Below, piece by piece: positions 1 through 64,000 of a stretch of DNA of 64,000 bases. The stretch is from Butyricimonas faecalis. Lineage in GTDB: Bacteria; Bacteroidota; Bacteroidia; Bacteroidales; Marinifilaceae. Each line of letters opens with the position of its first letter. Position 1 is the stretch's first letter. The notes below the pieces were generated by a model. That model was not told the origin of the DNA and did no database searches. It saw only the letters and a program-made list of their open reading frames with translations. The stretch lies in the NCBI RefSeq assembly GCF_003991565.1, contig NZ_CP032819.1, positions 2,666,001 to 2,730,000 on the forward strand, read 5' to 3'. Position numbers and translations under genes: made by a program.

Positions 1-930
1 TCCCGTTGGTTACAGATGGCAGAACAAGAGTTGAAGGTCATGGAAAAATATCACATTCATGTACGCGGGATCGAGGACTCCAATTATCCTCGCCTTCTGA
101 AGCATTGCGCGGATGCCCCTCTCGTACTATTTTATAAGGGGAGCCTTGAAGAGGACGACACAAAGAATATTGCCATCGTGGGTACTCGTAAAGCAACCGA
201 GATGGGAAAGAAGCGGATCGACACGTTGCTTCACGAACTGGCAGACACGGGCTATCACCCAAACATTATCAGCGGGCTGGCTTACGGGATTGATATTGCC
301 GCCCACACGGCATGCGTGCATTACGGGTTAAAGGCACAAGCCGTTCTAGGACATGGCCTGCACATGGTTTATCCTGCTTCACACAAAAGTATGACCGAAA
401 AGATTCTGGAGCAAGGCGGCGCTTTAATTTCCGAGTTCCCGACTTGCGCGCAGGTTTTGCCGACCAATTTTCTTCAACGCAATCGGATCGTGGCGGGGAT
501 GAGCGAGGCGACTCTTGTTGCCGAATCACCCGTCAAAGGAGGAGCCATGTCCACTGCCCGGCAGGCCTTGTCGTACAACCGGGACGTGATGGCGATTCCC
601 GGAAGACCGGAAGACCCGACTTTCAGCGGGTGTAATCTGTTGATCAAACAAAATATTGCCGCCTTAGTGGAAAATGTCAAGGATATGCTCCGGATTCTCA
701 ACTGGCCTCTCCTTTCCACCGGCCCCCAGCAGATGTCGCTGGATTTATTTTCCGAATCCAATCATGAAGTATTGCTCCTGGAGATTTTGGGAAAAACGGG
801 AGAACAAAATATCGACCAGTTACATCAACTTACACGCATCCCGGTACATGATCTCTCCGTACTTTTGTTAAAACTTGAACTGGAAGGCCGGGCCATGCAG
901 CTCCCCGGTAATTGTTACACGCTTATTTAA
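1..930 (+). CDS. dprA: DNA-processing protein DprA, 5'-truncated by the window edge
   Basis: DprA/Smf loads RecA onto incoming single-stranded DNA in the cytoplasm during transformation, and is also widespread in bacteria not known to be competent. The frame is open from base 1, and the first ATG, at 16, lies inside the protein. The visible part starts near the end of the N-terminal helix-hairpin-helix region and contains the Rossmann-like DNA_processg_A domain: VGTRKATEMGKKR, SGLAYGIDIAAH, EFPTCAQVLPTNFLQRNRI and a GGAMSTARQA loop. A C-terminal winged-helix-like tail follows (about residues 240-304 from base 16). Family members are about 360-370 residues, so roughly 60 N-terminal residues lie outside the window. 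The identity is firm; the true start cannot be seen. Confidence 0.93.
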   Translation, partial: SRWLQMAEQELKVMEKYHIHVRGIEDSNYPRLLKHCADAPLVLFYKGSLEEDDTKNIAIVGTRKATEMGKKRIDTLLHELADTGYHPNIISGLAYGIDIAAHTACVHYGLKAQAVLGHGLHMVYPASHKSMTEKILEQGGALISEFPTCAQVLPTNFLQRNRIVAGMSEATLVAESPVKGGAMSTARQALSYNRDVMAIPGRPEDPTFSGCNLLIKQNIAALVENVKDMLRILNWPLLSTGPQQMSLDLFSESNHEVLLLEILGKTGEQNIDQLHQLTRIPVHDLSVLLLKLELEGRAMQLPGNCYTLI

Positions 931-1026
931 CACGTTTCATTACAGATTTATAGCACGTCATGAATCGTAATTGAAATTTTAAACTATTATAACGTTTGCA
1001 CCTACCAAAAAATAACTCAAAAAATT

Positions 1027-1056
1027 TTTGGAATCATAAACAAAAGCATACCTTTG
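1027..1056 (+). promoter_or_regulatory. Bacteroidota sigma-70 promoter of gdhA
   Basis: A TTTG at 1027-1030 is followed after 18 bp by TACCTTTG at 1049-1056, which fits the -33 TTTG / -7 TAnnTTTG consensus of Bacteroidota. The expected start of transcription is about 60 bp before the gdhA ATG. The rest of the 931-1123 gap is AT-rich, with no other gene visible. Confidence 0.7.
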
Positions 1057-1123
1057 AACCGAATTTTGATAATTCAAGTAAATGAAAATGTTTTTTTAAA
1101 GTTTTTACTTAAACAATATTCAA

Positions 1124-2458
1124 ATGAAAGCAGAGATTAAAGAATTCATGGATGCCTTAAAGGCTAGAACCGTAGGTGAATCAGAATTCCACCAGGCAGT
1201 TCAAGAAGTGATTGAAACTGTATGGGATACTTATCAGGCAAACCCGAAATACAAGGCTAACAAGATCCTTGAGAAGATGGTAGAACCTGAAAGAGTAATC
1301 ATGTTCAGAGTGCCCTGGATCGATGATAAAGGTGAAGTACAAATCAACCGCGGTTATAGAGTACAATTCAACAGTGCTATTGGACCGTACAAAGGAGGTT
1401 TGCGTTTCCACCCGTCAGTAACCCTTGGCGGTTTGAAATTCTTAGGTTTCGAGCAAACATTCAAAAACTCTTTGACTACTCTTCCGATGGGTGGTGGTAA
1501 AGGAGGTTCAGACTTCAACCCGAAAGGAAAATCAGATAACGAAGTTATGCGTTTCTGCCAAAGCTTCATGACTGAGCTTTGCAAACATATCGGACCGAAC
1601 ACTGACGTTCCTGCTGGTGATATCGGTGTTGGTGCTCGTGAAATCGGTTTCTTGTTCGGACAATACAAGAGAATCCGTAACGAATTCACCGGTGTATTAA
1701 CCGGAAAGAACCGCGAATTCGGTGGTTCAAGAGTACGTCCGGAAGCTACCGGTTACGGTACCGTATACTTTGCACAACACATGTTGGCAGAGAAAGGTGA
1801 GAAAATCGCCGGTAAGACTGTAGCTATCTCTGGTTTCGGTAACGTGGCTTGGGGTGCTGCTCAGAAATTAGTTCAATTGGGAGCTAAATTGGTTACCATT
1901 TCTGGTCCTGACGGATATATCTATGACGAGAAAGGTTTAACTCAAGAGGGTGTAGACTACATGTTGGAATTGCGTGCTAGCAACAATGACGTTGTAGCTC
2001 CTTACGCTGAGAAATTCGGTGCTAAATTCTTCCCGAAACGTAAACCGTGGGAAGTAAAATGCGACATCGCATTCCCTTGCGCTATCCAAAACGAGTTGAA
2101 CGAAGAAGATGCAAAACAATTGGTTGCTAACGGTTGCCAAATGGTTGTTGAAACTTCTAACATGGGTTGTACTGCTGAGGCTGTTAACTACTTGAACGAG
2201 CACATTACTTTCGCTCCTGGTAAAGCAGCTAACGCCGGTGGTGTTGCCGTTTCTGGTCTTGAAATGAGCCAAAACTCAATGAGATATAGCTGGACTGCTG
2301 AAGAAGTAGACGCTAAATTGTCTCAGATCATGAAAGATATCCACGATACTTGTGTTAAATACGGTAAAGAGGGTAACAAGATCAACTACGTTAAGGGTGC
2401 TAACATCGGTGGCTTTATCAAAGTTGCTGAAGCTATGTGCGCTCAAGGACACTGCTAA
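1124..2458 (+). CDS. gdhA: NADP-type glutamate dehydrogenase
   Basis: This hexameric cytoplasmic enzyme interconverts glutamate with 2-oxoglutarate plus ammonium and is a main ammonium-assimilation route in Bacteroidales. The 444-residue length is normal for the small NADP-dependent class. Visible motifs are the substrate-binding GGLRFHPSV and LPMGGGKGG segments (catalytic Lys in the latter), PAGDIGVGAREIG, and the nucleotide-binding GFGNVAWGAA around residue 240. Codon use is biased to GGT, GCT and AAC, unlike the neighbouring genes, which suggests high expression. It stands alone between a clear promoter and a terminator hairpin. Confidence 0.97.
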   Translation: MKAEIKEFMDALKARTVGESEFHQAVQEVIETVWDTYQANPKYKANKILEKMVEPERVIMFRVPWIDDKGEVQINRGYRVQFNSAIGPYKGGLRFHPSVTLGGLKFLGFEQTFKNSLTTLPMGGGKGGSDFNPKGKSDNEVMRFCQSFMTELCKHIGPNTDVPAGDIGVGAREIGFLFGQYKRIRNEFTGVLTGKNREFGGSRVRPEATGYGTVYFAQHMLAEKGEKIAGKTVAISGFGNVAWGAAQKLVQLGAKLVTISGPDGYIYDEKGLTQEGVDYMLELRASNNDVVAPYAEKFGAKFFPKRKPWEVKCDIAFPCAIQNELNEEDAKQLVANGCQMVVETSNMGCTAEAVNYLNEHITFAPGKAANAGGVAVSGLEMSQNSMRYSWTAEEVDAKLSQIMKDIHDTCVKYGKEGNKINYVKGANIGGFIKVAEAMCAQGHC

Positions 2459-2481
2459 TCATACAGTAAGTCTATATAAAG

Positions 2482-2511
2482 AATCCGCCTCGGTAACGGG
2501 GCGGATTTTTT
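2482..2511 (+). terminator. Intrinsic terminator of gdhA
   Basis: AATCCGCC at 2482-2489 pairs with GGCGGATT at 2500-2507 and is followed by a T run, 24 bp after the gdhA stop. Confidence 0.85.
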
Positions 2512-2607
2512 ATATCCGAATCTGTAAAATTGATAAAACAAAAAGTAATCTGGATATGTCATTGTCAAGTTGTTTCCTATATTTTCGCGTCATGAAAATA
2601 TTAAAGT

Positions 2608-3993
2608 ATGGGAACTCATAATAAATCATCACAAAGTGCGGTCCGGATGGATATGCTGCACGGTAGTTTGCTGAACAAGATTCTGTTGTTTTCCCTACCG
2701 TTAGCGGCAAGCAGTATTCTGCAACAATTATTCAACTCGGTAGATGTCGCTGTTGTTGGGAAATTCGCCAGTGATCAAGCTCTAGCCGCCGTGGGAAGTA
2801 ATGCTTCGGTCATCAGCTTGATGATCAACTTGTTTGTTGGGATTTCTGTCGGGGCAAATGTCGTGATTGCCAACTATATCGGGCAGAAGGATGAACGAGG
2901 AATCAAGAGTGCCGTACACACGACTTCCGTTATCGCCCTGGTAAGCGGGTGCCTGCTACTCGTGGTGGGTTTACTCATCGCCCGACCAATTCTGGAAGCC
3001 ATGGACACCCCGGATGATGTCATCGATCTGGCAGTTCTGTATCTCCGCATTTACTTTCTCGGGATGCCTTTTTTCATGATATACAATTTCGGGGCAAGTA
3101 TTCTTCGTAGTATGGGTGACACGAAACGTCCTCTTTATTGCCTCGTCGCGGCTGGGATGATCAACACGGTGCTAAATCTGTTACTGGTGATTGTCTTCAA
3201 AATGAGTGTCGCGGGGGTTGCCATCGGTACCGTCATTGCCAACATGTTTAGCGCGGGGGTGGTCATATACATTCTTCGGCACGAGAAGGGGCCTTTCAAG
3301 TTAGATATCAAGCATCTCCAAATTGCCCGTCCCGAATTGCGGAAAGTTCTTCAGATCGGAATTCCCGCGGGAATACAGGGGATGGTGTTCTCGATTGCCA
3401 ATATTTTCATACAAGCTGCTGTCAACCGATTCGGTTCCGCTGCCATTGCCGGTTCTGCCGCGGCCCTCACGTACGAGTATTATTGCTATTTCGTGGTCAG
3501 CGCTTTCAGCCAGGCCGCGGTAACTTTTATCAGCCAGAATTACGGGGCCGGACAGATAGAGCGCTGTAAAAAAATTTTCCGCCTGACGATGTTATTAAGC
3601 GTTGTCTGTTGCGGGCTACTGAACGTGCTATTTGTCTGGCAGAAACATTTCGCGATCAGTTTCTTCACGTCCAGCCCGGAAGTATTCCATTACGCTGCGC
3701 TCCGCATGAATATTGTCTTACTGACACAATGTATCGCGAGCTCTTATGAAATTGCCGGGGCAGCACTCCGAGGACTTGGCTATTCCATGCTACCGGCTAT
3801 TCTCACCGTATTCGGAACCTGCGTTTTACGATTATTGTGGATATATCTTGTCTGTCCGTTATTGCCCAGTTTCGATGCATTGATGGTGATTTATCCTATT
3901 TCGTGGATCGTGACCGGTGCTGCCGTCCTGGTGGCCTATTACGTGATACAGAAAAAGTTATTCCGGCCCAAAGAAATACCGACTTTTGCCTAA
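2608..3993 (+). CDS. MATE family multidrug/cation exporter
   Basis: Inner-membrane antiporter of the MATE family (NorM/DinF/MepA type), which uses a Na+ or H+ gradient to export cationic or other small compounds. At 461 residues with about 12 hydrophobic segments it is full length. The start of the first MatE repeat shows the typical KILLFSLPLAASSILQQLFN stretch, followed by VDVAVVGKFASDQALAAVG; a second repeat begins near residue 235 (VLQIGIPAGIQGMVFSI). It is monocistronic; a TATTTTCG element at 2580-2587, one base off TAnnTTTG, may be its promoter. The substrate cannot be inferred. Confidence 0.93.
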   Translation: MGTHNKSSQSAVRMDMLHGSLLNKILLFSLPLAASSILQQLFNSVDVAVVGKFASDQALAAVGSNASVISLMINLFVGISVGANVVIANYIGQKDERGIKSAVHTTSVIALVSGCLLLVVGLLIARPILEAMDTPDDVIDLAVLYLRIYFLGMPFFMIYNFGASILRSMGDTKRPLYCLVAAGMINTVLNLLLVIVFKMSVAGVAIGTVIANMFSAGVVIYILRHEKGPFKLDIKHLQIARPELRKVLQIGIPAGIQGMVFSIANIFIQAAVNRFGSAAIAGSAAALTYEYYCYFVVSAFSQAAVTFISQNYGAGQIERCKKIFRLTMLLSVVCCGLLNVLFVWQKHFAISFFTSSPEVFHYAALRMNIVLLTQCIASSYEIAGAALRGLGYSMLPAILTVFGTCVLRLLWIYLVCPLLPSFDALMVIYPISWIVTGAAVLVAYYVIQKKLFRPKEIPTFA

Positions 3994-4004
3994 TAAGGTA
4001 AATG

Positions 4005-4066
4005 TTTAGGGTTATATCCCGAAAAACTTTTCAAACACAGATTGTTTTTCGGGGTATAACCCTAAA
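4005..4066. terminator. Bidirectional terminator between MATE gene and SusC locus
   Basis: A 23-bp inverted repeat (4005-4027 with 4044-4066, one mismatch) with an AT-rich loop lies between the convergent MATE and thioredoxin genes. It can form the same hairpin in transcripts from both strands. Confidence 0.8.
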
Positions 4067-4083
4067 TCAATTAAAAATGACTT

Positions 4084-5259
4084 CTATTTTCGGGAAAAAT
4101 ATTTCTCGATGATCTCTTCCAAAAGAGGACCATGCGGATTACGAGCATGAATTTTACCGGAAGTATCGATTAAAACCGTAAATGGTATTGCTTGTACCCC
4201 GTAATCAACACGGGAAGTACTTTCCCAACCTTTCAGTTCGGAAATCTGGATACCTGCCGGGTGATGCTTGTCCAAAGCCCCTTCCCATTTTTCCCGGTCA
4301 GAATCAACGGATACCCCCACGATTTGTAATCCTTGATGTTCATATTTTTCCTGCAATTTCTTTAACAAAGGAATCTCTTGAATGCAAGGAATACACCAAG
4401 ATGCCCAGAAGTCCAGTAAGACGAGTTGTTTCTTACCAATATAATCCGATAAGCGAATCTCTTCCCCCTCTGGCGTTCGGGCTACAACCTCCCGATAGGG
4501 CATTCCCACTTTCGTGGCTTTCTGCGAATACATGAAATAATCCTGTTTCTCTTGACGAGCCCGGATTAACGCCTCGTATTGCTCCCGTATTTCAGGACGA
4601 ATCGTCGGGTAAATTTTGTCTACAAATGCCTTACTATACGCATCCATCCCGCAACAATGAAAGAAGAAGAACTCCCCAATTTCGGTACCCCTGTATTCCC
4701 GAATAAAGTTTTCTGATGCCGGAATGATATTTTCTTTGAAAATCGTACTACTTTTCTGGTTATAGTAAGTATCCACTTCATTTTCCACGCTCCCCGGTAA
4801 ACGTTTCACGCTATCCCGTTCCTGCCATAAAAGCTGACGTTGACGCACTGTTTCTCGTTTTGCCTCTCCTATGGTTGCCATGTAACGTTCGTTTACAGGG
4901 GTCCCGGAGACGATGATTCCCAGTGTGTCATAAACCATTGTAATATCTCCGGGTTCAATCACCACGGTCATAGAACCCATATCCGGGATCTGATAGTCAA
5001 CGTCATCAATTGTCACCACGTAGACTGTCGGTTTTTGTACCGTTCCATCAAACCGAAATTTGCCATCCTGTATTTTGATGCTATCCACGGGACAGGTTTT
5101 CTCTTTAGAAAAATAGAATGTGGCAGGCGTGAGCTTCACCAGACATCCATCATAACGAGCAGGCAAATTCCCGGTAAGCGAGTAGTGATTTCCTTCCTCA
5201 CAGGAAGAAAAAAGTCCCGCTGCTGCGAGCAACAGGACGATTAGATTATTTCTCAACAT
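4084..5259 (-). CDS. TlpA-family thioredoxin-fold lipoprotein with DUF4369-like N-terminus
   Basis: Predicted lipoprotein of about 391 residues. The start at 5259 is chosen because GAGGAGGG precedes it by a few bases and the protein then begins directly with a lipoprotein signal (MLRNNLIVLLLAAAGLFSSC). Residues about 25-110 resemble the DUF4369 beta domain common in this family. The C-terminal third is an AhpC/TSA-Redoxin domain with the redox motif WASWCIPC in LLDFWASWCIPCIQE and a cis-proline segment (AIPFTVLID). Such proteins act in the periplasm or at the outer membrane as thiol-disulfide reductases. It is the last gene of the sigma/SusC/SusD operon and overlaps the previous gene by 14 bp, indicating translational coupling. 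The substrate is unknown. Confidence 0.85.
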   Translation of the reverse strand: MLRNNLIVLLLAAAGLFSSCEEGNHYSLTGNLPARYDGCLVKLTPATFYFSKEKTCPVDSIKIQDGKFRFDGTVQKPTVYVVTIDDVDYQIPDMGSMTVVIEPGDITMVYDTLGIIVSGTPVNERYMATIGEAKRETVRQRQLLWQERDSVKRLPGSVENEVDTYYNQKSSTIFKENIIPASENFIREYRGTEIGEFFFFHCCGMDAYSKAFVDKIYPTIRPEIREQYEALIRARQEKQDYFMYSQKATKVGMPYREVVARTPEGEEIRLSDYIGKKQLVLLDFWASWCIPCIQEIPLLKKLQEKYEHQGLQIVGVSVDSDREKWEGALDKHHPAGIQISELKGWESTSRVDYGVQAIPFTVLIDTSGKIHARNPHGPLLEEIIEKYFSRK

Positions 5260-7258
5260 GATTTCCCTCCTCTTTAAGAATTTCGATAACATAAGAAATC
5301 TCATCCATCAGACCACTGGGACTTCCACCGTATCCTTCCGCACGATAACGGATACGCCCATTTTTGAGGATGGCTTTTTGAGGAATACCCGATGTCCCCG
5401 GGAACATGGATTTATACACGACATTCCGGGTATTTTTTCCTTTGGGATTCGCATCATACAGCACCTGCATATTCCGGAAATTATTCTTTTCCCATAATGC
5501 ATCAATTTTTTCTTTTCTCGGTTCATCCTGCGTGATCACGAAATAGAATTTCACGGTCGGATCATTCGCATAAAGATCCACGGCCATTTGCATCCCATCC
5601 AACGCTGCAATACAAGGTGCACACCACAAGGCCCAGAAGTCAATGACCACAATTTCATCTTTTTTGAAACGAGCAGATTTTACTTTACCTCCCGAATGTG
5701 ATTCCAGAACAAAAGGTTCAAAGGGCACATCGATCATTTCAGCCCGGAGTTGCTTTTTTATTTTTTCAATTACATGTTTAGGTTTTAGGGAAGCAATCCA
5801 TGCTTCAAAAGTGGCCGGTTTATCTTTTAATGCGGCATACTGTTCTCGCAATTTATCATAAATCACGGGGGTCATCTGTCCTGCACTAGCAATGCCTTTC
5901 ATGGCATCGAAGGCTTCATCATTACGACCCAACTTTTCCAGACTCGCGATATATGCTTCGTTTCCTGCCGGATAAGAGGCATACCGTTGATCTTCGTCTA
6001 TCAAATTCATTACATCCACAACTTCCTGATAACGACCACATTTCTCGGCCACCTGGGCATACACGCCAATATAATAATTCAACCACAAGCGAGCGAGTTC
6101 TTCCGCTTGACGGGGAGAAGCGGTAATCGTTTGACTATAGGATCCATCCCCCACCTTAGCAATCATCTGGTCGATGAATTTTCTGGCAATCTCGACATAA
6201 GTTTCCGGTGGCGTGGGTGTTTTCCGAATAGCAAACTCGACACTCTTTCGGAAGACATCATTAATCATTACCATATCCATCTCGGGTAATATTTCTTCCA
6301 ATTTCTTGTAATTTCCCGATTTATAATACCTCGTGGCCAATTCTCTGTAAAAATTGTTATACACGAATCCCCGGGGATTCGGATTCTTTCTCCATGCCTC
6401 GATCGGGAAATCTTTTCTAAATCGGTCGGCAGCCGCAAAGTATTCCTCCCCAGATAGGCGATCCAACTCAAATGAACGGTTAAAACGGGCCACTCCACCA
6501 TAAGGGAACAACTTAAGTATCACTTGATCCACGCTATCCGCCTTTGCTTTATTTTTCAAGTCAAACCGGTAAGTATTACTGATTTCCTCGTATTCATTCT
6601 CGGTCAAATCCGGTTGGTTTTCCATGACTTTCAACAAGTGTGCTATTCCGGGACGGCTGTTATCACCATACATTTTTTTCAAAACAGATTTCATTGTTCC
6701 GAAGAAGCGTCGACCATATTGAGGATAATGTTTTGCCTCTTGATCTGTCCACATCATTGCAGCCTCATCAGAAATCTCCTTGTAGTTCCCAGAGAAATAA
6801 TTCCCGGTTTCCGATCCCAGCGAAGGCATCCGGAACACGCCCCAAGCAAGGTATCTACCCGGTAAATAATCTCCCGCACTATTTTGGGGGATAAACATAA
6901 ACCCGTTATCGTTATTATTATCCGTTGAATCCGGTTGCAAGGTAAACGTGGACTGGAATTTAAAAGCGATAAAAGCACAATTTTCCGGCATCTCGAAAGT
7001 TCCTTTCCAAAGCTCTCCTTCCTGTTTTAATTGCACATCACCCATCTCCCAGTGATAAAAATTATACATATAAATGATCCCGACCAAATCGGACTTACCT
7101 TCTAATGGTCCTCCTTTCGGATTATACGTCAATTCCAAACTCTGACCGGCCACGGGTACTTCCGGATTTAAAGTCAAACGAGACTCCTTTTGCTGGCCCA
7201 AAGCCATGTTAACCATGGCCAGGCAAGCAAAAAGGACATAAACAAGTTTCTTTTTCAT
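5246..7258 (-). CDS. Secreted helical-repeat protein with C-terminal TlpA-like thioredoxin domain
   Basis: A 670-residue protein with a type I signal peptide (MKKKLVYVLFACLAMVNMALGQQ). Residues about 25-130 form an N-terminal beta region. The middle (about 150-500) is largely helical and TPR-like. The C-terminal domain is thioredoxin-like: IVVIDFWALWCAPCIAALDG carries the CxxC pair, with a later GIPQKAILKNG strand. This long architecture recurs next to SusC/SusD pairs in Odoribacteraceae-type genomes. It is presumably periplasmic, reducing disulfides in imported peptides or in partner proteins; this role is inferred. It lies between the SusD-associated lipoprotein and the second thioredoxin protein in one operon. 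Confidence 0.8.
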   Translation of the reverse strand: MKKKLVYVLFACLAMVNMALGQQKESRLTLNPEVPVAGQSLELTYNPKGGPLEGKSDLVGIIYMYNFYHWEMGDVQLKQEGELWKGTFEMPENCAFIAFKFQSTFTLQPDSTDNNNDNGFMFIPQNSAGDYLPGRYLAWGVFRMPSLGSETGNYFSGNYKEISDEAAMMWTDQEAKHYPQYGRRFFGTMKSVLKKMYGDNSRPGIAHLLKVMENQPDLTENEYEEISNTYRFDLKNKAKADSVDQVILKLFPYGGVARFNRSFELDRLSGEEYFAAADRFRKDFPIEAWRKNPNPRGFVYNNFYRELATRYYKSGNYKKLEEILPEMDMVMINDVFRKSVEFAIRKTPTPPETYVEIARKFIDQMIAKVGDGSYSQTITASPRQAEELARLWLNYYIGVYAQVAEKCGRYQEVVDVMNLIDEDQRYASYPAGNEAYIASLEKLGRNDEAFDAMKGIASAGQMTPVIYDKLREQYAALKDKPATFEAWIASLKPKHVIEKIKKQLRAEMIDVPFEPFVLESHSGGKVKSARFKKDEIVVIDFWALWCAPCIAALDGMQMAVDLYANDPTVKFYFVITQDEPRKEKIDALWEKNNFRNMQVLYDANPKGKNTRNVVYKSMFPGTSGIPQKAILKNGRIRYRAEGYGGSPSGLMDEISYVIEILKEEGNHVEK

Positions 7259-7287
7259 ACGCTACAAACAATTATTTTTACAGTGAT

Positions 7288-8199
7288 TTATTCAAAGGTG
7301 GTATTACCCATTTTTCGAAGATCAATACCAAATTCTTTCTTATAGTAATCAATTAAAATATTCCATTTTTTCTGGATTAATTCGTATTCCGGGTTATTCA
7401 GGAACCAAGCAACTTCCTCATCCGTCTTTTCCCGCAGGTTATATAAAAAAGATTTTAAGTCATTCTCCTTGGCTCGAGTCCATGCATAACTTCCCCAGAA
7501 CCATTCTCCCGGTATTCCATTATAATAGGATGAAGGCAGGAATCCTCTTTTCCGGTAAGCCTCCAACGCTTCAGCCCCGGCAGAAGGGAGGGCAGGAACA
7601 GTCTCGTAATCCGTATCTTCATAGAATTCTTCCGGAACATCCAATAATCCTTGAGCGATGTAGTAATCCCATGTCGCCCCCAATAGTTCGTTTTTCCTTG
7701 CTTTTTTGGTTGCGGCATCCATCGTAGTCAAATTTGCATTCATGCCTCCAATAATAAGCGCATTACCATTTACGCGATAATTATATTGAATTTTACCCCA
7801 ACCGCGATCCCAATAGATTGAATCGGCCAAAAAGACCCGGTAGGGCATTCCTCCTTTTTTCAAAAACTCTTCCGGAAAAAACTGGAGCCAAATATCCTGA
7901 ATATAATCAAGCATGGCATCGACATAGCGGGTTTCTCCCATGGTCACCCGATAGGTTTGCGCACTACCGCCTGCCGATGCCTGCGTCCAAAAAGCATCTT
8001 TTTCCGTGTAATTATAAAGCACGTAAGACGTGTAGGTATCGAATATTTGCTGAATCCGATTGTTTGCCTCCTCCGAAGCGTCTCCCTGCGGCAGTACGTA
8101 ATCTGGCAATATTTCGTCCGGTGCACCGATTTTCGTGTCATCGCTGCAAGAAATACATGCAGCCCACAGGCAAGTTATAGCTAATAATATCTTTTTCAT
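7288..8199 (-). CDS. SusD-associated lipoprotein, Peptidase_Mx1-like but without the zinc motif
   Basis: A 303-residue lipoprotein (MKKILLAITCLWAACISCSDD, Cys at about 18). Its position after SusD and its layout (DEILPDYVLPQGDASEEANN..IQQIFDTY, then FPEEFLKKGGMPYRVFLADS) match the 'putative zinc-binding metallopeptidase' lipoproteins of SusC/SusD loci. The HExxH expected in the middle is absent: the corresponding stretch reads LLGATWDYYIAQG. It is therefore probably a non-catalytic, surface-exposed binding protein. The family assignment is by pattern recognition and is moderate; operon membership is clear (gap 17 bp to susD). Confidence 0.6.
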   Translation of the reverse strand: MKKILLAITCLWAACISCSDDTKIGAPDEILPDYVLPQGDASEEANNRIQQIFDTYTSYVLYNYTEKDAFWTQASAGGSAQTYRVTMGETRYVDAMLDYIQDIWLQFFPEEFLKKGGMPYRVFLADSIYWDRGWGKIQYNYRVNGNALIIGGMNANLTTMDAATKKARKNELLGATWDYYIAQGLLDVPEEFYEDTDYETVPALPSAGAEALEAYRKRGFLPSSYYNGIPGEWFWGSYAWTRAKENDLKSFLYNLREKTDEEVAWFLNNPEYELIQKKWNILIDYYKKEFGIDLRKMGNTTFE

Positions 8200-8216
8200 G
8201 ATCTTCTATTTTACGT

Positions 8217-9689
8217 TTATTGAATCTCACCTTGTCTCGCACTCATCTCCCGTGACGGATTCTGGATAAGAGCCCTGTTTTGTAATACGACACTATTAGG
8301 AAACGGTATAGTATACATGGGATCGCCTTGTTGCAGCACATATTCATATACCGCTCCTCCTTTTTCAGCCTTATACGCGTGTTTGATTTCCGGCATTCCC
8401 TGACGACGTAAATCGAACCAGCGATGGCCTTCAAAACAAAGTTCTTTTCGACGTTCCAACCGGATTTCATCTAAAAGGGACTGACCACTCAGGGTTACAT
8501 CCGTGTAACCGATGATGCGGGTCTTCCGGAATGCATTCAATTCGGCCAACGCCAAGCCCTCCTCTCCGGAAAGGGCATAAGCTTCCATCCGGTTCAAAAA
8601 GGCTTCTGCCGAACGGATAGATTGTCCTAATTCCGAACTCCCCGTTGGCTTTTTCAGGTATACAGTATTTGCCTCATCCGCAGTTTTGAGTGCATAAGCC
8701 AAAAAACGTTGGTCATTCTCCTGATCCCATAAAACCCGGAAAGCAGGCGCTGTTCCCGGTAGATATTCCCAGTGACTTGCAACCGCAGTCGGTCCGAAAA
8801 TCCATTCGATCTCCGGGTTATTGTAAGAAATCGTGGCATAACCGTTATCCGTCAAGATAGCATCCAGGTTATTTACCATATTCAACAATTCAATTCCTTG
8901 TTTTTCTGCTTTCTCAACCTCGGCAATACACTCTTTATAATTCTCCATGTACAGATAAACCCGGGAAAGCAGGATATGAATAGCCGGTTGATTGATCCGG
9001 AAATTCTTACGCATAATCGGAAGGGGATCCAGTAAACGGGCGGCTTCCAACAAATCTTTCAGAATCACTTCTTCATAAATATATCCCACCGTGGAACGTT
9101 CTATGTTCTTTTCCGTCAAATCGGAAATCAGACGAACCGGAACTCCTAAAGCGTCCTTATTATGGTTATAGGGTTCCCCATAAATATTAACCAGCTGGAA
9201 ATACAATAACGCCCTCACAGCAAGAGCTTCAGCCTTCACCCGATCCCGATCTTCCTGTGTTCCTATGGCCTCATCAATATAATCCAGCACGGCGTTACAT
9301 CCCAATATCTTTGAATAGAATTGAGCGTACGTGGTAGAACTTGCCGTTGTATTGATTTCACTATCGTAGCCATCATAATCGGCAAGAGTCGGCTGCCATG
9401 AATAGATCGGGAACTGGGTGATAGCATTTGCCGTTTCCACGGTCCCTTCCGGATCCCACTGACTTGTATAAGTCAAAAAATGAGCACAATCATCATCCAT
9501 CAAAGATAAGAAAGAAAAGCTCGGGGTCGACTCATCAGGATACCCCGTACCCAACAATAATTCCGAAAAGTCAGATGCTGTTTTCGGGATTACTTCACTT
9601 TGGGATTCTTCTTTCAAAAAATCACTACAAGAACCCAGCATAAACGATCCCAGGATAGCTCCTAAAATAAATATCTTGTTTTTCATCAT
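8217..9689 (-). CDS. RagB/SusD family nutrient-binding lipoprotein
   Basis: Outer-membrane lipoprotein of 490 residues that caps the SusC barrel and captures the substrate. The lipobox is in FMLGSCSDFL. SusD N-terminal features follow: SDFSELLLGTGYP, VLDYIDEAIGTQEDRDRVKAEALAVRALLYFQLVNIYG. The C-terminal signature LLDEIRLERRKELCFEGHRWFDLRRQGMPE is typical. It lies 20 bp downstream of its SusC partner, in the same transcript. The cargo cannot be deduced: no glycoside hydrolase is linked, and the accompanying thioredoxin proteins and peptidase-like lipoprotein point towards a peptide or thiol-containing compound (inference). Confidence 0.93.
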   Translation of the reverse strand: MMKNKIFILGAILGSFMLGSCSDFLKEESQSEVIPKTASDFSELLLGTGYPDESTPSFSFLSLMDDDCAHFLTYTSQWDPEGTVETANAITQFPIYSWQPTLADYDGYDSEINTTASSTTYAQFYSKILGCNAVLDYIDEAIGTQEDRDRVKAEALAVRALLYFQLVNIYGEPYNHNKDALGVPVRLISDLTEKNIERSTVGYIYEEVILKDLLEAARLLDPLPIMRKNFRINQPAIHILLSRVYLYMENYKECIAEVEKAEKQGIELLNMVNNLDAILTDNGYATISYNNPEIEWIFGPTAVASHWEYLPGTAPAFRVLWDQENDQRFLAYALKTADEANTVYLKKPTGSSELGQSIRSAEAFLNRMEAYALSGEEGLALAELNAFRKTRIIGYTDVTLSGQSLLDEIRLERRKELCFEGHRWFDLRRQGMPEIKHAYKAEKGGAVYEYVLQQGDPMYTIPFPNSVVLQNRALIQNPSREMSARQGEIQ

Positions 9690-9709
9690 GTTAACAATTA
9701 TCCGTTCAA

Positions 9710-12700
9710 CTAAAAATTAAGAGTCAACGAGCACGAAACTGTTCGACGTGCCGGCCAATTCGCCGTTTCAGGGTCACGCCCTTCCCATGCTTTGTCAAAA
9801 GCAATAAAGAAAGGATTGGATAGACTGGCGTTCACGGATGCCCGTCTGACCCCAATCTTATTTACCCAAGCATCAGGTAAATCGTATTGCAAAGAAATCT
9901 GCCTGCACCGGATAAAATCAGTGTCTGCCACCCTCAAATCAGATTGGTTATACATCGCATAAGGACTCATGGCAACATACCCTTCAACGGGCAACTGAAT
10001 GCTCATTTCATTCGGATTCCCGGCAGGGATAGAAGGAATATTCGTGATCTTTTCGTCTCCCGGTTTACGCCAACGTTTAAACAAGTAGCGGGGTGCATTT
10101 TGTTCCGGTCTAGGCGCTCCTGCCGTGGCAAAGAAATCCGGAAGAAAGGTCTGTGCCCCGAACGACATGGCAAAACTGGCTCGCAAATGCAATCGCTTGT
10201 ACCTTAACGAGGTATTAAGACCTCCGGAGATATCCGGCTCCAAACAACCGATTTTTACCAGATAATCCAAATCATTCTCCGTAATATCTATATCCATATT
10301 CTTGAATGTCGGTCTTCCGTTCGTCGCATCCAATCCGTTAAATGCAAACCCATAAAAAGTTCCGTACTTTTCACCACTGACAATTGCGGTTCCGTTAAAA
10401 TAGTCATCCCGGGTATTTTCCCGTTGATTATTCCGAATTGTATTTTTTACCTTACTTGTGTTGAAGGAAAGAGACCAAGTGAAGTCTTTCGTTCTAACCG
10501 GAGTAACACTGACAGCCAATTCATAACCGCTGTTTTTCATCGTCGTTCCATCAACATAAGCGTTGGCAACCCCATTCTCAATAGGCACTTCCCGGGAAGC
10601 TAACACGTGACTGATTTTATTATACCAACTAAGCCCGGCACTCATTCTTCCTTGGAAGAAGGAAAAATCAACTCCCAGATTCCAATCTTCCGTCTTCTCC
10701 CAACCGAGATCAGGATAAGGCAATGATACCATTTTCAGGGTGTACTGCTGGAAATATTTATTCAATCCGCCATCTTTCGCTATCAAATAAGGAGAAACTG
10801 CCTCCACTGCATTTCCTCGCCAACCGTAAGAAAACGAAATATCAAACATATCATACCACGAAGAGGCCCACGCCATAAACGGTTCGTTACCTATCCGCCA
10901 TTTTACCCCGATCGATAAACTGGGATTAAATTTTTTATTCTCATCTTGCCCGAAACGGTTGGAAGCATCCAAGCGGGCATTGAAGTTCATAATATAACGT
11001 TCTTTATAACCGTACACGGCAGTAAAATACTCGCTGACAGTGTTATTTTTCGTCGTTGTAACCGTGGTCCCTGCCCGCATTTCATCATGAAGATCCCTCG
11101 AATTCTTGTGCAACCCGTTTGCTGCCGTTATTTCCTTGGGAACCGTGGCAAATTTTTCACCCCGGTAGTAAAGATAACCGTACCGCAAGCTCGCATTTCC
11201 CTCCTGGGTCACAGAATTGACTTGAAATCCCAAATTCAACGTAAGGCGATGATCTTCGTTAAACATTTTATTATACACTAAACTACTTCTAAAAGAATAG
11301 TTTTTCGTCTGGGCATACTCCGATTGCAATAATCCTCCAAATGGCAGGACACTGGCATTCTGTTCCGCCGAATTCGGAAGAATCTCTCCCACCTCGTAAC
11401 CGCGAATTTTGGTTATATAATGCGTATTTTCCGTTGCCCACGATTTAATTTTATTCGTTGCAACCGCATAAGATGCCGTTGTCTGAAATTCCAGATCTTC
11501 CAATAAGTTCAATCGCAAATTCAAAGCTGCCTGCAAGTTCGTGCCGTCGGTTTCCGTACCAGAGTTATCCCGTTCATTTATAATATTATAATTATATGAG
11601 TACTTATTCGGGATGGAATAACTTGTTGCCCCGACTTTTTCATGATAGTACAGGGTTCCGTCTTCATGATAAGCCGGAATATCCCGGGCTGTATTCATCG
11701 CGTACTCGTAAGGACTTACCCCAAAAGCAAAATCCTCCGTTTCCCGATAACTGCCGTTTAATTGCAAGTCAATGATCAACCGCTTGTCCAAGCGGAAAGT
11801 GGTATTGGAGTTAGCCGTCAAAGTGGTCATACTATTTCCTTTTGCCTCTCCCCGAGTACTGTTGATTCCCACGGAAAAACGGCTTGCGACTTTTTCTCCT
11901 TGAGCGGAGATGCTGACATTGTGGGCATGGCTAAAACTATTCCGGAACAAAATATCAAACCAATCGGTGTTCATGTTCTCCATTTTCCGATACTCTTGTT
12001 CAAATTGCTGCCGGGTAATCTCTTTCTTTTGTAATTTCTGGATTAAACCGGCGTATCCGATCGGCAGGATATTTTGATTGTAACTATCCCGATCCTCCCA
12101 CAACTGTTGGGAAAATCTCATGTGCTCCTGAGAATTCATCATATCATACATTCGATAAGCAGGTTTCATACCCACGTTAAAATTACCGCTGTACGAGATG
12201 TTCAAACCGTCTCCTTTCGCTTTTTTAGTCGTAATCACGATAACTCCGTTGGTTGCCTTTGTCCCGTAAATTGCCGTGGCAGAGGCATCTTTCAACACGG
12301 TAATCGTTTCTATGTCAGCCGGATTAAGCCAAGAGATCGCATTACTGGCCGTCTCTCGCAATCCATCCATTTCGGAAGAAAGAGGATTTGCATCATCCGG
12401 AATCGGGAGAGGATCGGATTGAATCACACCATCTACAACCCAAAGCGGCTCCTGATTTCCCAATAAAGTTGAAGTTCCACGAATACGAATTTTAGGAGAA
12501 CCACCCACTTTTCCGGTCTTGTTTATAACAGACATACCCGGAACCCATCCCTGCAACATCTGATCGATGGTAGCCTCTCCGGCCACCTGTATGTCCTCGG
12601 CTCGTATTTGTGTCACGGCCCCGACATAACTACCGCGATCGATCGTGGCATAGCCGGTAACAATCACATCTTCTAGCTTTTCCGAATCTTCTTGCATCAC

Positions 12701-13306
12701 CACGTTAATCGTATCCTTTCCGGTATATGCCACTTCACGAGTTTTCATCCCAACAAAGGAGAAAAGCAAGGATAACTTTTCCGTTTTGGGAAGTGTCAAG
12801 GCGTATCGTCCGTTCCCGTCAGTTGCCGTACCGATAGTTAAACCTTTAACGATCACGGTCACTCCCGGTAAGGGAAGTTTCTTGTTATCCGTTACCTGAC
12901 CGACAATCCGAATATTTTTCTTACTCTTATCATCTTCCACCGCACCCTTAGGCACGATCATGATAAGATCATTTTTAAACTTAAAAGTTAAATCCGTATC
13001 TTTTAGAATACGATTCAAAACCTCTTCCACGGTTTCATTTTCTACCCGTAACGACAACTTACCCAATTGTTTCGTTTGTTCGGGGTTAAAGAGGAAACAC
13101 CAATTCGTCTGTTTTTGAATTTCATCCAACAAAACTTTCACAGACACGTTCTTCAGATCAAAACTAACCCGCTCTTGTTGCGCAAACGAGCTAGCAGAGA
13201 GTGTCAACGTGAAAACACAAATAAACAAGAGACACAATTTCATAAGCATCAAAAGTTTTTTCACATACCCTCGATAAAATCGATGGCACAATTGTTTTTT
13301 TTCCAT
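9710..13306 (-). CDS. SusC/RagA TonB-linked outer-membrane receptor with STN domain
   Basis: A 1198-residue TonB-dependent transporter. Domains in order: signal peptide (to about residue 43), STN secretin/TonB short N-terminal domain (about 48-115; VSFDLKNVSVKVLLDEIQ), carboxypeptidase-regulatory-like domain (about 130-205; VGQVTDNKKLPLPGVTV), plug (about 215-360; IRIRGTSTLLGNQEPLWVVD, ASATAIYGTKATNGVIVI) and a beta-barrel ending in an aromatic residue (SCSLTLNF). The STN domain is the part that contacts periplasmic FecR proteins, which fits the adjacent sigma/FecR genes. Length is typical for STN-bearing SusC proteins. Confidence 0.95.
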   Translation of the reverse strand: MEKKQLCHRFYRGYVKKLLMLMKLCLLFICVFTLTLSASSFAQQERVSFDLKNVSVKVLLDEIQKQTNWCFLFNPEQTKQLGKLSLRVENETVEEVLNRILKDTDLTFKFKNDLIMIVPKGAVEDDKSKKNIRIVGQVTDNKKLPLPGVTVIVKGLTIGTATDGNGRYALTLPKTEKLSLLFSFVGMKTREVAYTGKDTINVVMQEDSEKLEDVIVTGYATIDRGSYVGAVTQIRAEDIQVAGEATIDQMLQGWVPGMSVINKTGKVGGSPKIRIRGTSTLLGNQEPLWVVDGVIQSDPLPIPDDANPLSSEMDGLRETASNAISWLNPADIETITVLKDASATAIYGTKATNGVIVITTKKAKGDGLNISYSGNFNVGMKPAYRMYDMMNSQEHMRFSQQLWEDRDSYNQNILPIGYAGLIQKLQKKEITRQQFEQEYRKMENMNTDWFDILFRNSFSHAHNVSISAQGEKVASRFSVGINSTRGEAKGNSMTTLTANSNTTFRLDKRLIIDLQLNGSYRETEDFAFGVSPYEYAMNTARDIPAYHEDGTLYYHEKVGATSYSIPNKYSYNYNIINERDNSGTETDGTNLQAALNLRLNLLEDLEFQTTASYAVATNKIKSWATENTHYITKIRGYEVGEILPNSAEQNASVLPFGGLLQSEYAQTKNYSFRSSLVYNKMFNEDHRLTLNLGFQVNSVTQEGNASLRYGYLYYRGEKFATVPKEITAANGLHKNSRDLHDEMRAGTTVTTTKNNTVSEYFTAVYGYKERYIMNFNARLDASNRFGQDENKKFNPSLSIGVKWRIGNEPFMAWASSWYDMFDISFSYGWRGNAVEAVSPYLIAKDGGLNKYFQQYTLKMVSLPYPDLGWEKTEDWNLGVDFSFFQGRMSAGLSWYNKISHVLASREVPIENGVANAYVDGTTMKNSGYELAVSVTPVRTKDFTWSLSFNTSKVKNTIRNNQRENTRDDYFNGTAIVSGEKYGTFYGFAFNGLDATNGRPTFKNMDIDITENDLDYLVKIGCLEPDISGGLNTSLRYKRLHLRASFAMSFGAQTFLPDFFATAGAPRPEQNAPRYLFKRWRKPGDEKITNIPSIPAGNPNEMSIQLPVEGYVAMSPYAMYNQSDLRVADTDFIRCRQISLQYDLPDAWVNKIGVRRASVNASLSNPFFIAFDKAWEGRDPETANWPARRTVSCSLTLNF

Positions 13307-13381
13307 ACATTTGTAAATTAGAACAGTTAAACTTTCAATACGTCACTCTCCAACAGCGACCTATTGATTTCATTCAAGTTC

Positions 13382-13408
13382 AACGGGAAGGCTCCAACCC
13401 TTTCCGTT
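13382..13408. terminator. Hairpin between fecR remnant and susC
   Basis: AACGGGAAGG (13382-13391) pairs with CCTTTCCGTT (13399-13408) through ten base pairs including one G-U. A T run follows only on the plus strand, where no gene is being read. On the minus-strand transcript it would be a hairpin directly after the fecR stop that could protect or separate the susC message. Confidence 0.45.
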
Positions 13409-13410
13409 TT

Positions 13411-14353
13411 TTATTTAGATACTATTATCGTTTTCCCATTTATTGTAAAGTTTACTCCTACAACGTCTGTAATCGCATCCAAGATTTCAGATATATCACT
13501 ATATCGTTTCATATACCCGGTAAATACCAGTTGTTTCGCAGATTCCGACTGGAAAAACACGTCAACATCATACCAAAATGAAAGCGTGTTTAGAATCTGT
13601 TCCAAACTTTCGTTCTCAAAGGTGAAATACCCGTCTTTCCAAAGCACGTACTGCCGCACATCTACTTCTTTCACCTCGAATGTCCCCGCTTTTCGATCAA
13701 AGCTTGCCAATTCACCCGGCTTCATCACGATCTCCCCGGTCATTCCTCTTTTTTTGACCCCAACCTTGCCGTTAACCAACACGGTGTGAACTTTTCCCGG
13801 TTGATTCGTGTTCACGTTAAACTCCGTCCCGTACACACGAATCTGCAGCTCTTCCGTTTCCACGTAAAATGGCCGATCCGAATCCTTAGTTACCTCGAAA
13901 TAGGCCTCTCCCGACAAATAAACCTTTCGTTCTTTTTCATCAAAGCACACCGGATATTTCAATTCCGAAGCAGAGTTCAGGTAAACATTTGTTCCATCCG
14001 ATAATTTTAACCGGAATTCTCCCCCGCGAGGAATCTTTAACGTATTCATGGCTAACGCCGCTTCTTGCACCGGGACTACTAAAGAATCATATTCCAAATT
14101 TCCTGATGTAGACACGCTGTTTTCTTTCTCGCGTGGCAATTTTAAATTTTTGCCAAGCCTCCTCGTCATTCAACGAGCAGAAAAAAGACCTTTCAGAAGA
14201 GATGCGTATTTCTTTTTTGATTTTCTCAAAAAGTACCTGATGCTCTTCCGAATCATGTAGCCATGCCTCCAGTTCCCCACGTTCCAGTTCGGAGAGTTCT
14301 CCTATCAAGGAATGTCGTATTAACCGGGCAATATTTTCATCGTACAGATCCAT
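13411..14353 (-). pseudogene. FecR-family anti-sigma factor, frameshifted and lacking the membrane segment
   Basis: Two frames together make one FecR. The first (14353 to 14087, 88 residues, MDLYDENIARLIRHSLIGEL.. to KQRVYIRKFGI) is the cytoplasmic sigma-binding N-terminal domain (DUF4880/FecR_N-like). The second, ending at 13411, carries the periplasmic FecR domain (NTLKIPRGGEFRLKLSDG, LSGEAYFEVTKDSDRPFYV, VLVNGKVGV) and the C-terminal domain (LEQILNTLSFWYDVDVFF). They overlap out of frame. Counting both, the gene spans 943 bp (not a multiple of 3, about 314 codons), shorter than the usual 330-400. The hydrophobic transmembrane stretch expected after the basic RERKQRVYIRK segment is missing. 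The simplest reading is an internal deletion near 14090-14110 that removed the membrane helix and broke the frame. A sequencing error could explain the frameshift but not the lost helix. Confidence 0.75.
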
Positions 14354-14432
14354 GATGTTTTTTTATTTTACACCATATACAAGAAAGGGATTAAAAAGTA
14401 GCAAATAAAAATCAATTATTTTTCAAAAAAAA

Positions 14433-14993
14433 TTACATCTCGCAGATGTAGGCGTATAAAAGGAAGAGGTTTCCCATTTTCTCTTTTAGGATATGAATTG
14501 CATTTTGCTTATGAGATTTGACAGTCAAGACGGAGATTCCCAGTATTTCAGCTATCTCATCATTCTTTTTCCCTTCCAAGTGCAACCCAAAAACTTTCTG
14601 ACACTTTTCCGGTAGCTCCCTGACGGCCACATACAATTCCCGATAGATTTCTTCCTGCATCAAGTTATAATCTTCCCCGGTCTCCTCGCTTGTCGTCTTC
14701 ACGTAAGAAGCATATTTGTCCTCCACTTGTTTATGCTTCAAATAATTGGTACATTTATTCTGCACCAATTCATATAAATAAGCTTTTAGTCCTTGATAAG
14801 AATTGAACGTCTTTTTATTTTCCCACACGGTAATGAAAGTTTCCTGTACAATATCCTCCGCCACCTCCAACTGCCCAAGCCTCCGCATGGCAAACAGCAC
14901 GAGATAATTCCGGAATCTCGTGAACAAATCATGAAAAGCAGTTTCCTCCTTTACATTTATACGATGAACGAAATCTTGCTCTGTACCATTCAT
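14433..14993 (-). CDS. ECF sigma-70 factor (FecI-like)
   Basis: A protein of about 186 residues with sigma-70 region 2 (AFHDLFTRFRNYLVLFAMRRLG.., DIVQETFITVWENKKTF) and region 4 (LPEKCQKVFGLHLEGKKNDEIAEILGISVLTVKSHKQNAI). The ATG at 14993 is preferred over the upstream ATG at 15005 because GGGGGTGAGA directly precedes it. Such sigma factors activate the adjacent susC operon when the STN domain of the receptor signals through FecR. It is separated by 79 bp from the broken fecR, so control of this sigma factor is probably altered. Confidence 0.93.
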   Translation of the reverse strand: MNGTEQDFVHRINVKEETAFHDLFTRFRNYLVLFAMRRLGQLEVAEDIVQETFITVWENKKTFNSYQGLKAYLYELVQNKCTNYLKHKQVEDKYASYVKTTSEETGEDYNLMQEEIYRELYVAVRELPEKCQKVFGLHLEGKKNDEIAEILGISVLTVKSHKQNAIHILKEKMGNLFLLYAYICEM

Positions 14994-15016
14994 TCTCACC
15001 CCCATAGGATTTTCGA

Positions 15017-15047
15017 CAAAGATAGAATTTCAGAAATAAATAAACAA
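15017..15047 (-). promoter_or_regulatory. Promoter of the ECF sigma gene
   Basis: On the minus strand TATCTTTG (15024-15017) matches TAnnTTTG, with TTG at 15047-15045 after a 20-bp spacer. It lies 24 bp upstream of the chosen start. Confidence 0.65.
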
Positions 15048-15068
15048 CACGTTTTTCCCACTTTTCGC

Positions 15069-15076
15069 TACCTTTG
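15069..15076 (+). promoter_or_regulatory. -7 box of tatD promoter
   Basis: TACCTTTG at 15069-15076 gives a short leader ahead of the ATG at 15113. No convincing -33 box is seen. The divergent sigma-gene promoter lies about 45 bp away. Confidence 0.5.
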
Positions 15077-15112
15077 CAGCTTAGAAAAAGCAACAAAATT
15101 TATATTGTACAT

Positions 15113-15898
15113 ATGTTTGTAGATACTCACTCCCATATCTATGCCGAAGAATTCGACAACGACAGAACGGAAGTCATCCAACGGGCTTTGGAAGCTGACG
15201 TCCGCCAAATTATTCTTCCGGACATTGACAGCACAACCAGACAATCCATGTTATCGCTTGCAGAAGCTCTCCCGGACATGATGTATCCCACGTTGGGGGT
15301 TCACCCAACTTCTGTAAACGAATCCTATAAAACAGAAATACAACTTTTCGAAAAATTACTAGGCCAAGAAACAATATACGGTATCGGGGAATGTGGAATC
15401 GATCTTTACTGGGATAAAACATTCTACAAAGAACAAGTTATCGTTTTCGAACGGCAGTTAAATATTGCCCGGGAAATGGATTTGCCCATTATCATCCATT
15501 CAAGAGACTCGCTAACAGAAATATTTACCGTGTTGAAAAAACAACACTATAATATGAAAGGCATACTCCATTGCTTTCCAGGTACCGTAGAAGATGCTCA
15601 CCGGGCAATAGATTTGGGTTTTCTGCTAGGAATCGGAGGCGTGGTTACTTTCAAAAAATCATCTATGGCAGAAGTCGTGGGAAAAATCGGCACAGAATAT
15701 CTGGTACTAGAAACGGACGCCCCCTATCTTGCCCCCGTTCCATATCGGGGTAAACGCAACGAAAGTAGTTACATTCCGTGTATAGCCGCTAAAATTGCTG
15801 AAATTCTAGGGGTCGACACGAAAAAAGTAGAGGAAACAACAACGAATAATGCGATGAATTTATTTAATTTGCATATCAATAGTGCGAACCGTTCATAG
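15113..15898 (+). CDS. TatD family metal-dependent hydrolase/DNase
   Basis: TatD-type TIM-barrel nuclease of about 261 residues. The start at 15113 (MFVDTHSHIYAEEFDNDR) puts the metal-binding DTHSH at the N-terminus, as in the family; the upstream ATG at 15074 would overlap the promoter. Other signatures are LGVHP, GECGIDLY (metal Glu), PIIIHSRDS, LHCFPG and LVLETDAPYLAPVPYRGKRN. Family members have 3'-5' exonuclease activity in DNA repair and degradation or act on small substrates. The gene is probably transcribed alone or with the asparaginase 80 bp downstream. Confidence 0.93.
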   Translation: MFVDTHSHIYAEEFDNDRTEVIQRALEADVRQIILPDIDSTTRQSMLSLAEALPDMMYPTLGVHPTSVNESYKTEIQLFEKLLGQETIYGIGECGIDLYWDKTFYKEQVIVFERQLNIAREMDLPIIIHSRDSLTEIFTVLKKQHYNMKGILHCFPGTVEDAHRAIDLGFLLGIGGVVTFKKSSMAEVVGKIGTEYLVLETDAPYLAPVPYRGKRNESSYIPCIAAKIAEILGVDTKKVEETTTNNAMNLFNLHINSANRS

Positions 15899-15978
15899 AA
15901 CAAGATTCAAATAGCAACTGACGAAAAGCATAGAGGGAGTTTAAAGCTTATAACATTTTAGATTTTAACTTAGTGCGT

Positions 15979-17019
15979 ATGACAAAACCCGTGTTGATAA
16001 TATATACCGGAGGGACCATCGGAATGGTAAACGATCCCGAAACCGGAGCGTTATGTCCTTTCAATTTTGACCAAATCGCTTGCGAAGTACCGGAAATCAA
16101 AGAATTCGGATTCACGATAGACAGTTACACCCTACCGGAGATCATCGACTCCTCGGATCTGCAACCGCAATTGTGGAAAGATCTTTGCTCGATTATTTTG
16201 AAAAATTACGATGATTACCGAGGATTTGTCATCCTACATGGAACAGACACCATGGCTTACTCGGCTGCAGCCTTGAGTTTCATGTTAAACAACCTGACCA
16301 AACCCGTGATCTTTACCGGTTCTCAACTCCCGATCGGGAAAATCAGGACAGATGGGAAAGAAAACTTGATTGCAGCCATTGAAATAGCAGCCGCCTACGA
16401 CCAAGGTAAGGCCATTGTTCCTGAGGTCTGCATCTTGTTTGGGGATAAATTATTCCGAGGCAACCGGACAACAAAAATAAACGCGGAAAGTTTCGATGCA
16501 TTCCAGTCATTCAACTATCCGGCATTAGCAAACATTGGGATACATATTCATTACAATTATAGCGCAATCGATTACTCTCCGCGAACAGAACCCGTAAGTG
16601 CATTCTGCGACGTAGATACCAATATCGCCATATTGAAAATATTTCCGGGCATGAAACCGGAGGTAATTGACGCCATAACCAATATTCCCGGGTTAAAGGG
16701 AATCATCTTGGAAACATACGGCTCAGGCAATGCCCCGACAAATAAAGTTTTCCTTAACAAGGTGAAGGAGGTGCTAGCAAAGAATATTTTCGTGTACAAC
16801 GTCACCCAATGCCAAGGAGGAAGTGTCGAAATGGGTAAGTATGAAACAAGCAGAGAGCTACTTAACGCAGGAGTTATCAGCGGTCATGACATTACCACGG
16901 AAGCTGCCGTCTGTAAAATGATGTATGTCCTCGGCAAATATAAAGACACTAACGAAATAAAAAAATATTTAAATAACGGTTTGAAAGGAGAAATATCTCC
17001 CAAATATATTGGATTTTAA
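15979..17019 (+). CDS. ansA: Type I L-asparaginase
   Basis: Hydrolyses L-asparagine to aspartate and ammonia. There is no signal peptide, which fits a cytoplasmic type I enzyme (about 346 residues). The two catalytic threonine motifs are visible: IIYTGGTIGM near the N-terminus and LHGTDTMAYSAAALSFML near residue 90. The ATG at 15979 is preferred over an in-frame GTG at 15973. Confidence 0.93.
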   Translation: MTKPVLIIYTGGTIGMVNDPETGALCPFNFDQIACEVPEIKEFGFTIDSYTLPEIIDSSDLQPQLWKDLCSIILKNYDDYRGFVILHGTDTMAYSAAALSFMLNNLTKPVIFTGSQLPIGKIRTDGKENLIAAIEIAAAYDQGKAIVPEVCILFGDKLFRGNRTTKINAESFDAFQSFNYPALANIGIHIHYNYSAIDYSPRTEPVSAFCDVDTNIAILKIFPGMKPEVIDAITNIPGLKGIILETYGSGNAPTNKVFLNKVKEVLAKNIFVYNVTQCQGGSVEMGKYETSRELLNAGVISGHDITTEAAVCKMMYVLGKYKDTNEIKKYLNNGLKGEISPKYIGF

Positions 17020-17038
17020 CACTTTTTTTATACCTTGG
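17009..17038 (+). promoter_or_regulatory. Candidate promoter of the ExbB operon
   Basis: TTGG at 17009-17012 and TACCTTGG at 17031-17038 (one mismatch to TAnnTTTG) are spaced by 18 bp. They lie about 110 bp before exbB; the -33 part overlaps the end of the asparaginase gene. Confidence 0.4.
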
Positions 17039-17147
17039 TGCCCGATTTTGACCGGTGTACGGTGTAAAACAAGAACAAAACAGCTTAAACAGATATTATA
17101 GAGTTAAATTTTAATTATTAATAAACTAAAAATCAGTTAAATTGATC

Positions 17148-17957
17148 ATGAGAAAATTATTTGCACTAATAGCAGTTTTAGGAATGCTTACTATTGGAGC
17201 ATCATCTATGCTAATGGCTCAAGAGAATGAAACAACTCAAACAGAGACCACTGAAACTTATCAAGAAGAAGAGGAAACGACAGATCCTACCGTATTAGAA
17301 GACGAATCACAAATCGAAAGTACCTCTTTCCACGCTGCCTTAAAACAAAAATTCATCGAGGGAGGTGCCGCATTCATGAGTTTCGTTATCTTGTGTTTGA
17401 TCTTCGGTTTGGCTATCGCTATCGAAAGAGTTATCTATTTGAACTTGGCTTCTACCAACTCTAAAAAATTGATTGCAAGTGTAGAAGACGCATTAAACAA
17501 CGGCGGAGTTGAAGCAGCCAAAGAAGTTTGCCGCAACGCCAGAGGTCCTATCGCAAGTATTTTCTATCAAGGCTTGTGTCGTTATGATCAAGGTGTCGAC
17601 ATGGTTGAAAAATCAGTCGTATCTTATGGTTCTGTTCAAATGGGACTTTTGGAAAAAGGAATGTCTTGGATTAGCTTGTTTATCGCATTAGCCCCGATGT
17701 TGGGATTCTTGGGAACTGTAATCGGTATGATCGACGCCTTCGATAAGATTCAGGCAGCAGGAGATATCCAACCGTCATTGGTGGCCGGAGGTATCAAGGT
17801 TGCATTGATCACGACCGTGGGTGGTTTGATCGTTGCCATGATCCTTCAAGTATTCTACAACTATTGTATCGCTAAAATTGACAGTATTGTTAATGATATG
17901 GAAGATGCTTCCGTAACTTTATTAGACATTCTTGTCAAATACAATCAAAATCGCTAA
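17148..17957 (+). CDS. exbB: MotA/TolQ/ExbB proton channel protein
   Basis: Inner-membrane ExbB subunit, which harvests the proton-motive force for TonB. The start at 17148 is preferred to an in-frame TTG at 17142. Unlike enterobacterial ExbB it begins with a cleavable signal (to about residue 24, ..SMLMAQ) and a Thr/Glu-rich periplasmic segment (ENETTQTETTETYQEEEE), as commonly seen in Bacteroidales. Three membrane helices follow: MSFVILCLIFGLAIAIERV, the LFIALAPMLGFLGTVIGMI signature, and VALITTVGGLIVAMILQVF. It is the first gene of a four-gene operon. Confidence 0.9.
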   Translation: MRKLFALIAVLGMLTIGASSMLMAQENETTQTETTETYQEEEETTDPTVLEDESQIESTSFHAALKQKFIEGGAAFMSFVILCLIFGLAIAIERVIYLNLASTNSKKLIASVEDALNNGGVEAAKEVCRNARGPIASIFYQGLCRYDQGVDMVEKSVVSYGSVQMGLLEKGMSWISLFIALAPMLGFLGTVIGMIDAFDKIQAAGDIQPSLVAGGIKVALITTVGGLIVAMILQVFYNYCIAKIDSIVNDMEDASVTLLDILVKYNQNR

Positions 17958-17960
17958 ACC

Positions 17961-18407
17961 ATGCAGAAAATAACCAAATTATTAAATATCTTGACCATCG
18001 TAATGTTCGTCGTTACGGTTGTATTGTTGGGGTTATTTTACTTCGGGGGTGAACTTCCAAACTCACAATACTCCAACCCAATATACACGGAACAATTGCT
18101 ATGGTGGTCATATATCCTTTTTGCTGTTGCTATTGTTGCAGCATTAATATTCCCGATTATCAGACTATTCACCAGACCGAAAGAAGCGATGAAGAGCTTT
18201 ATCGCTCTTGCAGGGATCGTGATCCTCGTGTTAATCGCTTATTCTATGTCTGATGGAACCATTATGGATATTCCGGGATACAGCGGTTCAGACAACGTTC
18301 CTGGAACCTTAAAATTCACTGATACCATCCTAATCACGACTTATTTTTTAGGAATTGGTGCTATTGGTGCTATCATTGTTACGGAAATTATCAGACGTGT
18401 TAGATAA
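17961..18407 (+). CDS. Small polytopic membrane protein of the ExbB/ExbD operon
   Basis: A 148-residue protein with about four hydrophobic segments (residues about 8-28, 47-69, 78-97, 122-144). I cannot assign a known function. It begins 3 bp after exbB and is followed by two exbD genes, so it is probably an accessory subunit of the Bacteroidales TonB energiser. Confidence 0.7.
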   Translation: MQKITKLLNILTIVMFVVTVVLLGLFYFGGELPNSQYSNPIYTEQLLWWSYILFAVAIVAALIFPIIRLFTRPKEAMKSFIALAGIVILVLIAYSMSDGTIMDIPGYSGSDNVPGTLKFTDTILITTYFLGIGAIGAIIVTEIIRRVR

Positions 18408-18436
18408 TGTTTCCTGAAGAGTAAAAAAAGAGATTT

Positions 18437-19021
18437 ATGGCAAACAAAAAAACACCAGAAATTAATGCCTCCTCCACAGCGGATATAGCATTTTTGCTAT
18501 TGACATTCTTCTTGATGTCAACGACCATGGATGTGGACTCAGGATTATTCAGACGGTTACCGCCAATGCCTCCAAAAGATCAAGTAATCGCTCCGCCTGT
18601 TGCTAAACGTAATATTTTACAGGTTTTGGTAAACAAGAACGATTTGCTGGCTGTGAACGGAAACTTAATGCAAATAACTGAGTTAAGGGAGAAGGCTAAA
18701 GAGTTTATTCTGAACCCACATAATAGAGAAGACCTACCGAGTAAGGTTATCAAAGAAATTCCGTTCTTTGGACAAGCCGAGGTTTCGAGAGGAATTATTT
18801 CTCTTCAAAGTGACCGGGGTACCTCATACAAAATGTATATTGCCGTTCAGGATGAACTGACGGCGGCATACAATGAAGTCAGAGATATGAAGGCCATGGA
18901 AAAATGGGGGAAGAAATACAGCGAACTCACGGAAGAGCAAATGGATGCAGTGAGAAAACTTGTTCCCACCGCTATATCCGAGGCAGAACCTAAAAACATC
19001 GGGAAAGGAGGAAAGAAGTAA
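18437..19021 (+). CDS. exbD: ExbD/TolR biopolymer transport protein (long form)
   Basis: A 194-residue ExbD with one N-terminal membrane helix containing the conserved proton-path Asp (STADIAFLLLTFFLMSTTMD). The periplasmic domain is longer than usual, with a charged insert around residues 75-165. Its stop codon shares a base with the start of the next exbD, so the two are translationally coupled. Confidence 0.9.
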   Translation: MANKKTPEINASSTADIAFLLLTFFLMSTTMDVDSGLFRRLPPMPPKDQVIAPPVAKRNILQVLVNKNDLLAVNGNLMQITELREKAKEFILNPHNREDLPSKVIKEIPFFGQAEVSRGIISLQSDRGTSYKMYIAVQDELTAAYNEVRDMKAMEKWGKKYSELTEEQMDAVRKLVPTAISEAEPKNIGKGGKK

Positions 19022-19488
19022 TGGCTAAATTTAGAAAAGAAGGCGGCAAAGAGACACCTGCTATTTCAACAGCATCTCTACCGGACATCGTGTTCATGCT
19101 ATTATTCTTCTTCATGGTTAGTACTACAATGCGAGAAGTACTCGTGATGGTTGATAATGGTATGCCCGAAGCAAAAGAAGTTACTAAACTGGAGAAAAAA
19201 TCTTTGGTTAGTAACATCTTCATCGGGAAACCGAAAGACCAGTATGTGGCTACTTACGGAAGTGAACCTCGTATCCAGTTGAATGATAAATTGGCAAACG
19301 TAAACGAAATCAGTAGTTTCGTTGCTGCTGAACAAGAAACTCGTAAAGAGGAAGAACGGAACATGATCACGAACAACTTAAAAGTGGATCAGTTTACGAA
19401 AATGGGTATCGTAACCGACGTAAAACAAGAATTGCGTAAAGCAAATTCGTTACGTGTAAGCTACGCTACTCGTAAAAAGGTAAAATAG
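19021..19488 (+). CDS. exbD: ExbD/TolR biopolymer transport protein (short form)
   Basis: A 155-residue ExbD with membrane helix TASLPDIVFMLLFFFMVSTT including the conserved Asp, and a periplasmic domain. It forms a pair with the longer ExbD immediately upstream and ends the operon ahead of a strong terminator. Confidence 0.9.
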   Translation: MAKFRKEGGKETPAISTASLPDIVFMLLFFFMVSTTMREVLVMVDNGMPEAKEVTKLEKKSLVSNIFIGKPKDQYVATYGSEPRIQLNDKLANVNEISSFVAAEQETRKEEERNMITNNLKVDQFTKMGIVTDVKQELRKANSLRVSYATRKKVK

Positions 19489-19505
19489 TTTATCTATTAT
19501 ACATT

Positions 19506-19536
19506 AAAAAAGGGAGCAAATTGCTCCCTTTTTTTA
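19506..19536 (+). terminator. Intrinsic terminator of the ExbB/ExbD operon
   Basis: AAGGGAGCAA and TTGCTCCCTT form a ten-base-pair perfect stem with a long T run. Confidence 0.9.
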
Positions 19537-19546
19537 AAAATTTGAT

Positions 19547-19554
19547 TAGCTTTG
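19547..19554 (+). promoter_or_regulatory. -7 box of the tRNA-Arg promoter
   Basis: TAGCTTTG matches TAnnTTTG and ends 14 bp upstream of the mature tRNA 5' end. Confidence 0.6.
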
Positions 19555-19568
19555 CACTCGGATAATAT

Positions 19569-19643
19569 GGTCCCCTAGTTCAATGGATAGAATGAAGGAT
19601 TCCGGTTCCTTTGATATGGGTTCGAGTCCCGTGGGGATCACCA
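19569..19643 (+). tRNA. tRNA-Arg (anticodon CCG)
   Basis: A full cloverleaf is visible. The acceptor GGTCCCC pairs with GGGGATC (one G-U); the D stem is GTTC/GAAT; the anticodon stem AAGGA/TCCTT encloses loop TTCCGGT with anticodon CCG; the T arm is ATGGG-TTCGAGT-CCCGT. The discriminator is A and CCA is encoded (19641-19643). It reads the CGG arginine codon. Confidence 0.96.
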
Positions 19644-19652
19644 CTTTGCGAC

Positions 19653-19694
19653 ATAACCCTCTAAAACATAAAATGTTATAGAGGGTTATTTTTA
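19653..19694 (+). terminator. Intrinsic terminator after tRNA-Arg
   Basis: ATAACCCTCTA (19653-19663) pairs with TAGAGGGTTAT (19679-19689), followed by a T run. Confidence 0.85.
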
Positions 19695-19743
19695 TAATAT
19701 ACCAATATATGGCCAAAAAACATAAGTTATTCCCGTTTTTCCC

Positions 19744-19764
19744 TACATTTGTATAGAACTATAC
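19744..19764 (+). promoter_or_regulatory. -7 box and overlapping inverted repeat before the ORF6N gene
   Basis: TACATTTG at 19744-19751 matches TAnnTTTG. Directly at the expected transcription start is GTATAG-AA-CTATAC (19751-19764), a perfect six-base inverted repeat that could be an operator. Confidence 0.5.
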
Positions 19765-19773
19765 GGTGCAATC

Positions 19774-20358
19774 ATGGATAACCTACAAATCATACAAAGC
19801 AAAATATACGAGATCAGGGGGCAGAAAGTCATGTTGGACTTCGATCTTGCAGAGCTATATGGCATTGAAACCAAAGTTTTAAAACAAGCGGTCAAAAGAA
19901 ACCTGAAACGCTTCCCATCGGATTTCATGTTTGAATTGACAAAAGAAGAATTCGGTAATTTGAGGTCACAATTTGTGACCTCAAACAAAAGAGGCGGTAC
20001 AAGATACATGCCTTTCGCTTTTACAGAACAAGGTGTTGCCATGCTTTCATCAATTCTAAATAGTGAGGTCGCTATTGAAATCAACATATCTATCATAAGA
20101 GCTTTTATTGCTATGCGACTATTAATTTCCAACACTCCCATAAGTCATGTTGATGAACTAAAAAACGAATTAAAGGAATTGAAGGAATACATTGAAGACG
20201 TCTTTACCGACCAAAACGATATTAACGAAGATACCCGGATACAACTTGAATTAATAAACCAAACCTTAGCGGAATTACAAGTAAAAAACCGGGAATTTAA
20301 AGAAAGAAAGCGGATCGGCTACAAGCTACCGGGATACGAAGAAGAGAGCAAAAAATAG
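19774..20358 (+). CDS. ORF6N-domain DNA-binding protein (antirepressor-like)
   Basis: A 194-residue protein. Its first about 90 residues match the ORF6N domain found in phage antirepressors and in Bacteroidales chromosomal genes ([71 protein letters not shown]). The C-terminal half is helical and charged ([16 protein letters not shown]). It is a predicted cytoplasmic DNA-binding protein of unknown targets. It sits just downstream of a tRNA gene, a usual integration neighbourhood, but no integrase or other phage gene is present. The DJ-1-like gene follows after 22 bp and is probably co-transcribed. A 27-bp perfect palindrome lies inside the gene. Confidence 0.85.
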
Positions 20359-20380
20359 AATAAACTAAATATTAAACGAT

Positions 20381-20971
20381 ATGGATAAAAAAGAAATAAT
20401 TTTTGTACTACTAAACAATTTCGCAGACTGGGAAGGAGCTTATATCGCCACCAGCCTAAATATGGGTGTCAAACCGGGAAGTCCAATCAAATACAAGGTG
20501 AAAACGTTGTCTTTATCAAAAGAACCTATTACCTCAATAGGTGGATTCAGAGTTTTGCCGGACTACGATATCAGCGACCTGCCAGATGACCATGTTGGGC
20601 TAATACTAATCGGAGGAATGAACTGGTTTTTGCCTGAGGCACAACCCATCGCGCCACTAGTGGAAAAGGCCATCGCGGAAAACAAACTGGTTGCCGGAAT
20701 CTGCAACGCATCCGTATACCTTGGAATGCATGGCTTTCTCAATCATGTAAAACATACAAGCAACACACTGGAGTACTTAAAGCAAAATGCAGGTGCACAG
20801 TATACGGGTGAAGCCAATTACATAAATGATCCAGCCGTAAGAGACAACAACATCGTAACTGCTAACGGCAATGCTCCTTTGGAATTTTGTCGTGAAATTC
20901 TATACCAGTTGGATGCCGCAACACCGGAAATCATAGAAGAAACTTATTCATTTTACAAAAATGAACTTTAA
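20381..20971 (+). CDS. DJ-1/PfpI family protein (class I glutamine amidotransferase-like)
   Basis: A 196-residue flavodoxin-like protein. The nucleophile-elbow motif AGICNAS (Cys near residue 110) and LILIGGMNWFLPEA fit the DJ-1/PfpI superfamily. Members include chaperone/deglycase-like proteins and proteases, and the activity here cannot be assigned. It is cytoplasmic, with no signal peptide. It lies 22 bp after the ORF6N gene and ends before a long hairpin. Confidence 0.85.
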   Translation: MDKKEIIFVLLNNFADWEGAYIATSLNMGVKPGSPIKYKVKTLSLSKEPITSIGGFRVLPDYDISDLPDDHVGLILIGGMNWFLPEAQPIAPLVEKAIAENKLVAGICNASVYLGMHGFLNHVKHTSNTLEYLKQNAGAQYTGEANYINDPAVRDNNIVTANGNAPLEFCREILYQLDAATPEIIEETYSFYKNEL

Positions 20972-20993
20972 GGCATAGCATCCCGGGATTTCT

Positions 20994-21057
20994 AAAATGA
21001 AACTGTCTAACAAGGAGGTAGTCATTTAAAAATAGACTTGTCAGACAGTCTCATTTT
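20994..21057 (+). terminator. Long hairpin terminator after the DJ-1 gene
   Basis: A 21-bp stem (20994-21014 with 21037-21057, two mismatches) ends in a T run. The right arm contains the -33 box of the following kinase promoter. Confidence 0.75.
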
Positions 21058-21068
21058 TTATACATTTG
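21038..21068 (+). promoter_or_regulatory. Promoter of the hybrid sensor kinase
   Basis: TTG at 21038-21040, a 20-bp spacer and TACATTTG at 21061-21068 fit the Bacteroidota consensus, 18 bp before the ATG at 21086. Confidence 0.65.
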
Positions 21069-21085
21069 CTATAAATCTGTTTGCT

Positions 21086-23566
21086 ATGCAAAGACCGTTC
21101 AAATTTACCAAGCTCAAACTAATCACAGGATATATCCTAATTCTCTTGTTAGGAGCGATTGCCATTATCTTTATCTACAAACAAACGATTGCCTTAACCC
21201 AGAAAGGGAGCGATGAAATCGTCATACAACAAAAATTATTCATCATAAGCAACACGCTCACCAAACTATACGAGGCAGAAAATACCGGGATCGCTTTCTC
21301 CCAAACGGGGGCACAAAAGAATTTTGACACGTACATGAAATTGATAGAAAAAATTAGGGACAACATGGATACCCTAAAAAATCTATCTATAAGCTCGGAA
21401 CAAAATTTACGAATAGACACGATAAATACACTTTTAAGCAAACGCATCAAGAATCTAAAAGATTTATATTACGTCAAGAAATACTATATACCCGAGGATT
21501 TTTACCACAAGACCATCGAAAAAATAGGAACCATCAAGGATTCGACAGATGTCATTCCCGATCTCCGGGAAAAGATCATTACCGTCATTGACAGCAACTA
21601 CATCATCCGGGAAAGAAAAGGATTATTCAGAACGAAAAGAGATTCTATTCTAAAAGTCGACACGACCCTCCATCGCATTGTTGACACGCTCAGCATGGTC
21701 ACGACAAGCAACAACACGGATACATTGATGAACGTGATTCGGGATTCATGGAAACAGTACCAGCAACAAAAAGAAGAAATTAATGCAGAAGTTTCCCGAC
21801 GAGAAAGTATCGTTATCCAGAGTGGCCAACACATCACGGAGCGTCTCAAACGAGTATTGAAAGAACTGGAAAAAGAAGAACTGGAAAGCACGATGATCCG
21901 CTTGGAACAACAGCAAATCACAACGCATCATCTCACCCGAACAATATCTTGGATCGCGATCATCGCTTGTGTACTGGTGGTATTCTTCGTTGTCCTCATT
22001 ATCAACGACATCACACAAAGCCAACGCTACAGGCGGGAATTGGAAGCAGCAAAAACATATACGGAACGTTTACTACATAACCGGGAGAAATTAATGCTGA
22101 CTGTCACTCACGATATAAAATCCCCCCTGAGTTCCATCATCGGGTACATAGAACTGTTAAATAACACCCAACTAGAAGAGCGACAGCATTATTTCCTTAA
22201 AAACATGAAAGGATCTGCCGAACATATCCTGCATCTTGCTAACAATATGCTTGATTTCTCCAAACTAGAGTCGAACAAAATGGAAGTCAACACGGTTCCA
22301 TACAATCCGGAACGCCTATTGCAAGAGATCACGGATAGTTTCCTTCCTCTAGCAGCACAAAAGGGCCTGAAATTGAAAAGCGATATTAGCAACACCCTGA
22401 ACGGGCTCTATCTTGGAGATTCCATGAAAGTTCGACAAATCGTGGTAAATATCCTATCGAACGCCATAAAATACACCCGAGAAGGAAATATCTCTTTGTC
22501 TGCCTTTGTCCCCGATACAAAAGACGATCAATTTATTATCGCGATCAAAGACTCCGGTCCGGGAATGACGGAAGAAGAGCAAAAGCTGATATTTAAAGAA
22601 TTTACCCGTCTAAACCCACAACACAACAACGGGGCGGAAGGAACAGGCCTTGGCTTAACCATCACGCTACAACTCGTGCATCTACTCGACGGGGAATTAA
22701 CCCTCGAAAGTAAAAAAGGAGAGGGAAGTACCTTCACGGTCAAACTCCCGTTGATAAAAGCCTCGGCACAAGAACCCCAGCCTGTAGCCCCATCCTCTTC
22801 AACCCCAGTTATACATGAAGGCATGAAAGCCTTTATCGTGGATGACGACACGCTTCAATTAACCGTCACGACAGAACTACTCCAAAAAGTAGGGATTCAA
22901 TGCGACACGTGTACGCGTCCGCAAGAAGTGCTATCCCGGTTGGAAAAAGGAAACTACAACATGGTTCTATCCGACATTCAGATGCCGGGAATGGACGGTT
23001 TTGAACTTGTACAACAAATCCGTAAATCCGTAAATCAACAAATAAAAAACATTCCGGTAATTGCATTGTCTGCCCGTGACGATATGCACGAAAAAGAGTA
23101 TCAAGAAGCCGGCTTCTCGGCTTATCTAAATAAACCGTACACCCCGGAACAACTTTACAGCAGGGTAAACAACCTGTTAGGATGTGCCATAACAACAAAG
23201 CAACCGACAACACAGATGTCGGATAAAAACGCTCCTTACAACTTAGACATGATCATGGTCTTTGCCGATAATGACAAAGATACAGCAAACCAAATTATCG
23301 GGTCTTTTCTAACGGATTGCAAGACCAATTTCCAGTTATTGGCCAAGCATCTGGAAGCACATGAAACGGAACAAATTGCCAAATTAGCACACAAAATGCT
23401 ACCCATGTTCAAGCAACTCTCGATCAACAAGGTAATTCCTTCTCTACTTTTTCTGGAAAAAATGCCATTGGATACAGAAGAAAATAAAATAAGAGAGAAT
23501 ATTGAAAAGATCTTGCAAGAGGGGAACAATATCCTCCAATTACTGGAAAAAGAAACACGTCAATAA
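21086..23566 (+). CDS. Hybrid sensor histidine kinase with REC and HPt domains
   Basis: An inner-membrane kinase of about 826 residues. The start at 21086 (MQRPFKFTKLKLITGYILIL) is chosen because the upstream ATG at 21038 lies within the promoter. Domains: membrane helix about 10-30; a largely helical periplasmic sensor about 31-265; membrane helix near 270-292; HisKA with phospho-acceptor His in TVTHDIKSPLSSIIGYIELL; HATPase_c with VNILSNAIKYT, DSGPGM and GTGLGL; a receiver domain near 590-710 with FIVDDDTLQL, phosphorylatable Asp in VLSDIQMPGMDG and Lys in LNKPYTPEQL; and a C-terminal HPt-like domain with His in KLAHKMLPMFKQL. This makes an internal His-Asp-His relay. The convergent sigma54-type regulator next to it is the likely final partner. 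The stimulus is unknown. Confidence 0.92.
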   Translation: MQRPFKFTKLKLITGYILILLLGAIAIIFIYKQTIALTQKGSDEIVIQQKLFIISNTLTKLYEAENTGIAFSQTGAQKNFDTYMKLIEKIRDNMDTLKNLSISSEQNLRIDTINTLLSKRIKNLKDLYYVKKYYIPEDFYHKTIEKIGTIKDSTDVIPDLREKIITVIDSNYIIRERKGLFRTKRDSILKVDTTLHRIVDTLSMVTTSNNTDTLMNVIRDSWKQYQQQKEEINAEVSRRESIVIQSGQHITERLKRVLKELEKEELESTMIRLEQQQITTHHLTRTISWIAIIACVLVVFFVVLIINDITQSQRYRRELEAAKTYTERLLHNREKLMLTVTHDIKSPLSSIIGYIELLNNTQLEERQHYFLKNMKGSAEHILHLANNMLDFSKLESNKMEVNTVPYNPERLLQEITDSFLPLAAQKGLKLKSDISNTLNGLYLGDSMKVRQIVVNILSNAIKYTREGNISLSAFVPDTKDDQFIIAIKDSGPGMTEEEQKLIFKEFTRLNPQHNNGAEGTGLGLTITLQLVHLLDGELTLESKKGEGSTFTVKLPLIKASAQEPQPVAPSSSTPVIHEGMKAFIVDDDTLQLTVTTELLQKVGIQCDTCTRPQEVLSRLEKGNYNMVLSDIQMPGMDGFELVQQIRKSVNQQIKNIPVIALSARDDMHEKEYQEAGFSAYLNKPYTPEQLYSRVNNLLGCAITTKQPTTQMSDKNAPYNLDMIMVFADNDKDTANQIIGSFLTDCKTNFQLLAKHLEAHETEQIAKLAHKMLPMFKQLSINKVIPSLLFLEKMPLDTEENKIRENIEKILQEGNNILQLLEKETRQ

Positions 23567-23580
23567 TCTCTCAAAACATC

Positions 23581-24915
23581 TTATAGATCCTCCAGACCGA
23601 AACTTTTCAATTTATTATACAATGTTTTCCTGTCTATCTGGAGCATACGGGCAGCCTCGCTCTTGTTGTTCCGGCATTTCCGCATGGCATCTTTGATCAG
23701 TTCGATTTCCATCTCCCGCCGTGTAGTGGATGTCTTTTCAGCTTCCACGGGCTTTTGCTCCAACTCCGGGGGCAAACAGGCTTTGGAAATCAGACTCCCC
23801 ATACACAACAACGTTGCCCGTTTCACAATATTACGCATTTCCCGCAAGTTACCCGGCCACGAATAAGTTCTAAAAATACGCATCACCTCCTCATCAAACC
23901 CGGCCACCTGCTTTCCCAACTCCTCGTTCGCTTTATCCAAGAAATGGTTGGCAAAAATCAAAATGTCCTCTTTCCTCTCTCGAAGCGGCAAAGCCTGAAT
24001 AGAAAATTCATTCAAGCGATGATACAAATCCTCCCGGAAACGACCACTCGCAACCGCTTCTTTCAAATTTTCATTTGTGGCCGAGATAATACGCACGTCA
24101 AAAGGGATATCAACATTCCCTCCCACGGGATGTACCTTACGTTCTTCAAGCGCACGCAATAGCTGGACTTGCACGTCATAAGGCAAATTACCGATCTCAT
24201 CCAAGAAAATAGTTCCTCCCGATGCGGTCACGAAATAGCCCTGCTTATCGGTAACGGCACCCGTGAAAGAACCTTTAATATGTCCGAAAAATTCGCTTGC
24301 GGCAAGATCTTTCGGTATCGCACCACAATCTACTGCCACGAAAGGCCCGTCTTTTCGGTTACTCATCGAGTGTATCAAACGAGCGATATACTCCTTACCC
24401 GTACCACTCTCCCCGTTAATCAAAACTGTCATCATGGTAGGCCCTACCAGATGAATATATTCATATTGCCGATCGGCACCTTCACTCACTCCTTTTATAT
24501 AAGAAAAACTCGTCGGCTTTGCTTTTGCAGGAACAGACTTGGCAACAGGCTCAGCCTCCAACTTTAAAGCTTCCTGCAACTTTTTAAGAATCTCATCCGG
24601 AATGACAGGCTTGGCCACGTAATCAAAAGCGCCCAATTTAATCGCCGTGACCGCGGTCTGTATATCGGCATACCCTGTCATCAGAAGCACCTGCGTTTTC
24701 GGCATTTTTTCCTTGATCACCCGAAGCAAATCGATCCCGTCTTTATCCGGCAAACGCAAATCCGTCAACACAAGATCAAATCCTGCTTTATCTAATTGTT
24801 TTACAGCCTCTTTATAGGAAAAAGCAGCATCTACCTCAAATCCACGTTTTTCCAACCATTTTCTCAGCATGATACAAAATGTTGTATCATCATCCACGAT
24901 TAAAATCTTTGCCAT
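23581..24915 (-). CDS. Sigma54-dependent response regulator (NtrC family)
   Basis: A transcription activator of about 444 residues. The start at 24915 (MAKILIVDDDTTFCIML) removes seven spurious residues. Domains: receiver (Asp in VLTDLRLPDKDG, Lys in VAKPV), AAA+ sigma54-interaction domain with Walker A GESGTGKEYIAR, sigma54-contact loop GSFTGA (usually GAFTGA), Walker B GGTIFLDEIGNLP and arginine-finger region, and a C-terminal Fis-type HTH (NNKSEAARMLQIDRKTLYNKL). It converges tail-to-tail with the hybrid kinase, with only 14 bp between the stop codons, so the two are probably one signalling pair. Targets are unknown. Confidence 0.92.
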   Translation of the reverse strand: MAKILIVDDDTTFCIMLRKWLEKRGFEVDAAFSYKEAVKQLDKAGFDLVLTDLRLPDKDGIDLLRVIKEKMPKTQVLLMTGYADIQTAVTAIKLGAFDYVAKPVIPDEILKKLQEALKLEAEPVAKSVPAKAKPTSFSYIKGVSEGADRQYEYIHLVGPTMMTVLINGESGTGKEYIARLIHSMSNRKDGPFVAVDCGAIPKDLAASEFFGHIKGSFTGAVTDKQGYFVTASGGTIFLDEIGNLPYDVQVQLLRALEERKVHPVGGNVDIPFDVRIISATNENLKEAVASGRFREDLYHRLNEFSIQALPLRERKEDILIFANHFLDKANEELGKQVAGFDEEVMRIFRTYSWPGNLREMRNIVKRATLLCMGSLISKACLPPELEQKPVEAEKTSTTRREMEIELIKDAMRKCRNNKSEAARMLQIDRKTLYNKLKSFGLEDL

Positions 24916-25298
24916 AAGTCGATTTATTTCCAACACGAAAATAGCCTTAATCGACTAAACAAAAAAGTTTTTAACGGAATTTAGGAAATGAAAGCAGATA
25001 ATTGTCTATCATCAAGATGATTAGATTCACTCTACTTCATTTCGGGATCGGTCAAGAAATGCGGCAACAAAAGTCCCGAAATAGCCATCACGATAAAAAA
25101 TATACAAATTCCCATAACCCATCAATTTTAATCATTCAACCATTTGCTTATCGTATAGAGAATTGTATGCCACTGCTAAATCGGGAACTCACCATCAAGA
25201 TAATCAATAATTTACACGATCATCTTAAAAAACAAGCGTGTGGAAAGATGTGGAACAAGTGTGGAGAAAATCCCTACAACCTGTTCCCCAAATGCCAA
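24916..25298. other. Intergenic region between the response regulator and argH
   Basis: No gene is seen in these about 380 bp. A nine-base inverted repeat (ATTTCGGGA at 25039-25047 with TCCCGAAAT at 25074-25082) could be the arms of a hairpin. A possible regulator promoter (minus-strand TATTTTCG at 24943-24936, one mismatch) lies just upstream of the regulator. Near 25279-25312 a 12-base word, ACCTGTTCCCCA, is repeated with 22-bp spacing, the second copy overlapping the argH stop. No clear argH terminator is seen. Confidence 0.5.
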
Positions 25299-26639
25299 TT
25301 ACCTGTTCCCCAGCAGATCTTTCACCGCCTCTCGAACCGTGGCTATGTCCCAGGCAGCTACTCTCTGCTCAAACTTATCTCTAATCTCCGCCAAACAAAG
25401 ATTACCCATACTTCCTTCATGTGTATGATGAATCTCCCGATGCCTATCCCGATAACGTCCCTCTTGAATTTGCATGCCAATATCTCGGTAAGCCTCCCGA
25501 AACGGGATTCCGGCCATCACGCGTTCATTCACATCCTCCACGGAAAAAATATAAGCATAGCGGGGATCTCGTAAAACATCCTGTTTCACCTCCATCTCCT
25601 GCAACACCAGATGAGCCATAAAAAGGGAATCATTCAACTCTCGAAAAGCGGGTAAAAACAACTCCTTGGTTAATTGCATATCCCGGAAATATCCGGAAGT
25701 CAAGTTCGTACAAATCATAGCCATTTGCATGGGAAGCGATTGCAAATGATTACACTTCGCCCGGATCAACTCGAATATATCTGGATTCTTCTTGTGCGGC
25801 ATGATGCTGGACCCCGTCGTGTACTTATCCGGTAAAAGTACAAACCCGAAATTACCACAGGCAAACAGACAAACATCAGCAGCCAAACGCCCCAAAGTAG
25901 TCGCCACGGCAGCCAATCCAAACAACACATTCTTTTCCATCTTCCCCCTTTGCATCTGGGCATAAACCACGTTATAAGCCAAACCTGCAAAGCCGAGCAA
26001 ATCGGTCGTCATCTGTCGGTTCAAGGCTATCGATGAACCATACCCCGCCCCGGAACCAAGAGGATTCGTATTCACCATATCGTAAGCCGCCTTCAACGCC
26101 AACAAATCGTCAGCCAATGATTCGGCATAAGCACTGAACCACAAGCCAAAAGAAGAAGGCATGGCCACTTGCAAATGTGTGTAACCGGGAATCAACACGT
26201 CTTTATCCTCTTCTGCCCGCCGAATCAACAAGCCAAACAAACGTTCCACATACTCCAGTGTTTCGAATATCGCCTCCCGGGCAAACAACTTCAAATCAAG
26301 CAAAACCTGATCATTCCTAGAACGCCCCGTGTGAATCTTTTTCCCTGCATCCCCGCATTTCCGCACCAACAACAACTCGATCTGAGAATGCACATCTTCA
26401 ATCCCCTCCTCTATCACGAACTCACCTCTTTCCACCATCCCGTGAACATCAACCAAAGCACGCTGCAAAGATTTATATTCCTCCTCGTTTACCAAACCCA
26501 CGGCATGTAACATTTTCAAGTGAGCCAAACTCCCAATAACGTCAACCCCGGCCAGCATAACATCCAGCTCCCGGTCTTTTCCTATCGTAAATGATTCCGT
26601 AAAACCATCTATATCATATCCTTTATCCCAAAGCTTCAT
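25299..26639 (-). CDS. argH: Argininosuccinate lyase
   Basis: Cleaves argininosuccinate to arginine and fumarate, the last step of arginine synthesis, in the cytoplasm. The 446-residue length is normal. The fumarase-superfamily signature GSSIMPHKKNPD is present, as are HTGRSRNDQ and PGYTHLQVAMPSSFG. It is the last gene of the arginine operon, separated from argE by 232 bp that contain a palindromic repeat element. Confidence 0.97.
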   Translation of the reverse strand: MKLWDKGYDIDGFTESFTIGKDRELDVMLAGVDVIGSLAHLKMLHAVGLVNEEEYKSLQRALVDVHGMVERGEFVIEEGIEDVHSQIELLLVRKCGDAGKKIHTGRSRNDQVLLDLKLFAREAIFETLEYVERLFGLLIRRAEEDKDVLIPGYTHLQVAMPSSFGLWFSAYAESLADDLLALKAAYDMVNTNPLGSGAGYGSSIALNRQMTTDLLGFAGLAYNVVYAQMQRGKMEKNVLFGLAAVATTLGRLAADVCLFACGNFGFVLLPDKYTTGSSIMPHKKNPDIFELIRAKCNHLQSLPMQMAMICTNLTSGYFRDMQLTKELFLPAFRELNDSLFMAHLVLQEMEVKQDVLRDPRYAYIFSVEDVNERVMAGIPFREAYRDIGMQIQEGRYRDRHREIHHTHEGSMGNLCLAEIRDKFEQRVAAWDIATVREAVKDLLGNR

Positions 26640-26737
26640 TCGATTTTAGTTTTTAAATTTTAGATTTCAGTCACACAAGACCAACGCCTTTTGATTTTCT
26701 ACTTTTAACTTGTAGTTTTTAGTTTTCATCTCTTCAT

Positions 26738-26843
26738 CCCCCTCTAACTCCCCCTTTTCAAGGGGGAGAAACAGACGCAAGAACCCACCATAACACCTCA
26801 ATGCAGCGCATCCTCCCCCTGTGTAAGGGGGAGCCAGAGGGGG
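26738..26843. repeat. Dispersed palindromic repeat, copy A (intact)
   Basis: A 106-bp element bounded by CCCCCTCT and AGAGGGGG. Inside are two small hairpins (CTCCCCC-TTTTCAA-GGGGGAG-like and CTCCCCC-TGTGTAA-GGGGGAG-like) separated by a less GC-rich centre containing ACGCAAGAA and ATGCAGCGC. The element can therefore fold as a closed three-branch structure. It lies within the arg operon. Related copies are at 32945, 41913, 49952 and 63443. Confidence 0.8.
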
Positions 26844-26871
26844 TAGTTTTTAACTTTTACCTTATTTAAAT

Positions 26872-27921
26872 CTACAATTCAAAATCTCGAATCATACATT
26901 TAAACAACTCAATCCCCTCCCGCACCTCCTCCAAGCAGATATATTCATTTGCCGTGTGTGAACGAGCGCTATCCCCGGGTCCAATCTTCAATGAGGGACA
27001 TGGAATCACCGCTTGATTCGACGTCGTTGGTGAACCGTAAGGAGATAATCCCAACTCTACACACCGCTTCACCACCGGATGAGAAGGCGAAATGGAAGAC
27101 GAATTCAGTGAAAAAGAGCGAGGGATCACATCGCATTTCACGTGATTACGGATCGTATCAAATATTTCCTGATTTGTGTAAAGTTCATTTACCCGTATAT
27201 CTACCATAAAACGACAAGTTGCAGGAACCACGTTATGCAGGGTTCCCGCTTCAATCCCCGTTACGCTCATTTTCACCGGACCCAATAATTCCGATACCTT
27301 CTCGAACTGATAGGTACGAAACCAATGTATATCTTCCATTGCCTCATAAATCGCATTCACCCCTTCCTCTCTTGCGGCGTGCCCCGCTTTTCCCCGGGCA
27401 CAACAATCCAACACCATCAACCCCTTCTCCGCTATCGCCGGACGCATCCCCGTGGGTTCACCCACAAAAGCAAAATCAATCTGCCCAAGTTCCGGGAACA
27501 CGCTTTGAATCCCGTTACTTCCCGTGTTCTCCTCTTCTGCAGAAGCCAAAAACACCAGGTTACACGGCAAACTCACGGATGCCGATTCGACAAAAACAGC
27601 CAGCATCGAAACAAGACTTCCTCCCGTGTCATTACTTCCCAAACCGAACAACTTTCCCTCCTTCACAATCGGTGTAAAAGGATCAGTGTCCCATCCCCCG
27701 TTAGGGCGCACGGTATCCAAATGTGCATCGAGTAATAACGTTGGCTTCGCTTCATCGAAATTCTTTGAACGACTCCACACGTTATTACCTTTGCGACGCA
27801 CGTCGAACCTATATCTTGTCAACACATCGGCAATCAAATCAGCCACCCCGGCCTCCTCCTTACTGAAAGAGGGGATGGATATAATTTGTTTTAAAAGCTC
27901 TATTGCCCCACTCGCATCCAT
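26872..27921 (-). CDS. argE: M20-family N-acyl-ornithine deacetylase (ArgE-like)
   Basis: A 349-residue zinc amidohydrolase removing the acyl group from N-acylornithine. In Bacteroides relatives the pathway is known to use succinylated rather than acetylated intermediates; which one is used here cannot be read from the sequence. Metal and catalytic motifs of the M20 family are seen: LLDAHLDTV, LGSNDTGGS, SAEEENTGSNG, VGEPTGMRPAI and the C-terminal SHTANEY. Its start codon shares one base with the argB stop (TAATG), so the two are coupled. Confidence 0.85.
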   Translation of the reverse strand: MDASGAIELLKQIISIPSFSKEEAGVADLIADVLTRYRFDVRRKGNNVWSRSKNFDEAKPTLLLDAHLDTVRPNGGWDTDPFTPIVKEGKLFGLGSNDTGGSLVSMLAVFVESASVSLPCNLVFLASAEEENTGSNGIQSVFPELGQIDFAFVGEPTGMRPAIAEKGLMVLDCCARGKAGHAAREEGVNAIYEAMEDIHWFRTYQFEKVSELLGPVKMSVTGIEAGTLHNVVPATCRFMVDIRVNELYTNQEIFDTIRNHVKCDVIPRSFSLNSSSISPSHPVVKRCVELGLSPYGSPTTSNQAVIPCPSLKIGPGDSARSHTANEYICLEEVREGIELFKCMIRDFEL

Positions 27922-28697
27922 TACTTTTCCAATATTATTCGAGTGCCCGCGTTCGGTTGATCCAGATCGTCAGGATGAATCAAACGAACAACCCGTACAC
28001 CGTTATGAACAGACTTAAAAGCGTTATCCAACTTGGGAATCATACCGGAATGAATCACTCCGTTTCCCTTATATTCTTCATACAACGACGGGGTAAGACA
28101 AGAAATCACGGAATCTTCATTCCCGACATCCGCCAACACCCCCTTTTTATCAAAACAATAAATCAATTCCACGTCATAACACCTCCCCAACGTCTCCGCC
28201 ACCGCTGCCGCGATACCATCTGCATTTGAATTCAACAACACACCTTTCCCATCGTGCGTGATCGGCGCAACAACAGGTATCACCCCGGCCTGCAACAACA
28301 ATTCGAGAGCTCCCATATTTACCTGTCGGACATCTCCCACGTACCCCCAGTCTATATCCCGTCCTTCCCGTCGATCGGCCTGCACCAGATTCAAGTCGCA
28401 CCCGGAAAGCCCACAAGCATTCACTCCCAAAGCCTGCAAACGAGCAACCAGCGTCTTGTTGATCCATCCGGAATAAACCATCACCGTGACCTCCAAAGTT
28501 TCCCGATCGGTCACCCGCCTCCCGTCAATCATCTTGCGGGGAATCCCCAACCGCTCCGAAAGCTGTCCGGCAAAAGTCCCGCCACCATGCACGATAACAA
28601 AAGGGGAACTCATCGATGCGAACTTCCGGCACAACCGGTTCTGTAGCTCGCCATCCTCGATCAAGGCACCCCCGATTTTTATGACTTTACATTCCAT
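27921..28697 (-). CDS. argB: N-acylglutamate kinase (acetyl/succinyl)
   Basis: A 258-residue amino-acid kinase that phosphorylates N-acylglutamate, the second step of arginine synthesis. Signatures are VIKIGGALIEDG, FVIVHGGGTFAGQLSERLG and the nucleotide-binding LLNSNADGIAAAVAETLG. Length is typical. It lies 3 bp after argD and overlaps argE. Confidence 0.92.
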   Translation of the reverse strand: MECKVIKIGGALIEDGELQNRLCRKFASMSSPFVIVHGGGTFAGQLSERLGIPRKMIDGRRVTDRETLEVTVMVYSGWINKTLVARLQALGVNACGLSGCDLNLVQADRREGRDIDWGYVGDVRQVNMGALELLLQAGVIPVVAPITHDGKGVLLNSNADGIAAAVAETLGRCYDVELIYCFDKKGVLADVGNEDSVISCLTPSLYEEYKGNGVIHSGMIPKLDNAFKSVHNGVRVVRLIHPDDLDQPNAGTRIILEK

Positions 28698-28700
28698 CTG

Positions 28701-29819
28701 TTAACTCATTACTTGTTTAAACCGAGCGACAAATTCGTCAATCTCCTCCCGGGTAACACACAACGGGGGCAACAAGCGCAACGTATTCTTCCCGCTAGTC
28801 CCCGTGATCACGTGTTGATCTGCCAGCAAACGACGACAAAAAATAGCATGAGGGATATCAATATCCACCCCGACCATCAACCCTCTTCCCCGAACTTCAA
28901 TCACCCCGTTCAAAACTTTTAATTGCTCCATCAGATAGCTGCCAACACGATCGGCATTTTCCATTAATTGCTCGTCCTTAATAACATCCAACACGGCAAT
29001 CGCGGCCGCACAAGCCAGGTGGTTTCCCCCGAACGTCGTTCCCAACATTCCCTTCTCCGCCTTGATCGACTCGTGAATCAAAACTCCTGCCACCGGGAAT
29101 CCATTGCCCATCCCTTTAGCCATAGTAACCAAGTCCGGCTCTATCCCCGCATGCTGGTAGGCAAAGAACTTCCCGGTCCGCCCGTACCCCGATTGGACTT
29201 CATCCAAAATCAACAGCGTACCCGTCTGATCACAAACCTCACGAGCCACTCGCAGAAACTCCCTTGTCGGTACCCGGATACCCCCCACGCCTTGAATTCC
29301 CTCCACGATAACGGCCGCGTATTCCCTCCCGGCCAACTCCCGTTTCAAAGCCTCCGCGTCATTCAAACCGACAAATGTCACTTGATGCCCCCGGTTCCAA
29401 GGAGCCTGTATTATCGGGTTATCCGTAACGGCAACCGCTCCACTCGTACGCCCGTGAAAGGCAGTGCGCATCGCCAGTATTTTCGAACGCCCCGTGACAA
29501 AAGAAGACAATTTTAGGGCATTCTCGTTAGCCTCCGCCCCACTGTTACAAAGAAACAAATTATAATCCGTGCAACCGGAAAGCGCTCGTAACTTTTGCTC
29601 CAACTCCTCCTGCAAATGATTCTTCACGGCATTGGAATAAAACCCGATACGATTTAATTGTCCCGCCACCAAATCCACGTAATGCGGATGCGAATGTCCG
29701 ATGGAAATAACAGCATGTCCCCCGTAAAAATCAAGGTATTTATTCCCATCACGATCCCAGAAATAGACGTTCTCCGCCTTAACCGGTTCTATATTCAATA
29801 CATTGTAAACATCAAACAT
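28701..29819 (-). CDS. argD: N-acylornithine aminotransferase
   Basis: A PLP-dependent class III aminotransferase of 372 residues that makes N-acylornithine from the semialdehyde and glutamate. Visible features are FYGGHAVISIGHSHPHYV, NSGAEANENALKL, LLILDEVQSGYGRTGKFFAYQ and the Schiff-base lysine in DLVTMAKGMGNGFP. It sits in the arginine operon 11 bp after argC. Confidence 0.95.
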   Translation of the reverse strand: MFDVYNVLNIEPVKAENVYFWDRDGNKYLDFYGGHAVISIGHSHPHYVDLVAGQLNRIGFYSNAVKNHLQEELEQKLRALSGCTDYNLFLCNSGAEANENALKLSSFVTGRSKILAMRTAFHGRTSGAVAVTDNPIIQAPWNRGHQVTFVGLNDAEALKRELAGREYAAVIVEGIQGVGGIRVPTREFLRVAREVCDQTGTLLILDEVQSGYGRTGKFFAYQHAGIEPDLVTMAKGMGNGFPVAGVLIHESIKAEKGMLGTTFGGNHLACAAAIAVLDVIKDEQLMENADRVGSYLMEQLKVLNGVIEVRGRGLMVGVDIDIPHAIFCRRLLADQHVITGTSGKNTLRLLPPLCVTREEIDEFVARFKQVMS

Positions 29820-29830
29820 ACTCGAATAAA

Positions 29831-30793
29831 TTAAAAATAACTGGCCTTTAAATTCAAACCCGTCGTTTCTTCCAGTCCGAACATCAGGTTCATATTCTGC
29901 ACGGCCTGCCCGGATGCCCCCTTTAACAGGTTGTCAATCACGGAAGTCACCAACACGTTACGCCCCTGCTGTTCGATATGAATAAAACAATAATTCGTGT
30001 TCACCACCTGCTTCAAATAAACCGGCTCGTCACTCACCACCGTGAAAGGATGTTCCTCGTAACAAGCTGCATATATATGTTGCAACTCCGACAAATCCCG
30101 TTCACTCGTGAAAACCGCGTTCACCATGATCCCCCGGGCATGACACCCGCGCATGGGAACAAAAGCAATATCCGTCGGCAAACATTCATCCTGCCCGGAC
30201 AACGTCTCTCGTATTTCAGCCAGATGCTGGTGAGAAAAAACTTTATAGACCGAAAGATTCTGTGCCCGATGGCTATAATGCGTCTCCTCCGTCGGTTTCT
30301 GTCCCGCACCCGTCGCCCCGGTAATCCCGAAGACGGACACGCGGTCAGGCAGCAAACCGCTCTTCGCCAACGGCAGCAGTCCCAACTCTATTGCCGTTGC
30401 AAAACATCCCGGATTCGCCACGTGCCAAGCCCCTTGTATCAGTTTCCGGTTCTGCTCCGGCAAACCGTAAACAAAATCCCCAGCACGGGACCTTAACCGG
30501 AAATCATGACTCAAATCAATGATTCTCACGGACGCCGGAACCCGATGCCGTTCCAAAAATTGGGCCGACATCCCGTGTCCCATGCACAGAAAGAGAACAT
30601 CAATATCCATCATGTCCAAATCGGAAAATCGCAGATTCGTGTAAATCAAATCCCGATGAACCCGACCGACAGGTTCTCCCCGGTGCGACTCGCTTTGCAA
30701 ATAACGTAATTCCACGTGCGGATGGGCAATTAACACGCGAATCAATTCCCCCGCCGTATATCCGGCAGCCCCGGCAATGCCCACTCTGATCAT
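29831..30793 (-). CDS. argC: N-acyl-gamma-glutamyl-phosphate reductase
   Basis: An NADPH-dependent reductase of about 320 residues. The start at 30793 gives MIRVGIAGAAGYTAGELIRV with the Rossmann motif at the very N-terminus. It is preceded by GAGGAGGGG and overlaps the argG stop as ATGA; the upstream in-frame ATG at 30886 would sit inside argG. Catalytic Cys is in NPGCFATA; further motifs are GITGATGAGQKPTEETHYSHR and FVPMRGCHARGI. Confidence 0.95.
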   Translation of the reverse strand: MIRVGIAGAAGYTAGELIRVLIAHPHVELRYLQSESHRGEPVGRVHRDLIYTNLRFSDLDMMDIDVLFLCMGHGMSAQFLERHRVPASVRIIDLSHDFRLRSRAGDFVYGLPEQNRKLIQGAWHVANPGCFATAIELGLLPLAKSGLLPDRVSVFGITGATGAGQKPTEETHYSHRAQNLSVYKVFSHQHLAEIRETLSGQDECLPTDIAFVPMRGCHARGIMVNAVFTSERDLSELQHIYAACYEEHPFTVVSDEPVYLKQVVNTNYCFIHIEQQGRNVLVTSVIDNLLKGASGQAVQNMNLMFGLEETTGLNLKASYF

Positions 30794-31992
30794 ATCCCCT
30801 CCTCGCTCTTCTCGTTCACCGCGTGATAAACCTGCAAAGGTATCGACAACATCCGGGTAAACCCCTTCACATCCTCTGCCGTCCAAGCCTTATTCTCTTC
30901 CCCGTAACAAGCAAATGCGGCATCCATCAGATCATGATCAGAGCGGATGCCCAACAATTCGAAACAATAAGGACGCATCCGAACCCGCACGTCACCCGAC
31001 ACGTAACGTTGTGAATCCTGAAGGAAACTTTCAATATTCCGCATAACAGGCTCCCCGTACATGGCCTCGTGTAAAAACATCCCGTACCAATTCCCCAGTT
31101 GCTCTTTCCAGTACATCTGCCACTTCGTGAGCGTATGCTTTTCCAGCAATTCATGAGCTTTAATAATCATCAACGGAGCAGCCGCCTCGAAACCGACACG
31201 TCCTTTAATCCCCACGATCGTGTCGCCCACGTGAGTATCGCGCCCGATAGCCCAAGCAGAGGCCAAGGCCTCCACCCGGCGGATAGCCTCGATTTTATCC
31301 GTGTAACACGTACCATTCACCCCGCACAACTCCCCCCGTTCAAACGACAAGATCAGCTCCTCCTCGCCCTCCTTCTCCAATGAAGAAGGATAAGCCTCCC
31401 CCGGAAGACACTCCCATGAATTCAATGTCTCTTTTCCACCCACCGAAGTTCCCCAGAGCCCCTTATTAATAGAATACGTCATCTTGGACCAATCCCGCTC
31501 TACCCCTTTCGATTTCAAATAGGCAATCTCCTCCTCCCGGCTCAACTTCAGATCACGAGTCGGGGTTATAATCTTCATTTCCGAGGCAAACACGGAAAAA
31601 CAAAAATCAAAACGCACCTGATCATTCCCGGCCCCCGTGCTTCCGTGAGCCAAAGCATCCGCCCCGATCTCCTTTGCATACCTCACGATAGCCAACGCCT
31701 GAAAAGTACGCTCGGAACTAACCGACACCGGGTACGTCTTGTTGCGCAAAACATTCCCGAAAATCATATATTTGATACACTTCTCGTAATATTCTCCCGT
31801 CACGTCCAGCGTCACGTGCTTCTTCGCCCCCAAGGCGTATGCCTTCTCTTCAATCCCGGCCAGCTCACCGGGGGTAAATCCCCCGGTATTTGCCAATGCC
31901 GTGTAGACCTCAAGCCCCATTTCCTCGCTCAGGTACTTGACACAACAGGAGGTATCCAACCCCCCGCTATATGCTAAAACTACTTTTTTCAT
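30790..31992 (-). CDS. argG: Argininosuccinate synthase
   Basis: A 400-residue ATP-dependent ligase joining citrulline and aspartate. The N-terminal PP-loop AYSGGLDTSCCVKYL and the internal GSTGAGNDQVRFD are diagnostic. It is the second gene of the operon, and its stop overlaps the argC start by four bases. Confidence 0.97.
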   Translation of the reverse strand: MKKVVLAYSGGLDTSCCVKYLSEEMGLEVYTALANTGGFTPGELAGIEEKAYALGAKKHVTLDVTGEYYEKCIKYMIFGNVLRNKTYPVSVSSERTFQALAIVRYAKEIGADALAHGSTGAGNDQVRFDFCFSVFASEMKIITPTRDLKLSREEEIAYLKSKGVERDWSKMTYSINKGLWGTSVGGKETLNSWECLPGEAYPSSLEKEGEEELILSFERGELCGVNGTCYTDKIEAIRRVEALASAWAIGRDTHVGDTIVGIKGRVGFEAAAPLMIIKAHELLEKHTLTKWQMYWKEQLGNWYGMFLHEAMYGEPVMRNIESFLQDSQRYVSGDVRVRMRPYCFELLGIRSDHDLMDAAFACYGEENKAWTAEDVKGFTRMLSIPLQVYHAVNEKSEEGI

Positions 31993-32008
31993 GAATCTAA
32001 ATTACAAG

Positions 32009-32698
32009 TTACAAATTTGCCGTATGTTTCATGGTAGAGCGAGCAACAGGAATCCCGCAAACCGCCAACGTGGCTCCCACAACGTGACGCAGGTGCTTGA
32101 ACAAAGGCAACGACATCCCTTTAGTCGCCTTTTTAGCTGCTTTTTTAGCCGCCTCCTGTTGTTGGGCCACGGCCTCCGGGTCATAAATCATCCCGGTACA
32201 AAGGCACTTGGTCATATTCGTCCGCTGCAATATGTCATAATTCACGCAAGACTTGCATCCGGCCCAAAACTCCTCATCATCCGTGAGTTTGGCAAAAGTA
32301 ACAGGCACGTAACCCAATGAAGTATTGATTCGCATCACCTGCTCACCAGTTGTCAAGCCGAAAAGCTTTGCTTGCGGGAATCGCCTTCGCGACAATTGAA
32401 AAGCAGCCTTCTTTATTTGTTTTGCCACTCCCAATCCCCGGTACGCCGGTACCACGATTAATCCGGAGTTCGCCACGAATTTCTGGTGCCCCCATGATTC
32501 AATATAACAGAAGCCCACGAACTCCTCTCGATTCAGAGCGATAATCGCCTTCCCGTTTCGGATTTTATCGGCAATATACTCGTCCGTTCTTCTGGCTATA
32601 CCAGTACCTCTTGCTTTTGCAGCCTGATCAATCGCATCGTTTATCGCCGTCACGTATGACAGGTGTTTCTCAGATGCAACTACAACTTCAATCTTCAT
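32009..32698 (-). CDS. GNAT-family acyltransferase heading the arginine operon (probable N-acylglutamate synthase)
   Basis: A 229-residue GNAT protein; the acyl-CoA binding region is GLIVVPAYRGLGVAKQIKKAAF. Bacteroidales lack a classical ArgA, and GNAT proteins at this operon position are considered to supply N-acylglutamate synthase activity, so that role is likely here. The C-terminal extension is unusual: WAGCKSCVNYD and TKCLCTGM give a CxxC/CxC cysteine group that could bind a metal, followed by an Ala/Lys-rich segment and a hydrophobic/basic tail. It begins the operon, 16 bp before argG. Confidence 0.78.
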   Translation of the reverse strand: MKIEVVVASEKHLSYVTAINDAIDQAAKARGTGIARRTDEYIADKIRNGKAIIALNREEFVGFCYIESWGHQKFVANSGLIVVPAYRGLGVAKQIKKAAFQLSRRRFPQAKLFGLTTGEQVMRINTSLGYVPVTFAKLTDDEEFWAGCKSCVNYDILQRTNMTKCLCTGMIYDPEAVAQQQEAAKKAAKKATKGMSLPLFKHLRHVVGATLAVCGIPVARSTMKHTANL

Positions 32699-32748
32699 CT
32701 TTTTACAATTTAATCTAAATCATTCAAATTCTTTTTAATTACTCATTG

Positions 32749-32805
32749 TGCATATTTATTTATTCACGGTGCAAATATATGCATTATATCGTCATATTGT
32801 ACAAA
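32749..32805 (-). promoter_or_regulatory. Arginine operon promoter overlapped by ArgR-like boxes
   Basis: On the minus strand TATATTTG (32779-32772) matches the -7 box, with a TTTG about 22 bp upstream (32805-32802). Overlapping it are two ARG-box-like sites: TGCATATTTATTTATTCA (32749-32766) and, after CGG, TGCAAATATATGCA (32770-32783). Pairs of about 18-bp AT-rich palindromes spaced by 3 bp are the known layout of ArgR operators. Repression by arginine is inferred. Confidence 0.5.
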
Positions 32806-32944
32806 AAAACCACATATAATTCATTTTTATTGCATTTTTATTCAAACAACAGCAACATAAACGCCAGATTACATTAAATTTTTGGTCATTATATACCATT
32901 TTAAAGTAAATAATACATCCTCAAAGATGGTGAGTAACTTAGCT

Positions 32945-32991
32945 CTCCCTCTGTTCATAGAGGGAGTACCCCGGAGGGGGGAGGGAGTTGG
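32945..32991. repeat. Dispersed palindromic repeat, copy E (partial)
   Basis: CTCCCTCTGTTCATAGAGGGAG forms a hairpin and is followed by ACCCCGGAGGGGGGAGGGAGTTGG. The composition and layout resemble one half of the repeat, but diverged. Confidence 0.45.
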
Positions 32992-33203
32992 TTTACCGTA
33001 AATTTGTATATAAGTTCCAATTTTTTTAAAGTAGCACAGTAAACAAGTAATAGAAAAATTACCTTGAAACACAATTTATTTCATTTTTTTGAAAATATGC
33101 CTACATCGTCATTAATGCTTCAATTAAATTTGCATACTACTTTTTAAATGCATACATTGCAAAATAGTATTAACCCAATTATACCTATGAAAAAATTGAA
33201 ATT

Positions 33204-33695
33204 ATGAAAACTAAAATTTCAATCGTCATCTTGTTGTTCGTATTGGGAATCTCCATGGTGGTATACGCCCAATCTAAAAAAGATTTTACGATAGAAAAAC
33301 GTAAATATGCTTATATAGTAAAACCTATTTATTTAACATCTCCTGATTTTACACGAAGTTCTCGTTACGAGATCATGGATCATAAATACATGCAACTTTC
33401 AATCGACAGTGTTCGAAATGGAATGATAAAAGAAATCATAGCGACCAAGATTGTATCATATAAATCAAAAATAAGGCTATGTTTTGATAAAACAGGAAAA
33501 ATGCTATATGGATACTTTGAACTTGATAATGAAGATATACCAGAAGAAAAAATAACATTAAAAGATTTACGTACAATCTTAGATCACTATATGAACTTAC
33601 GAATAGATATGTCTAAAATTGAAATAAATTTTGGACCAAATACAAATTTCAACTTCGGAATTCTTGCTATACCCCTAAAAACAAAAGAGACATGA
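33204..33695 (+). CDS. Secreted protein of unknown function
   Basis: A 163-residue protein with a clear signal peptide (MKTKISIVILLFVLGISMVVYAQ) and a mixed alpha/beta remainder. I do not recognise a family. It is AT-richer than its downstream neighbours. Its stop overlaps the next start as ATGA, so the two are coupled. It may be translationally coupled to a six-codon leader frame that ends over its own ATG. Confidence 0.65.
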   Translation: MKTKISIVILLFVLGISMVVYAQSKKDFTIEKRKYAYIVKPIYLTSPDFTRSSRYEIMDHKYMQLSIDSVRNGMIKEIIATKIVSYKSKIRLCFDKTGKMLYGYFELDNEDIPEEKITLKDLRTILDHYMNLRIDMSKIEINFGPNTNFNFGILAIPLKTKET

Positions 33696-34351
33696 AAACA
33701 AATTTTATCATAACAATACTTCTATTATTCTCTAACATACTTCTAGCACAGCACCAAAACCTAGATAAGTTACCCCAAAAAGAACGGGATTCGATTCTGG
33801 TTAAGGTCGCCAACGAGGCAATCAATAGATTTTCAATTGGTTATTTACGACCGGGAAACAAACCGTATATTGAAGACATCGGGTATAAACTAAGCGAGAC
33901 ATATAAAAAACAATGTCTTAAAGAATATGCAGATAGATATCTTTACGCGGTGTACTATTTAGCCACAGACAAAGAGAAAAAGTTTTATGAAAATGATACT
34001 CTCGTGAAGGCTCTTGTTCTCGCGGACATAGGCAAGGTGACAGAAATCATTTATATTGATAATACTAGCTGGGGACAATTGGCTTTGGAGAAAGTCGACT
34101 CCAAAGCAAAAATCACCAAGCGAAAATTTAAAACCGTGGAGGAATATTTAAAAGAGATCGAGAAATTTAATAACCCTAAAATTCTTACTGATCCCCCTCC
34201 AGAGATGAAAGAAAAGTATCAGAAATTTTTGGACATGAAAAAAAGAAGACGGGACTCTGCAATTATTTTACGCCAGCAATACCTACAAAAACGAGATTCG
34301 ATCTGGAAACAAGACTCCATCAAGGAATCCCGAAAAAAACTCCAACCGTAA
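33692..34351 (+). CDS. Secreted protein of unknown function with charged C-terminal helix
   Basis: A 219-residue protein with a signal peptide (..LLFSNILLAQ). A central alpha/beta region is followed by a very basic, Lys/Arg/Asp-rich helical tail (about residues 165-219; KKRRRDSAIILRQQYLQKRD), probably coiled coil. The family is not recognised. It overlaps the preceding gene by four bases and precedes the O-antigen-ligase-like gene by about 78 bp. Confidence 0.65.
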   Translation: MKTNFIITILLLFSNILLAQHQNLDKLPQKERDSILVKVANEAINRFSIGYLRPGNKPYIEDIGYKLSETYKKQCLKEYADRYLYAVYYLATDKEKKFYENDTLVKALVLADIGKVTEIIYIDNTSWGQLALEKVDSKAKITKRKFKTVEEYLKEIEKFNNPKILTDPPPEMKEKYQKFLDMKKRRRDSAIILRQQYLQKRDSIWKQDSIKESRKKLQP

Positions 34352-34429
34352 CCCGGCAAATTTTAGGGAGAGAAAGAATCGTCATTTGGGGGTTACGAGA
34401 GGTATAACACCGTTTATTTGTATCAATAC

Positions 34430-35917
34430 ATGTTTCTGTTACCTTCGATAATAATTGTCATTGCCTTGTGGGTACTTTTTGAACGGGGAAGTACCTCTTT
34501 GGCAAGAATCACCTTAACGGATATGGCGATTATCGCCTATTTGTTACACGGTCTGTGTAACTTGATGTTTACCCGTGATACTCCACCGGACTCGCTCGCC
34601 TTGTGTCACTGGGGGATGTACACGATATTGTACATTGTCACTCGAAATGTTGCCAACAAGCTTCTCGTGACCTGGCTTATTATCGGGATCGGCATCACGC
34701 AGGCTATAATCGGCATCACGCAACTAGCGGGATGGTTTCCTTCAAACCATCCCGATTTTCCCGTGACCGGAACATTCCAGAACCCGGGACCCTACGGGGG
34801 ACTCTTGGCTGTTTCGTTAATTGCAATCGCATGGGTGTTGCGTTCGGGGGCAAGGTTAAAGGCATTCCCGTGGGGTGTATTGTTATTATTACTTGTCATG
34901 CTAGTCATTTCAACCTCCCGGGCAGCGTGGATTGCAGCCCTTGTCGGGATTGTCACTCTGTTTCCCAGACTTCACGATGGATGGGGTAAAAGAACAATAA
35001 TCTCCATTATAACGGGGGCGTTTGTCGTCGGTCTTTACTTCTTACGCCCCGGGTCGGCTGATGCGCGCATACTGATATGGCAAGTATGTGCTCGTTTAAT
35101 AAAACTAGAACCACTCACGGGACTCGGAATCGGGACCCTCCCACAACATTACATGAACGCCCAAGCGGAATATTTCGCTGCCCACCCCGATTCGGACCTG
35201 TCCATCGTGGCGAACAACAATTACCAGGCTTTCAACGAGTTCTTACATATTACCGTGGAACAGGGATTTATCGGTTTGTTATTATTATTTGGGATTATTC
35301 TAACTTGTCGCCATTCCTCCCGATTCCCTTTCATCCTCACGTGGTTCACGTTCTCGATGTTTTCATATCCGGCAGATTGCGAATGGTTAATGATTGTGTT
35401 CGTGTTGAGCCTTGCTCTTTGCGCGGGAGAAAATCCCGGTTGGTGCTTGAAGTTCAATAAAAAATGGTTTCTATGTAGCCTTGTCATGATCCCGTTTACC
35501 CTTGCAACAACCTTAAGATACGACAATGCCGTCAAAAATATAAAATTTGACACGGCTCCCCAATTCCCGTATAATCGAGAGTACATGCTTCAATTTGCCC
35601 GACAGAAACGGGACATCCATGTTTTAGAGAGGCTCACAAGGGACGTTTGTTCCTCCACGGACATTCTCTGTGACATGGGAGATCTTTATGAAACACGGGG
35701 AGATATAAAACGGGCGGATAGTTGCTATTCTCTCGCTCGGCAAATGGTCCCATGTAGAATTAAACCCTTGCACAAACTCTACCTGCTTTACAAGCAAAGA
35801 AATAGCACCGTTGCGGAGGATTATGCGAGGCAAATATTGAATTTCAAAACACCTTTCGTCGGTTCAGTCGTGTTACGCGCCCGTGCTGATGCAAAAAAAT
35901 TTTTAAACCATGAATAA
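34430..35917 (+). CDS. O-antigen ligase-like polytopic membrane protein with TPR tail
   Basis: A protein of about 495 residues; the ATG at 34430 is preferred over a TTG at 34418. Roughly ten membrane helices occupy residues 1-365. The features GTFQNPGPYGGLLAV, STSRAAWIAALVGIV and the loop NNNYQAFNEFLHITVEQGFIG match the Wzy_C/O-antigen ligase fold, which transfers lipid-linked glycans. A soluble C-terminal region (about 390-495) looks like two or three TPR-type helix pairs (MGDLYETRGDIKRADSCYSLA). No glycosyltransferase genes are nearby, so the acceptor and glycan are unknown. The stop overlaps the next gene by eight bases. Confidence 0.75.
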   Translation: MFLLPSIIIVIALWVLFERGSTSLARITLTDMAIIAYLLHGLCNLMFTRDTPPDSLALCHWGMYTILYIVTRNVANKLLVTWLIIGIGITQAIIGITQLAGWFPSNHPDFPVTGTFQNPGPYGGLLAVSLIAIAWVLRSGARLKAFPWGVLLLLLVMLVISTSRAAWIAALVGIVTLFPRLHDGWGKRTIISIITGAFVVGLYFLRPGSADARILIWQVCARLIKLEPLTGLGIGTLPQHYMNAQAEYFAAHPDSDLSIVANNNYQAFNEFLHITVEQGFIGLLLLFGIILTCRHSSRFPFILTWFTFSMFSYPADCEWLMIVFVLSLALCAGENPGWCLKFNKKWFLCSLVMIPFTLATTLRYDNAVKNIKFDTAPQFPYNREYMLQFARQKRDIHVLERLTRDVCSSTDILCDMGDLYETRGDIKRADSCYSLARQMVPCRIKPLHKLYLLYKQRNSTVAEDYARQILNFKTPFVGSVVLRARADAKKFLNHE

Positions 35918-37727
35918 GATTTTACCTGTCATTTGGATTTCCTTGTTACTCTTCTCGTGCGAGAGATACACGCCCGGTACGTGCGAAGCGTTGAAACTTA
36001 GCGGTAGTAATCGTGTACAACTGGAAAAGGTGTTACAACATTATTCCTCTCCGGCTGATAGCTTGAAACTTCAGGCTGCTCTCTTCTTGATCGAGAACAT
36101 GCCGGGACATTATACCTTACGAGGTGATAAGATTGATCTATTTCGACAAGCTATCGACCAAGATACCACTTGTTCGTACTATTACAAAAAATTATACGAA
36201 ATCACCCTGGATCATTTCATTACCGAGGACAAGAACGTGCGTCACGAGGAAGACGTGGAACATATCACCGCTGACTTCTTGATCCGCCATATTGATGCCT
36301 CGTTTGACTTGGCCAGGGAGCAAAAGTTACTCGACATTCTTCCTTTCGATCTCTTCCTTGAACACGTGTTACCGTATCGTTTCGAACATGAACGTTTGGA
36401 TCTCTGGCGAGATTCCTTACAGGTTATTTTCGAAGAAAAACCCACGGGGGTATTCTCTCTAAACTTTTCCAAACTACAATCTTATTTCAAGTTAAAGGGA
36501 GACAAAAAATACCATCCAGATGCTATTTGCAATTTACTAAAACAAAATCCGTTCGGTGACTGTTACTTTATAGCCTATAATGCCATGCTAGAACGTCGAT
36601 CTTTAGGAATACCTGTTATTGTTGACTGCATACCCTTTTATTCTAATCGAAACGGTTACCATTACTGGTGTACGGATCCCCCTCTAGTTTTCAAAGAATC
36701 AACGATGCCTAACGCTTTTGACAGGAGAACGGCAAAAGTGTACAGGCACACGTACACACGTAACCCGTTCCTCACGCCCGACAAGGGAGAATTTATTCCT
36801 GAATTCTTTCAAAACCCGTTTCAGCAGGACGTGACAAGCTTGTATTGTCATACTGTTGATATCAAGATAAAGGGTAATATAACACGTCCCACTCCTCACG
36901 CCTATCTTTGCGTGTTCAATGATCTCCAATGGAAACCCATTGTTTCCGGGGAGGTTATTCACGGGGAAGCCGAGTTCAAACAAATGGCGAAAAACATCGT
37001 GTATTTACCGGTTTACTATGAAGCCAACGGAGAAATAGTCCCGTTCAATTACCCTTTCATCCTCGACACCAAGGGAAATATCAAATTCCTTGTTCCGGAT
37101 AAAGCAAATAATATCTCATTGCACTTGGAACGGAAAAATCCTGATCTAATGAATTACCTATCCTATCACGTGAAAAACTTGAGAGGAACCATTGTAGAAG
37201 GTTCCGACAATAACAGATTCTCTCGGGTTGACACGGTTTTTATACTGGATGAAACAAACAAATTGTATTACGAAATCACGAATCTCCATCCCGACAAACG
37301 GTACAAATGGTATCGAGTAAAGGGACAACCCAAGAGCTTTCTCGCGGAATTATATTTCATTAACTCGAAAAATGAAATACTACTGGGACAGACGGACTCG
37401 TTAAAACGCCCCGCTATCGATGGGAATCCGCTAACGAACATTCACTTGCACGAGGATTTGGTCATACACTTTGATTCGGCAGTAAACGTGAAAAAACTAG
37501 TTTGTTTACCCAGAAGTGACGGAAATGGGATATACCCTGACAACGTGTACGAGTTATTCTATTTTGAACAAAACGGCTGGCAATCCTTGGGAATACAAGA
37601 GGGGAACAAATTTTACCTGGAATACGAGAACGTGCCCGGGAACGCTTTATACTGGTTACGTAACTTGACCACGGGAGTAGAGGAAAGAATATTCTCCTGT
37701 ATAGAGAATCAAGTAATATTCTGGTAA
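35910..37727 (+). CDS. Transglutaminase-like lipoprotein
   Basis: A 605-residue predicted lipoprotein (lipobox LLLFSCER). The helical N-terminal half is followed by a transglutaminase-like core around residues 225-260: NPFGDCYFIAYNAMLERR with the candidate nucleophile Cys, then GIPVIVDCIPFYSNRNGYHYW with the candidate His. The C-terminal part is rich in beta strands and suggests binding modules. Such proteins in Bacteroidota are presumed cysteine peptidases or binding proteins of the envelope. It overlaps the O-antigen-ligase-like gene by eight bases and so belongs to the same operon. Confidence 0.7.
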   Translation: MNKILPVIWISLLLFSCERYTPGTCEALKLSGSNRVQLEKVLQHYSSPADSLKLQAALFLIENMPGHYTLRGDKIDLFRQAIDQDTTCSYYYKKLYEITLDHFITEDKNVRHEEDVEHITADFLIRHIDASFDLAREQKLLDILPFDLFLEHVLPYRFEHERLDLWRDSLQVIFEEKPTGVFSLNFSKLQSYFKLKGDKKYHPDAICNLLKQNPFGDCYFIAYNAMLERRSLGIPVIVDCIPFYSNRNGYHYWCTDPPLVFKESTMPNAFDRRTAKVYRHTYTRNPFLTPDKGEFIPEFFQNPFQQDVTSLYCHTVDIKIKGNITRPTPHAYLCVFNDLQWKPIVSGEVIHGEAEFKQMAKNIVYLPVYYEANGEIVPFNYPFILDTKGNIKFLVPDKANNISLHLERKNPDLMNYLSYHVKNLRGTIVEGSDNNRFSRVDTVFILDETNKLYYEITNLHPDKRYKWYRVKGQPKSFLAELYFINSKNEILLGQTDSLKRPAIDGNPLTNIHLHEDLVIHFDSAVNVKKLVCLPRSDGNGIYPDNVYELFYFEQNGWQSLGIQEGNKFYLEYENVPGNALYWLRNLTTGVEERIFSCIENQVIFW

Positions 37728-37853
37728 TACCCGCTTATTCCCCCACTTTGTTCCAAATTTCAAACCCTACCTTCTAAATTTCGCCTTGGGAGAGTTGAAT
37801 CTGCAAAATCAATTTTTATCCAAAATTGCATACGGATATCCACCAAAAATTCG

Positions 37854-37861
37854 TAATTTTG
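37854..37861 (+). promoter_or_regulatory. -7 box before the S41 protease gene
   Basis: TAATTTTG matches TAnnTTTG and lies 24 bp before the ATG at 37886. No well-spaced -33 box is seen. Confidence 0.45.
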
Positions 37862-37885
37862 CTATTCACTATCAGACATCAACTT

Positions 37886-39250
37886 ATGTATAGATTATTC
37901 TTCTTTTTGATTTTAGCAGGATTCCTATCAAGTTGCAAGGATTCACGCGGAGTAAGTCCTACTCCGGGCCCTTACTCGTATGTCCGGATTAACACGTTCA
38001 CGAAAGACAAAATGACCGACCAATACTTTTGGGCGGATGAAGTCAAGGACAAAGACATTGATCCAGATAGTAACCCGGCGGAATATTTTGCCACCATGAA
38101 ATATCCCGACGACCACTGGTCACACATCACAAGTTCCAACGGTCTGGGAGAAATTGCCGATGCTTCCGGCTACGACAAAGGCTTCGGTTACAACCTGACT
38201 TTTTGGGAGAAAAAGGGCTACATATTCGCTGATGTTAACTTCGTTTACCCGAATTCCCCCGCGGCAAAAGCGGGACTTAAACGGGGAGACTTGATCACTC
38301 ACATGAACGGGGAACGGATGACAACGGATAATTACACGGACTTGTACTACGCCTCCCAGCTCTCCCTCGGACTTTCAAACGACGAAACGTCAGAACCGTA
38401 TGAAACGAAAACGCTAACCGCCCAAACATACGCGATCGATCCGGTACTTGATTACGGGTTGATTCCCTTGGAACACCTAACCATCGGGTACATGATCTAC
38501 ACGGATTTCGTGTTCCGCGGCAACGCGTCGTTAGCGCAACTGAACCACGTGTTCCAAACCTTAAAAGCGGCAAATATTGACGAATTCATCCTAGATTTAC
38601 GTTACAATCAAGGCGGGTACATTTTTGCCGTGAAACAACTATGCTCACTTCTCGCCCCGGAAGAAGTCGTGGAAAATGAAGAACTGCTCATTCACAAAAA
38701 ATGGAACAAAGCATACCAGGAAAGATACGCGAACGATCCTGACCGATTGGAAGAACATTTTGACAATACCGTACCCCTTGACTCTCGCTTGAACCTAAAA
38801 CGCCTGTGGGTGATCACGAGTCACGTGACCGCGTCAGCCTCCGAAATGCTGATAAGCGCCTTATCCCCGTACATGAAGGTAAACGTGGTTGGCGACCTTA
38901 CCATGGGGAAAAATATGGGCGGAATCATCTACACGCCCAACGACAAAGACCTGCAGAATTGGAATATCATGTTGATTTCCACGGAATATAGTAACAGTCG
39001 GGAAGAGTCCGTCAAAGGCGGTATCCCTCCTATGTTCCCCATCTTGGAGCAATTCCACCATCAACACCAACTGGGAGATCAGGAAGAACCCCTACTGGCC
39101 GCAACCCTTCAACTCATTACTCAAGACACGATCGTCACCCCGGCCACGAATAGTCGGAGCGGCAGAAACATCGGCACGGATGCCCCACGCCGGATTATCC
39201 CGGAATTCGTGCAAGCAAAATCAAGGCTGTTACTAGGGATTGAAAATTAA
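37886..39250 (+). CDS. S41 family (C-terminal processing-like) peptidase lipoprotein
   Basis: A lipoprotein of about 454 residues; the start at 37886 (MYRLFFFLILAGFLSSCKD) gives a proper lipobox, whereas the upstream TTG at 37826 does not. A PDZ domain (about 115-160; VYPNSPAAKAGLKRGDLITHMNG) precedes the S41 catalytic domain with FILDLRYNQGGY, the nucleophile in SHVTASASEMLISAL and Lys in TMGKNMGG. This fits the Ser-Lys dyad of periplasmic or outer-membrane tail-specific proteases in Bacteroidota. It is probably transcribed from its own promoter after the envelope cluster. Confidence 0.9.
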   Translation: MYRLFFFLILAGFLSSCKDSRGVSPTPGPYSYVRINTFTKDKMTDQYFWADEVKDKDIDPDSNPAEYFATMKYPDDHWSHITSSNGLGEIADASGYDKGFGYNLTFWEKKGYIFADVNFVYPNSPAAKAGLKRGDLITHMNGERMTTDNYTDLYYASQLSLGLSNDETSEPYETKTLTAQTYAIDPVLDYGLIPLEHLTIGYMIYTDFVFRGNASLAQLNHVFQTLKAANIDEFILDLRYNQGGYIFAVKQLCSLLAPEEVVENEELLIHKKWNKAYQERYANDPDRLEEHFDNTVPLDSRLNLKRLWVITSHVTASASEMLISALSPYMKVNVVGDLTMGKNMGGIIYTPNDKDLQNWNIMLISTEYSNSREESVKGGIPPMFPILEQFHHQHQLGDQEEPLLAATLQLITQDTIVTPATNSRSGRNIGTDAPRRIIPEFVQAKSRLLLGIEN

Positions 39251-39635
39251 TTCACGCGGGTGAGGTCTTAAAATTCTGTTTATATCCGTAAACACCCCCT
39301 ACCCGCTTTTCACTTTTTGCATTCGAAAGAGTACGCGTGAGATAAATGAAAATTATATCATTTAATGTCACATAGTGCTAACAACATACCATCAACTTGC
39401 CATTCCAGAGCGAGCCGCTCCCATTCCCCTCCCATTCCGCTCCCATTCTCCTCCTATTAAAATAACAAATAATTACACGAAGATAGTATGTGTTAACAAG
39501 AGGATCGTTCTATGATAGCTCTTTGATTCCACGCTTCTAGCAGGAACAGGCATAACATCTATACAAGCTCGATTTCTATCGGGACAAATCGCTACTTACT
39601 CCCGCGTTCCGGAGGTACGAAATATCATTCGCATG
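39251..39635. other. Convergent intergenic region with 11-bp tandem repeat
   Basis: No gene is seen. At 39415-39458 there are four tandem 11-bp units of the form CCGCTCCCATT with small changes. At 39610-39622 and 39545-39555 are words also found in the structured RNA near 56.3 kb. Confidence 0.5.
39256..39310 (+). terminator. Weak hairpin after the S41 protease
   Basis: GCGGGT (39256-39261) pairs with ACCCGC (39301-39306), which is followed by TTTTC. The long loop makes this a weak candidate. Confidence 0.35.
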
Positions 39636-40355
39636 CTATTTCCTTTTCACCAAAGCTCCCCTACCGGTCACGTTTTGTTTGGTAATCTGCGGATTCCCGT
39701 CATAGATCAAAATGCCGGCCGATGAAATCTCTGCCTCCAAGCGGCCGGAAATGGAGACTTCAGCCTTGGCAGCCCCGCTAATCTCCGCGTCACAATCTTT
39801 CACACGCAGCTCCCAAGCCTTCAGGGTGGAAGCGGAAGACATCTTCAGGTCAACGTGTTCCACCTCCCCTTTAAGTTCTAGCCTCGCGGCCCCGGAGGCC
39901 TCCACGTCAACTTCACTCCCTTTCACCTCCAACTTCACATTCCCCGCCCCGGAGGCCACGATCTCCAGTTTATTCACTGTAAAAAGCGAACTCCCCTCCA
40001 AACGTCCGGCAGCCGCCACGTTTATATCCGTGATAACAGGCATGGAGACGGAAACATTCATTGCCGTATACCCCCGGACAATCACTTCCGGATCAAGGAA
40101 AACATTCAATTGCCCGTCCTTTATCTCCGTTTTTATATAAGGGATAATATTATCGTCCGCCTCCACGGTAATCCCTTCCGTTTTTCCTTGCGATATATAG
40201 AGAGTTATCGACTGTTGAACGGAAACTCGAGTAAACGGCTGTTCCGCCTGCCGATCATGCACCACGAGATAGCCCGTCCCCTTGATTTTTTTCACCCCGG
40301 CAGAAACGACCCCTGCCATCAATATCCCCAATAAGATCAAGCCAACCTTTTTCAT
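39636..40355 (-). CDS. GIN-domain (DUF2807) secreted protein
   Basis: A 239-residue protein with a signal peptide (MKKVGLILLGILMAGVVSAG) and the repetitive beta-helix-like DUF2807 'head GIN' domain (FTRVSVQQSITLYISQGK, VEADDNIIPYIKTEI, repeated short S/A/G-rich strands such as VEASGAARLELKGEVEHVDL). Its function is unknown; the family is called putative auto-transporter adhesin in databases. It is the last gene of the long minus-strand block, 98 bp after tolC-1. Confidence 0.88.
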   Translation of the reverse strand: MKKVGLILLGILMAGVVSAGVKKIKGTGYLVVHDRQAEQPFTRVSVQQSITLYISQGKTEGITVEADDNIIPYIKTEIKDGQLNVFLDPEVIVRGYTAMNVSVSMPVITDINVAAAGRLEGSSLFTVNKLEIVASGAGNVKLEVKGSEVDVEASGAARLELKGEVEHVDLKMSSASTLKAWELRVKDCDAEISGAAKAEVSISGRLEAEISSAGILIYDGNPQITKQNVTGRGALVKRK

Positions 40356-40356
40356 T

Positions 40357-40412
40357 TACGATTTATGATTTACGATTTACAATTTATGATTTACGACCGA
40401 TGATTTATGATT
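40357..40412. repeat. AT-rich 7-bp tandem repeat
   Basis: Alternating ATTTACG/ATTTATG-type units fill the gap between the GIN gene and the TolC gene. Similar TTTAGAA/TTTATGA words stand next to the palindromic repeats at 26.64, 41.88 and 63.41 kb. Confidence 0.5.
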
Positions 40413-40453
40413 AAAAAGCGCGGACTTCGCGGGTTGAAATCTAAAATTTGAAA

Positions 40454-41866
40454 TTACTCCAGTTTTCCTATCGCTTTCAAATATTCCGATTCGCATAGTT
40501 TCAAAGCGGCTTTCGCATCCACCCACTCGCTCCAGGCCTGTTGCCATTGGGCTTGGGCTTCCAACAAGTTTGTCAGATTTTCCATTCCCACCTCATACTG
40601 ATCCTCGGATACTCTCAGATTCTCCTTTGCCTGTTCGAGGGCTGATTTCGTCAAACGAATCCGGGTCTGGGCATCATTCAGTTTAAAGCGACTTCCGGCA
40701 ATTTCCAACTGCATCATCTCTCCCAGGCGTTCTTTGTTCAAGCGACTCATTTCCTCCTCGGCCTTCGCTACACGAACTTTATTCCGACCCTCCCCCCAGT
40801 TGAAAACAGGTATCGCCACGGACGCCATCGCGTTAAAAGAACCGGAATTCGAGTCATCGCCATTCAATTTCAAGCCCCCGCCATAACCATAGCCGGCGGA
40901 TACGCCTACTTGAGGCAAAAAGTCGGAACGGGTCACGTTGACTTCCTTCCGTTTCATCTCCACCTGTTTCTCCAGCATGTTATAATCCGGCCTTTGTTCC
41001 AGGTTGTCCGGCAAGGCCAGTACCCCGGGGGTTATCGCGGCCGACAAGGAATCGGTCAGCACCAATTCGGTATTCAATTCCAGTCCCACCAAACGGCAAA
41101 GGTTCATTTGAGCCAACTGTTTCCCATGTTCCGCTTGTTGCAGTTGTAACAAAGCATCATTATATTTCACCCGAGCCTTGAGTACATCGTTCAACGGGGC
41201 CATTCCCGCTTGTTGGGCATCTTCCAAGTTTTTCACCAATTCGTTCACTACCGACTTGTATTTCCGGGCAACCAACACCAGTTCCTGTACCCGGACGCAT
41301 TGCCAGTAAGCCTGTTCCAGTTCGACAAGGACTTCCGAACGATTCAAGCGAACATTTTCCCCGGCAAGTTCTTCACCCAGTTTAGCCGCCTGATGGGCCG
41401 CCCGGATTTTTCCTCCCATGAATAAAGGCTGTTGTAATTGAACCGATGCCATATACGCCCCTCTCAGAGAAAGTGACAAGGGGATGTCCGGGAGAAAAGC
41501 GTATTCATGAAAAACAGGTTTCCCGTCAGTCCCCGTCACGGGCTTCCCGTCTGACCCGATGACAACGTTGGGTTGCAATTTCCCGTCAGCACCGGGGAGG
41601 TAAGTCGGCAGATAGCCACCGCTCAATTTGTATTCCTGCTTTTTCTGATGGTACAGGTAAAAACCCGACACGGAGAGTTTCGGCAAGTAATTGGCCCCGT
41701 ATTCTTTCTTGGTCCACGCGGCTTTCTCTTTCTGCTTTTCCGCGATAGCCAACTGCTTGCTGTATTCAAGTGCCATTTCCCTGCATTGTTTTAAGTCCAA
41801 TTGCCGCTGGGCCCGTGAAGGAGCGAAAAACAATAATAACCCGATTGATAATATGATAAAGCGCAT
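40454..41866 (-). CDS. TolC-family outer-membrane efflux protein, module 1
   Basis: A 470-residue outer-membrane channel with signal peptide (..FFAPSRAQ) and two long coiled-coil repeat halves typical of the OEP family (QLDLKQCREMALEYSKQLAIAEKQKEKA; ENLRVSEDQYEVGMENLTNLLEAQAQWQQAW). It completes the tripartite exporter with the membrane-fusion protein and RND pump upstream in the same operon. It is closely related to the TolC protein at 56.5-58.0 kb. Confidence 0.92.
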   Translation of the reverse strand: MRFIILSIGLLLFFAPSRAQRQLDLKQCREMALEYSKQLAIAEKQKEKAAWTKKEYGANYLPKLSVSGFYLYHQKKQEYKLSGGYLPTYLPGADGKLQPNVVIGSDGKPVTGTDGKPVFHEYAFLPDIPLSLSLRGAYMASVQLQQPLFMGGKIRAAHQAAKLGEELAGENVRLNRSEVLVELEQAYWQCVRVQELVLVARKYKSVVNELVKNLEDAQQAGMAPLNDVLKARVKYNDALLQLQQAEHGKQLAQMNLCRLVGLELNTELVLTDSLSAAITPGVLALPDNLEQRPDYNMLEKQVEMKRKEVNVTRSDFLPQVGVSAGYGYGGGLKLNGDDSNSGSFNAMASVAIPVFNWGEGRNKVRVAKAEEEMSRLNKERLGEMMQLEIAGSRFKLNDAQTRIRLTKSALEQAKENLRVSEDQYEVGMENLTNLLEAQAQWQQAWSEWVDAKAALKLCESEYLKAIGKLE

Positions 41867-41912
41867 AGTTAAAATGTAGAATTTAAAATTTAGAATTTAG
41901 AATGAAAAAGCT

Positions 41913-42019
41913 ACCCCCTCTGGCTCCCCCATACACAGGGGGAGAAACAAGCGCAAGAAACTGCTACAATGTTACATGCAGCGTGTTCTTCCCCTTGAAA
42001 AGGGGGCGTCAGAGGGGGT
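41913..42019. repeat. Dispersed palindromic repeat, copy B (intact)
   Basis: A 107-bp element between ACCCCCTCT and AGAGGGGGT with two inner hairpins and the central motifs GCGCAAGAAAC and ATGCAGCGTGTTC shared with copies A and D. It lies in the gap between rnd-1 and tolC-1, preceded on the left by TTTAGAA-type repeats. Confidence 0.8.
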
Positions 42020-42029
42020 TAATCCAAAA

Positions 42030-45000
42030 TCAATTCGCTTTGATTTTAAAGAACAACGAATAGAATACCGGCAAGATTACCAGGGTAATCACCGTACCGA
42101 TAAACAATCCGCCCATGATCGTCACGGCCAAAGCCCCGAACATATCATCGTTAATCAAGGGAATCATACCCAGGATCGTGGTCATCGAAGCCAGGAAGAC
42201 GGGACGCAAACGAGAAGAGGAGGCATCCAGAAGAGCCAGGAAGCGATCTTTTCCCGATTGAATCTGTATATCCACCTCGTCGACCAGTACCACCCCGTTT
42301 TTAATCATCATGCCGACCAGTCCCAAGGCGCCAACGATCGCCACGAAGCCAAATTCCTTTCCGGCCAGCAACATGCCCAAGACAACACCGATAATCGCCA
42401 ACGGCAAACAAAGAATGATCATCAGCGGTTTCTTGAAATCCTTGAACAAGGCGATCAGGATGGCCAACACCAGAACAATTCCCAACGGTACATTTTTGAA
42501 CAAATACTGTTTGGATTGCGTGCTTGCCAAATACTCTCCTTGCCATTCCGTGGAGTAACCGGGCGGGATGTTCAATTTTTCGATCTTGGGCAACAAACTG
42601 TTCCGCACGTCGTTTGCCGTATAGCCGGGCGCGTTATTACATTGTGCCGATATCGACCGCTGCCCGTTGTAACGCCTGACGACCGGGACTTCCCATGAAG
42701 CCGCGATGCCGTTTGTGGCTTGGTTCAAGGGAGTGGAGCCTGCCACGGCGGTCATCACCTCATCCGTCGATATCATTCCCATCATCAATTCCTTGACGGT
42801 TTCCAGGTTCAGCACATTCGTCGAAGGCACGAGGCTCCACACCGGAACATTATTCAACCGCCCGGGACGTAACCCGTCTTCTCCCATGCTTTTAATATAA
42901 ATCGGCAAATCATGTTCCCCCTCGTAATATGACCCGACAGGCAACCCGTCCGTGGTGGCCAGCAAAGCCAACCCGACGTCCTCCCGGGAAAGGTTGGCCA
43001 CCCGGGCTATCGGTTGGTGATAGTTCACGTTCAGCACGGGTGTCATCGGTCCCCAGTCGTTGGTGACCAACATGGTCGTGGAATCCTCGTTCATCAACGC
43101 CTCCACCTCCCCGCACAATCGTTTCAAGACGGCAGGGTCCGGACCGGAGATCATGAATTGTACCGGATAATCCATGTACATCAAATTGTATTGTTTCATC
43201 CGGACGTATGCCTCCGGGTGATGTTCCGAAAGATATACCTGCAAGGAGTCTATATTCGCCTTCAGCGTCTCGGGAGAGGTGAAATCCACGATCAATTCCC
43301 CGTAACTCAACGCGGGTTCTGCCACCGTTCGTACCAGATTATAGCGGGAAGGTGTTCCTCCCAAACTTGTCGTAACGGCCGTAATCTCCGGACGACTGGT
43401 CAAATATTCCTCGATGGAATCCAAATTCCGTTTCACGGTCTGGGGATTCGTCCCGTAAGGCATTTTATATTCTATATACAACTGGTTATAACTCAAGTCC
43501 GGGAAAAATCCCTGTTGCACGAAGCGGAACAGATAGATGCTGACAACCAGCAACAGGACGATCCCGCCAATCACCCCTACCCGGTGACGCACGGAAAACT
43601 GCAACGTCTTGCGGAATGCCCGGTAGACGCGGGTGTCATACATTTTCGTTTCATCTTCCACCTCTCCCGGTTTTACCCGCAATCCCCGGTCCGCTTGTAT
43701 CGGAACGTACGCCAAAGCGAGAATCCAACTCAACCACAAGGATACGGCCAAAACGATAAACAAGTCCCGGACATATTCTCCCGTGGTATCAGGAGATAAA
43801 AATATCGGTAAGAAAGTAAGAATCCCGATCGTGGTCGCTCCCAGCAAAGGCCAAGCTGTCTTTCTCGTGATATTCACCAAGGCTGCCGGCTTGGGTATTC
43901 CCTTCTTCAGGTCCACGAGGATCCCATCCGTGATCACGATCGCGTTGTCCACCAGCATTCCCATCGCCACGATAAACGAGGCGAGCGAAACCCGTTGCAA
44001 TGTTCCGTGCATCATGTACAGCACGAGCAGCGATCCCAACACGACGATCACGAGGCCGGCCCCGATGATGTACCCGCTCCGGAATCCCATGAAAAGCATG
44101 ACCACCAGGATCACGATGACTACCGATTCGATGAGGTTTACCATGAAGACGTTGATGGCACTTTTCACCCGTGCCGGTTGGAAGAATACTTTTTGAAAAT
44201 CAATCCCCGCCGGAATGATATCTTCTTTCAACTCGGCCAGTTTGGCGTCCACTTTTTTCCCCAGTTGAAGTATATTCCCACCTTCTTCCATGGCAATCGA
44301 AATCGCGATGGCCGGCAAGGTATCGTATAACAATCCTTCCCGTTCCGGTTTCACGTAATCTTTCGTGACACGGGCCACATCCGACAAGCGGATTTGATCC
44401 TGTTCGTGCCCCTTGATCAAGAGGTTACGGATGTCGTCGATCTCTTTGTAAGCCCCGTTCACGTTCACCCGAACCCGTTTTTCCCCGCTATCGAAATAAC
44501 CGGAGTAAACCGTTTTATTCTGCCCGTTCAGGGTCATGATTATTTCTGCCGGATGGACACCCATGTTGGCCATTTTGTCCTCCAAAAACTCCACGTTTAT
44601 GCAGGCTTGACGTTCGCCATACACATCCACACTGCTCACCCCGTCAATATCCAGCACGGAACGACGAACCAATTCGGCGTAATCCGACATTTCCTGATAA
44701 TCAAAGCCATCGGACGTCATGGCATAAAACATCCCGTACACGTCCCCGAAGTCGTCCATCACGATGGAAGGTTGGGCACCCTCCGGCAGTTGGGCTTGCA
44801 CGCCCATGACTTTCCGGCGTAAGATATCCCATTTTTGCTGCAATTCCGCCAAGGGGACCGTACTGCTCAATTCTACCATAATTTCCGACACGTCATCCAT
44901 CGAACGAGAGGAGACATGATCCAAGTCGCCCATCGAACGAATCGCTTTCTCCAATACATCCGTCACTTCCAGTTCCACTTGATAGGCAGAAGCACCCGGA

Positions 45001-45152
45001 TAGGCCGTCACCACCATAGCCTGCTTCACGGTTATCGCCGGATCCTCCAACTTGCTCATCGTGAAAAACGAGTATATCCCCCCAACCACCAAAACGAAAA
45101 CAAAGAAGTAGACAAAAGCTCTATTCTTTAAAGCGTATTCCGTAAAATTCAT
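42030..45152 (-). CDS. RND efflux pump inner-membrane subunit, module 1
   Basis: A 1040-residue HAE-type resistance-nodulation-division transporter with full two-fold structure: membrane helix 1 (residues about 11-30), periplasmic porter loops, helices 2-6, then the second half. The proton-relay helix reads MGMLVDNAIVITDG near residue 400, with Asp-Asn where AcrB has Asp-Asp. It exports hydrophobic or amphiphilic compounds together with the adaptor and TolC protein of this operon. The substrate is unknown. It is collinear and highly similar throughout with the second pump at 58-61 kb. Confidence 0.95.
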   Translation of the reverse strand: MNFTEYALKNRAFVYFFVFVLVVGGIYSFFTMSKLEDPAITVKQAMVVTAYPGASAYQVELEVTDVLEKAIRSMGDLDHVSSRSMDDVSEIMVELSSTVPLAELQQKWDILRRKVMGVQAQLPEGAQPSIVMDDFGDVYGMFYAMTSDGFDYQEMSDYAELVRRSVLDIDGVSSVDVYGERQACINVEFLEDKMANMGVHPAEIIMTLNGQNKTVYSGYFDSGEKRVRVNVNGAYKEIDDIRNLLIKGHEQDQIRLSDVARVTKDYVKPEREGLLYDTLPAIAISIAMEEGGNILQLGKKVDAKLAELKEDIIPAGIDFQKVFFQPARVKSAINVFMVNLIESVVIVILVVMLFMGFRSGYIIGAGLVIVVLGSLLVLYMMHGTLQRVSLASFIVAMGMLVDNAIVITDGILVDLKKGIPKPAALVNITRKTAWPLLGATTIGILTFLPIFLSPDTTGEYVRDLFIVLAVSLWLSWILALAYVPIQADRGLRVKPGEVEDETKMYDTRVYRAFRKTLQFSVRHRVGVIGGIVLLLVVSIYLFRFVQQGFFPDLSYNQLYIEYKMPYGTNPQTVKRNLDSIEEYLTSRPEITAVTTSLGGTPSRYNLVRTVAEPALSYGELIVDFTSPETLKANIDSLQVYLSEHHPEAYVRMKQYNLMYMDYPVQFMISGPDPAVLKRLCGEVEALMNEDSTTMLVTNDWGPMTPVLNVNYHQPIARVANLSREDVGLALLATTDGLPVGSYYEGEHDLPIYIKSMGEDGLRPGRLNNVPVWSLVPSTNVLNLETVKELMMGMISTDEVMTAVAGSTPLNQATNGIAASWEVPVVRRYNGQRSISAQCNNAPGYTANDVRNSLLPKIEKLNIPPGYSTEWQGEYLASTQSKQYLFKNVPLGIVLVLAILIALFKDFKKPLMIILCLPLAIIGVVLGMLLAGKEFGFVAIVGALGLVGMMIKNGVVLVDEVDIQIQSGKDRFLALLDASSSRLRPVFLASMTTILGMIPLINDDMFGALAVTIMGGLFIGTVITLVILPVFYSLFFKIKAN

Positions 45153-45222
45153 TGTATTTTGTTGCTTCGCAACGTTGCACGTTGACAGGTTGCACGTTGC
45201 AGGTTAATTTAGTTTTCAATAT

Positions 45223-46302
45223 TTATAATAATTTGCCGACATTGGAAGAGGAGACAGGGGCTAGCAACCGTACTTTTTGCCCTTCCCTCAGGCCGTTCAC
45301 CCCGGCGGAAACGATCCTTGTACCCGAGGCCAGATCCGATTCCACGATGACTTGCCCGTCTTTATCCAGTTCGACGACTTGCACGGGGTTCATTTTCACG
45401 GTCATTTGAGCCGTATCGTACACCCATACATAAGATTTATCCTCTTTTTGAAACAATGAAGAAATCGGGATGATGGACAAGCCTTCCTGCCCCGGTTCGA
45501 AACGGATGGTGACGCTGACGCTCATGCCTGCCGCCAAGTTCAATTTCTCCTCCGGTTTCATCCGGAAACGTACCCGGAAGAGTTGATTGTAATTCGCCTG
45601 TTGTGTTACATCCAGCAGCTCCAAGGGGATTTTTACACCCGGAAAGACATCCGCCTCACAATAGAATTCTTTGAAGCTCTCCCGGCGAACAAAATCACTG
45701 GACGGGATGTCGATATTCACTTCGTAGTAATCATTATTAATCATGGATAACACGGGAGTCCCGATGTTCACAATTTCGTGAGCATCAAAAAACTTTTTCT
45801 GAATATACCCGTCGAAAGGAGCCTTTAATTTCGTGTCGTTCAAGGCGTTCAGGTTGGCATGGTACAACGAGGCGATCCGCTGTTTGGCCGCCACGGCTTT
45901 GTCGTAATCATTGACGGGAACACTTTTCCGGTGATACAATTCGATCACCCGATCCGATTCTTCCGTCACCTGCGTGTACTCTGCTTTTGTTGCCTCATAC
46001 TGCAATTTGTAATCCCTCGGATCTATCTCGGCCAACACGTCTCCTTTCTTCACAAATTCACCCACTTCAGCGTTGAAACGTAGAATAGGTCCCGCCACCC
46101 GGAATGCCAACTGCACATCTGAAGCCGCTTTGATTTTCCCCGGATAGGTCGTACTACACTCCCCATCATACTTCTGCACTTCTGCCGTCTTCACCAGTTG
46201 CGAGATTTCCAAGCCCGGAGCAGCTCTCCGACAAGACATCGCAACGAGTAAAACTCCCGAGACAGAAGTCCACTTCAATACCGAAAACACTGTCTTATTC
46301 AT
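45223..46302 (-). CDS. RND periplasmic adaptor (membrane-fusion) lipoprotein, module 1
   Basis: A 359-residue HlyD/AcrA-like adaptor. Lipobox LLVAMSC; a split lipoyl domain (RVAGPILRFNAEVGEFVKKGDVLAEIDP.. and LKAPFDGYIQKKFFDAHEIV) flanks a helical hairpin, followed by beta-barrel and membrane-proximal domains. It bridges the RND pump and TolC in the periplasm. It is 71 bp upstream of the pump gene. Confidence 0.92.
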   Translation of the reverse strand: MNKTVFSVLKWTSVSGVLLVAMSCRRAAPGLEISQLVKTAEVQKYDGECSTTYPGKIKAASDVQLAFRVAGPILRFNAEVGEFVKKGDVLAEIDPRDYKLQYEATKAEYTQVTEESDRVIELYHRKSVPVNDYDKAVAAKQRIASLYHANLNALNDTKLKAPFDGYIQKKFFDAHEIVNIGTPVLSMINNDYYEVNIDIPSSDFVRRESFKEFYCEADVFPGVKIPLELLDVTQQANYNQLFRVRFRMKPEEKLNLAAGMSVSVTIRFEPGQEGLSIIPISSLFQKEDKSYVWVYDTAQMTVKMNPVQVVELDKDGQVIVESDLASGTRIVSAGVNGLREGQKVRLLAPVSSSNVGKLL

Positions 46303-46363
46303 ATATATAAACTTTTAAATCGAGTATATATACTCAAAAGACCGTGTTAAAGTTTCTATAAAA

Positions 46364-49300
46364 TCATTTATCCTCCCTATAGACCCATTTGATTGCATCG
46401 CCCAGAAGCACCTGATTCTTGTCGCCTTGGTCCGTCAGCACGATTTTACATTCCCCGACAGGCAGCCGGAAAAGCCCCAGGGAGACCCACCCCACCTGTT
46501 CTTTAATATCAGCGGAGACCTCCTGCTTCTCTCCTCCAAAATTCACGATGTAATGCTGTTTTATTTCTTCCGACTCCGTTTTTGAAACTGCCGAATATGA
46601 TACAGAGATGTAACCACTTCCTCTGCCACCTCTCTCCCGTTCCTCAATTCGATGCGCAAGAACTTTCGGGGGGATGTACGCCAATATCTCGTACTCACCT
46701 TCACACTCAATCCGGACCGTCCATTCCATCGTCACCTTACTTCCCTGTAACATAAAGGCGTGAGTCAATTTATTCAATCCATAAGCCTCGAAATTAATCA
46801 TGTGTTTCGGAACGACTTCAACCCCGTCCCTTATCGTAAGATTCGTCCCCATTTCATACTTCAATTCTTTTAAAGGAGAGATCAGATTTTTCAAGCGTTT
46901 CCGAGAGGAAGGAGAGATTAATTTAAAATTTTCATCCTCGTTATCCACGATCATTTCCCCGGTAGCCGGCATAAAATAGGAACGATCCAGGTCTTTCACG
47001 AATTCCGTTGTATCCGTCGTTTTTGATTTACTCATCATTCCCATCGCATAGAAGCTGACCGGGAGGTTATTCGATATATTAGTATTAAACATGATTGACA
47101 TTCCTCTCATCACGACGGCAATCTGTTTGCCGGTTCCCGCTTTAATCAAAAAATTCCGGGCAGAGGCTCTCTCGTCACCACTATCCTGCCTACGCGCATT
47201 TACTCCTCCCAAATACATTTCCCGAGCCTCGAAAGAAACAACTCCGTCAACGTCACTGTCATTAAAAACACTTGCCGATACCCGGTAGCGCATATCATTC
47301 CAATCTTGATCCGCAGGATACTCCGAGAACATAGCAGCAGAAAGGCCGTCGCCTTCATTCTCTTGAAATGTAATGTTTTCCACCTTGAAATCTCTGACAA
47401 AGAAAACGGGTATTTTACGATTCTCGTACCATTGGGGCAAAACATCCATCCAATCAACACCAAATTTTTTGATAAATTCCCGGTTCATCTCGTCAAATTC
47501 AACTTGTCGGAAACGATTCTCTCGAATAAACGTTGTCAGGAATTCTGTAATCTGTTTTGCGGGTATATTTTTCACGCTCAACAAACGCAACAATTCTTGC
47601 GTTCTCTCGTGTAGCAGCGTCGCGGTTTCGTAAGGATTATCCAACCGATCACGGAAAAGATCACCCACACTACGTCCGGCAAACCGTTCAGCTTGATCCT
47701 TATCCGTACTAGGAATAAAGAATGTAGTCGATTTTTTTAATGCATCCGTCAATATCGCATTTATTGCCGGATAGTCCACAGCATGCAGTGCCATCGTCTG
47801 TTCGTAGAACATGGGACTTATCGTGTATAAATTGCCCACGCCCGTTGTCTTATTACTCCACAAGAAAGAGTGGGACATCACCGAATACAACAACAATTTT
47901 GTCATGCTTATAGAATAACGGTACTCGGTCAAGAACATCGAAGATAAGGCCCTAATCAAATCAGTGCTAAGCATCTCCTCCGGGGAACCATAAGAAGACA
48001 GGAGCTCGGGTACCATCCGTTTCTTAAAAGCTGCGTCTGCCTTATAATCATTCCACATCCCGACTCCCCGTTCCGGCAGAAACAACATACCGGGCTGGGC
48101 CATCTCGCTTCCCCCTTTATTGGGACGGGCAAAACCGGAAAAAGAGATCGGTGTTTCCACCAATGTCAGTTGAGCATAAGGGTACGTGATCCCCATCCGT
48201 TCCTCCACGTTATAACGGGCATCCCGAATGACCGTAGGCATTGAATCCCGAATCTCCTCCAATCCCTGCAAAAGTTTACCATGCCCTTCAAAAAGATAAA
48301 GTTCATACAAAGTAGAGTCAACGAAAATATCATATTTTTCAAAATTCCCGATGCAAAGGCCCATTCCGGGCAACGGGATTTCGCTTGTGAAACAAACACT
48401 TCCTTCTTTCGTCTCCCGCTTTCCGGGAGCGATAACCACACGCCCGTCTGTCGATGTCACCTGCAACGAGTAAGAAGTAAAATCGGGCAAAGCATCATAC
48501 GGGGATGCAGGATTCACCGATGGTCGGGCTACCGGATACCAAAGGCATTCCGGAGTGAGCACCGTGAAATGATCTCCCATAAAAGCAAACCTCTTTCCCG
48601 CGGTAGAGCTATGCCCAGGGATGGATTGCGGCCGGAATAATTTATCAAAGTCCACATCCAAATAACATACCCGTTCATCAATTCCTCCACGATATTCCAC
48701 AACGAACTCCACTTCCTCGCCGGGCAACAATCTCCGGGCCACCCGAATCACTTGATTCTCCCGCTCAAATGTCACGTCAGTCCCACCTTCCTTTATCGAG
48801 GACACGACCAGGGCCGGGTTGAGGTAAAGAATCATTTCAGACAATTCTTGATTCCCTTGATTTTTAATAAGAAGAGTACTCTTCCCAGAGAGCACATTTC
48901 CCTTTTGCTCCACTTCCAAGGTATGCGAAATCACGTTGCCTTTCGGGAATTTTTGATATTTATTATACGTTGCGGCATAAAGTTCCCGCACCTTCTTCAC
49001 GTCCTCCCGTACCAGGTAGACGACTCCCCCGCATAGTACCCCCAACACCAAACAACAGCTTGCCATGAGCATCACCCGCTTTCGGTTCACCGGACGATTC
49101 GGCAAGCGTTGAAACATCAACACGGCCCATCCCGCAAAACCCATTCCCACCAATAACCAACAAACCCGCTGCAGGAGATAAAGGGCCATTCCTGGATGTC
49201 CCGTCACTTCAGAAAAAGCATTCGGCAAAGACAATCCGAAGGGATCAAAAAGTCCTTCCCGCACTTTACCCAATTGAAACAGAAATACCCCAAATACAAC

Positions 49301-49849
49301 CAAAAGGATCAATATGCTAAGCCCCCGGTGACGAAGCCACGTATGAATGAAGAAAGAGAACCCCAAGGCAAATACCAACGCAGGAAAAATCATCGTGAGC
49401 CAGTAAAAAGGGTAGATCCAGAAATTAAAAGGAGATTCACTCGCGAAAATATGTAACAACATCCCGATAACAAGCGAAACTCCTGCCATCGTCATAAAAG
49501 TTTTCGCGAATCCCAACATCATGCCCATCACGTAATCCGCGTTACTTTCCGGACGATAGTAAACCGTGTCCATCGAATCCATCTTCCTCTCCTTTCCTAA
49601 AAAAGTTCCCGCCAGAAAAATCAAGGGTACGATTTGCAACATTGTGAACAGATGGGCATTTTCATAAGGGAAGTATGACGATAAAGTCACCAACCCACTA
49701 TTCACGCCCCCCATAATACCCGTCTGGGTCAAGAGCTGAAACAGCATGACCATCAGAAAAAGCAACAACAAGAACAGCCGGAACATCCAACTTCTCAATA
49801 ACAATTTCGAATTATAACAAGCAACGGTTTTTAGGTTATGGATGTTCAT
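46364..49849 (-). CDS. ABC-2-type permease fused to M1-aminopeptidase-like domain lacking HExxH
   Basis: A protein of about 1161 residues; the ATG at 49849 (MNIHNLKTVACYNSKLLLRS) is favoured over 49888. The N-terminal half has about seven to eight membrane helices like ABC-2 permeases, including an EARM-like segment FLGKERKMDSMDTVYYRPES. The second half resembles an M1 metallopeptidase (EVEQKGNVLSGKSTLLIKNQ; IGNFEKYDIF), but the GxMEN motif is degenerate (GSEMAQPGM) and no HExxH is present. It is presumably a membrane component of an exporter with a non-catalytic peptidase-like domain. No ABC ATPase lies next to it. It precedes the adaptor gene by about 60 bp. Confidence 0.75.
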   Translation of the reverse strand: MNIHNLKTVACYNSKLLLRSWMFRLFLLLLFLMVMLFQLLTQTGIMGGVNSGLVTLSSYFPYENAHLFTMLQIVPLIFLAGTFLGKERKMDSMDTVYYRPESNADYVMGMMLGFAKTFMTMAGVSLVIGMLLHIFASESPFNFWIYPFYWLTMIFPALVFALGFSFFIHTWLRHRGLSILILLVVFGVFLFQLGKVREGLFDPFGLSLPNAFSEVTGHPGMALYLLQRVCWLLVGMGFAGWAVLMFQRLPNRPVNRKRVMLMASCCLVLGVLCGGVVYLVREDVKKVRELYAATYNKYQKFPKGNVISHTLEVEQKGNVLSGKSTLLIKNQGNQELSEMILYLNPALVVSSIKEGGTDVTFERENQVIRVARRLLPGEEVEFVVEYRGGIDERVCYLDVDFDKLFRPQSIPGHSSTAGKRFAFMGDHFTVLTPECLWYPVARPSVNPASPYDALPDFTSYSLQVTSTDGRVVIAPGKRETKEGSVCFTSEIPLPGMGLCIGNFEKYDIFVDSTLYELYLFEGHGKLLQGLEEIRDSMPTVIRDARYNVEERMGITYPYAQLTLVETPISFSGFARPNKGGSEMAQPGMLFLPERGVGMWNDYKADAAFKKRMVPELLSSYGSPEEMLSTDLIRALSSMFLTEYRYSISMTKLLLYSVMSHSFLWSNKTTGVGNLYTISPMFYEQTMALHAVDYPAINAILTDALKKSTTFFIPSTDKDQAERFAGRSVGDLFRDRLDNPYETATLLHERTQELLRLLSVKNIPAKQITEFLTTFIRENRFRQVEFDEMNREFIKKFGVDWMDVLPQWYENRKIPVFFVRDFKVENITFQENEGDGLSAAMFSEYPADQDWNDMRYRVSASVFNDSDVDGVVSFEAREMYLGGVNARRQDSGDERASARNFLIKAGTGKQIAVVMRGMSIMFNTNISNNLPVSFYAMGMMSKSKTTDTTEFVKDLDRSYFMPATGEMIVDNEDENFKLISPSSRKRLKNLISPLKELKYEMGTNLTIRDGVEVVPKHMINFEAYGLNKLTHAFMLQGSKVTMEWTVRIECEGEYEILAYIPPKVLAHRIEERERGGRGSGYISVSYSAVSKTESEEIKQHYIVNFGGEKQEVSADIKEQVGWVSLGLFRLPVGECKIVLTDQGDKNQVLLGDAIKWVYREDK

Positions 49850-49951
49850 AGCATTGTATATTAATTTGTAAGTAATAAGGCCACACATGAATATACAATG
49901 ATACGAATAATAAAATTCAAACGCAAGCTATATTGGTAAATAAGGAATTTA

Positions 49952-50035
49952 TCCCCTCCAACTCCCCCTTACACAGGGGGAGGGTTGATTACCAAGCGGT
50001 TTCCCCTCCTGGGTAAGGAGGGGCTAGGGGTGGTA
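49952..50035. repeat. Dispersed palindromic repeat, copy C (diverged)
   Basis: TCCCCTCCAACTCCCCC, ACACAGGGGGAG, then CCCCTCCTGGGTAAGGAGGGG and CTAGGGGTGG keep the two-hairpin layout with diverged arms. It lies between the SusD-associated lipoprotein and the ABC-type permease gene. Confidence 0.6.
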
Positions 50036-50055
50036 GTCCGATGGGGATTAGCGTG

Positions 50056-51069
50056 TTAATCCTCCTCGGGCAATGATGCTTTATATTTGTCGAATTCCGT
50101 CCGATATTTATTCCCAGCAGCTTGAATGTCCCAACCGTATTCTTTGAAATACTTAATTATAATCTCGTATTTCAATGCCCGGGATTTACTGTTATCCAAG
50201 TAATCTTTTTTAATATTCTCGTACGATTCCATCACGAGTAAACGTAACCATTCTGAAAAATCCCCTTCGAAGGAACGAGAACTTCCCCCGGTGATATATC
50301 CCCCGTTTCGACATAGTTCAGCCACGGCGTTTCTATACTTGATGACATACGGACGACTGTTTACCTCGTCTTCGTCTTCATCATCCGCATCCGGATTTTC
50401 CTCTTTCCAGGCCTCCTCGTCTTTATCATACTCGTCACCCAATTTTTCGTAAGCCTCGCCCTTATCATAAGCCTTGCCACCTGCAGCAAATTCCTTCAAG
50501 GGTTCTTCCATGCGAGCCACGATCATTGAACCCAACTTTCGCCACACGCTCGAAGCCAACACGGAATCCTGATAATAATGGTTCACCGGGTCTGTCACCG
50601 GGATGGCCCCCTCCGTGGTATTAGGCCACATCAAAATTAAACGACTACGTCCCAACGCTTGCACCGGATAAATCCAGTAGAGAGAACCGTATTGTTTCAC
50701 GTAGAAAAACTCCAACGGGAAAAATGCATTGGCATACTCTTTCGACACATTACTCAACAAGGCTTCCGAATAATTCAACACTTCAGGTATTTTCTCTTCT
50801 TCCAAATTCTCCGCTCCACGTATAGCAACAAAGGCATCTTGAGCCAGGATGGCATTTGTCAGCTCGTCGATACTATTAAAATGGGTGCGAACCCAAACCC
50901 CATAATCATTATACATCGCCTTTACCCGAGGATCGGCATTTTCATCCGGGGAAAACATATCAACAAGCCCCAAATTTTCCGTCGGAGACAATTTACTCTC
51001 CTTGTCACAACCACTCAAAAATAACACGAGAGTGGTCAATAGTAAATATATATTTCCAGATTTCATCAT
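50056..51069 (-). CDS. SusD-associated lipoprotein, possible inactive Mx1-like protein
   Basis: A 337-residue lipoprotein (LFLSGCDKESKL). Placement directly after SusD and the start DPRVKAMYNDYGVWVRTHF resemble the putative zinc metallopeptidase lipoproteins of SusC/SusD loci, but the centre reads VWRKLGSMIVARMEE where the HExxH helix is expected. It contains an acidic low-complexity stretch (ENPDADDEDEDEVNS). It is a probable surface accessory protein of the second SusC/SusD pair. Family assignment is moderate. Confidence 0.55.
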   Translation of the reverse strand: MMKSGNIYLLLTTLVLFLSGCDKESKLSPTENLGLVDMFSPDENADPRVKAMYNDYGVWVRTHFNSIDELTNAILAQDAFVAIRGAENLEEEKIPEVLNYSEALLSNVSKEYANAFFPLEFFYVKQYGSLYWIYPVQALGRSRLILMWPNTTEGAIPVTDPVNHYYQDSVLASSVWRKLGSMIVARMEEPLKEFAAGGKAYDKGEAYEKLGDEYDKDEEAWKEENPDADDEDEDEVNSRPYVIKYRNAVAELCRNGGYITGGSSRSFEGDFSEWLRLLVMESYENIKKDYLDNSKSRALKYEIIIKYFKEYGWDIQAAGNKYRTEFDKYKASLPEED

Positions 51070-51103
51070 GATATTCTACATTTATAAATTTTAAACCAAC
51101 TGT

Positions 51104-52552
51104 TTATCTAGGATTCAACGGCATATTGGGACTATTCTGTTGTTCCGACTCCGGGATTTGCAACACGTAACGCAAATCACCTTGTTCCAACGTGTACACT
51201 TGTCCATTCTCGTATGCATGTTGGATTTTCGGTTTACCCAATCTTCTCAAATCAAGCCAACGCATTCCACCGTCAAATGCCAACTCAACCCGGCGTTCTT
51301 CCAATACTCTTTGCAAGGCCGTCTCGTCGGTGAAGCTAGTATTATCCAACGCTACATAATCTCCTTTCTTGATGCGGGTTACCAGAAGCCGATTCAAGTC
51401 AGCAATAGCTAGATCTTTCTCACCCGTCCGAGCATAGGCTTCCGCACGAGTTACATAGGCCTCGCTCAATTTCAATCCGATATAATAACAATCACTTTGT
51501 TGTGTGGCAAACATCCGGTACACGGTGGGGCCTAGTTCCACGTAATCAGCACTTTCCATATCGGCGTTCGACTCGAATATATACCGCCTATAATCGACCA
51601 CTTTCGAATTGCGCTTGCAAAGATTCAATAACTCTTCCGTCGGTTTAAAACGAGTTTTTCCGTAATAATAGGGATTTTGATTCGCTTTACCTCCCACGAA
51701 AAACAAGACTTCATTCCGATAGTCCGTGTCTATAAACCCATAATCAAAACTAAACGCGTTCGAAATTTTACTCAACCCGTCTAAATAGGACTGAATTTCA
51801 TTCATATCAAACAAAGCTTTAGCGTCAATAACGTACGAGGCGGCCTGGATTGCCTCTTCATATTTATTCATGAACAAATAAACACGAGCCTTAAAAGCCT
51901 GCAAAGAGATATAATCAAAACGATACCTGCTTTTACTCTCCTTTCCCTCCAAATCTTTGGTTGCCTCATCCAAGTCTTTCTCGATCTGCTCCCACACTTT
52001 ACCAACGGCAACACGCACGTTATTCTGGGTGTTCTGATGCACATCTATGGCACTCAATGGCATCGGGACTCCCGGTTTCTCCATGTTCTCCGTGGCATAA
52101 TTCTCAGCATAAAGGTTCACGAGGTAAAAGTAACAATAGGCACGTAAAGCATAAGCCTCACCTCTCACCGTTTCAAACAAATTTTTCTCCTCGGCAGAAG
52201 GTATTTTCCCGGAAAATTCATCCAGCACGGTGTTCGCATAGTACACCGATTTGTACAACTGTCTCCAGTAGGCATCCTCAATCCCGTTATACTGGTGTGT
52301 CGCAGCCCAAATAAACCAAGGTTCGTATGATTTCGTCACAGATGCAGAAGCATTCAGGTTGGCATACACGTTATCGGTTGCCAAATCGGTGTTAATAAAG
52401 AAATCCGACGTCGGGTAACCACCCAATAAAACAGATTCGAAATCCTCCACGCTAACCGGTAGCATACTGTTTACCGGCTTTATATCTAGCAAATTACAAC
52501 TACTTAACAACGTAAGTAGAATCAAGACGTGAGTATAAAATATCTTTTTCAT
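51104..52552 (-). CDS. RagB/SusD family lipoprotein, second pair
   Basis: A SusD-like protein of about 482 residues. The start at 52552 (MKKIFYTHVLILLTLLSSCNLLD) gives a standard lipobox; the ATG at 52564 overlaps the susC stop. SusD signatures include VRGEAYALRAYCYFYLVNLYAENY and LQRVLEERRVELAFDGGMRWLDLRRLGKPKIQHAY. It binds substrate at the cell surface with the adjacent SusC. Confidence 0.93.
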   Translation of the reverse strand: MKKIFYTHVLILLTLLSSCNLLDIKPVNSMLPVSVEDFESVLLGGYPTSDFFINTDLATDNVYANLNASASVTKSYEPWFIWAATHQYNGIEDAYWRQLYKSVYYANTVLDEFSGKIPSAEEKNLFETVRGEAYALRAYCYFYLVNLYAENYATENMEKPGVPMPLSAIDVHQNTQNNVRVAVGKVWEQIEKDLDEATKDLEGKESKSRYRFDYISLQAFKARVYLFMNKYEEAIQAASYVIDAKALFDMNEIQSYLDGLSKISNAFSFDYGFIDTDYRNEVLFFVGGKANQNPYYYGKTRFKPTEELLNLCKRNSKVVDYRRYIFESNADMESADYVELGPTVYRMFATQQSDCYYIGLKLSEAYVTRAEAYARTGEKDLAIADLNRLLVTRIKKGDYVALDNTSFTDETALQRVLEERRVELAFDGGMRWLDLRRLGKPKIQHAYENGQVYTLEQGDLRYVLQIPESEQQNSPNMPLNPR

Positions 52553-52563
52553 AATCAATAACA

Positions 52564-55500
52564 TTAAAATTGTACAGATAACGAGAACGAATATGTACGA
52601 GATAAAGGCAAATAGGTGTTCCCGAAAGAAACATTGGCACTACTTGTCGATCCATATTTCATGACCGCTCCCGTGGCCTCGGGGTCCTGTCCTTTCAACT
52701 TCGAATTTTTCCACACGTGAAGGTTGTTCCCTTGCAGCATGAAACGAATATTTTGAATGCCTAAATCCCTGAATTTCTTCAAGTTCAAATCATAACTCAA
52801 AGACATATTCTGTAACCGCACGAAATCACCTTTCACGGTTCTCAGATCACTATTATTATACATTGTCCCGTTGGACGGGTAAGGATAGAAGACGGCATCA
52901 TCAAACTGGTTTGCCTCCAGTCTCGGTACATCCGTGAAAGCCTCGTCACCCGGTTTTCTCCATCTAGAAGCCCACTCTTTAGACATATTCTGCGTTGCTT
53001 CCGGATAAGCGAATGCTTGTCCATCCGTCATATTCCGTAAACGGATCACGTTTCCGAAATTCCCAACCAAGAGCACAGATAATGTTATATTCTTGTACAT
53101 AAACGTGTTGGTAAAACCGCCTTGAACCAAGGGCATGGTTGTTCCGGAATACACCAACCCATCAATATTATTCATTCCCTTCAAAACTTTCTCTCCTTCC
53201 TCGTTATAGAACTGGGCACGTCCTTCTTCATTCAATCCGGCATACTTATACGACCACAGCCCGTTAATCGGTTTACCCACGATAGCAGCAGATGCATAAT
53301 CCGTCCGTTGAGCGTTAGTCATGGAGCCATAACCCGGCGTTGAATATACATCCAGAATTTCATTATAGTTATAACCGAAATTGAAATTTGAGGTCCAACG
53401 GAAACCGTGAGTATCAATATTTATTGTATTTAAAGAAAACTCCCAACCGGTATTCTTCATGGAGGCCCAATTTACAGAAACTGACGGGAAGCCAGAAACC
53501 AATGACACCTGCTTGCTCCCTAGCAAATCAACTCCTTTTTTATAATAATATTCCAATGTACCCGCTATTCGACGATTAAACAGTCCGAATTCCAGCGCCA
53601 AATTGGTAGAATAATTCTTTTCCCATTTCAGATTTGGATTTTTCGGAGCAGAAATAATCAAATAATTCTCTTTTTTAATAGCATCTATCGTACCTACCCT
53701 CGCGACTAAATCAGCATAAGCATCTGCCACGTTTCCCTGACTACCGTAAGAACCTTTCAACGTTAGATAAGTCAACCACTGTATATCTTTCAAAAAATTC
53801 TCCTCTTTTACCTGGTAATTAAATCCGACTGACCAAAGCGGTTGGAAAAGATCATTCGTTTTCAATCCGAAACGATTGGAACCATCCGTACGGGCATTAA
53901 AACTTACCGTATAACGATTCTTGTACGTGTAACCGGCCACTCCAAACCAAGAAACAGCTGCCGTTTCATTCATACTTTCCGTCCAGTAGGGGACACCTAA
54001 TTTAGCCATCAAGTCCAATTGCAGAATCTGTTGATGACCTCGATCGTGAGCGTAACCGTAGATTTGGGTTTTCTCCTCTTCATATTTAGAGGTTCGTATT
54101 TCCTGACCTACCATCACGTCAAAACGGTGATCTTCATTAATAACCGGCATGTATGAAATCTGGTTCCGGAAAGTGATCGAACTATTATTCGTCCCTTTGC
54201 CTTGACGGTATCCTCCATCATGCCATACCGGATCGAAAGTGGTGTTATCATACATATCTTTCTGCCGTGCTCGCACAAAATAACTATCCTCTGTAGCTAT
54301 ATCCACATCGGTCGTATTCGATTTTGAAAAAGAGAATAAACTGCTAAAAATCAAATCCGAGAATATTTTCCACTCGATATCTACAGTTCCTTTCAATCCA
54401 AAACTTTTAGATTTTCTCCATGCTTGCTCTCTATTTTCCAAGAAGTTAAATTTCAAATCATTATAATACATATAATTGAAATCACCATTCTCATCATAGG
54501 CATTATGGGCCCGGGTCGTGTAGATCGCCCATTCGTAGGGATTTTCACGCGAATCGGAAGCGAAGAAACTCTTGTTGTTGCGCATATTCACGTCCAGCAT
54601 CCCACCGATTCTCAAATTATGTCTTAACTTCGCAAAAACTTTTGCCGCCATCGTATACGTATCCATCCCCACACTTTTGGCCGTGGCTTGCTCGTCCATA
54701 TAACTACCAGAAAGATAGAATGTCGTAGTTTCCGATCCACCGGAAATACTAATGCTGTGGCGATGAGTTATTGAATTCCGGAAAAGATACTTGAACCAAT
54801 CGGTATTCACCGTTTCCAACTGGTTCACTTTATCCTGAAATTGTTCCCAGTTCAATTTATGATCATTCACATCTATAAAATAACGCTCGAAATCGGAAAC
54901 CGTTCCATATTGCCCGGCTTTGTTGGAAGAAGCCTTTAACAAACCTTGCGACAACATCTCCATGTTTACATCAATACGATCTTTGGAGTTCATCATGTAA
55001 GCATCTTTCAATTTCGGACGCATACCGATCGTGATACTTCCATTGTAAGTTACCCGGGTTTTACCGGCCGTACCTTTTTTAGAGGTAATCACGATAACAC
55101 CGTTGGCAGCTCGTGTCCCGTAAATAGCAGTTGCCGCGGCATCCTTCAAAACGTTGATCGATTCGATATCATCCACGTTCACACCCCCGATACCGGATGC
55201 TATCAAATTTCTGTTATTCAAAAGATCATCTACACTGGCATCCACCGGATCTTCGAGAATAATCCCATCAACCACCCATAACGGCTGAACGTTACCACTG
55301 ATCGTGGAGGTACCCCGAATTCGTATTTGCGGAACGGCTCCCGGAGCCCCTGAAGTACTCACGATGGTCATACCCGGTACCTGTCCTTGTAATAACTTAT
55401 CAATACTTGGCTGGTTCACCATACGCAAACGGTCCATGTCCACCGTGGTAATAGAAGAGGTCAATTTACGACGTTCAATTTTCTGGTAACCGGTCACAAC

Positions 55501-55914
55501 CACCTCTTCCATTTCGCTCACGTCTTCTTCCAACACCACGTTGATTTTTTGCTGCCCCGTGTAAGCCACCGTTTTCGTTTTCATCCCGACAAACGAGAAT
55601 TCCAAGACGATCGACTGCTGATCAGGGATAGACAATTTATAGGTTCCGTTTATATCCGTGGCCGTACCTAAACCGGTTCCTTTCATCAGAACGGTTACAC
55701 CCGGTAGCGGAGCGTTATTCTTATCCACCACCTTACCCGAAATCTCCACGGATTTCACGTTTACCTGTGCCTGAACTAAATTCATCGTCCCCGCTCTACC
55801 CAACAGAGGAAAACTCAATAACAAAAACATCAACAAACGGGAGAAGCAGAGTAGAGTCATTCCTCGCAACCGTAACATTCGATTAAAAACTTTCCTGTCA
55901 TAAGTTTTTTTCAT
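52564..55914 (-). CDS. SusC/RagA TonB-linked outer-membrane receptor without STN domain
   Basis: A 1116-residue receptor: signal region (to about residue 50), carboxypeptidase-regulatory-like domain (about 58-125; ISGKVVDKNNAPLPGVTVLMKG), plug (IRIRGTSTISGNVQPLWVVD, AAATAIYGTRAANGVIVI) and a beta-barrel ending YSFSLSVQF. It lacks the STN domain present in the other SusC, and no sigma/FecR genes are adjacent, so it is regulated differently. A structured RNA and a 5' hairpin precede it. Confidence 0.94.
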   Translation of the reverse strand: MKKTYDRKVFNRMLRLRGMTLLCFSRLLMFLLLSFPLLGRAGTMNLVQAQVNVKSVEISGKVVDKNNAPLPGVTVLMKGTGLGTATDINGTYKLSIPDQQSIVLEFSFVGMKTKTVAYTGQQKINVVLEEDVSEMEEVVVTGYQKIERRKLTSSITTVDMDRLRMVNQPSIDKLLQGQVPGMTIVSTSGAPGAVPQIRIRGTSTISGNVQPLWVVDGIILEDPVDASVDDLLNNRNLIASGIGGVNVDDIESINVLKDAAATAIYGTRAANGVIVITSKKGTAGKTRVTYNGSITIGMRPKLKDAYMMNSKDRIDVNMEMLSQGLLKASSNKAGQYGTVSDFERYFIDVNDHKLNWEQFQDKVNQLETVNTDWFKYLFRNSITHRHSISISGGSETTTFYLSGSYMDEQATAKSVGMDTYTMAAKVFAKLRHNLRIGGMLDVNMRNNKSFFASDSRENPYEWAIYTTRAHNAYDENGDFNYMYYNDLKFNFLENREQAWRKSKSFGLKGTVDIEWKIFSDLIFSSLFSFSKSNTTDVDIATEDSYFVRARQKDMYDNTTFDPVWHDGGYRQGKGTNNSSITFRNQISYMPVINEDHRFDVMVGQEIRTSKYEEEKTQIYGYAHDRGHQQILQLDLMAKLGVPYWTESMNETAAVSWFGVAGYTYKNRYTVSFNARTDGSNRFGLKTNDLFQPLWSVGFNYQVKEENFLKDIQWLTYLTLKGSYGSQGNVADAYADLVARVGTIDAIKKENYLIISAPKNPNLKWEKNYSTNLALEFGLFNRRIAGTLEYYYKKGVDLLGSKQVSLVSGFPSVSVNWASMKNTGWEFSLNTINIDTHGFRWTSNFNFGYNYNEILDVYSTPGYGSMTNAQRTDYASAAIVGKPINGLWSYKYAGLNEEGRAQFYNEEGEKVLKGMNNIDGLVYSGTTMPLVQGGFTNTFMYKNITLSVLLVGNFGNVIRLRNMTDGQAFAYPEATQNMSKEWASRWRKPGDEAFTDVPRLEANQFDDAVFYPYPSNGTMYNNSDLRTVKGDFVRLQNMSLSYDLNLKKFRDLGIQNIRFMLQGNNLHVWKNSKLKGQDPEATGAVMKYGSTSSANVSFGNTYLPLSRTYSFSLSVQF

Positions 55915-55954
55915 AACTTTGATCGTTAATTAATTAATAAAATTGATTTACACA

Positions 55955-55998
55955 AGAAGGTGATATTCAAAGTTTTCGAGGCAGAGAATACACCTTCT
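55955..55998 (-). promoter_or_regulatory. Leader hairpin upstream of second susC
   Basis: AGAAGGTGATATTC (55955-55968) pairs with GAATACACCTTCT (55986-55998) through 13 base pairs with one bulge, 41-84 nt before the susC ATG. There is no T run. It may affect stability or translation of the leader. Confidence 0.45.
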
Positions 55999-56263
55999 AT
56001 TTCATTTTTCTGTTTCTTATTTGGCTATCCACATTTCATTACTATTTGATATGACACCCTCACCCTTTATCTTGCAAGACAAAGATTTCACCTAACCGGC
56101 AAAAAATACAAAGATCAAAACATTCCTACATTCGAATGCTTTACCAGCCGATCTCATCACAAGTAAACGCTAAAAATCAACGAAAAATGGAAGTCGGATC
56201 AACAACTTCCCGCACAAAAATATGATCACGATTTCCCCTCATAAGTTTTTGGTTTCAAGATTA
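55999..56263. other. Rest of the leader region of second susC
   Basis: AT-rich non-coding DNA without a gene. A minus-strand TATTTTTG (56222-56215) fits TAnnTTTG and could start a transcript for susC after the upstream RNA terminator, but no well-spaced -33 box is seen. Confidence 0.4.
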
Positions 56264-56267
56264 GGAC

Positions 56268-56427
56268 GAAAAAAAACGGTTTCGCCTTTCCCGTTGCTCT
56301 TCACCCTAAGGCAGTGGACGCATTAACGTTCCAACACGGAGGTACGAAACCGCCGTATGAAGATAACAGGCATAAAAAATGCCTGTCATGAATTGGCAGG
56401 TTCTCCCCTGCCTTAGGATATGAAGAG
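56268..56427 (-). ncRNA. Structured RNA of unknown class, own promoter and terminator
   Basis: Read on the minus strand, a transcript starting near 56427 opens with GCUCUUCA (complement of 56421-56428), which pairs with UGAAGAGC near its end (56303-56296). Inside this, CCUAAGGCAG (56417-56408) pairs with CUGCCUUAGG (56314-56305). Between them are hairpins ACAGGCAU/AUGCCUGU (56386-56379 with 56373-56366) and ACGG..CCGU. A competing hairpin GGCAGG/CCUGCC (56412-56407 with 56400-56395) uses the same bases as the closing stem, so two states are possible. The stem AACGG/CCGUU with eight Us (56295-56269) ends it as a terminator. It does not match a riboswitch I know. It could be an sRNA or an attenuator leader of susC. 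Confidence 0.6.
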
Positions 56428-56432
56428 CATCA

Positions 56433-56462
56433 CAAATATACATAGATTTTTATTAAAAACAA
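56433..56462 (-). promoter_or_regulatory. Promoter of the structured RNA
   Basis: On the minus strand TATATTTG (56440-56433) is preceded by TTG (56462-56460) with a 19-bp spacer. The expected start, near 56427, coincides with the outer stem of the RNA. Confidence 0.65.
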
Positions 56463-56517
56463 GTATCGCTTCACAAAAGCTCATTTATTACCTAAACCCA
56501 CATCCGAACTTATTACT

Positions 56518-56555
56518 AAAAAATGAGGCTTGCTCAAAAGCAAGCCTCATTTTTT
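56518..56555 (-). terminator. Intrinsic terminator of export module 2
   Basis: A perfect 17-bp inverted repeat (56518-56534 with 56539-56555) with a 4-base loop and flanking A/T runs sits on the stop of the TolC gene. Confidence 0.9.
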
Positions 56556-57963
56556 ATAGCCGTCCCGTCGCTTTCAAGTACCTCGTTTCGCTCAATCGCA
56601 ACTCCGCTTTCGCATCAATCCAATCACTCCACGCTTTCTGCCACTGGGCTTGAGCCTCCATATAGTTTGTAATCGTTTCCAACCCTACTTCGTACTGATT
56701 TTTGCTCACCGTCAAGTTCTCCTCTGCCTGACTTAACGATTTACGGGTCAGTATAACCCTTGTATGGCAATCCTCGATATTATAGCGAGCCCGAGCAATC
56801 TCCAGAAGCATCATTTGAGTCATCTCCTCTTTTTTCAATTGACTCATCTCCTGTTCTGCTTTCATTGCTTTAATTTTACCCCGGCCTTCGCCCCAATGGT
56901 AAATCGGAATCTTCACGGAAGCTATTGCCATGAAAGAAGCCAAGTTCTCCGTCTGTCCATTCAGAGATACTCCCCCGGAATATCCATAAGAAGCGGACAC
57001 TCCCACTTCCGGCAAGAAATCGGAACGGGTCAACGCCACCTGTTTTCCCTTCAACTCCACATCTTTCTCCAACAAATTATATTCAGGGCGCTGTTGCAAT
57101 CCTTCTCCGGCATTCAATACCCCGGGAGTCACCTCCGCGTACAACGAATCACTTACCTGTATCGTCGAATGGAGGTCTATCCCGATCACCCGGCAAAGAT
57201 TCATTCCTGCTAAAGCCTTCCCGTTCTCTGCCTTTTGCAACATCAATTCGGCCTCGTTTAACTTTACCTGCGCCTTCAACAAATCGTTGCGGGAAGCCAT
57301 TCCCGTTTCGAAAGCATCCGTCAAATTTCGCACCAACTCATTGACCACCGCTTTGTATTTCTGGGCGGAAGTCACCAGTTCCACCACCCGCAAGTATTGC
57401 CAGTAAGCCTCATCCACCTCAGTAATTACTTCCGCACGGGTATACTGCTTATTCAATTCGGACATTTCCTTTCCAATGGTAGCCATACGGTAAGCTGAAC
57501 GAATCTTACCTCCCATATAAATCGGTTGCTCCAACATCGCCCCTGCCGAATAAACCCCTCGTAATCCTAACTCCAATTCAATATCCGGCATAAAAGCGTA
57601 TGCTTTCGCCAAAGGCAACCCGTCCTTTCCCATCACCGGAAGTTTCGTTGTCGGATCAACATATAGATTATAAACCAACTCCCTATTATCATCCAGTACG
57701 AACGTTGGCAAATATCCCCCGTCAATCGTGTATGAACTCTTTTTCTGTATATAAGCATACAACCCGGTCGCCGAGAGTTTAGGTAAGAAATTCGCACGAT
57801 AAGCTTTTCGCTCAAATTCCGCCTTTTCTCCCTGCTTCGTGGCTATCGACATCTTCTTACTACTCTCTAAAGCCATTTCCCGACATTTCTCCAAATTCAA
57901 AGAAACCTGTGCTTTTACCGGAGAAATACCTAAAACCAATAATATTATTAACAGACCTTTCAT
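56554..57963 (-). CDS. TolC-family outer-membrane efflux protein, module 2
   Basis: An outer-membrane factor of about 469 residues with signal peptide (MKGLLIILLVLGISPVKAQ) and two OEP repeats (NLEKCREMALESSKKMSIATKQGEKAE; NLTVSKNQYEVGLETITNYMEAQAQWQKAW). An ATG at 57972, immediately after the pump's stop, is an alternative start. It is highly similar to the module 1 TolC protein and lies directly downstream of the pump gene. Confidence 0.92.
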   Translation of the reverse strand: MKGLLIILLVLGISPVKAQVSLNLEKCREMALESSKKMSIATKQGEKAEFERKAYRANFLPKLSATGLYAYIQKKSSYTIDGGYLPTFVLDDNRELVYNLYVDPTTKLPVMGKDGLPLAKAYAFMPDIELELGLRGVYSAGAMLEQPIYMGGKIRSAYRMATIGKEMSELNKQYTRAEVITEVDEAYWQYLRVVELVTSAQKYKAVVNELVRNLTDAFETGMASRNDLLKAQVKLNEAELMLQKAENGKALAGMNLCRVIGIDLHSTIQVSDSLYAEVTPGVLNAGEGLQQRPEYNLLEKDVELKGKQVALTRSDFLPEVGVSASYGYSGGVSLNGQTENLASFMAIASVKIPIYHWGEGRGKIKAMKAEQEMSQLKKEEMTQMMLLEIARARYNIEDCHTRVILTRKSLSQAEENLTVSKNQYEVGLETITNYMEAQAQWQKAWSDWIDAKAELRLSETRYLKATGRL

Positions 57964-57972
57964 AATAACCAT

Positions 57973-60900
57973 CTAACTTATACTATCACTTTTCTTCTCT
58001 TTAAAGAATATCGCGTACAACACGGGAATAAATACCAACGTGATCACTGTTCCTACCAACAAACCGCCCATAATTGTAACGGCCATCGAACCAAACATAT
58101 CGTCACCCAGTAAGGGAATCATTCCCAATATCGTCGTCAAAGATGCCATCATCACCGGTCGGAAACGAGAAGAAGAAGAATCCAGCAGCGCCTGTGTCTG
58201 ATCTTTTCCGGAAGCAATCTGCAACCCGATCTCGTCCAGTAGAACCACCCCGTTCTTTATCATCATTCCAACCAACCCCAACGCACCGACAATTGCCACG
58301 AAACCAAACTCCTTACCACTGATCAACATGCCCAACACAATCCCGATAGCTGCCAACGGCAAACAACAGAAAATAATAATCGGTTTACGGAAATCTTTAA
58401 ACAACATGATCAGTATCGCGATCATCAAAATAACAGCCAACGGGATATTGGCAAACAAATATTTCATCGAATCATTACTTGCCTTACGTTCCCCCAACCA
58501 TTGCTTAGCGTACCCTTCCGGCAAAGTAATCGTGTCCACCTTCGCCACGATCAACGAACGAGCGCTCTCTGCCGTATAGCCCAAAGCATTATTACATTGC
58601 GCTCTCATCGCCCGCTGCCCGTTGTAACGTCGCACGACGGGATCCTCCCACTTCAAGGAAACACCTTGCGTGGCTTGATTCAACGGAATAGAACCGATAC
58701 TTTGTGATAGTAAATCCTCCCCGGACATGGTTCCCATCAACAATTCTTTCAACGATTCCTCGTTCAAAGCCGCCGTCGAAGGCAACACACTCCACACGGG
58801 AATATTATCCAGCGCTTCCACTTTCTCCCCCTCACTATCCACGCTCTTCATGTACAAAGGCTTTGCATGTACACCCTCGTAAAAAGAACCCACGGGCATA
58901 CCATCCGTGGCCGCCAGCATCGACAAACCGACATCCGAACGGGAAAGTCCCACGGAACGAGCTATCGGCTGGTAATAATTCACCATCAGCGTGGGAGTCA
59001 TCGGTTCCCAATCGTTCGTCACCAAAGTGATTGCCGGCTCGTCGCGCATAATCTGTTCCGCTTTCGCGGTCAACTCTCTCAACACGGCCGGGTCCGGACC
59101 GGTAAACATCAACTCGATCGGGTACTTTTTGTACATCAGGTTATATCGTTTCATCCGCACGTAAGCATCCGGGTAATGAGCCGTCAGGTAATCCTGTATC
59201 TCGGTCATTGACGCTTTCAACTCTTCCGGGGTCGTGTAATCCACAATCAACTCCCCGTAACTCATCGTGGGCTCCGCGATAGAACGCACCAGATTATAAC
59301 GAGCCGGAGTTCCACCGACACTCGTTGTAACATGAGTAACCTCCGGACGGCTCAACAAATAATCCTCTATTTTCGCCAAATCCGACTCCACCCGTTCTAC
59401 CCGGGTACCTTCCGGCATTTTAAATTCAATATACAACTGCGTGTAACTCAAATCTGGGAAGAATCCCTGCGGGATATAACGGTACAAGAATGCGGTTATC
59501 GCCAACAAAATGACCACCACCCCGATTGCCATGGACTTATGCCATAACATAAAGGAAAGGAATTGCCGGAACAACCGGTATATCTTACTATCATACAAAT
59601 TCTCGTTCGTTTTCTTCGGCTTCACTTTCAAGGAATGATCCGCGTGAATCGGAATTTGCGTCAAGGCCAACACCCAACTCAACAACAAGGACACCGCCAA
59701 CACGATAAACAAATCCCGCACATACTCACCCGTCGTATCCGGGGAAATAAAAATCGGGAAGAAAGCCAATATGGCAATCAACGTGGCTCCCAACAAAGGC
59801 ATGGCCGTCTTCTTCGCTATATTCGTCAACGCCGCCGGACGTTTCACGCCCCGCTCCAAATCTACCAGTATCCCGTCGACAATCACGATCGCGTTATCCA
59901 CCAGCATTCCCATGGCAACAATCAACGATCCCAGTGAAACCCGTTGTAAGGTACCGTCAAAAAGATAAAGTACCACGAACGACCCCAACACGATAATCAC
60001 CAATCCCGTACCGATAATCATCCCACTTCTGAATCCCATCGTAAGCATCAACACGAGAATCACGATTACCACGGATTCCACCAAATTAACCATGAAAACA
60101 TTAATGGCCTCCCTCACCCGATCCGGTTGAAAGAACACTTTCTGGAAATCAACGCCCACCGGAATCCGAGACTCTTTCAATTGCTGCAGTTCCCGATCGA
60201 CTTTCTCTCCCAAGGTAATAATGTTTCCCCCTTTTTCCATGGAAATTGCCAACCCGAAAGCTTGCTTGCCATCATACTTCATCCCGTTACGAGCCGGGTC
60301 CTCATACCCTTCCGTGATGGAAGCGATGTCCCGCAAACGCAACTGATCATCCTCGTGTCCCTGTATAATTAAATTCTTGATATCCTCTATCGACTTATAG
60401 CTATCATTAATAGCTACCCGCAAACGCTGATCCCCGCTATTGAAATAACCGGGATACACCGTCTTGTTCTGACTATTCAACGTGGACAACACCTCCATCG
60501 GGTGAACACCCAGATTAGCCATCTTATCCTGCATCATCTCGATATTGATACACGGGGTTCGATTTCCATAGATTTCAACACGGCGTACCCCCTCAATATC
60601 CTGCAACTCCCGTTTCACCAACTGGGCATAATCCAACAACTGTTCGTCACCCACCCCGTCGGTTGTTATGGCATAAAACATTCCATACACATCCCCGAAA
60701 TCATCCATCACCACGGAAGGACGTACCCCATCGGGCATTTGTGCTTGTGCATTTGTCACCTTCCGACGCAGGATATCCCATTTCTGCTCCAACTCGTCCG
60801 GGCTCACCGTACTCTCCAACTCCACCGTGATCAACGACATATCCGCCATGGATTTGGATTCAATACTACCGATTGCACCCATCGAACGAATCGACTTTTC

Positions 60901-61104
60901 CAATACATCCGTCACCTCCAACTCCACCTGATGAGCAGAAGCCCCGGGATATACCGTAACCACCATCGCCTGCTTTACCTTGATTTCCGGGTCCTCTAAC
61001 TTACTCATTGAATTAAAGGCAAAAATACCTCCAATCACCAGCACTGCAATAAAAAACTTTACCAGTGCCCTATTATTTAATGCATAATCCGTTAAATTAG
61101 TCAT
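57973..61104 (-). CDS. RND efflux pump inner-membrane subunit, module 2
   Basis: A 1043-residue RND transporter with the same layout as module 1. Helix 1 is at residues about 10-30, helix 4 carries MGMLVDNAIVIVDGI with Asp-Asn, and the second-half helices end in GSMAVTIMGGLLVGTVITLVF. It is co-transcribed with the adaptor upstream and TolC downstream. Substrate unknown. The paralogy with the pump at 42-45 kb is evident along the whole length. Confidence 0.95.
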   Translation of the reverse strand: MTNLTDYALNNRALVKFFIAVLVIGGIFAFNSMSKLEDPEIKVKQAMVVTVYPGASAHQVELEVTDVLEKSIRSMGAIGSIESKSMADMSLITVELESTVSPDELEQKWDILRRKVTNAQAQMPDGVRPSVVMDDFGDVYGMFYAITTDGVGDEQLLDYAQLVKRELQDIEGVRRVEIYGNRTPCINIEMMQDKMANLGVHPMEVLSTLNSQNKTVYPGYFNSGDQRLRVAINDSYKSIEDIKNLIIQGHEDDQLRLRDIASITEGYEDPARNGMKYDGKQAFGLAISMEKGGNIITLGEKVDRELQQLKESRIPVGVDFQKVFFQPDRVREAINVFMVNLVESVVIVILVLMLTMGFRSGMIIGTGLVIIVLGSFVVLYLFDGTLQRVSLGSLIVAMGMLVDNAIVIVDGILVDLERGVKRPAALTNIAKKTAMPLLGATLIAILAFFPIFISPDTTGEYVRDLFIVLAVSLLLSWVLALTQIPIHADHSLKVKPKKTNENLYDSKIYRLFRQFLSFMLWHKSMAIGVVVILLAITAFLYRYIPQGFFPDLSYTQLYIEFKMPEGTRVERVESDLAKIEDYLLSRPEVTHVTTSVGGTPARYNLVRSIAEPTMSYGELIVDYTTPEELKASMTEIQDYLTAHYPDAYVRMKRYNLMYKKYPIELMFTGPDPAVLRELTAKAEQIMRDEPAITLVTNDWEPMTPTLMVNYYQPIARSVGLSRSDVGLSMLAATDGMPVGSFYEGVHAKPLYMKSVDSEGEKVEALDNIPVWSVLPSTAALNEESLKELLMGTMSGEDLLSQSIGSIPLNQATQGVSLKWEDPVVRRYNGQRAMRAQCNNALGYTAESARSLIVAKVDTITLPEGYAKQWLGERKASNDSMKYLFANIPLAVILMIAILIMLFKDFRKPIIIFCCLPLAAIGIVLGMLISGKEFGFVAIVGALGLVGMMIKNGVVLLDEIGLQIASGKDQTQALLDSSSSRFRPVMMASLTTILGMIPLLGDDMFGSMAVTIMGGLLVGTVITLVFIPVLYAIFFKEKKSDSIS

Positions 61105-61144
61105 ATCAATTACTTCGTAATGTTACAGGTTACAAGTTCTAAAA

Positions 61145-62212
61145 TTAAAGCAGTTTCCCTATGTTTGTTTTAGAAACCGGTTTTAATAATTCCACGGACA
61201 TTCCCTCCTTCAAGCTATGCACGCCGGCAGACACAACGATCTCTCCGGCAGCCAATCCTTCGGAAACAATCAACTCACCTGTTTTCAACAATCTACTCAA
61301 CTGGATCACACGTTTGGTCACGCTTTGAGTTTTCGGGTTATACACCCACACGGCGGATGCCCCGTTTTCTTCGAACATCGCGGACAACGGAATCACCGTC
61401 AATACCTCCTCGTTCGGGTTGTACTCGATCGTCACGTTCACACTCATCCCGGCAGCAATATCCACTCCCGGCACGGGTTTCAGACGCAGACGCATCCGGT
61501 ACAACTGATTCAAGTTCGCCTTCCGGGTAATCTCGATCAACTCCAACGGGAAAACTTGTCCCGGGAACACATCAATCGTACAAGAAAATGACTTGAACAA
61601 CCCCTGACGCACGAAATCACTGGACGGGATATCAATATCCACGTCAAAATAATTACTATTAATCATCGACACCACGGGATAACCGGCAGATACCGTCTCG
61701 TGAGAATCATAATACTTTTTCTGAATATACCCGTCAAAAGGTGCTGTCAGACGAGTATCTGCCAATGCATTCTTATGTGCATTATACTTTGCCGTAATTT
61801 GCTTGAGTCCGGACACGGCCTTATCGTAATCATTCGCCGGAACACTCCCCCGCTTATACAATTCAATAACCCTTCCGGCCTCCTCTTTCACTTGATTGTA
61901 TTCCGCCTCAGTCGCTGAAAGTTGAATCTCGTAATCCCTCGGATCGATCTCGGCAATCAATTCTCCTTTCTTCACAAAAGCCCCCACCTCCGGCAACACA
62001 GCCCGGATAGGTCCGGCTACCCGAAATGACAACTTCACCTCCGAAGCTGCCTTGATCTTCCCCGGATAAATAATCGACAATTCTCCTTGGTAACTTTTCA
62101 CCGTATCGGCCTGTACCGTAGCTTTACCGCGGTCCTGTTTCGTTTGAGAATTTCCGCAGGCACACATTAATAAAATCAACCCAAATAAAGAAAATACAAC
62201 ACCTTTCATCAT
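61145..62212 (-). CDS. RND periplasmic adaptor lipoprotein, module 2
   Basis: A 355-residue HlyD/AcrA-like protein with lipobox LLMCACGN, split lipoyl domain (RVAGPIRAVLPEVGAFVKKGELIAEIDP, LTAPFDGYIQKKYYDSHETV), helical hairpin and C-terminal beta domains. It is a paralogue of the module 1 adaptor, 40 bp upstream of the pump gene and 13 bp after the ABC-2 permease. Confidence 0.92.
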   Translation of the reverse strand: MMKGVVFSLFGLILLMCACGNSQTKQDRGKATVQADTVKSYQGELSIIYPGKIKAASEVKLSFRVAGPIRAVLPEVGAFVKKGELIAEIDPRDYEIQLSATEAEYNQVKEEAGRVIELYKRGSVPANDYDKAVSGLKQITAKYNAHKNALADTRLTAPFDGYIQKKYYDSHETVSAGYPVVSMINSNYFDVDIDIPSSDFVRQGLFKSFSCTIDVFPGQVFPLELIEITRKANLNQLYRMRLRLKPVPGVDIAAGMSVNVTIEYNPNEEVLTVIPLSAMFEENGASAVWVYNPKTQSVTKRVIQLSRLLKTGELIVSEGLAAGEIVVSAGVHSLKEGMSVELLKPVSKTNIGKLL

Positions 62213-62225
62213 TTTTCTATTTTAT

Positions 62226-63401
62226 CTAATCCCTGTTAATTTTTAATCTTCTACATTCTTTTTTATACAACAAACATGCCACAATAAAATAAAATACCAT
62301 CAATATACACAATCCACTAAATTCAGGTAATACCTCTGACAATGTGGCACCTGTATTGTTGATTTTCACGAAACCATCAATCCCGAACGAGGAGGGGAAT
62401 AACTTGCCAAACCACACCCAATATTCCGGTATCGCCGACTTGGGCCAAGAAATTCCGGAAATAAACATCAATGGAACAGACGTAAACACGAATATCAAGA
62501 ATGGCATTTCCCGTTCCCGACTAAAAAACGACATGGCAATAGCAAAAAAAGTACACGCCAGTAAAAACGGGAATAAAAACAACATCAACTCTCCCCGCTC
62601 CCCGACCTGAGTCATCCCGAACAAACGAGGCACGATGAAAAACACCCAATAACTCATCACGAAATAAATGGGCAGATAAGCGAAGGCCTTCCCCAAAACC
62701 ACTCGCACCGGACGACGAAAATGCTTATTTTCGGGCAACAGCAACCCTTTCCGACGTCGATCCCGTTCTGTACCCGTCATCGTTCCCACGCCCAATAATA
62801 ACGACTGCTGTACCACTAAAATCAACACCGCGGGAATCAAAAAAGAAGTAAAACCACCTTGAGGATTAAACAATTTCACGTCCTGAATCCGTACCGGAGA
62901 AGAGGCAATCTGCTCCGTGACCTCCGTGGCATACTCAATCCCCTGCACCTGTATATCTTTCCCCATCGCCAGAGCAACATCCGTCCCCGCCGTCAGCAAA
63001 GCCTTGTAATTCAACAAAGCTCCCATATCACAGTAAAGAGAGAGGTACGCCTGCTCCCCCCGAGCTACATTTTTACTAAAATCAGCGGGAATCTCTAAAA
63101 TCCCGTAAATATCTTTTTTATACATCAGCAACCTCGCCGCCTCCATATCCTCACAACGAGCCACCACATCCACGCTGGCCGTGGCATCCCAATTCCGGAT
63201 AAACTCCCGGCTCAACGCCGACTTCGAATGATCAACCACCGCCACAGGAACCTCCATCGCCACCTCGTTACTATAAATAAACGTGTAGACCACCGGATAT
63301 CCCAACATCAATGCCACGAAAAAGGTCAACACGGCATGATCCCGGAACACCGCATAAAACTCCCGTTTAAAAACATAATATATATCTGTCCAGAAAACCA
63401 T
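62226..63401 (-). CDS. ABC-2 type transporter permease
   Basis: A 391-residue inner-membrane protein with one N-terminal helix (about 22-42), a large extracytoplasmic domain (about 45-170; VPVAVVDHSKSALSREFI, GILEIPADFSKNVARG) and five C-terminal helices including the ABC-2 signature region FLIPAVLILVVQQSLLLGVG. This is the YhhJ/YbhS-like type that normally pairs with an ATPase and an adaptor. No ATPase gene is in the window on this side. It heads module 2, 13 bp before the adaptor gene, so the adaptor may serve both. Confidence 0.85.
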   Translation of the reverse strand: MVFWTDIYYVFKREFYAVFRDHAVLTFFVALMLGYPVVYTFIYSNEVAMEVPVAVVDHSKSALSREFIRNWDATASVDVVARCEDMEAARLLMYKKDIYGILEIPADFSKNVARGEQAYLSLYCDMGALLNYKALLTAGTDVALAMGKDIQVQGIEYATEVTEQIASSPVRIQDVKLFNPQGGFTSFLIPAVLILVVQQSLLLGVGTMTGTERDRRRKGLLLPENKHFRRPVRVVLGKAFAYLPIYFVMSYWVFFIVPRLFGMTQVGERGELMLFLFPFLLACTFFAIAMSFFSREREMPFLIFVFTSVPLMFISGISWPKSAIPEYWVWFGKLFPSSFGIDGFVKINNTGATLSEVLPEFSGLCILMVFYFIVACLLYKKECRRLKINRD

Positions 63402-63442
63402 CCCTTATTAATTTTAGATTTATGATTTATGATTTTAGATTG

Positions 63443-63506
63443 ACCCCCTCTAGCTCCCCCTTTTCAAGTACGATGTTTCAATGTCGCGTGTTCTCCCCCT
63501 GTGTAA
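63443..63506. repeat. Dispersed palindromic repeat, copy D (shortened and interrupted)
   Basis: It starts like copy B (ACCCCCTCTAGCTCCCCC), lacks about 25 bp of the first hairpin arm and centre, continues with TTTCAATGTCGCGTGTTC and CTCCCCCTGTGTAA, and then stops where copy A reads on into GGGGGAG. The sequence from about 63507 is unrelated and leads into the IS110 element. It is preceded by TTTATGA-type repeats. Confidence 0.65.
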
Positions 63507-63567
63507 CCTTAGCTTTGTATCATGAAAAGTAAATGGAATAAAAAAGTAATATTTATATTTGTAAAGT

Positions 63568-63720
63568 ATGAACTAATTTGAAAGAAAGGAAACCGAGGTG
63601 TGAACCGTGAGCTGTGTTTGAAAACAGCTTCATCCCCCTATTTGGACACCTTGGCTTTCTTGAACGGGGACCTGTATAAGAAATTAACTTTCTTGTTGTT
63701 AAGGTTTTTAGGTGACGTTC
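63568..63720 (+). ncRNA. Candidate IS110 bridge RNA
   Basis: Downstream of TATATTTG (63554-63561) two tandem stem-loops can be drawn. The first: AAGAAAG (63582-63588) with CTTTCTT (63655-63661) plus CCGAGGTGT (63593-63601) with ACACCTTGG (63646-63654), enclosing an internal loop and an apical hairpin AGCTGT/ACAGCT (63610-63629). The second: GAACG (63662-63666) with CGTTC (63716-63720), ACCT (63670-63673) with AGGT (63710-63713), and apical hairpin AAGAAA/TTTCTT (63678-63694) beside a 15-nt internal loop. This order upstream of the recombinase matches the target-binding and donor-binding loops of bridge RNAs known from IS621. Ends are approximate. Confidence 0.65.
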
Positions 63721-63758
63721 AATATCCTTTCCCTCTTCAAATTGCTAAACACAAAGAT

Positions 63759-64000
63759 ATGGAAAACTTTTATTTTATCGGGGTAGACGTTAGTAAAAAG
63801 AAACTTGATTTTTGCGTGTTGCTAAACGGCACGATAGTTCTTGAAGAAGTAGTAAACAATAACATCCCGTCGATACGTCGTTTCCTGGAAACGTTCTTGG
63901 TTGATTTTAAAACCTCGATCGATAACCTGCTAGTCTGTGCCGAGCACACGGGGCAGTACACCTTCCCCCTGTCAATCGCTTGCCAGTCTCTCTCTTGTGG
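63759..64000 (+). CDS. IS110-family transposase (DEDD recombinase), N-terminal part
   Basis: The reading frame is open to the end of the window (80 codons). It begins MENFYFIGVDVSKKKLDFCV, with the first acidic catalytic residue at Asp10, and reaches VCAEHTGQY with Glu62; these correspond to the RuvC-like DEDD domain of IS110 transposases (usual motif MEATGxY). The C-terminal Transposase_20 domain is beyond the window. It follows a non-coding stretch of about 250 bp. Confidence 0.88.
   Translation, partial: MENFYFIGVDVSKKKLDFCVLLNGTIVLEEVVNNNIPSIRRFLETFLVDFKTSIDNLLVCAEHTGQYTFPLSIACQSLSC

Follow-up and report, generated by a model that had tools for sequence, protein, structure and literature searches.

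Bridge RNAs, or seekRNAs, are a kind of RNA known since 2024 (PMC11208160, PMC11208158, PMC11187229). In elements of the IS1111 and IS110 groups, a noncoding region beside the gene for a DEDD transposase yields a short RNA that matches both strands of the target; the region lies upstream of the gene in the IS110 type, while IS1111 elements usually carry it downstream and have sub-terminal inverted repeats (PMC11187229). In IS621 of E. coli, a long left end encodes a bridge RNA in which a target loop precedes a donor loop, with left and right target guides (LTG, RTG) and left and right donor guides (LDG, RDG). The target is a REP-type palindrome, the joined ends rebuild a sigma70-like promoter, and the recombinase combines a DEDD motif with a Ser (PMC11208160, PMC11208158). 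Both the target and the donor core of IS621 are CT, and the accounts of this element describe cores that were kept at CT or altered together in both DNAs (PMC11208160), with GT, AT and TT also working (PMC11208158). A further rule, the handshake, concerns position 7 (PMC11208158).

The element described here lies at the end of a 64,000-nucleotide stretch of the Butyricimonas faecalis genome, here called the window. It is like IS621 in its long left end, the order and guide logic of the two loops, the palindromic target, the promoter motif over the joined ends and the DEDD and Ser residues of its recombinase. It differs in that the first core base can be any base in the target and is T in the donor, the right target guide is 6 nt long, the fold is without a separate 5′ stem-loop, and the promoter motif is of the Bacteroidota type. 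ISCro4 belongs to the same recombinase family, a likeness known from a protein sequence match alone. A search of titles and the opening parts of abstracts of open-access journal papers found no bridge RNA of this kind in Bacteroidota, and the main text of PMC11208160 has no word beginning with Bacteroid. The left end in the window almost certainly encodes a bridge RNA, and the insertion sequence to which it belongs, of the IS110 group, targets a repeated extragenic palindrome. This reading is built on sequence: the ends, targets and empty sites, covariation of the two-loop fold, covariation of guides with target and donor, and a promoter motif at the junction. The RNA belongs to a known kind; what is informative is a mechanistic variant at the core and the product junction.

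The Element, Its Copies and Its Recombinase

The full element and its right end, which the earlier note had suggested obtaining, were recovered: the element measures 1276 bp (genome C1:2729507-2730782), and the window holds its left part only (63507-64000, + strand). The left end had been placed at 63505, two bases too far out, as the element starts at 63507 and the AA at 63505-63506 comes from the target. A search of the host's own genome found eight copies, 100% identical over the part in the window; the matches to the other seven start 0 to 2 bases ahead of that arm of the target which lies on the left. With the eight copies aligned together with their flanks, the left junction reads CTCCCCCTGTGTAA followed by CCTTAGC, and the right junction ATAAGAATA followed by GGGGGAGTT(A/G)GAGGGGGTAG, with GTCGG in copy L024 and GGGAGAG in copy L028 as exceptions. 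The right end of the element, ...ATAAGAATA, thus stands directly before GGGGGAG. The few single-base differences among the eight copies fall within the coding part, and the recombinase frame (332 aa) is open in seven of them, that of L025 being broken by a one-base deletion. The left end is the longer one, with 252 nt before the ATG as opposed to 25 nt after the stop; at just 25 nt, the right end does not hold a bridge RNA as in the IS1111 group.

Over the full recombinase protein, PF01548 and PF02371 score above the cut-off. The only solved structures matched by its sequence are IS621, a distant match of 72 bits, and ISCro4 (PDB 9t56, E 4e-18). Residues D10, E62, D102, D105 and S251 are invariant in a 21-sequence protein alignment (A1) and, by eye and with a chain offset of 2, align with the IS621 catalytic residues named in PMC11208158. 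The protein has the DEDD RuvC-like recombinase, Tnp_20 domain and catalytic Ser that define the IS110 group. As judged from its sequence, the element at 63507-64000 is a member of this group with a predicted bridge RNA in its left end (Table 1).

Table 1. Features of the left end and its flank (positions in the window).
Feature	Position	Strand	Remarks
Target: left arm CTCCCCCTGTGT (63493-63504), core AA (63505-63506)	63493..63506	+	Identical in 8/8 copies; forms the palindrome's left half
TAnnTTTG box (TAGCTTTG) at the extreme left end	63510..63517	+	20 nt from the right-end TTTG in the would-be circle
Internal (second) TAnnTTTG box (TATATTTG), shortly before the RNA	63554..63561	+	Without an obvious -33 box
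Predicted bridge RNA body	63584..63731	+	Closing helix GAAAGG (63584-63589) / CCUUUC (63726-63731)
Target-binding loop	63593..63654	+	Basal stem CCGAGGUGU (63593-63601) / ACACCUUGG (63646-63654)
Left target guide (LTG), CUGUGU	63612..63617	+	Equals left target CTGTGT; 6/7 positions adjoining the core match
Apical stem UGAA/UUCA of the target loop	63619..63632	+	Position kept by compensating changes; forms with both guides open
Right target guide (RTG), UCCCCC (63633-63638), core complement UA (63639-63640), handshake UU (63641-63642)	63633..63642	+	Complement AATAGGGGGA equals the right junction, 10/10
Donor-binding loop	63660..63722	+	UUGAACG (63660-63666) / CGUUCAA (63716-63722); ACCU (63670-63673) / AGGU (63710-63713)
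Left donor guide (LDG), AUAAGAA	63676..63682	+	Equals right-end ATAAGAA, 7/7
Right donor guide (RDG), UAAGG (63700-63704) and core complement UU (63705-63706)	63700..63706	+	Pairs with AA-CCTTA at the left junction
Gene of the DEDD recombinase (332 aa), truncated at the end of the window	63759..64000	+	PF01548 and PF02371; IS621 structure 8wt6, E 4e-19

Relatives were drawn from a protein search with 914 hits at E 1e-60 or better, 120 of the 914 being listed; of 196 loci on genome contigs, 80 were retained, and 23 left ends were aligned. Where the near relatives were found points to a host in the Bacteroidales. Relatives occur in 4/393 genomes of the order sample at 1e-90, the host's own included, in 7/101 and 10/123 genomes of two families, and in 0/358 genomes of the family of G096. 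No relatives were found in phages; viral contigs gave two distant loci and one fragment, and eight plasmid records, each below 60% identity, were left out of the analysis. Some relatives carry duplications at their own ends. In L047, the first 42 bp of the left end occur twice in tandem, with an NA core again preceding the second copy, and the L072/L157 left end has the same arrangement with its first 24 bp (L072). Both look as if the element's own left end had served as target.

The Target Palindrome

All eight copies interrupt the palindrome CTCCCCCT-GTGTAA-GGGGGAG, and once the element is removed, CTCCCCCTGTGTAA joins GGGGGAG to give it intact. Its arms, with any spacer of 2-12 nt, were found at 69 genomic positions, against none for a reversed control. 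Empty sites also exist in sister genomes. In G007, the orthologous place shows an intact palindrome at the join within a single alignment of 1022 bp at 86%, and in G009 the palindrome has one base changed (1023 bp at 85%). Three others (L167, L170, L171) align on both sides without alignment across the intergenic stretch between and are therefore uninformative on this point.

Exact intact palindromes number 37 with GTGTAA and 15 with GTGCAA (counted by hand over 52 rows). A preference for the GTGTAA form was considered and dropped, as 8/8 insertions against 37/52 intact sites of that form is too weak a contrast. The palindrome is seen in the window at 26748-26833, 41924-41942 and 49962-49982. 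It is frequently present as two units, separated by 62-65 nt and differing in their loops, and one 33-kb stretch (G000:C1:1567401-1600065) is densely populated with it. Such pairs resemble the BIMEs of E. coli.

Fold of the Bridge RNA

The two adjacent stem-loops that the earlier note described hold up. The region 63560-63740 folds at -48.9 kcal/mol (z -2.74), with 1/200 shuffles equally good, and the stems are kept by compensating changes in the 23 relatives. In these, the basal stem of the target loop pairs 8.09 of 9 positions on average with its own strand, as opposed to 5.95 with strands swapped and a maximum of 6.83 in 5000 shuffles. For the basal stem of the donor loop, the mean is 6.87/7 against a shuffled 6.10, and 0/500 shuffles reached the observed mean. 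With the 23 left ends aligned, 16 of 19 consensus pairs have at least one sequence in which both sides are changed and the pair is kept. The pairs in the basal stem of the target loop were counted by script, since the MAFFT alignment (A2) misplaces gaps there, which is also why RNAalifold missed this stem. The covariation across IS110 relatives that had been proposed as a check thus supports both predicted stem-loops.

Both stem-loops proposed earlier are real, but the minimum-energy apical hairpin of the first is probably not its working form. That hairpin, AGCUGU/ACAGCU, buries the left target guide; relatives keep another apical stem, UGAA/UUCA here, which leaves this guide free. Columns 60-62/73-75 of this second stem have both sides changed and the pair kept in 9, 11 and 10 of the 23 sequences. 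The UGAA/UUCA stem forms when both target guides are held open, in a fold 8.0 kcal/mol worse than the minimum. The minimum-energy hairpin, not kept in relatives, was set aside as working structure. An RNA end at 63720, as proposed before, falls slightly short, because the RNA extends at least to the closing helix (63726-63731). The fold of 63560-63740 contains no separate 5′ stem-loop of the IS621 kind, a point against a bridge RNA, as is the hiding of the left target guide in the minimum-energy fold. Rfam at gathering scores gives no match in the bridge RNA region.

Guides and Their Partners

Comparison of the loops with the true ends and the empty target gave 6/6 for RTG, 6/7 for LTG and 7/7 for LDG. 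A donor guide had already been recognized in GTTAAGGTT at 63698-63706; its complement fits the left end 7/7 (AACCTTA, 63505-63511) and then meets a mismatch, or 8/9 overall. For the first loop, CATCCCCCTATT at 63631-63642 had been picked out as sharing CCCCCT with the palindrome. The sharing is confirmed, but the contact was placed loosely and the left target guide was missed: the last ten letters of CATCCCCCTATT, complemented, are AATAGGGGGA, the exact right junction outside the window, to which the right guide UCCCCCUAUU fits 10/10. GUGUGAA at ~63598 was also considered as left target guide and rejected: GUGAACC hardly varies among relatives, and the part that does vary and matches the target comes after it. 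Two details of the window element speak against a bridge RNA: the two LTG bases facing the core (UU) do not match AA, and the handshake U for target position 7 faces T, with which it does not pair. Across elements, the handshake base fits this position in 14/21, G-U included.

Across relatives, the guides change with their partners. For the 21 of 23 elements with a left flank, LTG fits at a mean of 5.76/7, the best of three registers being taken for data and shuffles alike, as compared to a shuffled 2.85 with a maximum of 3.95. In the 17 of 23 elements with a right junction near the gene, RTG fits at 4.94/6 in Watson-Crick pairs (shuffled 2.41, maximum 3.71), and in the same 17, which have five different right ends, LDG fits at 6.94/7 (shuffled 5.84, maximum 6.59). 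The observed fit was reached in 0/5000 draws each time, in shuffles that ignore kinship, with close relatives among the rows (L062 and L063; L073 and L082; L064, L065 and L089). Poor fits, also evidence against a bridge RNA, were kept in the counts, namely LTG at 2/7 in L063 and 4/7 in L065 and L160, and RTG at 3/6 in L089. RDG yields no covariation because UAAGG is invariant in the 23 relatives. That the first loop would pair with the target and the second with the donor is supported by these comparisons.

A sister element in G007, whose protein is 62-63% identical, is present in three copies (L047, L051, L053) in the same palindrome. Its junctions, CTCCCCCTGTG-TA before CCTTAGA and ATAAGAA-TA before AGGGGGAG, lie one base further left, and its guides are CCCCUGUG and UCCCCU-UA, as opposed to CUGUGU and UCCCCC-UA in the window element. 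Read from these sequences, both target guides and the insertion point are shifted together by one base. The two sisters in their one palindrome, with guide and insertion each moved by one base, thus provide a clean natural experiment on how bridge RNAs target DNA at a great distance from IS621.

Other explanations for the leader have to be weighed against these data. Chance matches could result from the low complexity of the ends, palindrome and leader, given that the right guide has a run of C, the donor words are AT-rich, and single words do occur in dinucleotide shuffles of 63567-63740 (CTGTGT in 1405/20000, TAAGGTT in 503/20000). Two or more of the four guide words are found in 58 of these shuffles, but all four in 0/20000, and shuffled partners across relatives never reach the observed fit in 5000 draws each; coincidence is barely credible. 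The structured leader could instead be a regulatory 5′ region of the transposase mRNA that controls translation or attenuation, with the site chosen by protein-DNA recognition. The position of the RNA directly before the start codon would allow a joint transcript with the transposase, and leader and small-RNA regulation has been published for ISPpu9 (PMC8450116). Against a purely regulatory role, it is the loop letters, and not the stems alone, that covary with the target (LTG in 21 elements, RTG in 17) and with the right end (17), and the one-base guide shift accompanies the one-base insertion shift. A leader of this sort is therefore disfavored and very improbable, leaving a bridge RNA as by far the better reading.

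Joined Ends and Proposed Mechanism

TTTG and TAnnTTTG spaced by about 20 nt form the promoter consensus of Bacteroidota. Across the joined ends, NTTG-N20-TAnnTTTG is present in 17/17 elements for which both ends were found, so in each of these joining would rebuild a promoter motif of this type; 14/17 also have the internal TAnnTTTG.

Transcription, binding, the circle and the chemistry are inferred from IS621. The element would excise as a circle in which the right end joins the left, and the right-end TTTG and left-end TAGCTTTG, 20 nt apart, would then form a promoter that transcribes the left end. The RNA would bind the DEDD recombinase. Its first loop would pair with the palindrome, CUGUGU with the bottom strand of the left arm and UCCCCC with GGGGGA of the right arm, and its second loop (AUAAGAA, UAAGG) with the circle junction. 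Strand exchange beside the core would leave the target's first core base at the left junction and the donor's at the right.

Core Bases and the Product Junction

With core positions assigned by homology with IS621, the target core is AA (left) and the donor core TA (right) in 8/8 copies, the second base alone being common to both. A plain AA core shared by both DNAs was rejected because the right junction is TA in all eight. The identical donor and target dinucleotide of IS621 (CT) is thus not found here, and the core is treated as variable rather than defining, given that IS621 also worked with GT, AT and TT, albeit with both DNAs altered at once. In G007, whose genome contains GTGCAA palindromes, copies L047 and L053 read TA at either junction, and L051 has CA on the left and TA on the right. 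This indicates that the target supplies the left base and that the right one is carried by the element.

A right junction is available for 17 elements; 16 of these have TA as donor core and one has CG, and in 17/17 it is fitted by the core complement of RTG. This complement is identical to the target core in 7/21, and that of RDG in 14/21. L144, outside that set, is an exception, with a right guide of UU (by eye) against donor TA. In an alignment of 34 distant RNAs, 31 have GA (by eye) at the RTG core place, in agreement with TC as their donor core. The count was then widened by L144 and 31 distant elements. Here, 29/53 RDG bases pair with the target base by Watson-Crick rules and 43/53 with G-U, and 12/53 with the donor base. 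The bases of the distant rows were read by hand, with the donor base taken as T (seen in 24/31, the other seven being without such a right end); it was likewise taken as T for near-branch elements without a right junction. Within-branch shuffling gave means of 16.9 (Watson-Crick) and 30.0 (with G-U), and 0/20000 reached the observed RDG-target values. Excluded from the 41 distant rows were L090, L094, L095, L096, L124, L126, L130, L133, L138, L049, near-identical copies and L137. Of these, L090 is readable (target base C, RDG base U, a mismatch), and its inclusion gives 43/54.

Tree-corrected tests of RDG against the target, each with few independent pairs, gave means of 2.7 same, 0.0 opposite and 1.3 without difference (18 rows with both traits), 2.0, 0.7 and 5.3 (53 rows), and 2.1, 0.0 and 2.9 (34 rows with A or T). 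Because these pairs are too few, the RDG-target relation is taken from counts uncorrected for kinship, and on such counts the right-hand guide of each loop appears mostly to fit the partner DNA, i.e., the product junction. It is conceivable, if somewhat less than probable, that the core of this Bacteroidota branch is effectively one shared base, with 3′ guides complementary to the product junction rather than the substrate (RTG to the donor core base, RDG to that of the target). Full pairing would in that case require strand exchange first, which would favor insertion, and any first core base would be usable. IS621 cannot show such a rule, since both its cores are CT. The suggested design rule would be to write 3′ guides against product junctions. 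If the proposal is true, donor and target cores need not match fully, which would give bridge recombinases more usable sites and a possible bias to insertion.

L048, a relative in the host's family, has target core TG and donor core CG, with CG as core bases of both RTG and RDG, suggesting that a different second core base is possible as long as the guides follow suit. Another relative, of about 4.9 kb (L165:489-5364, G568:C5), has two target-loop-like hairpins in its left end before one donor loop, a layout shared by L073-L085. The plain fold of its sister copy L082 speaks against this reading, being no better than shuffled (z -0.41). By eye, GUUAC-UA is the right guide in both hairpins and their left guide resembles AUGGAAA; the right target GTAAC fits both hairpins. 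The stretch from its recombinase to its right end contains genes for a TonB receptor and for a cation-efflux protein weakly matching HMA, besides a small ORF, which makes L165 a candidate for a bridge RNA with a duplicated target loop in an element that also carries cargo genes.
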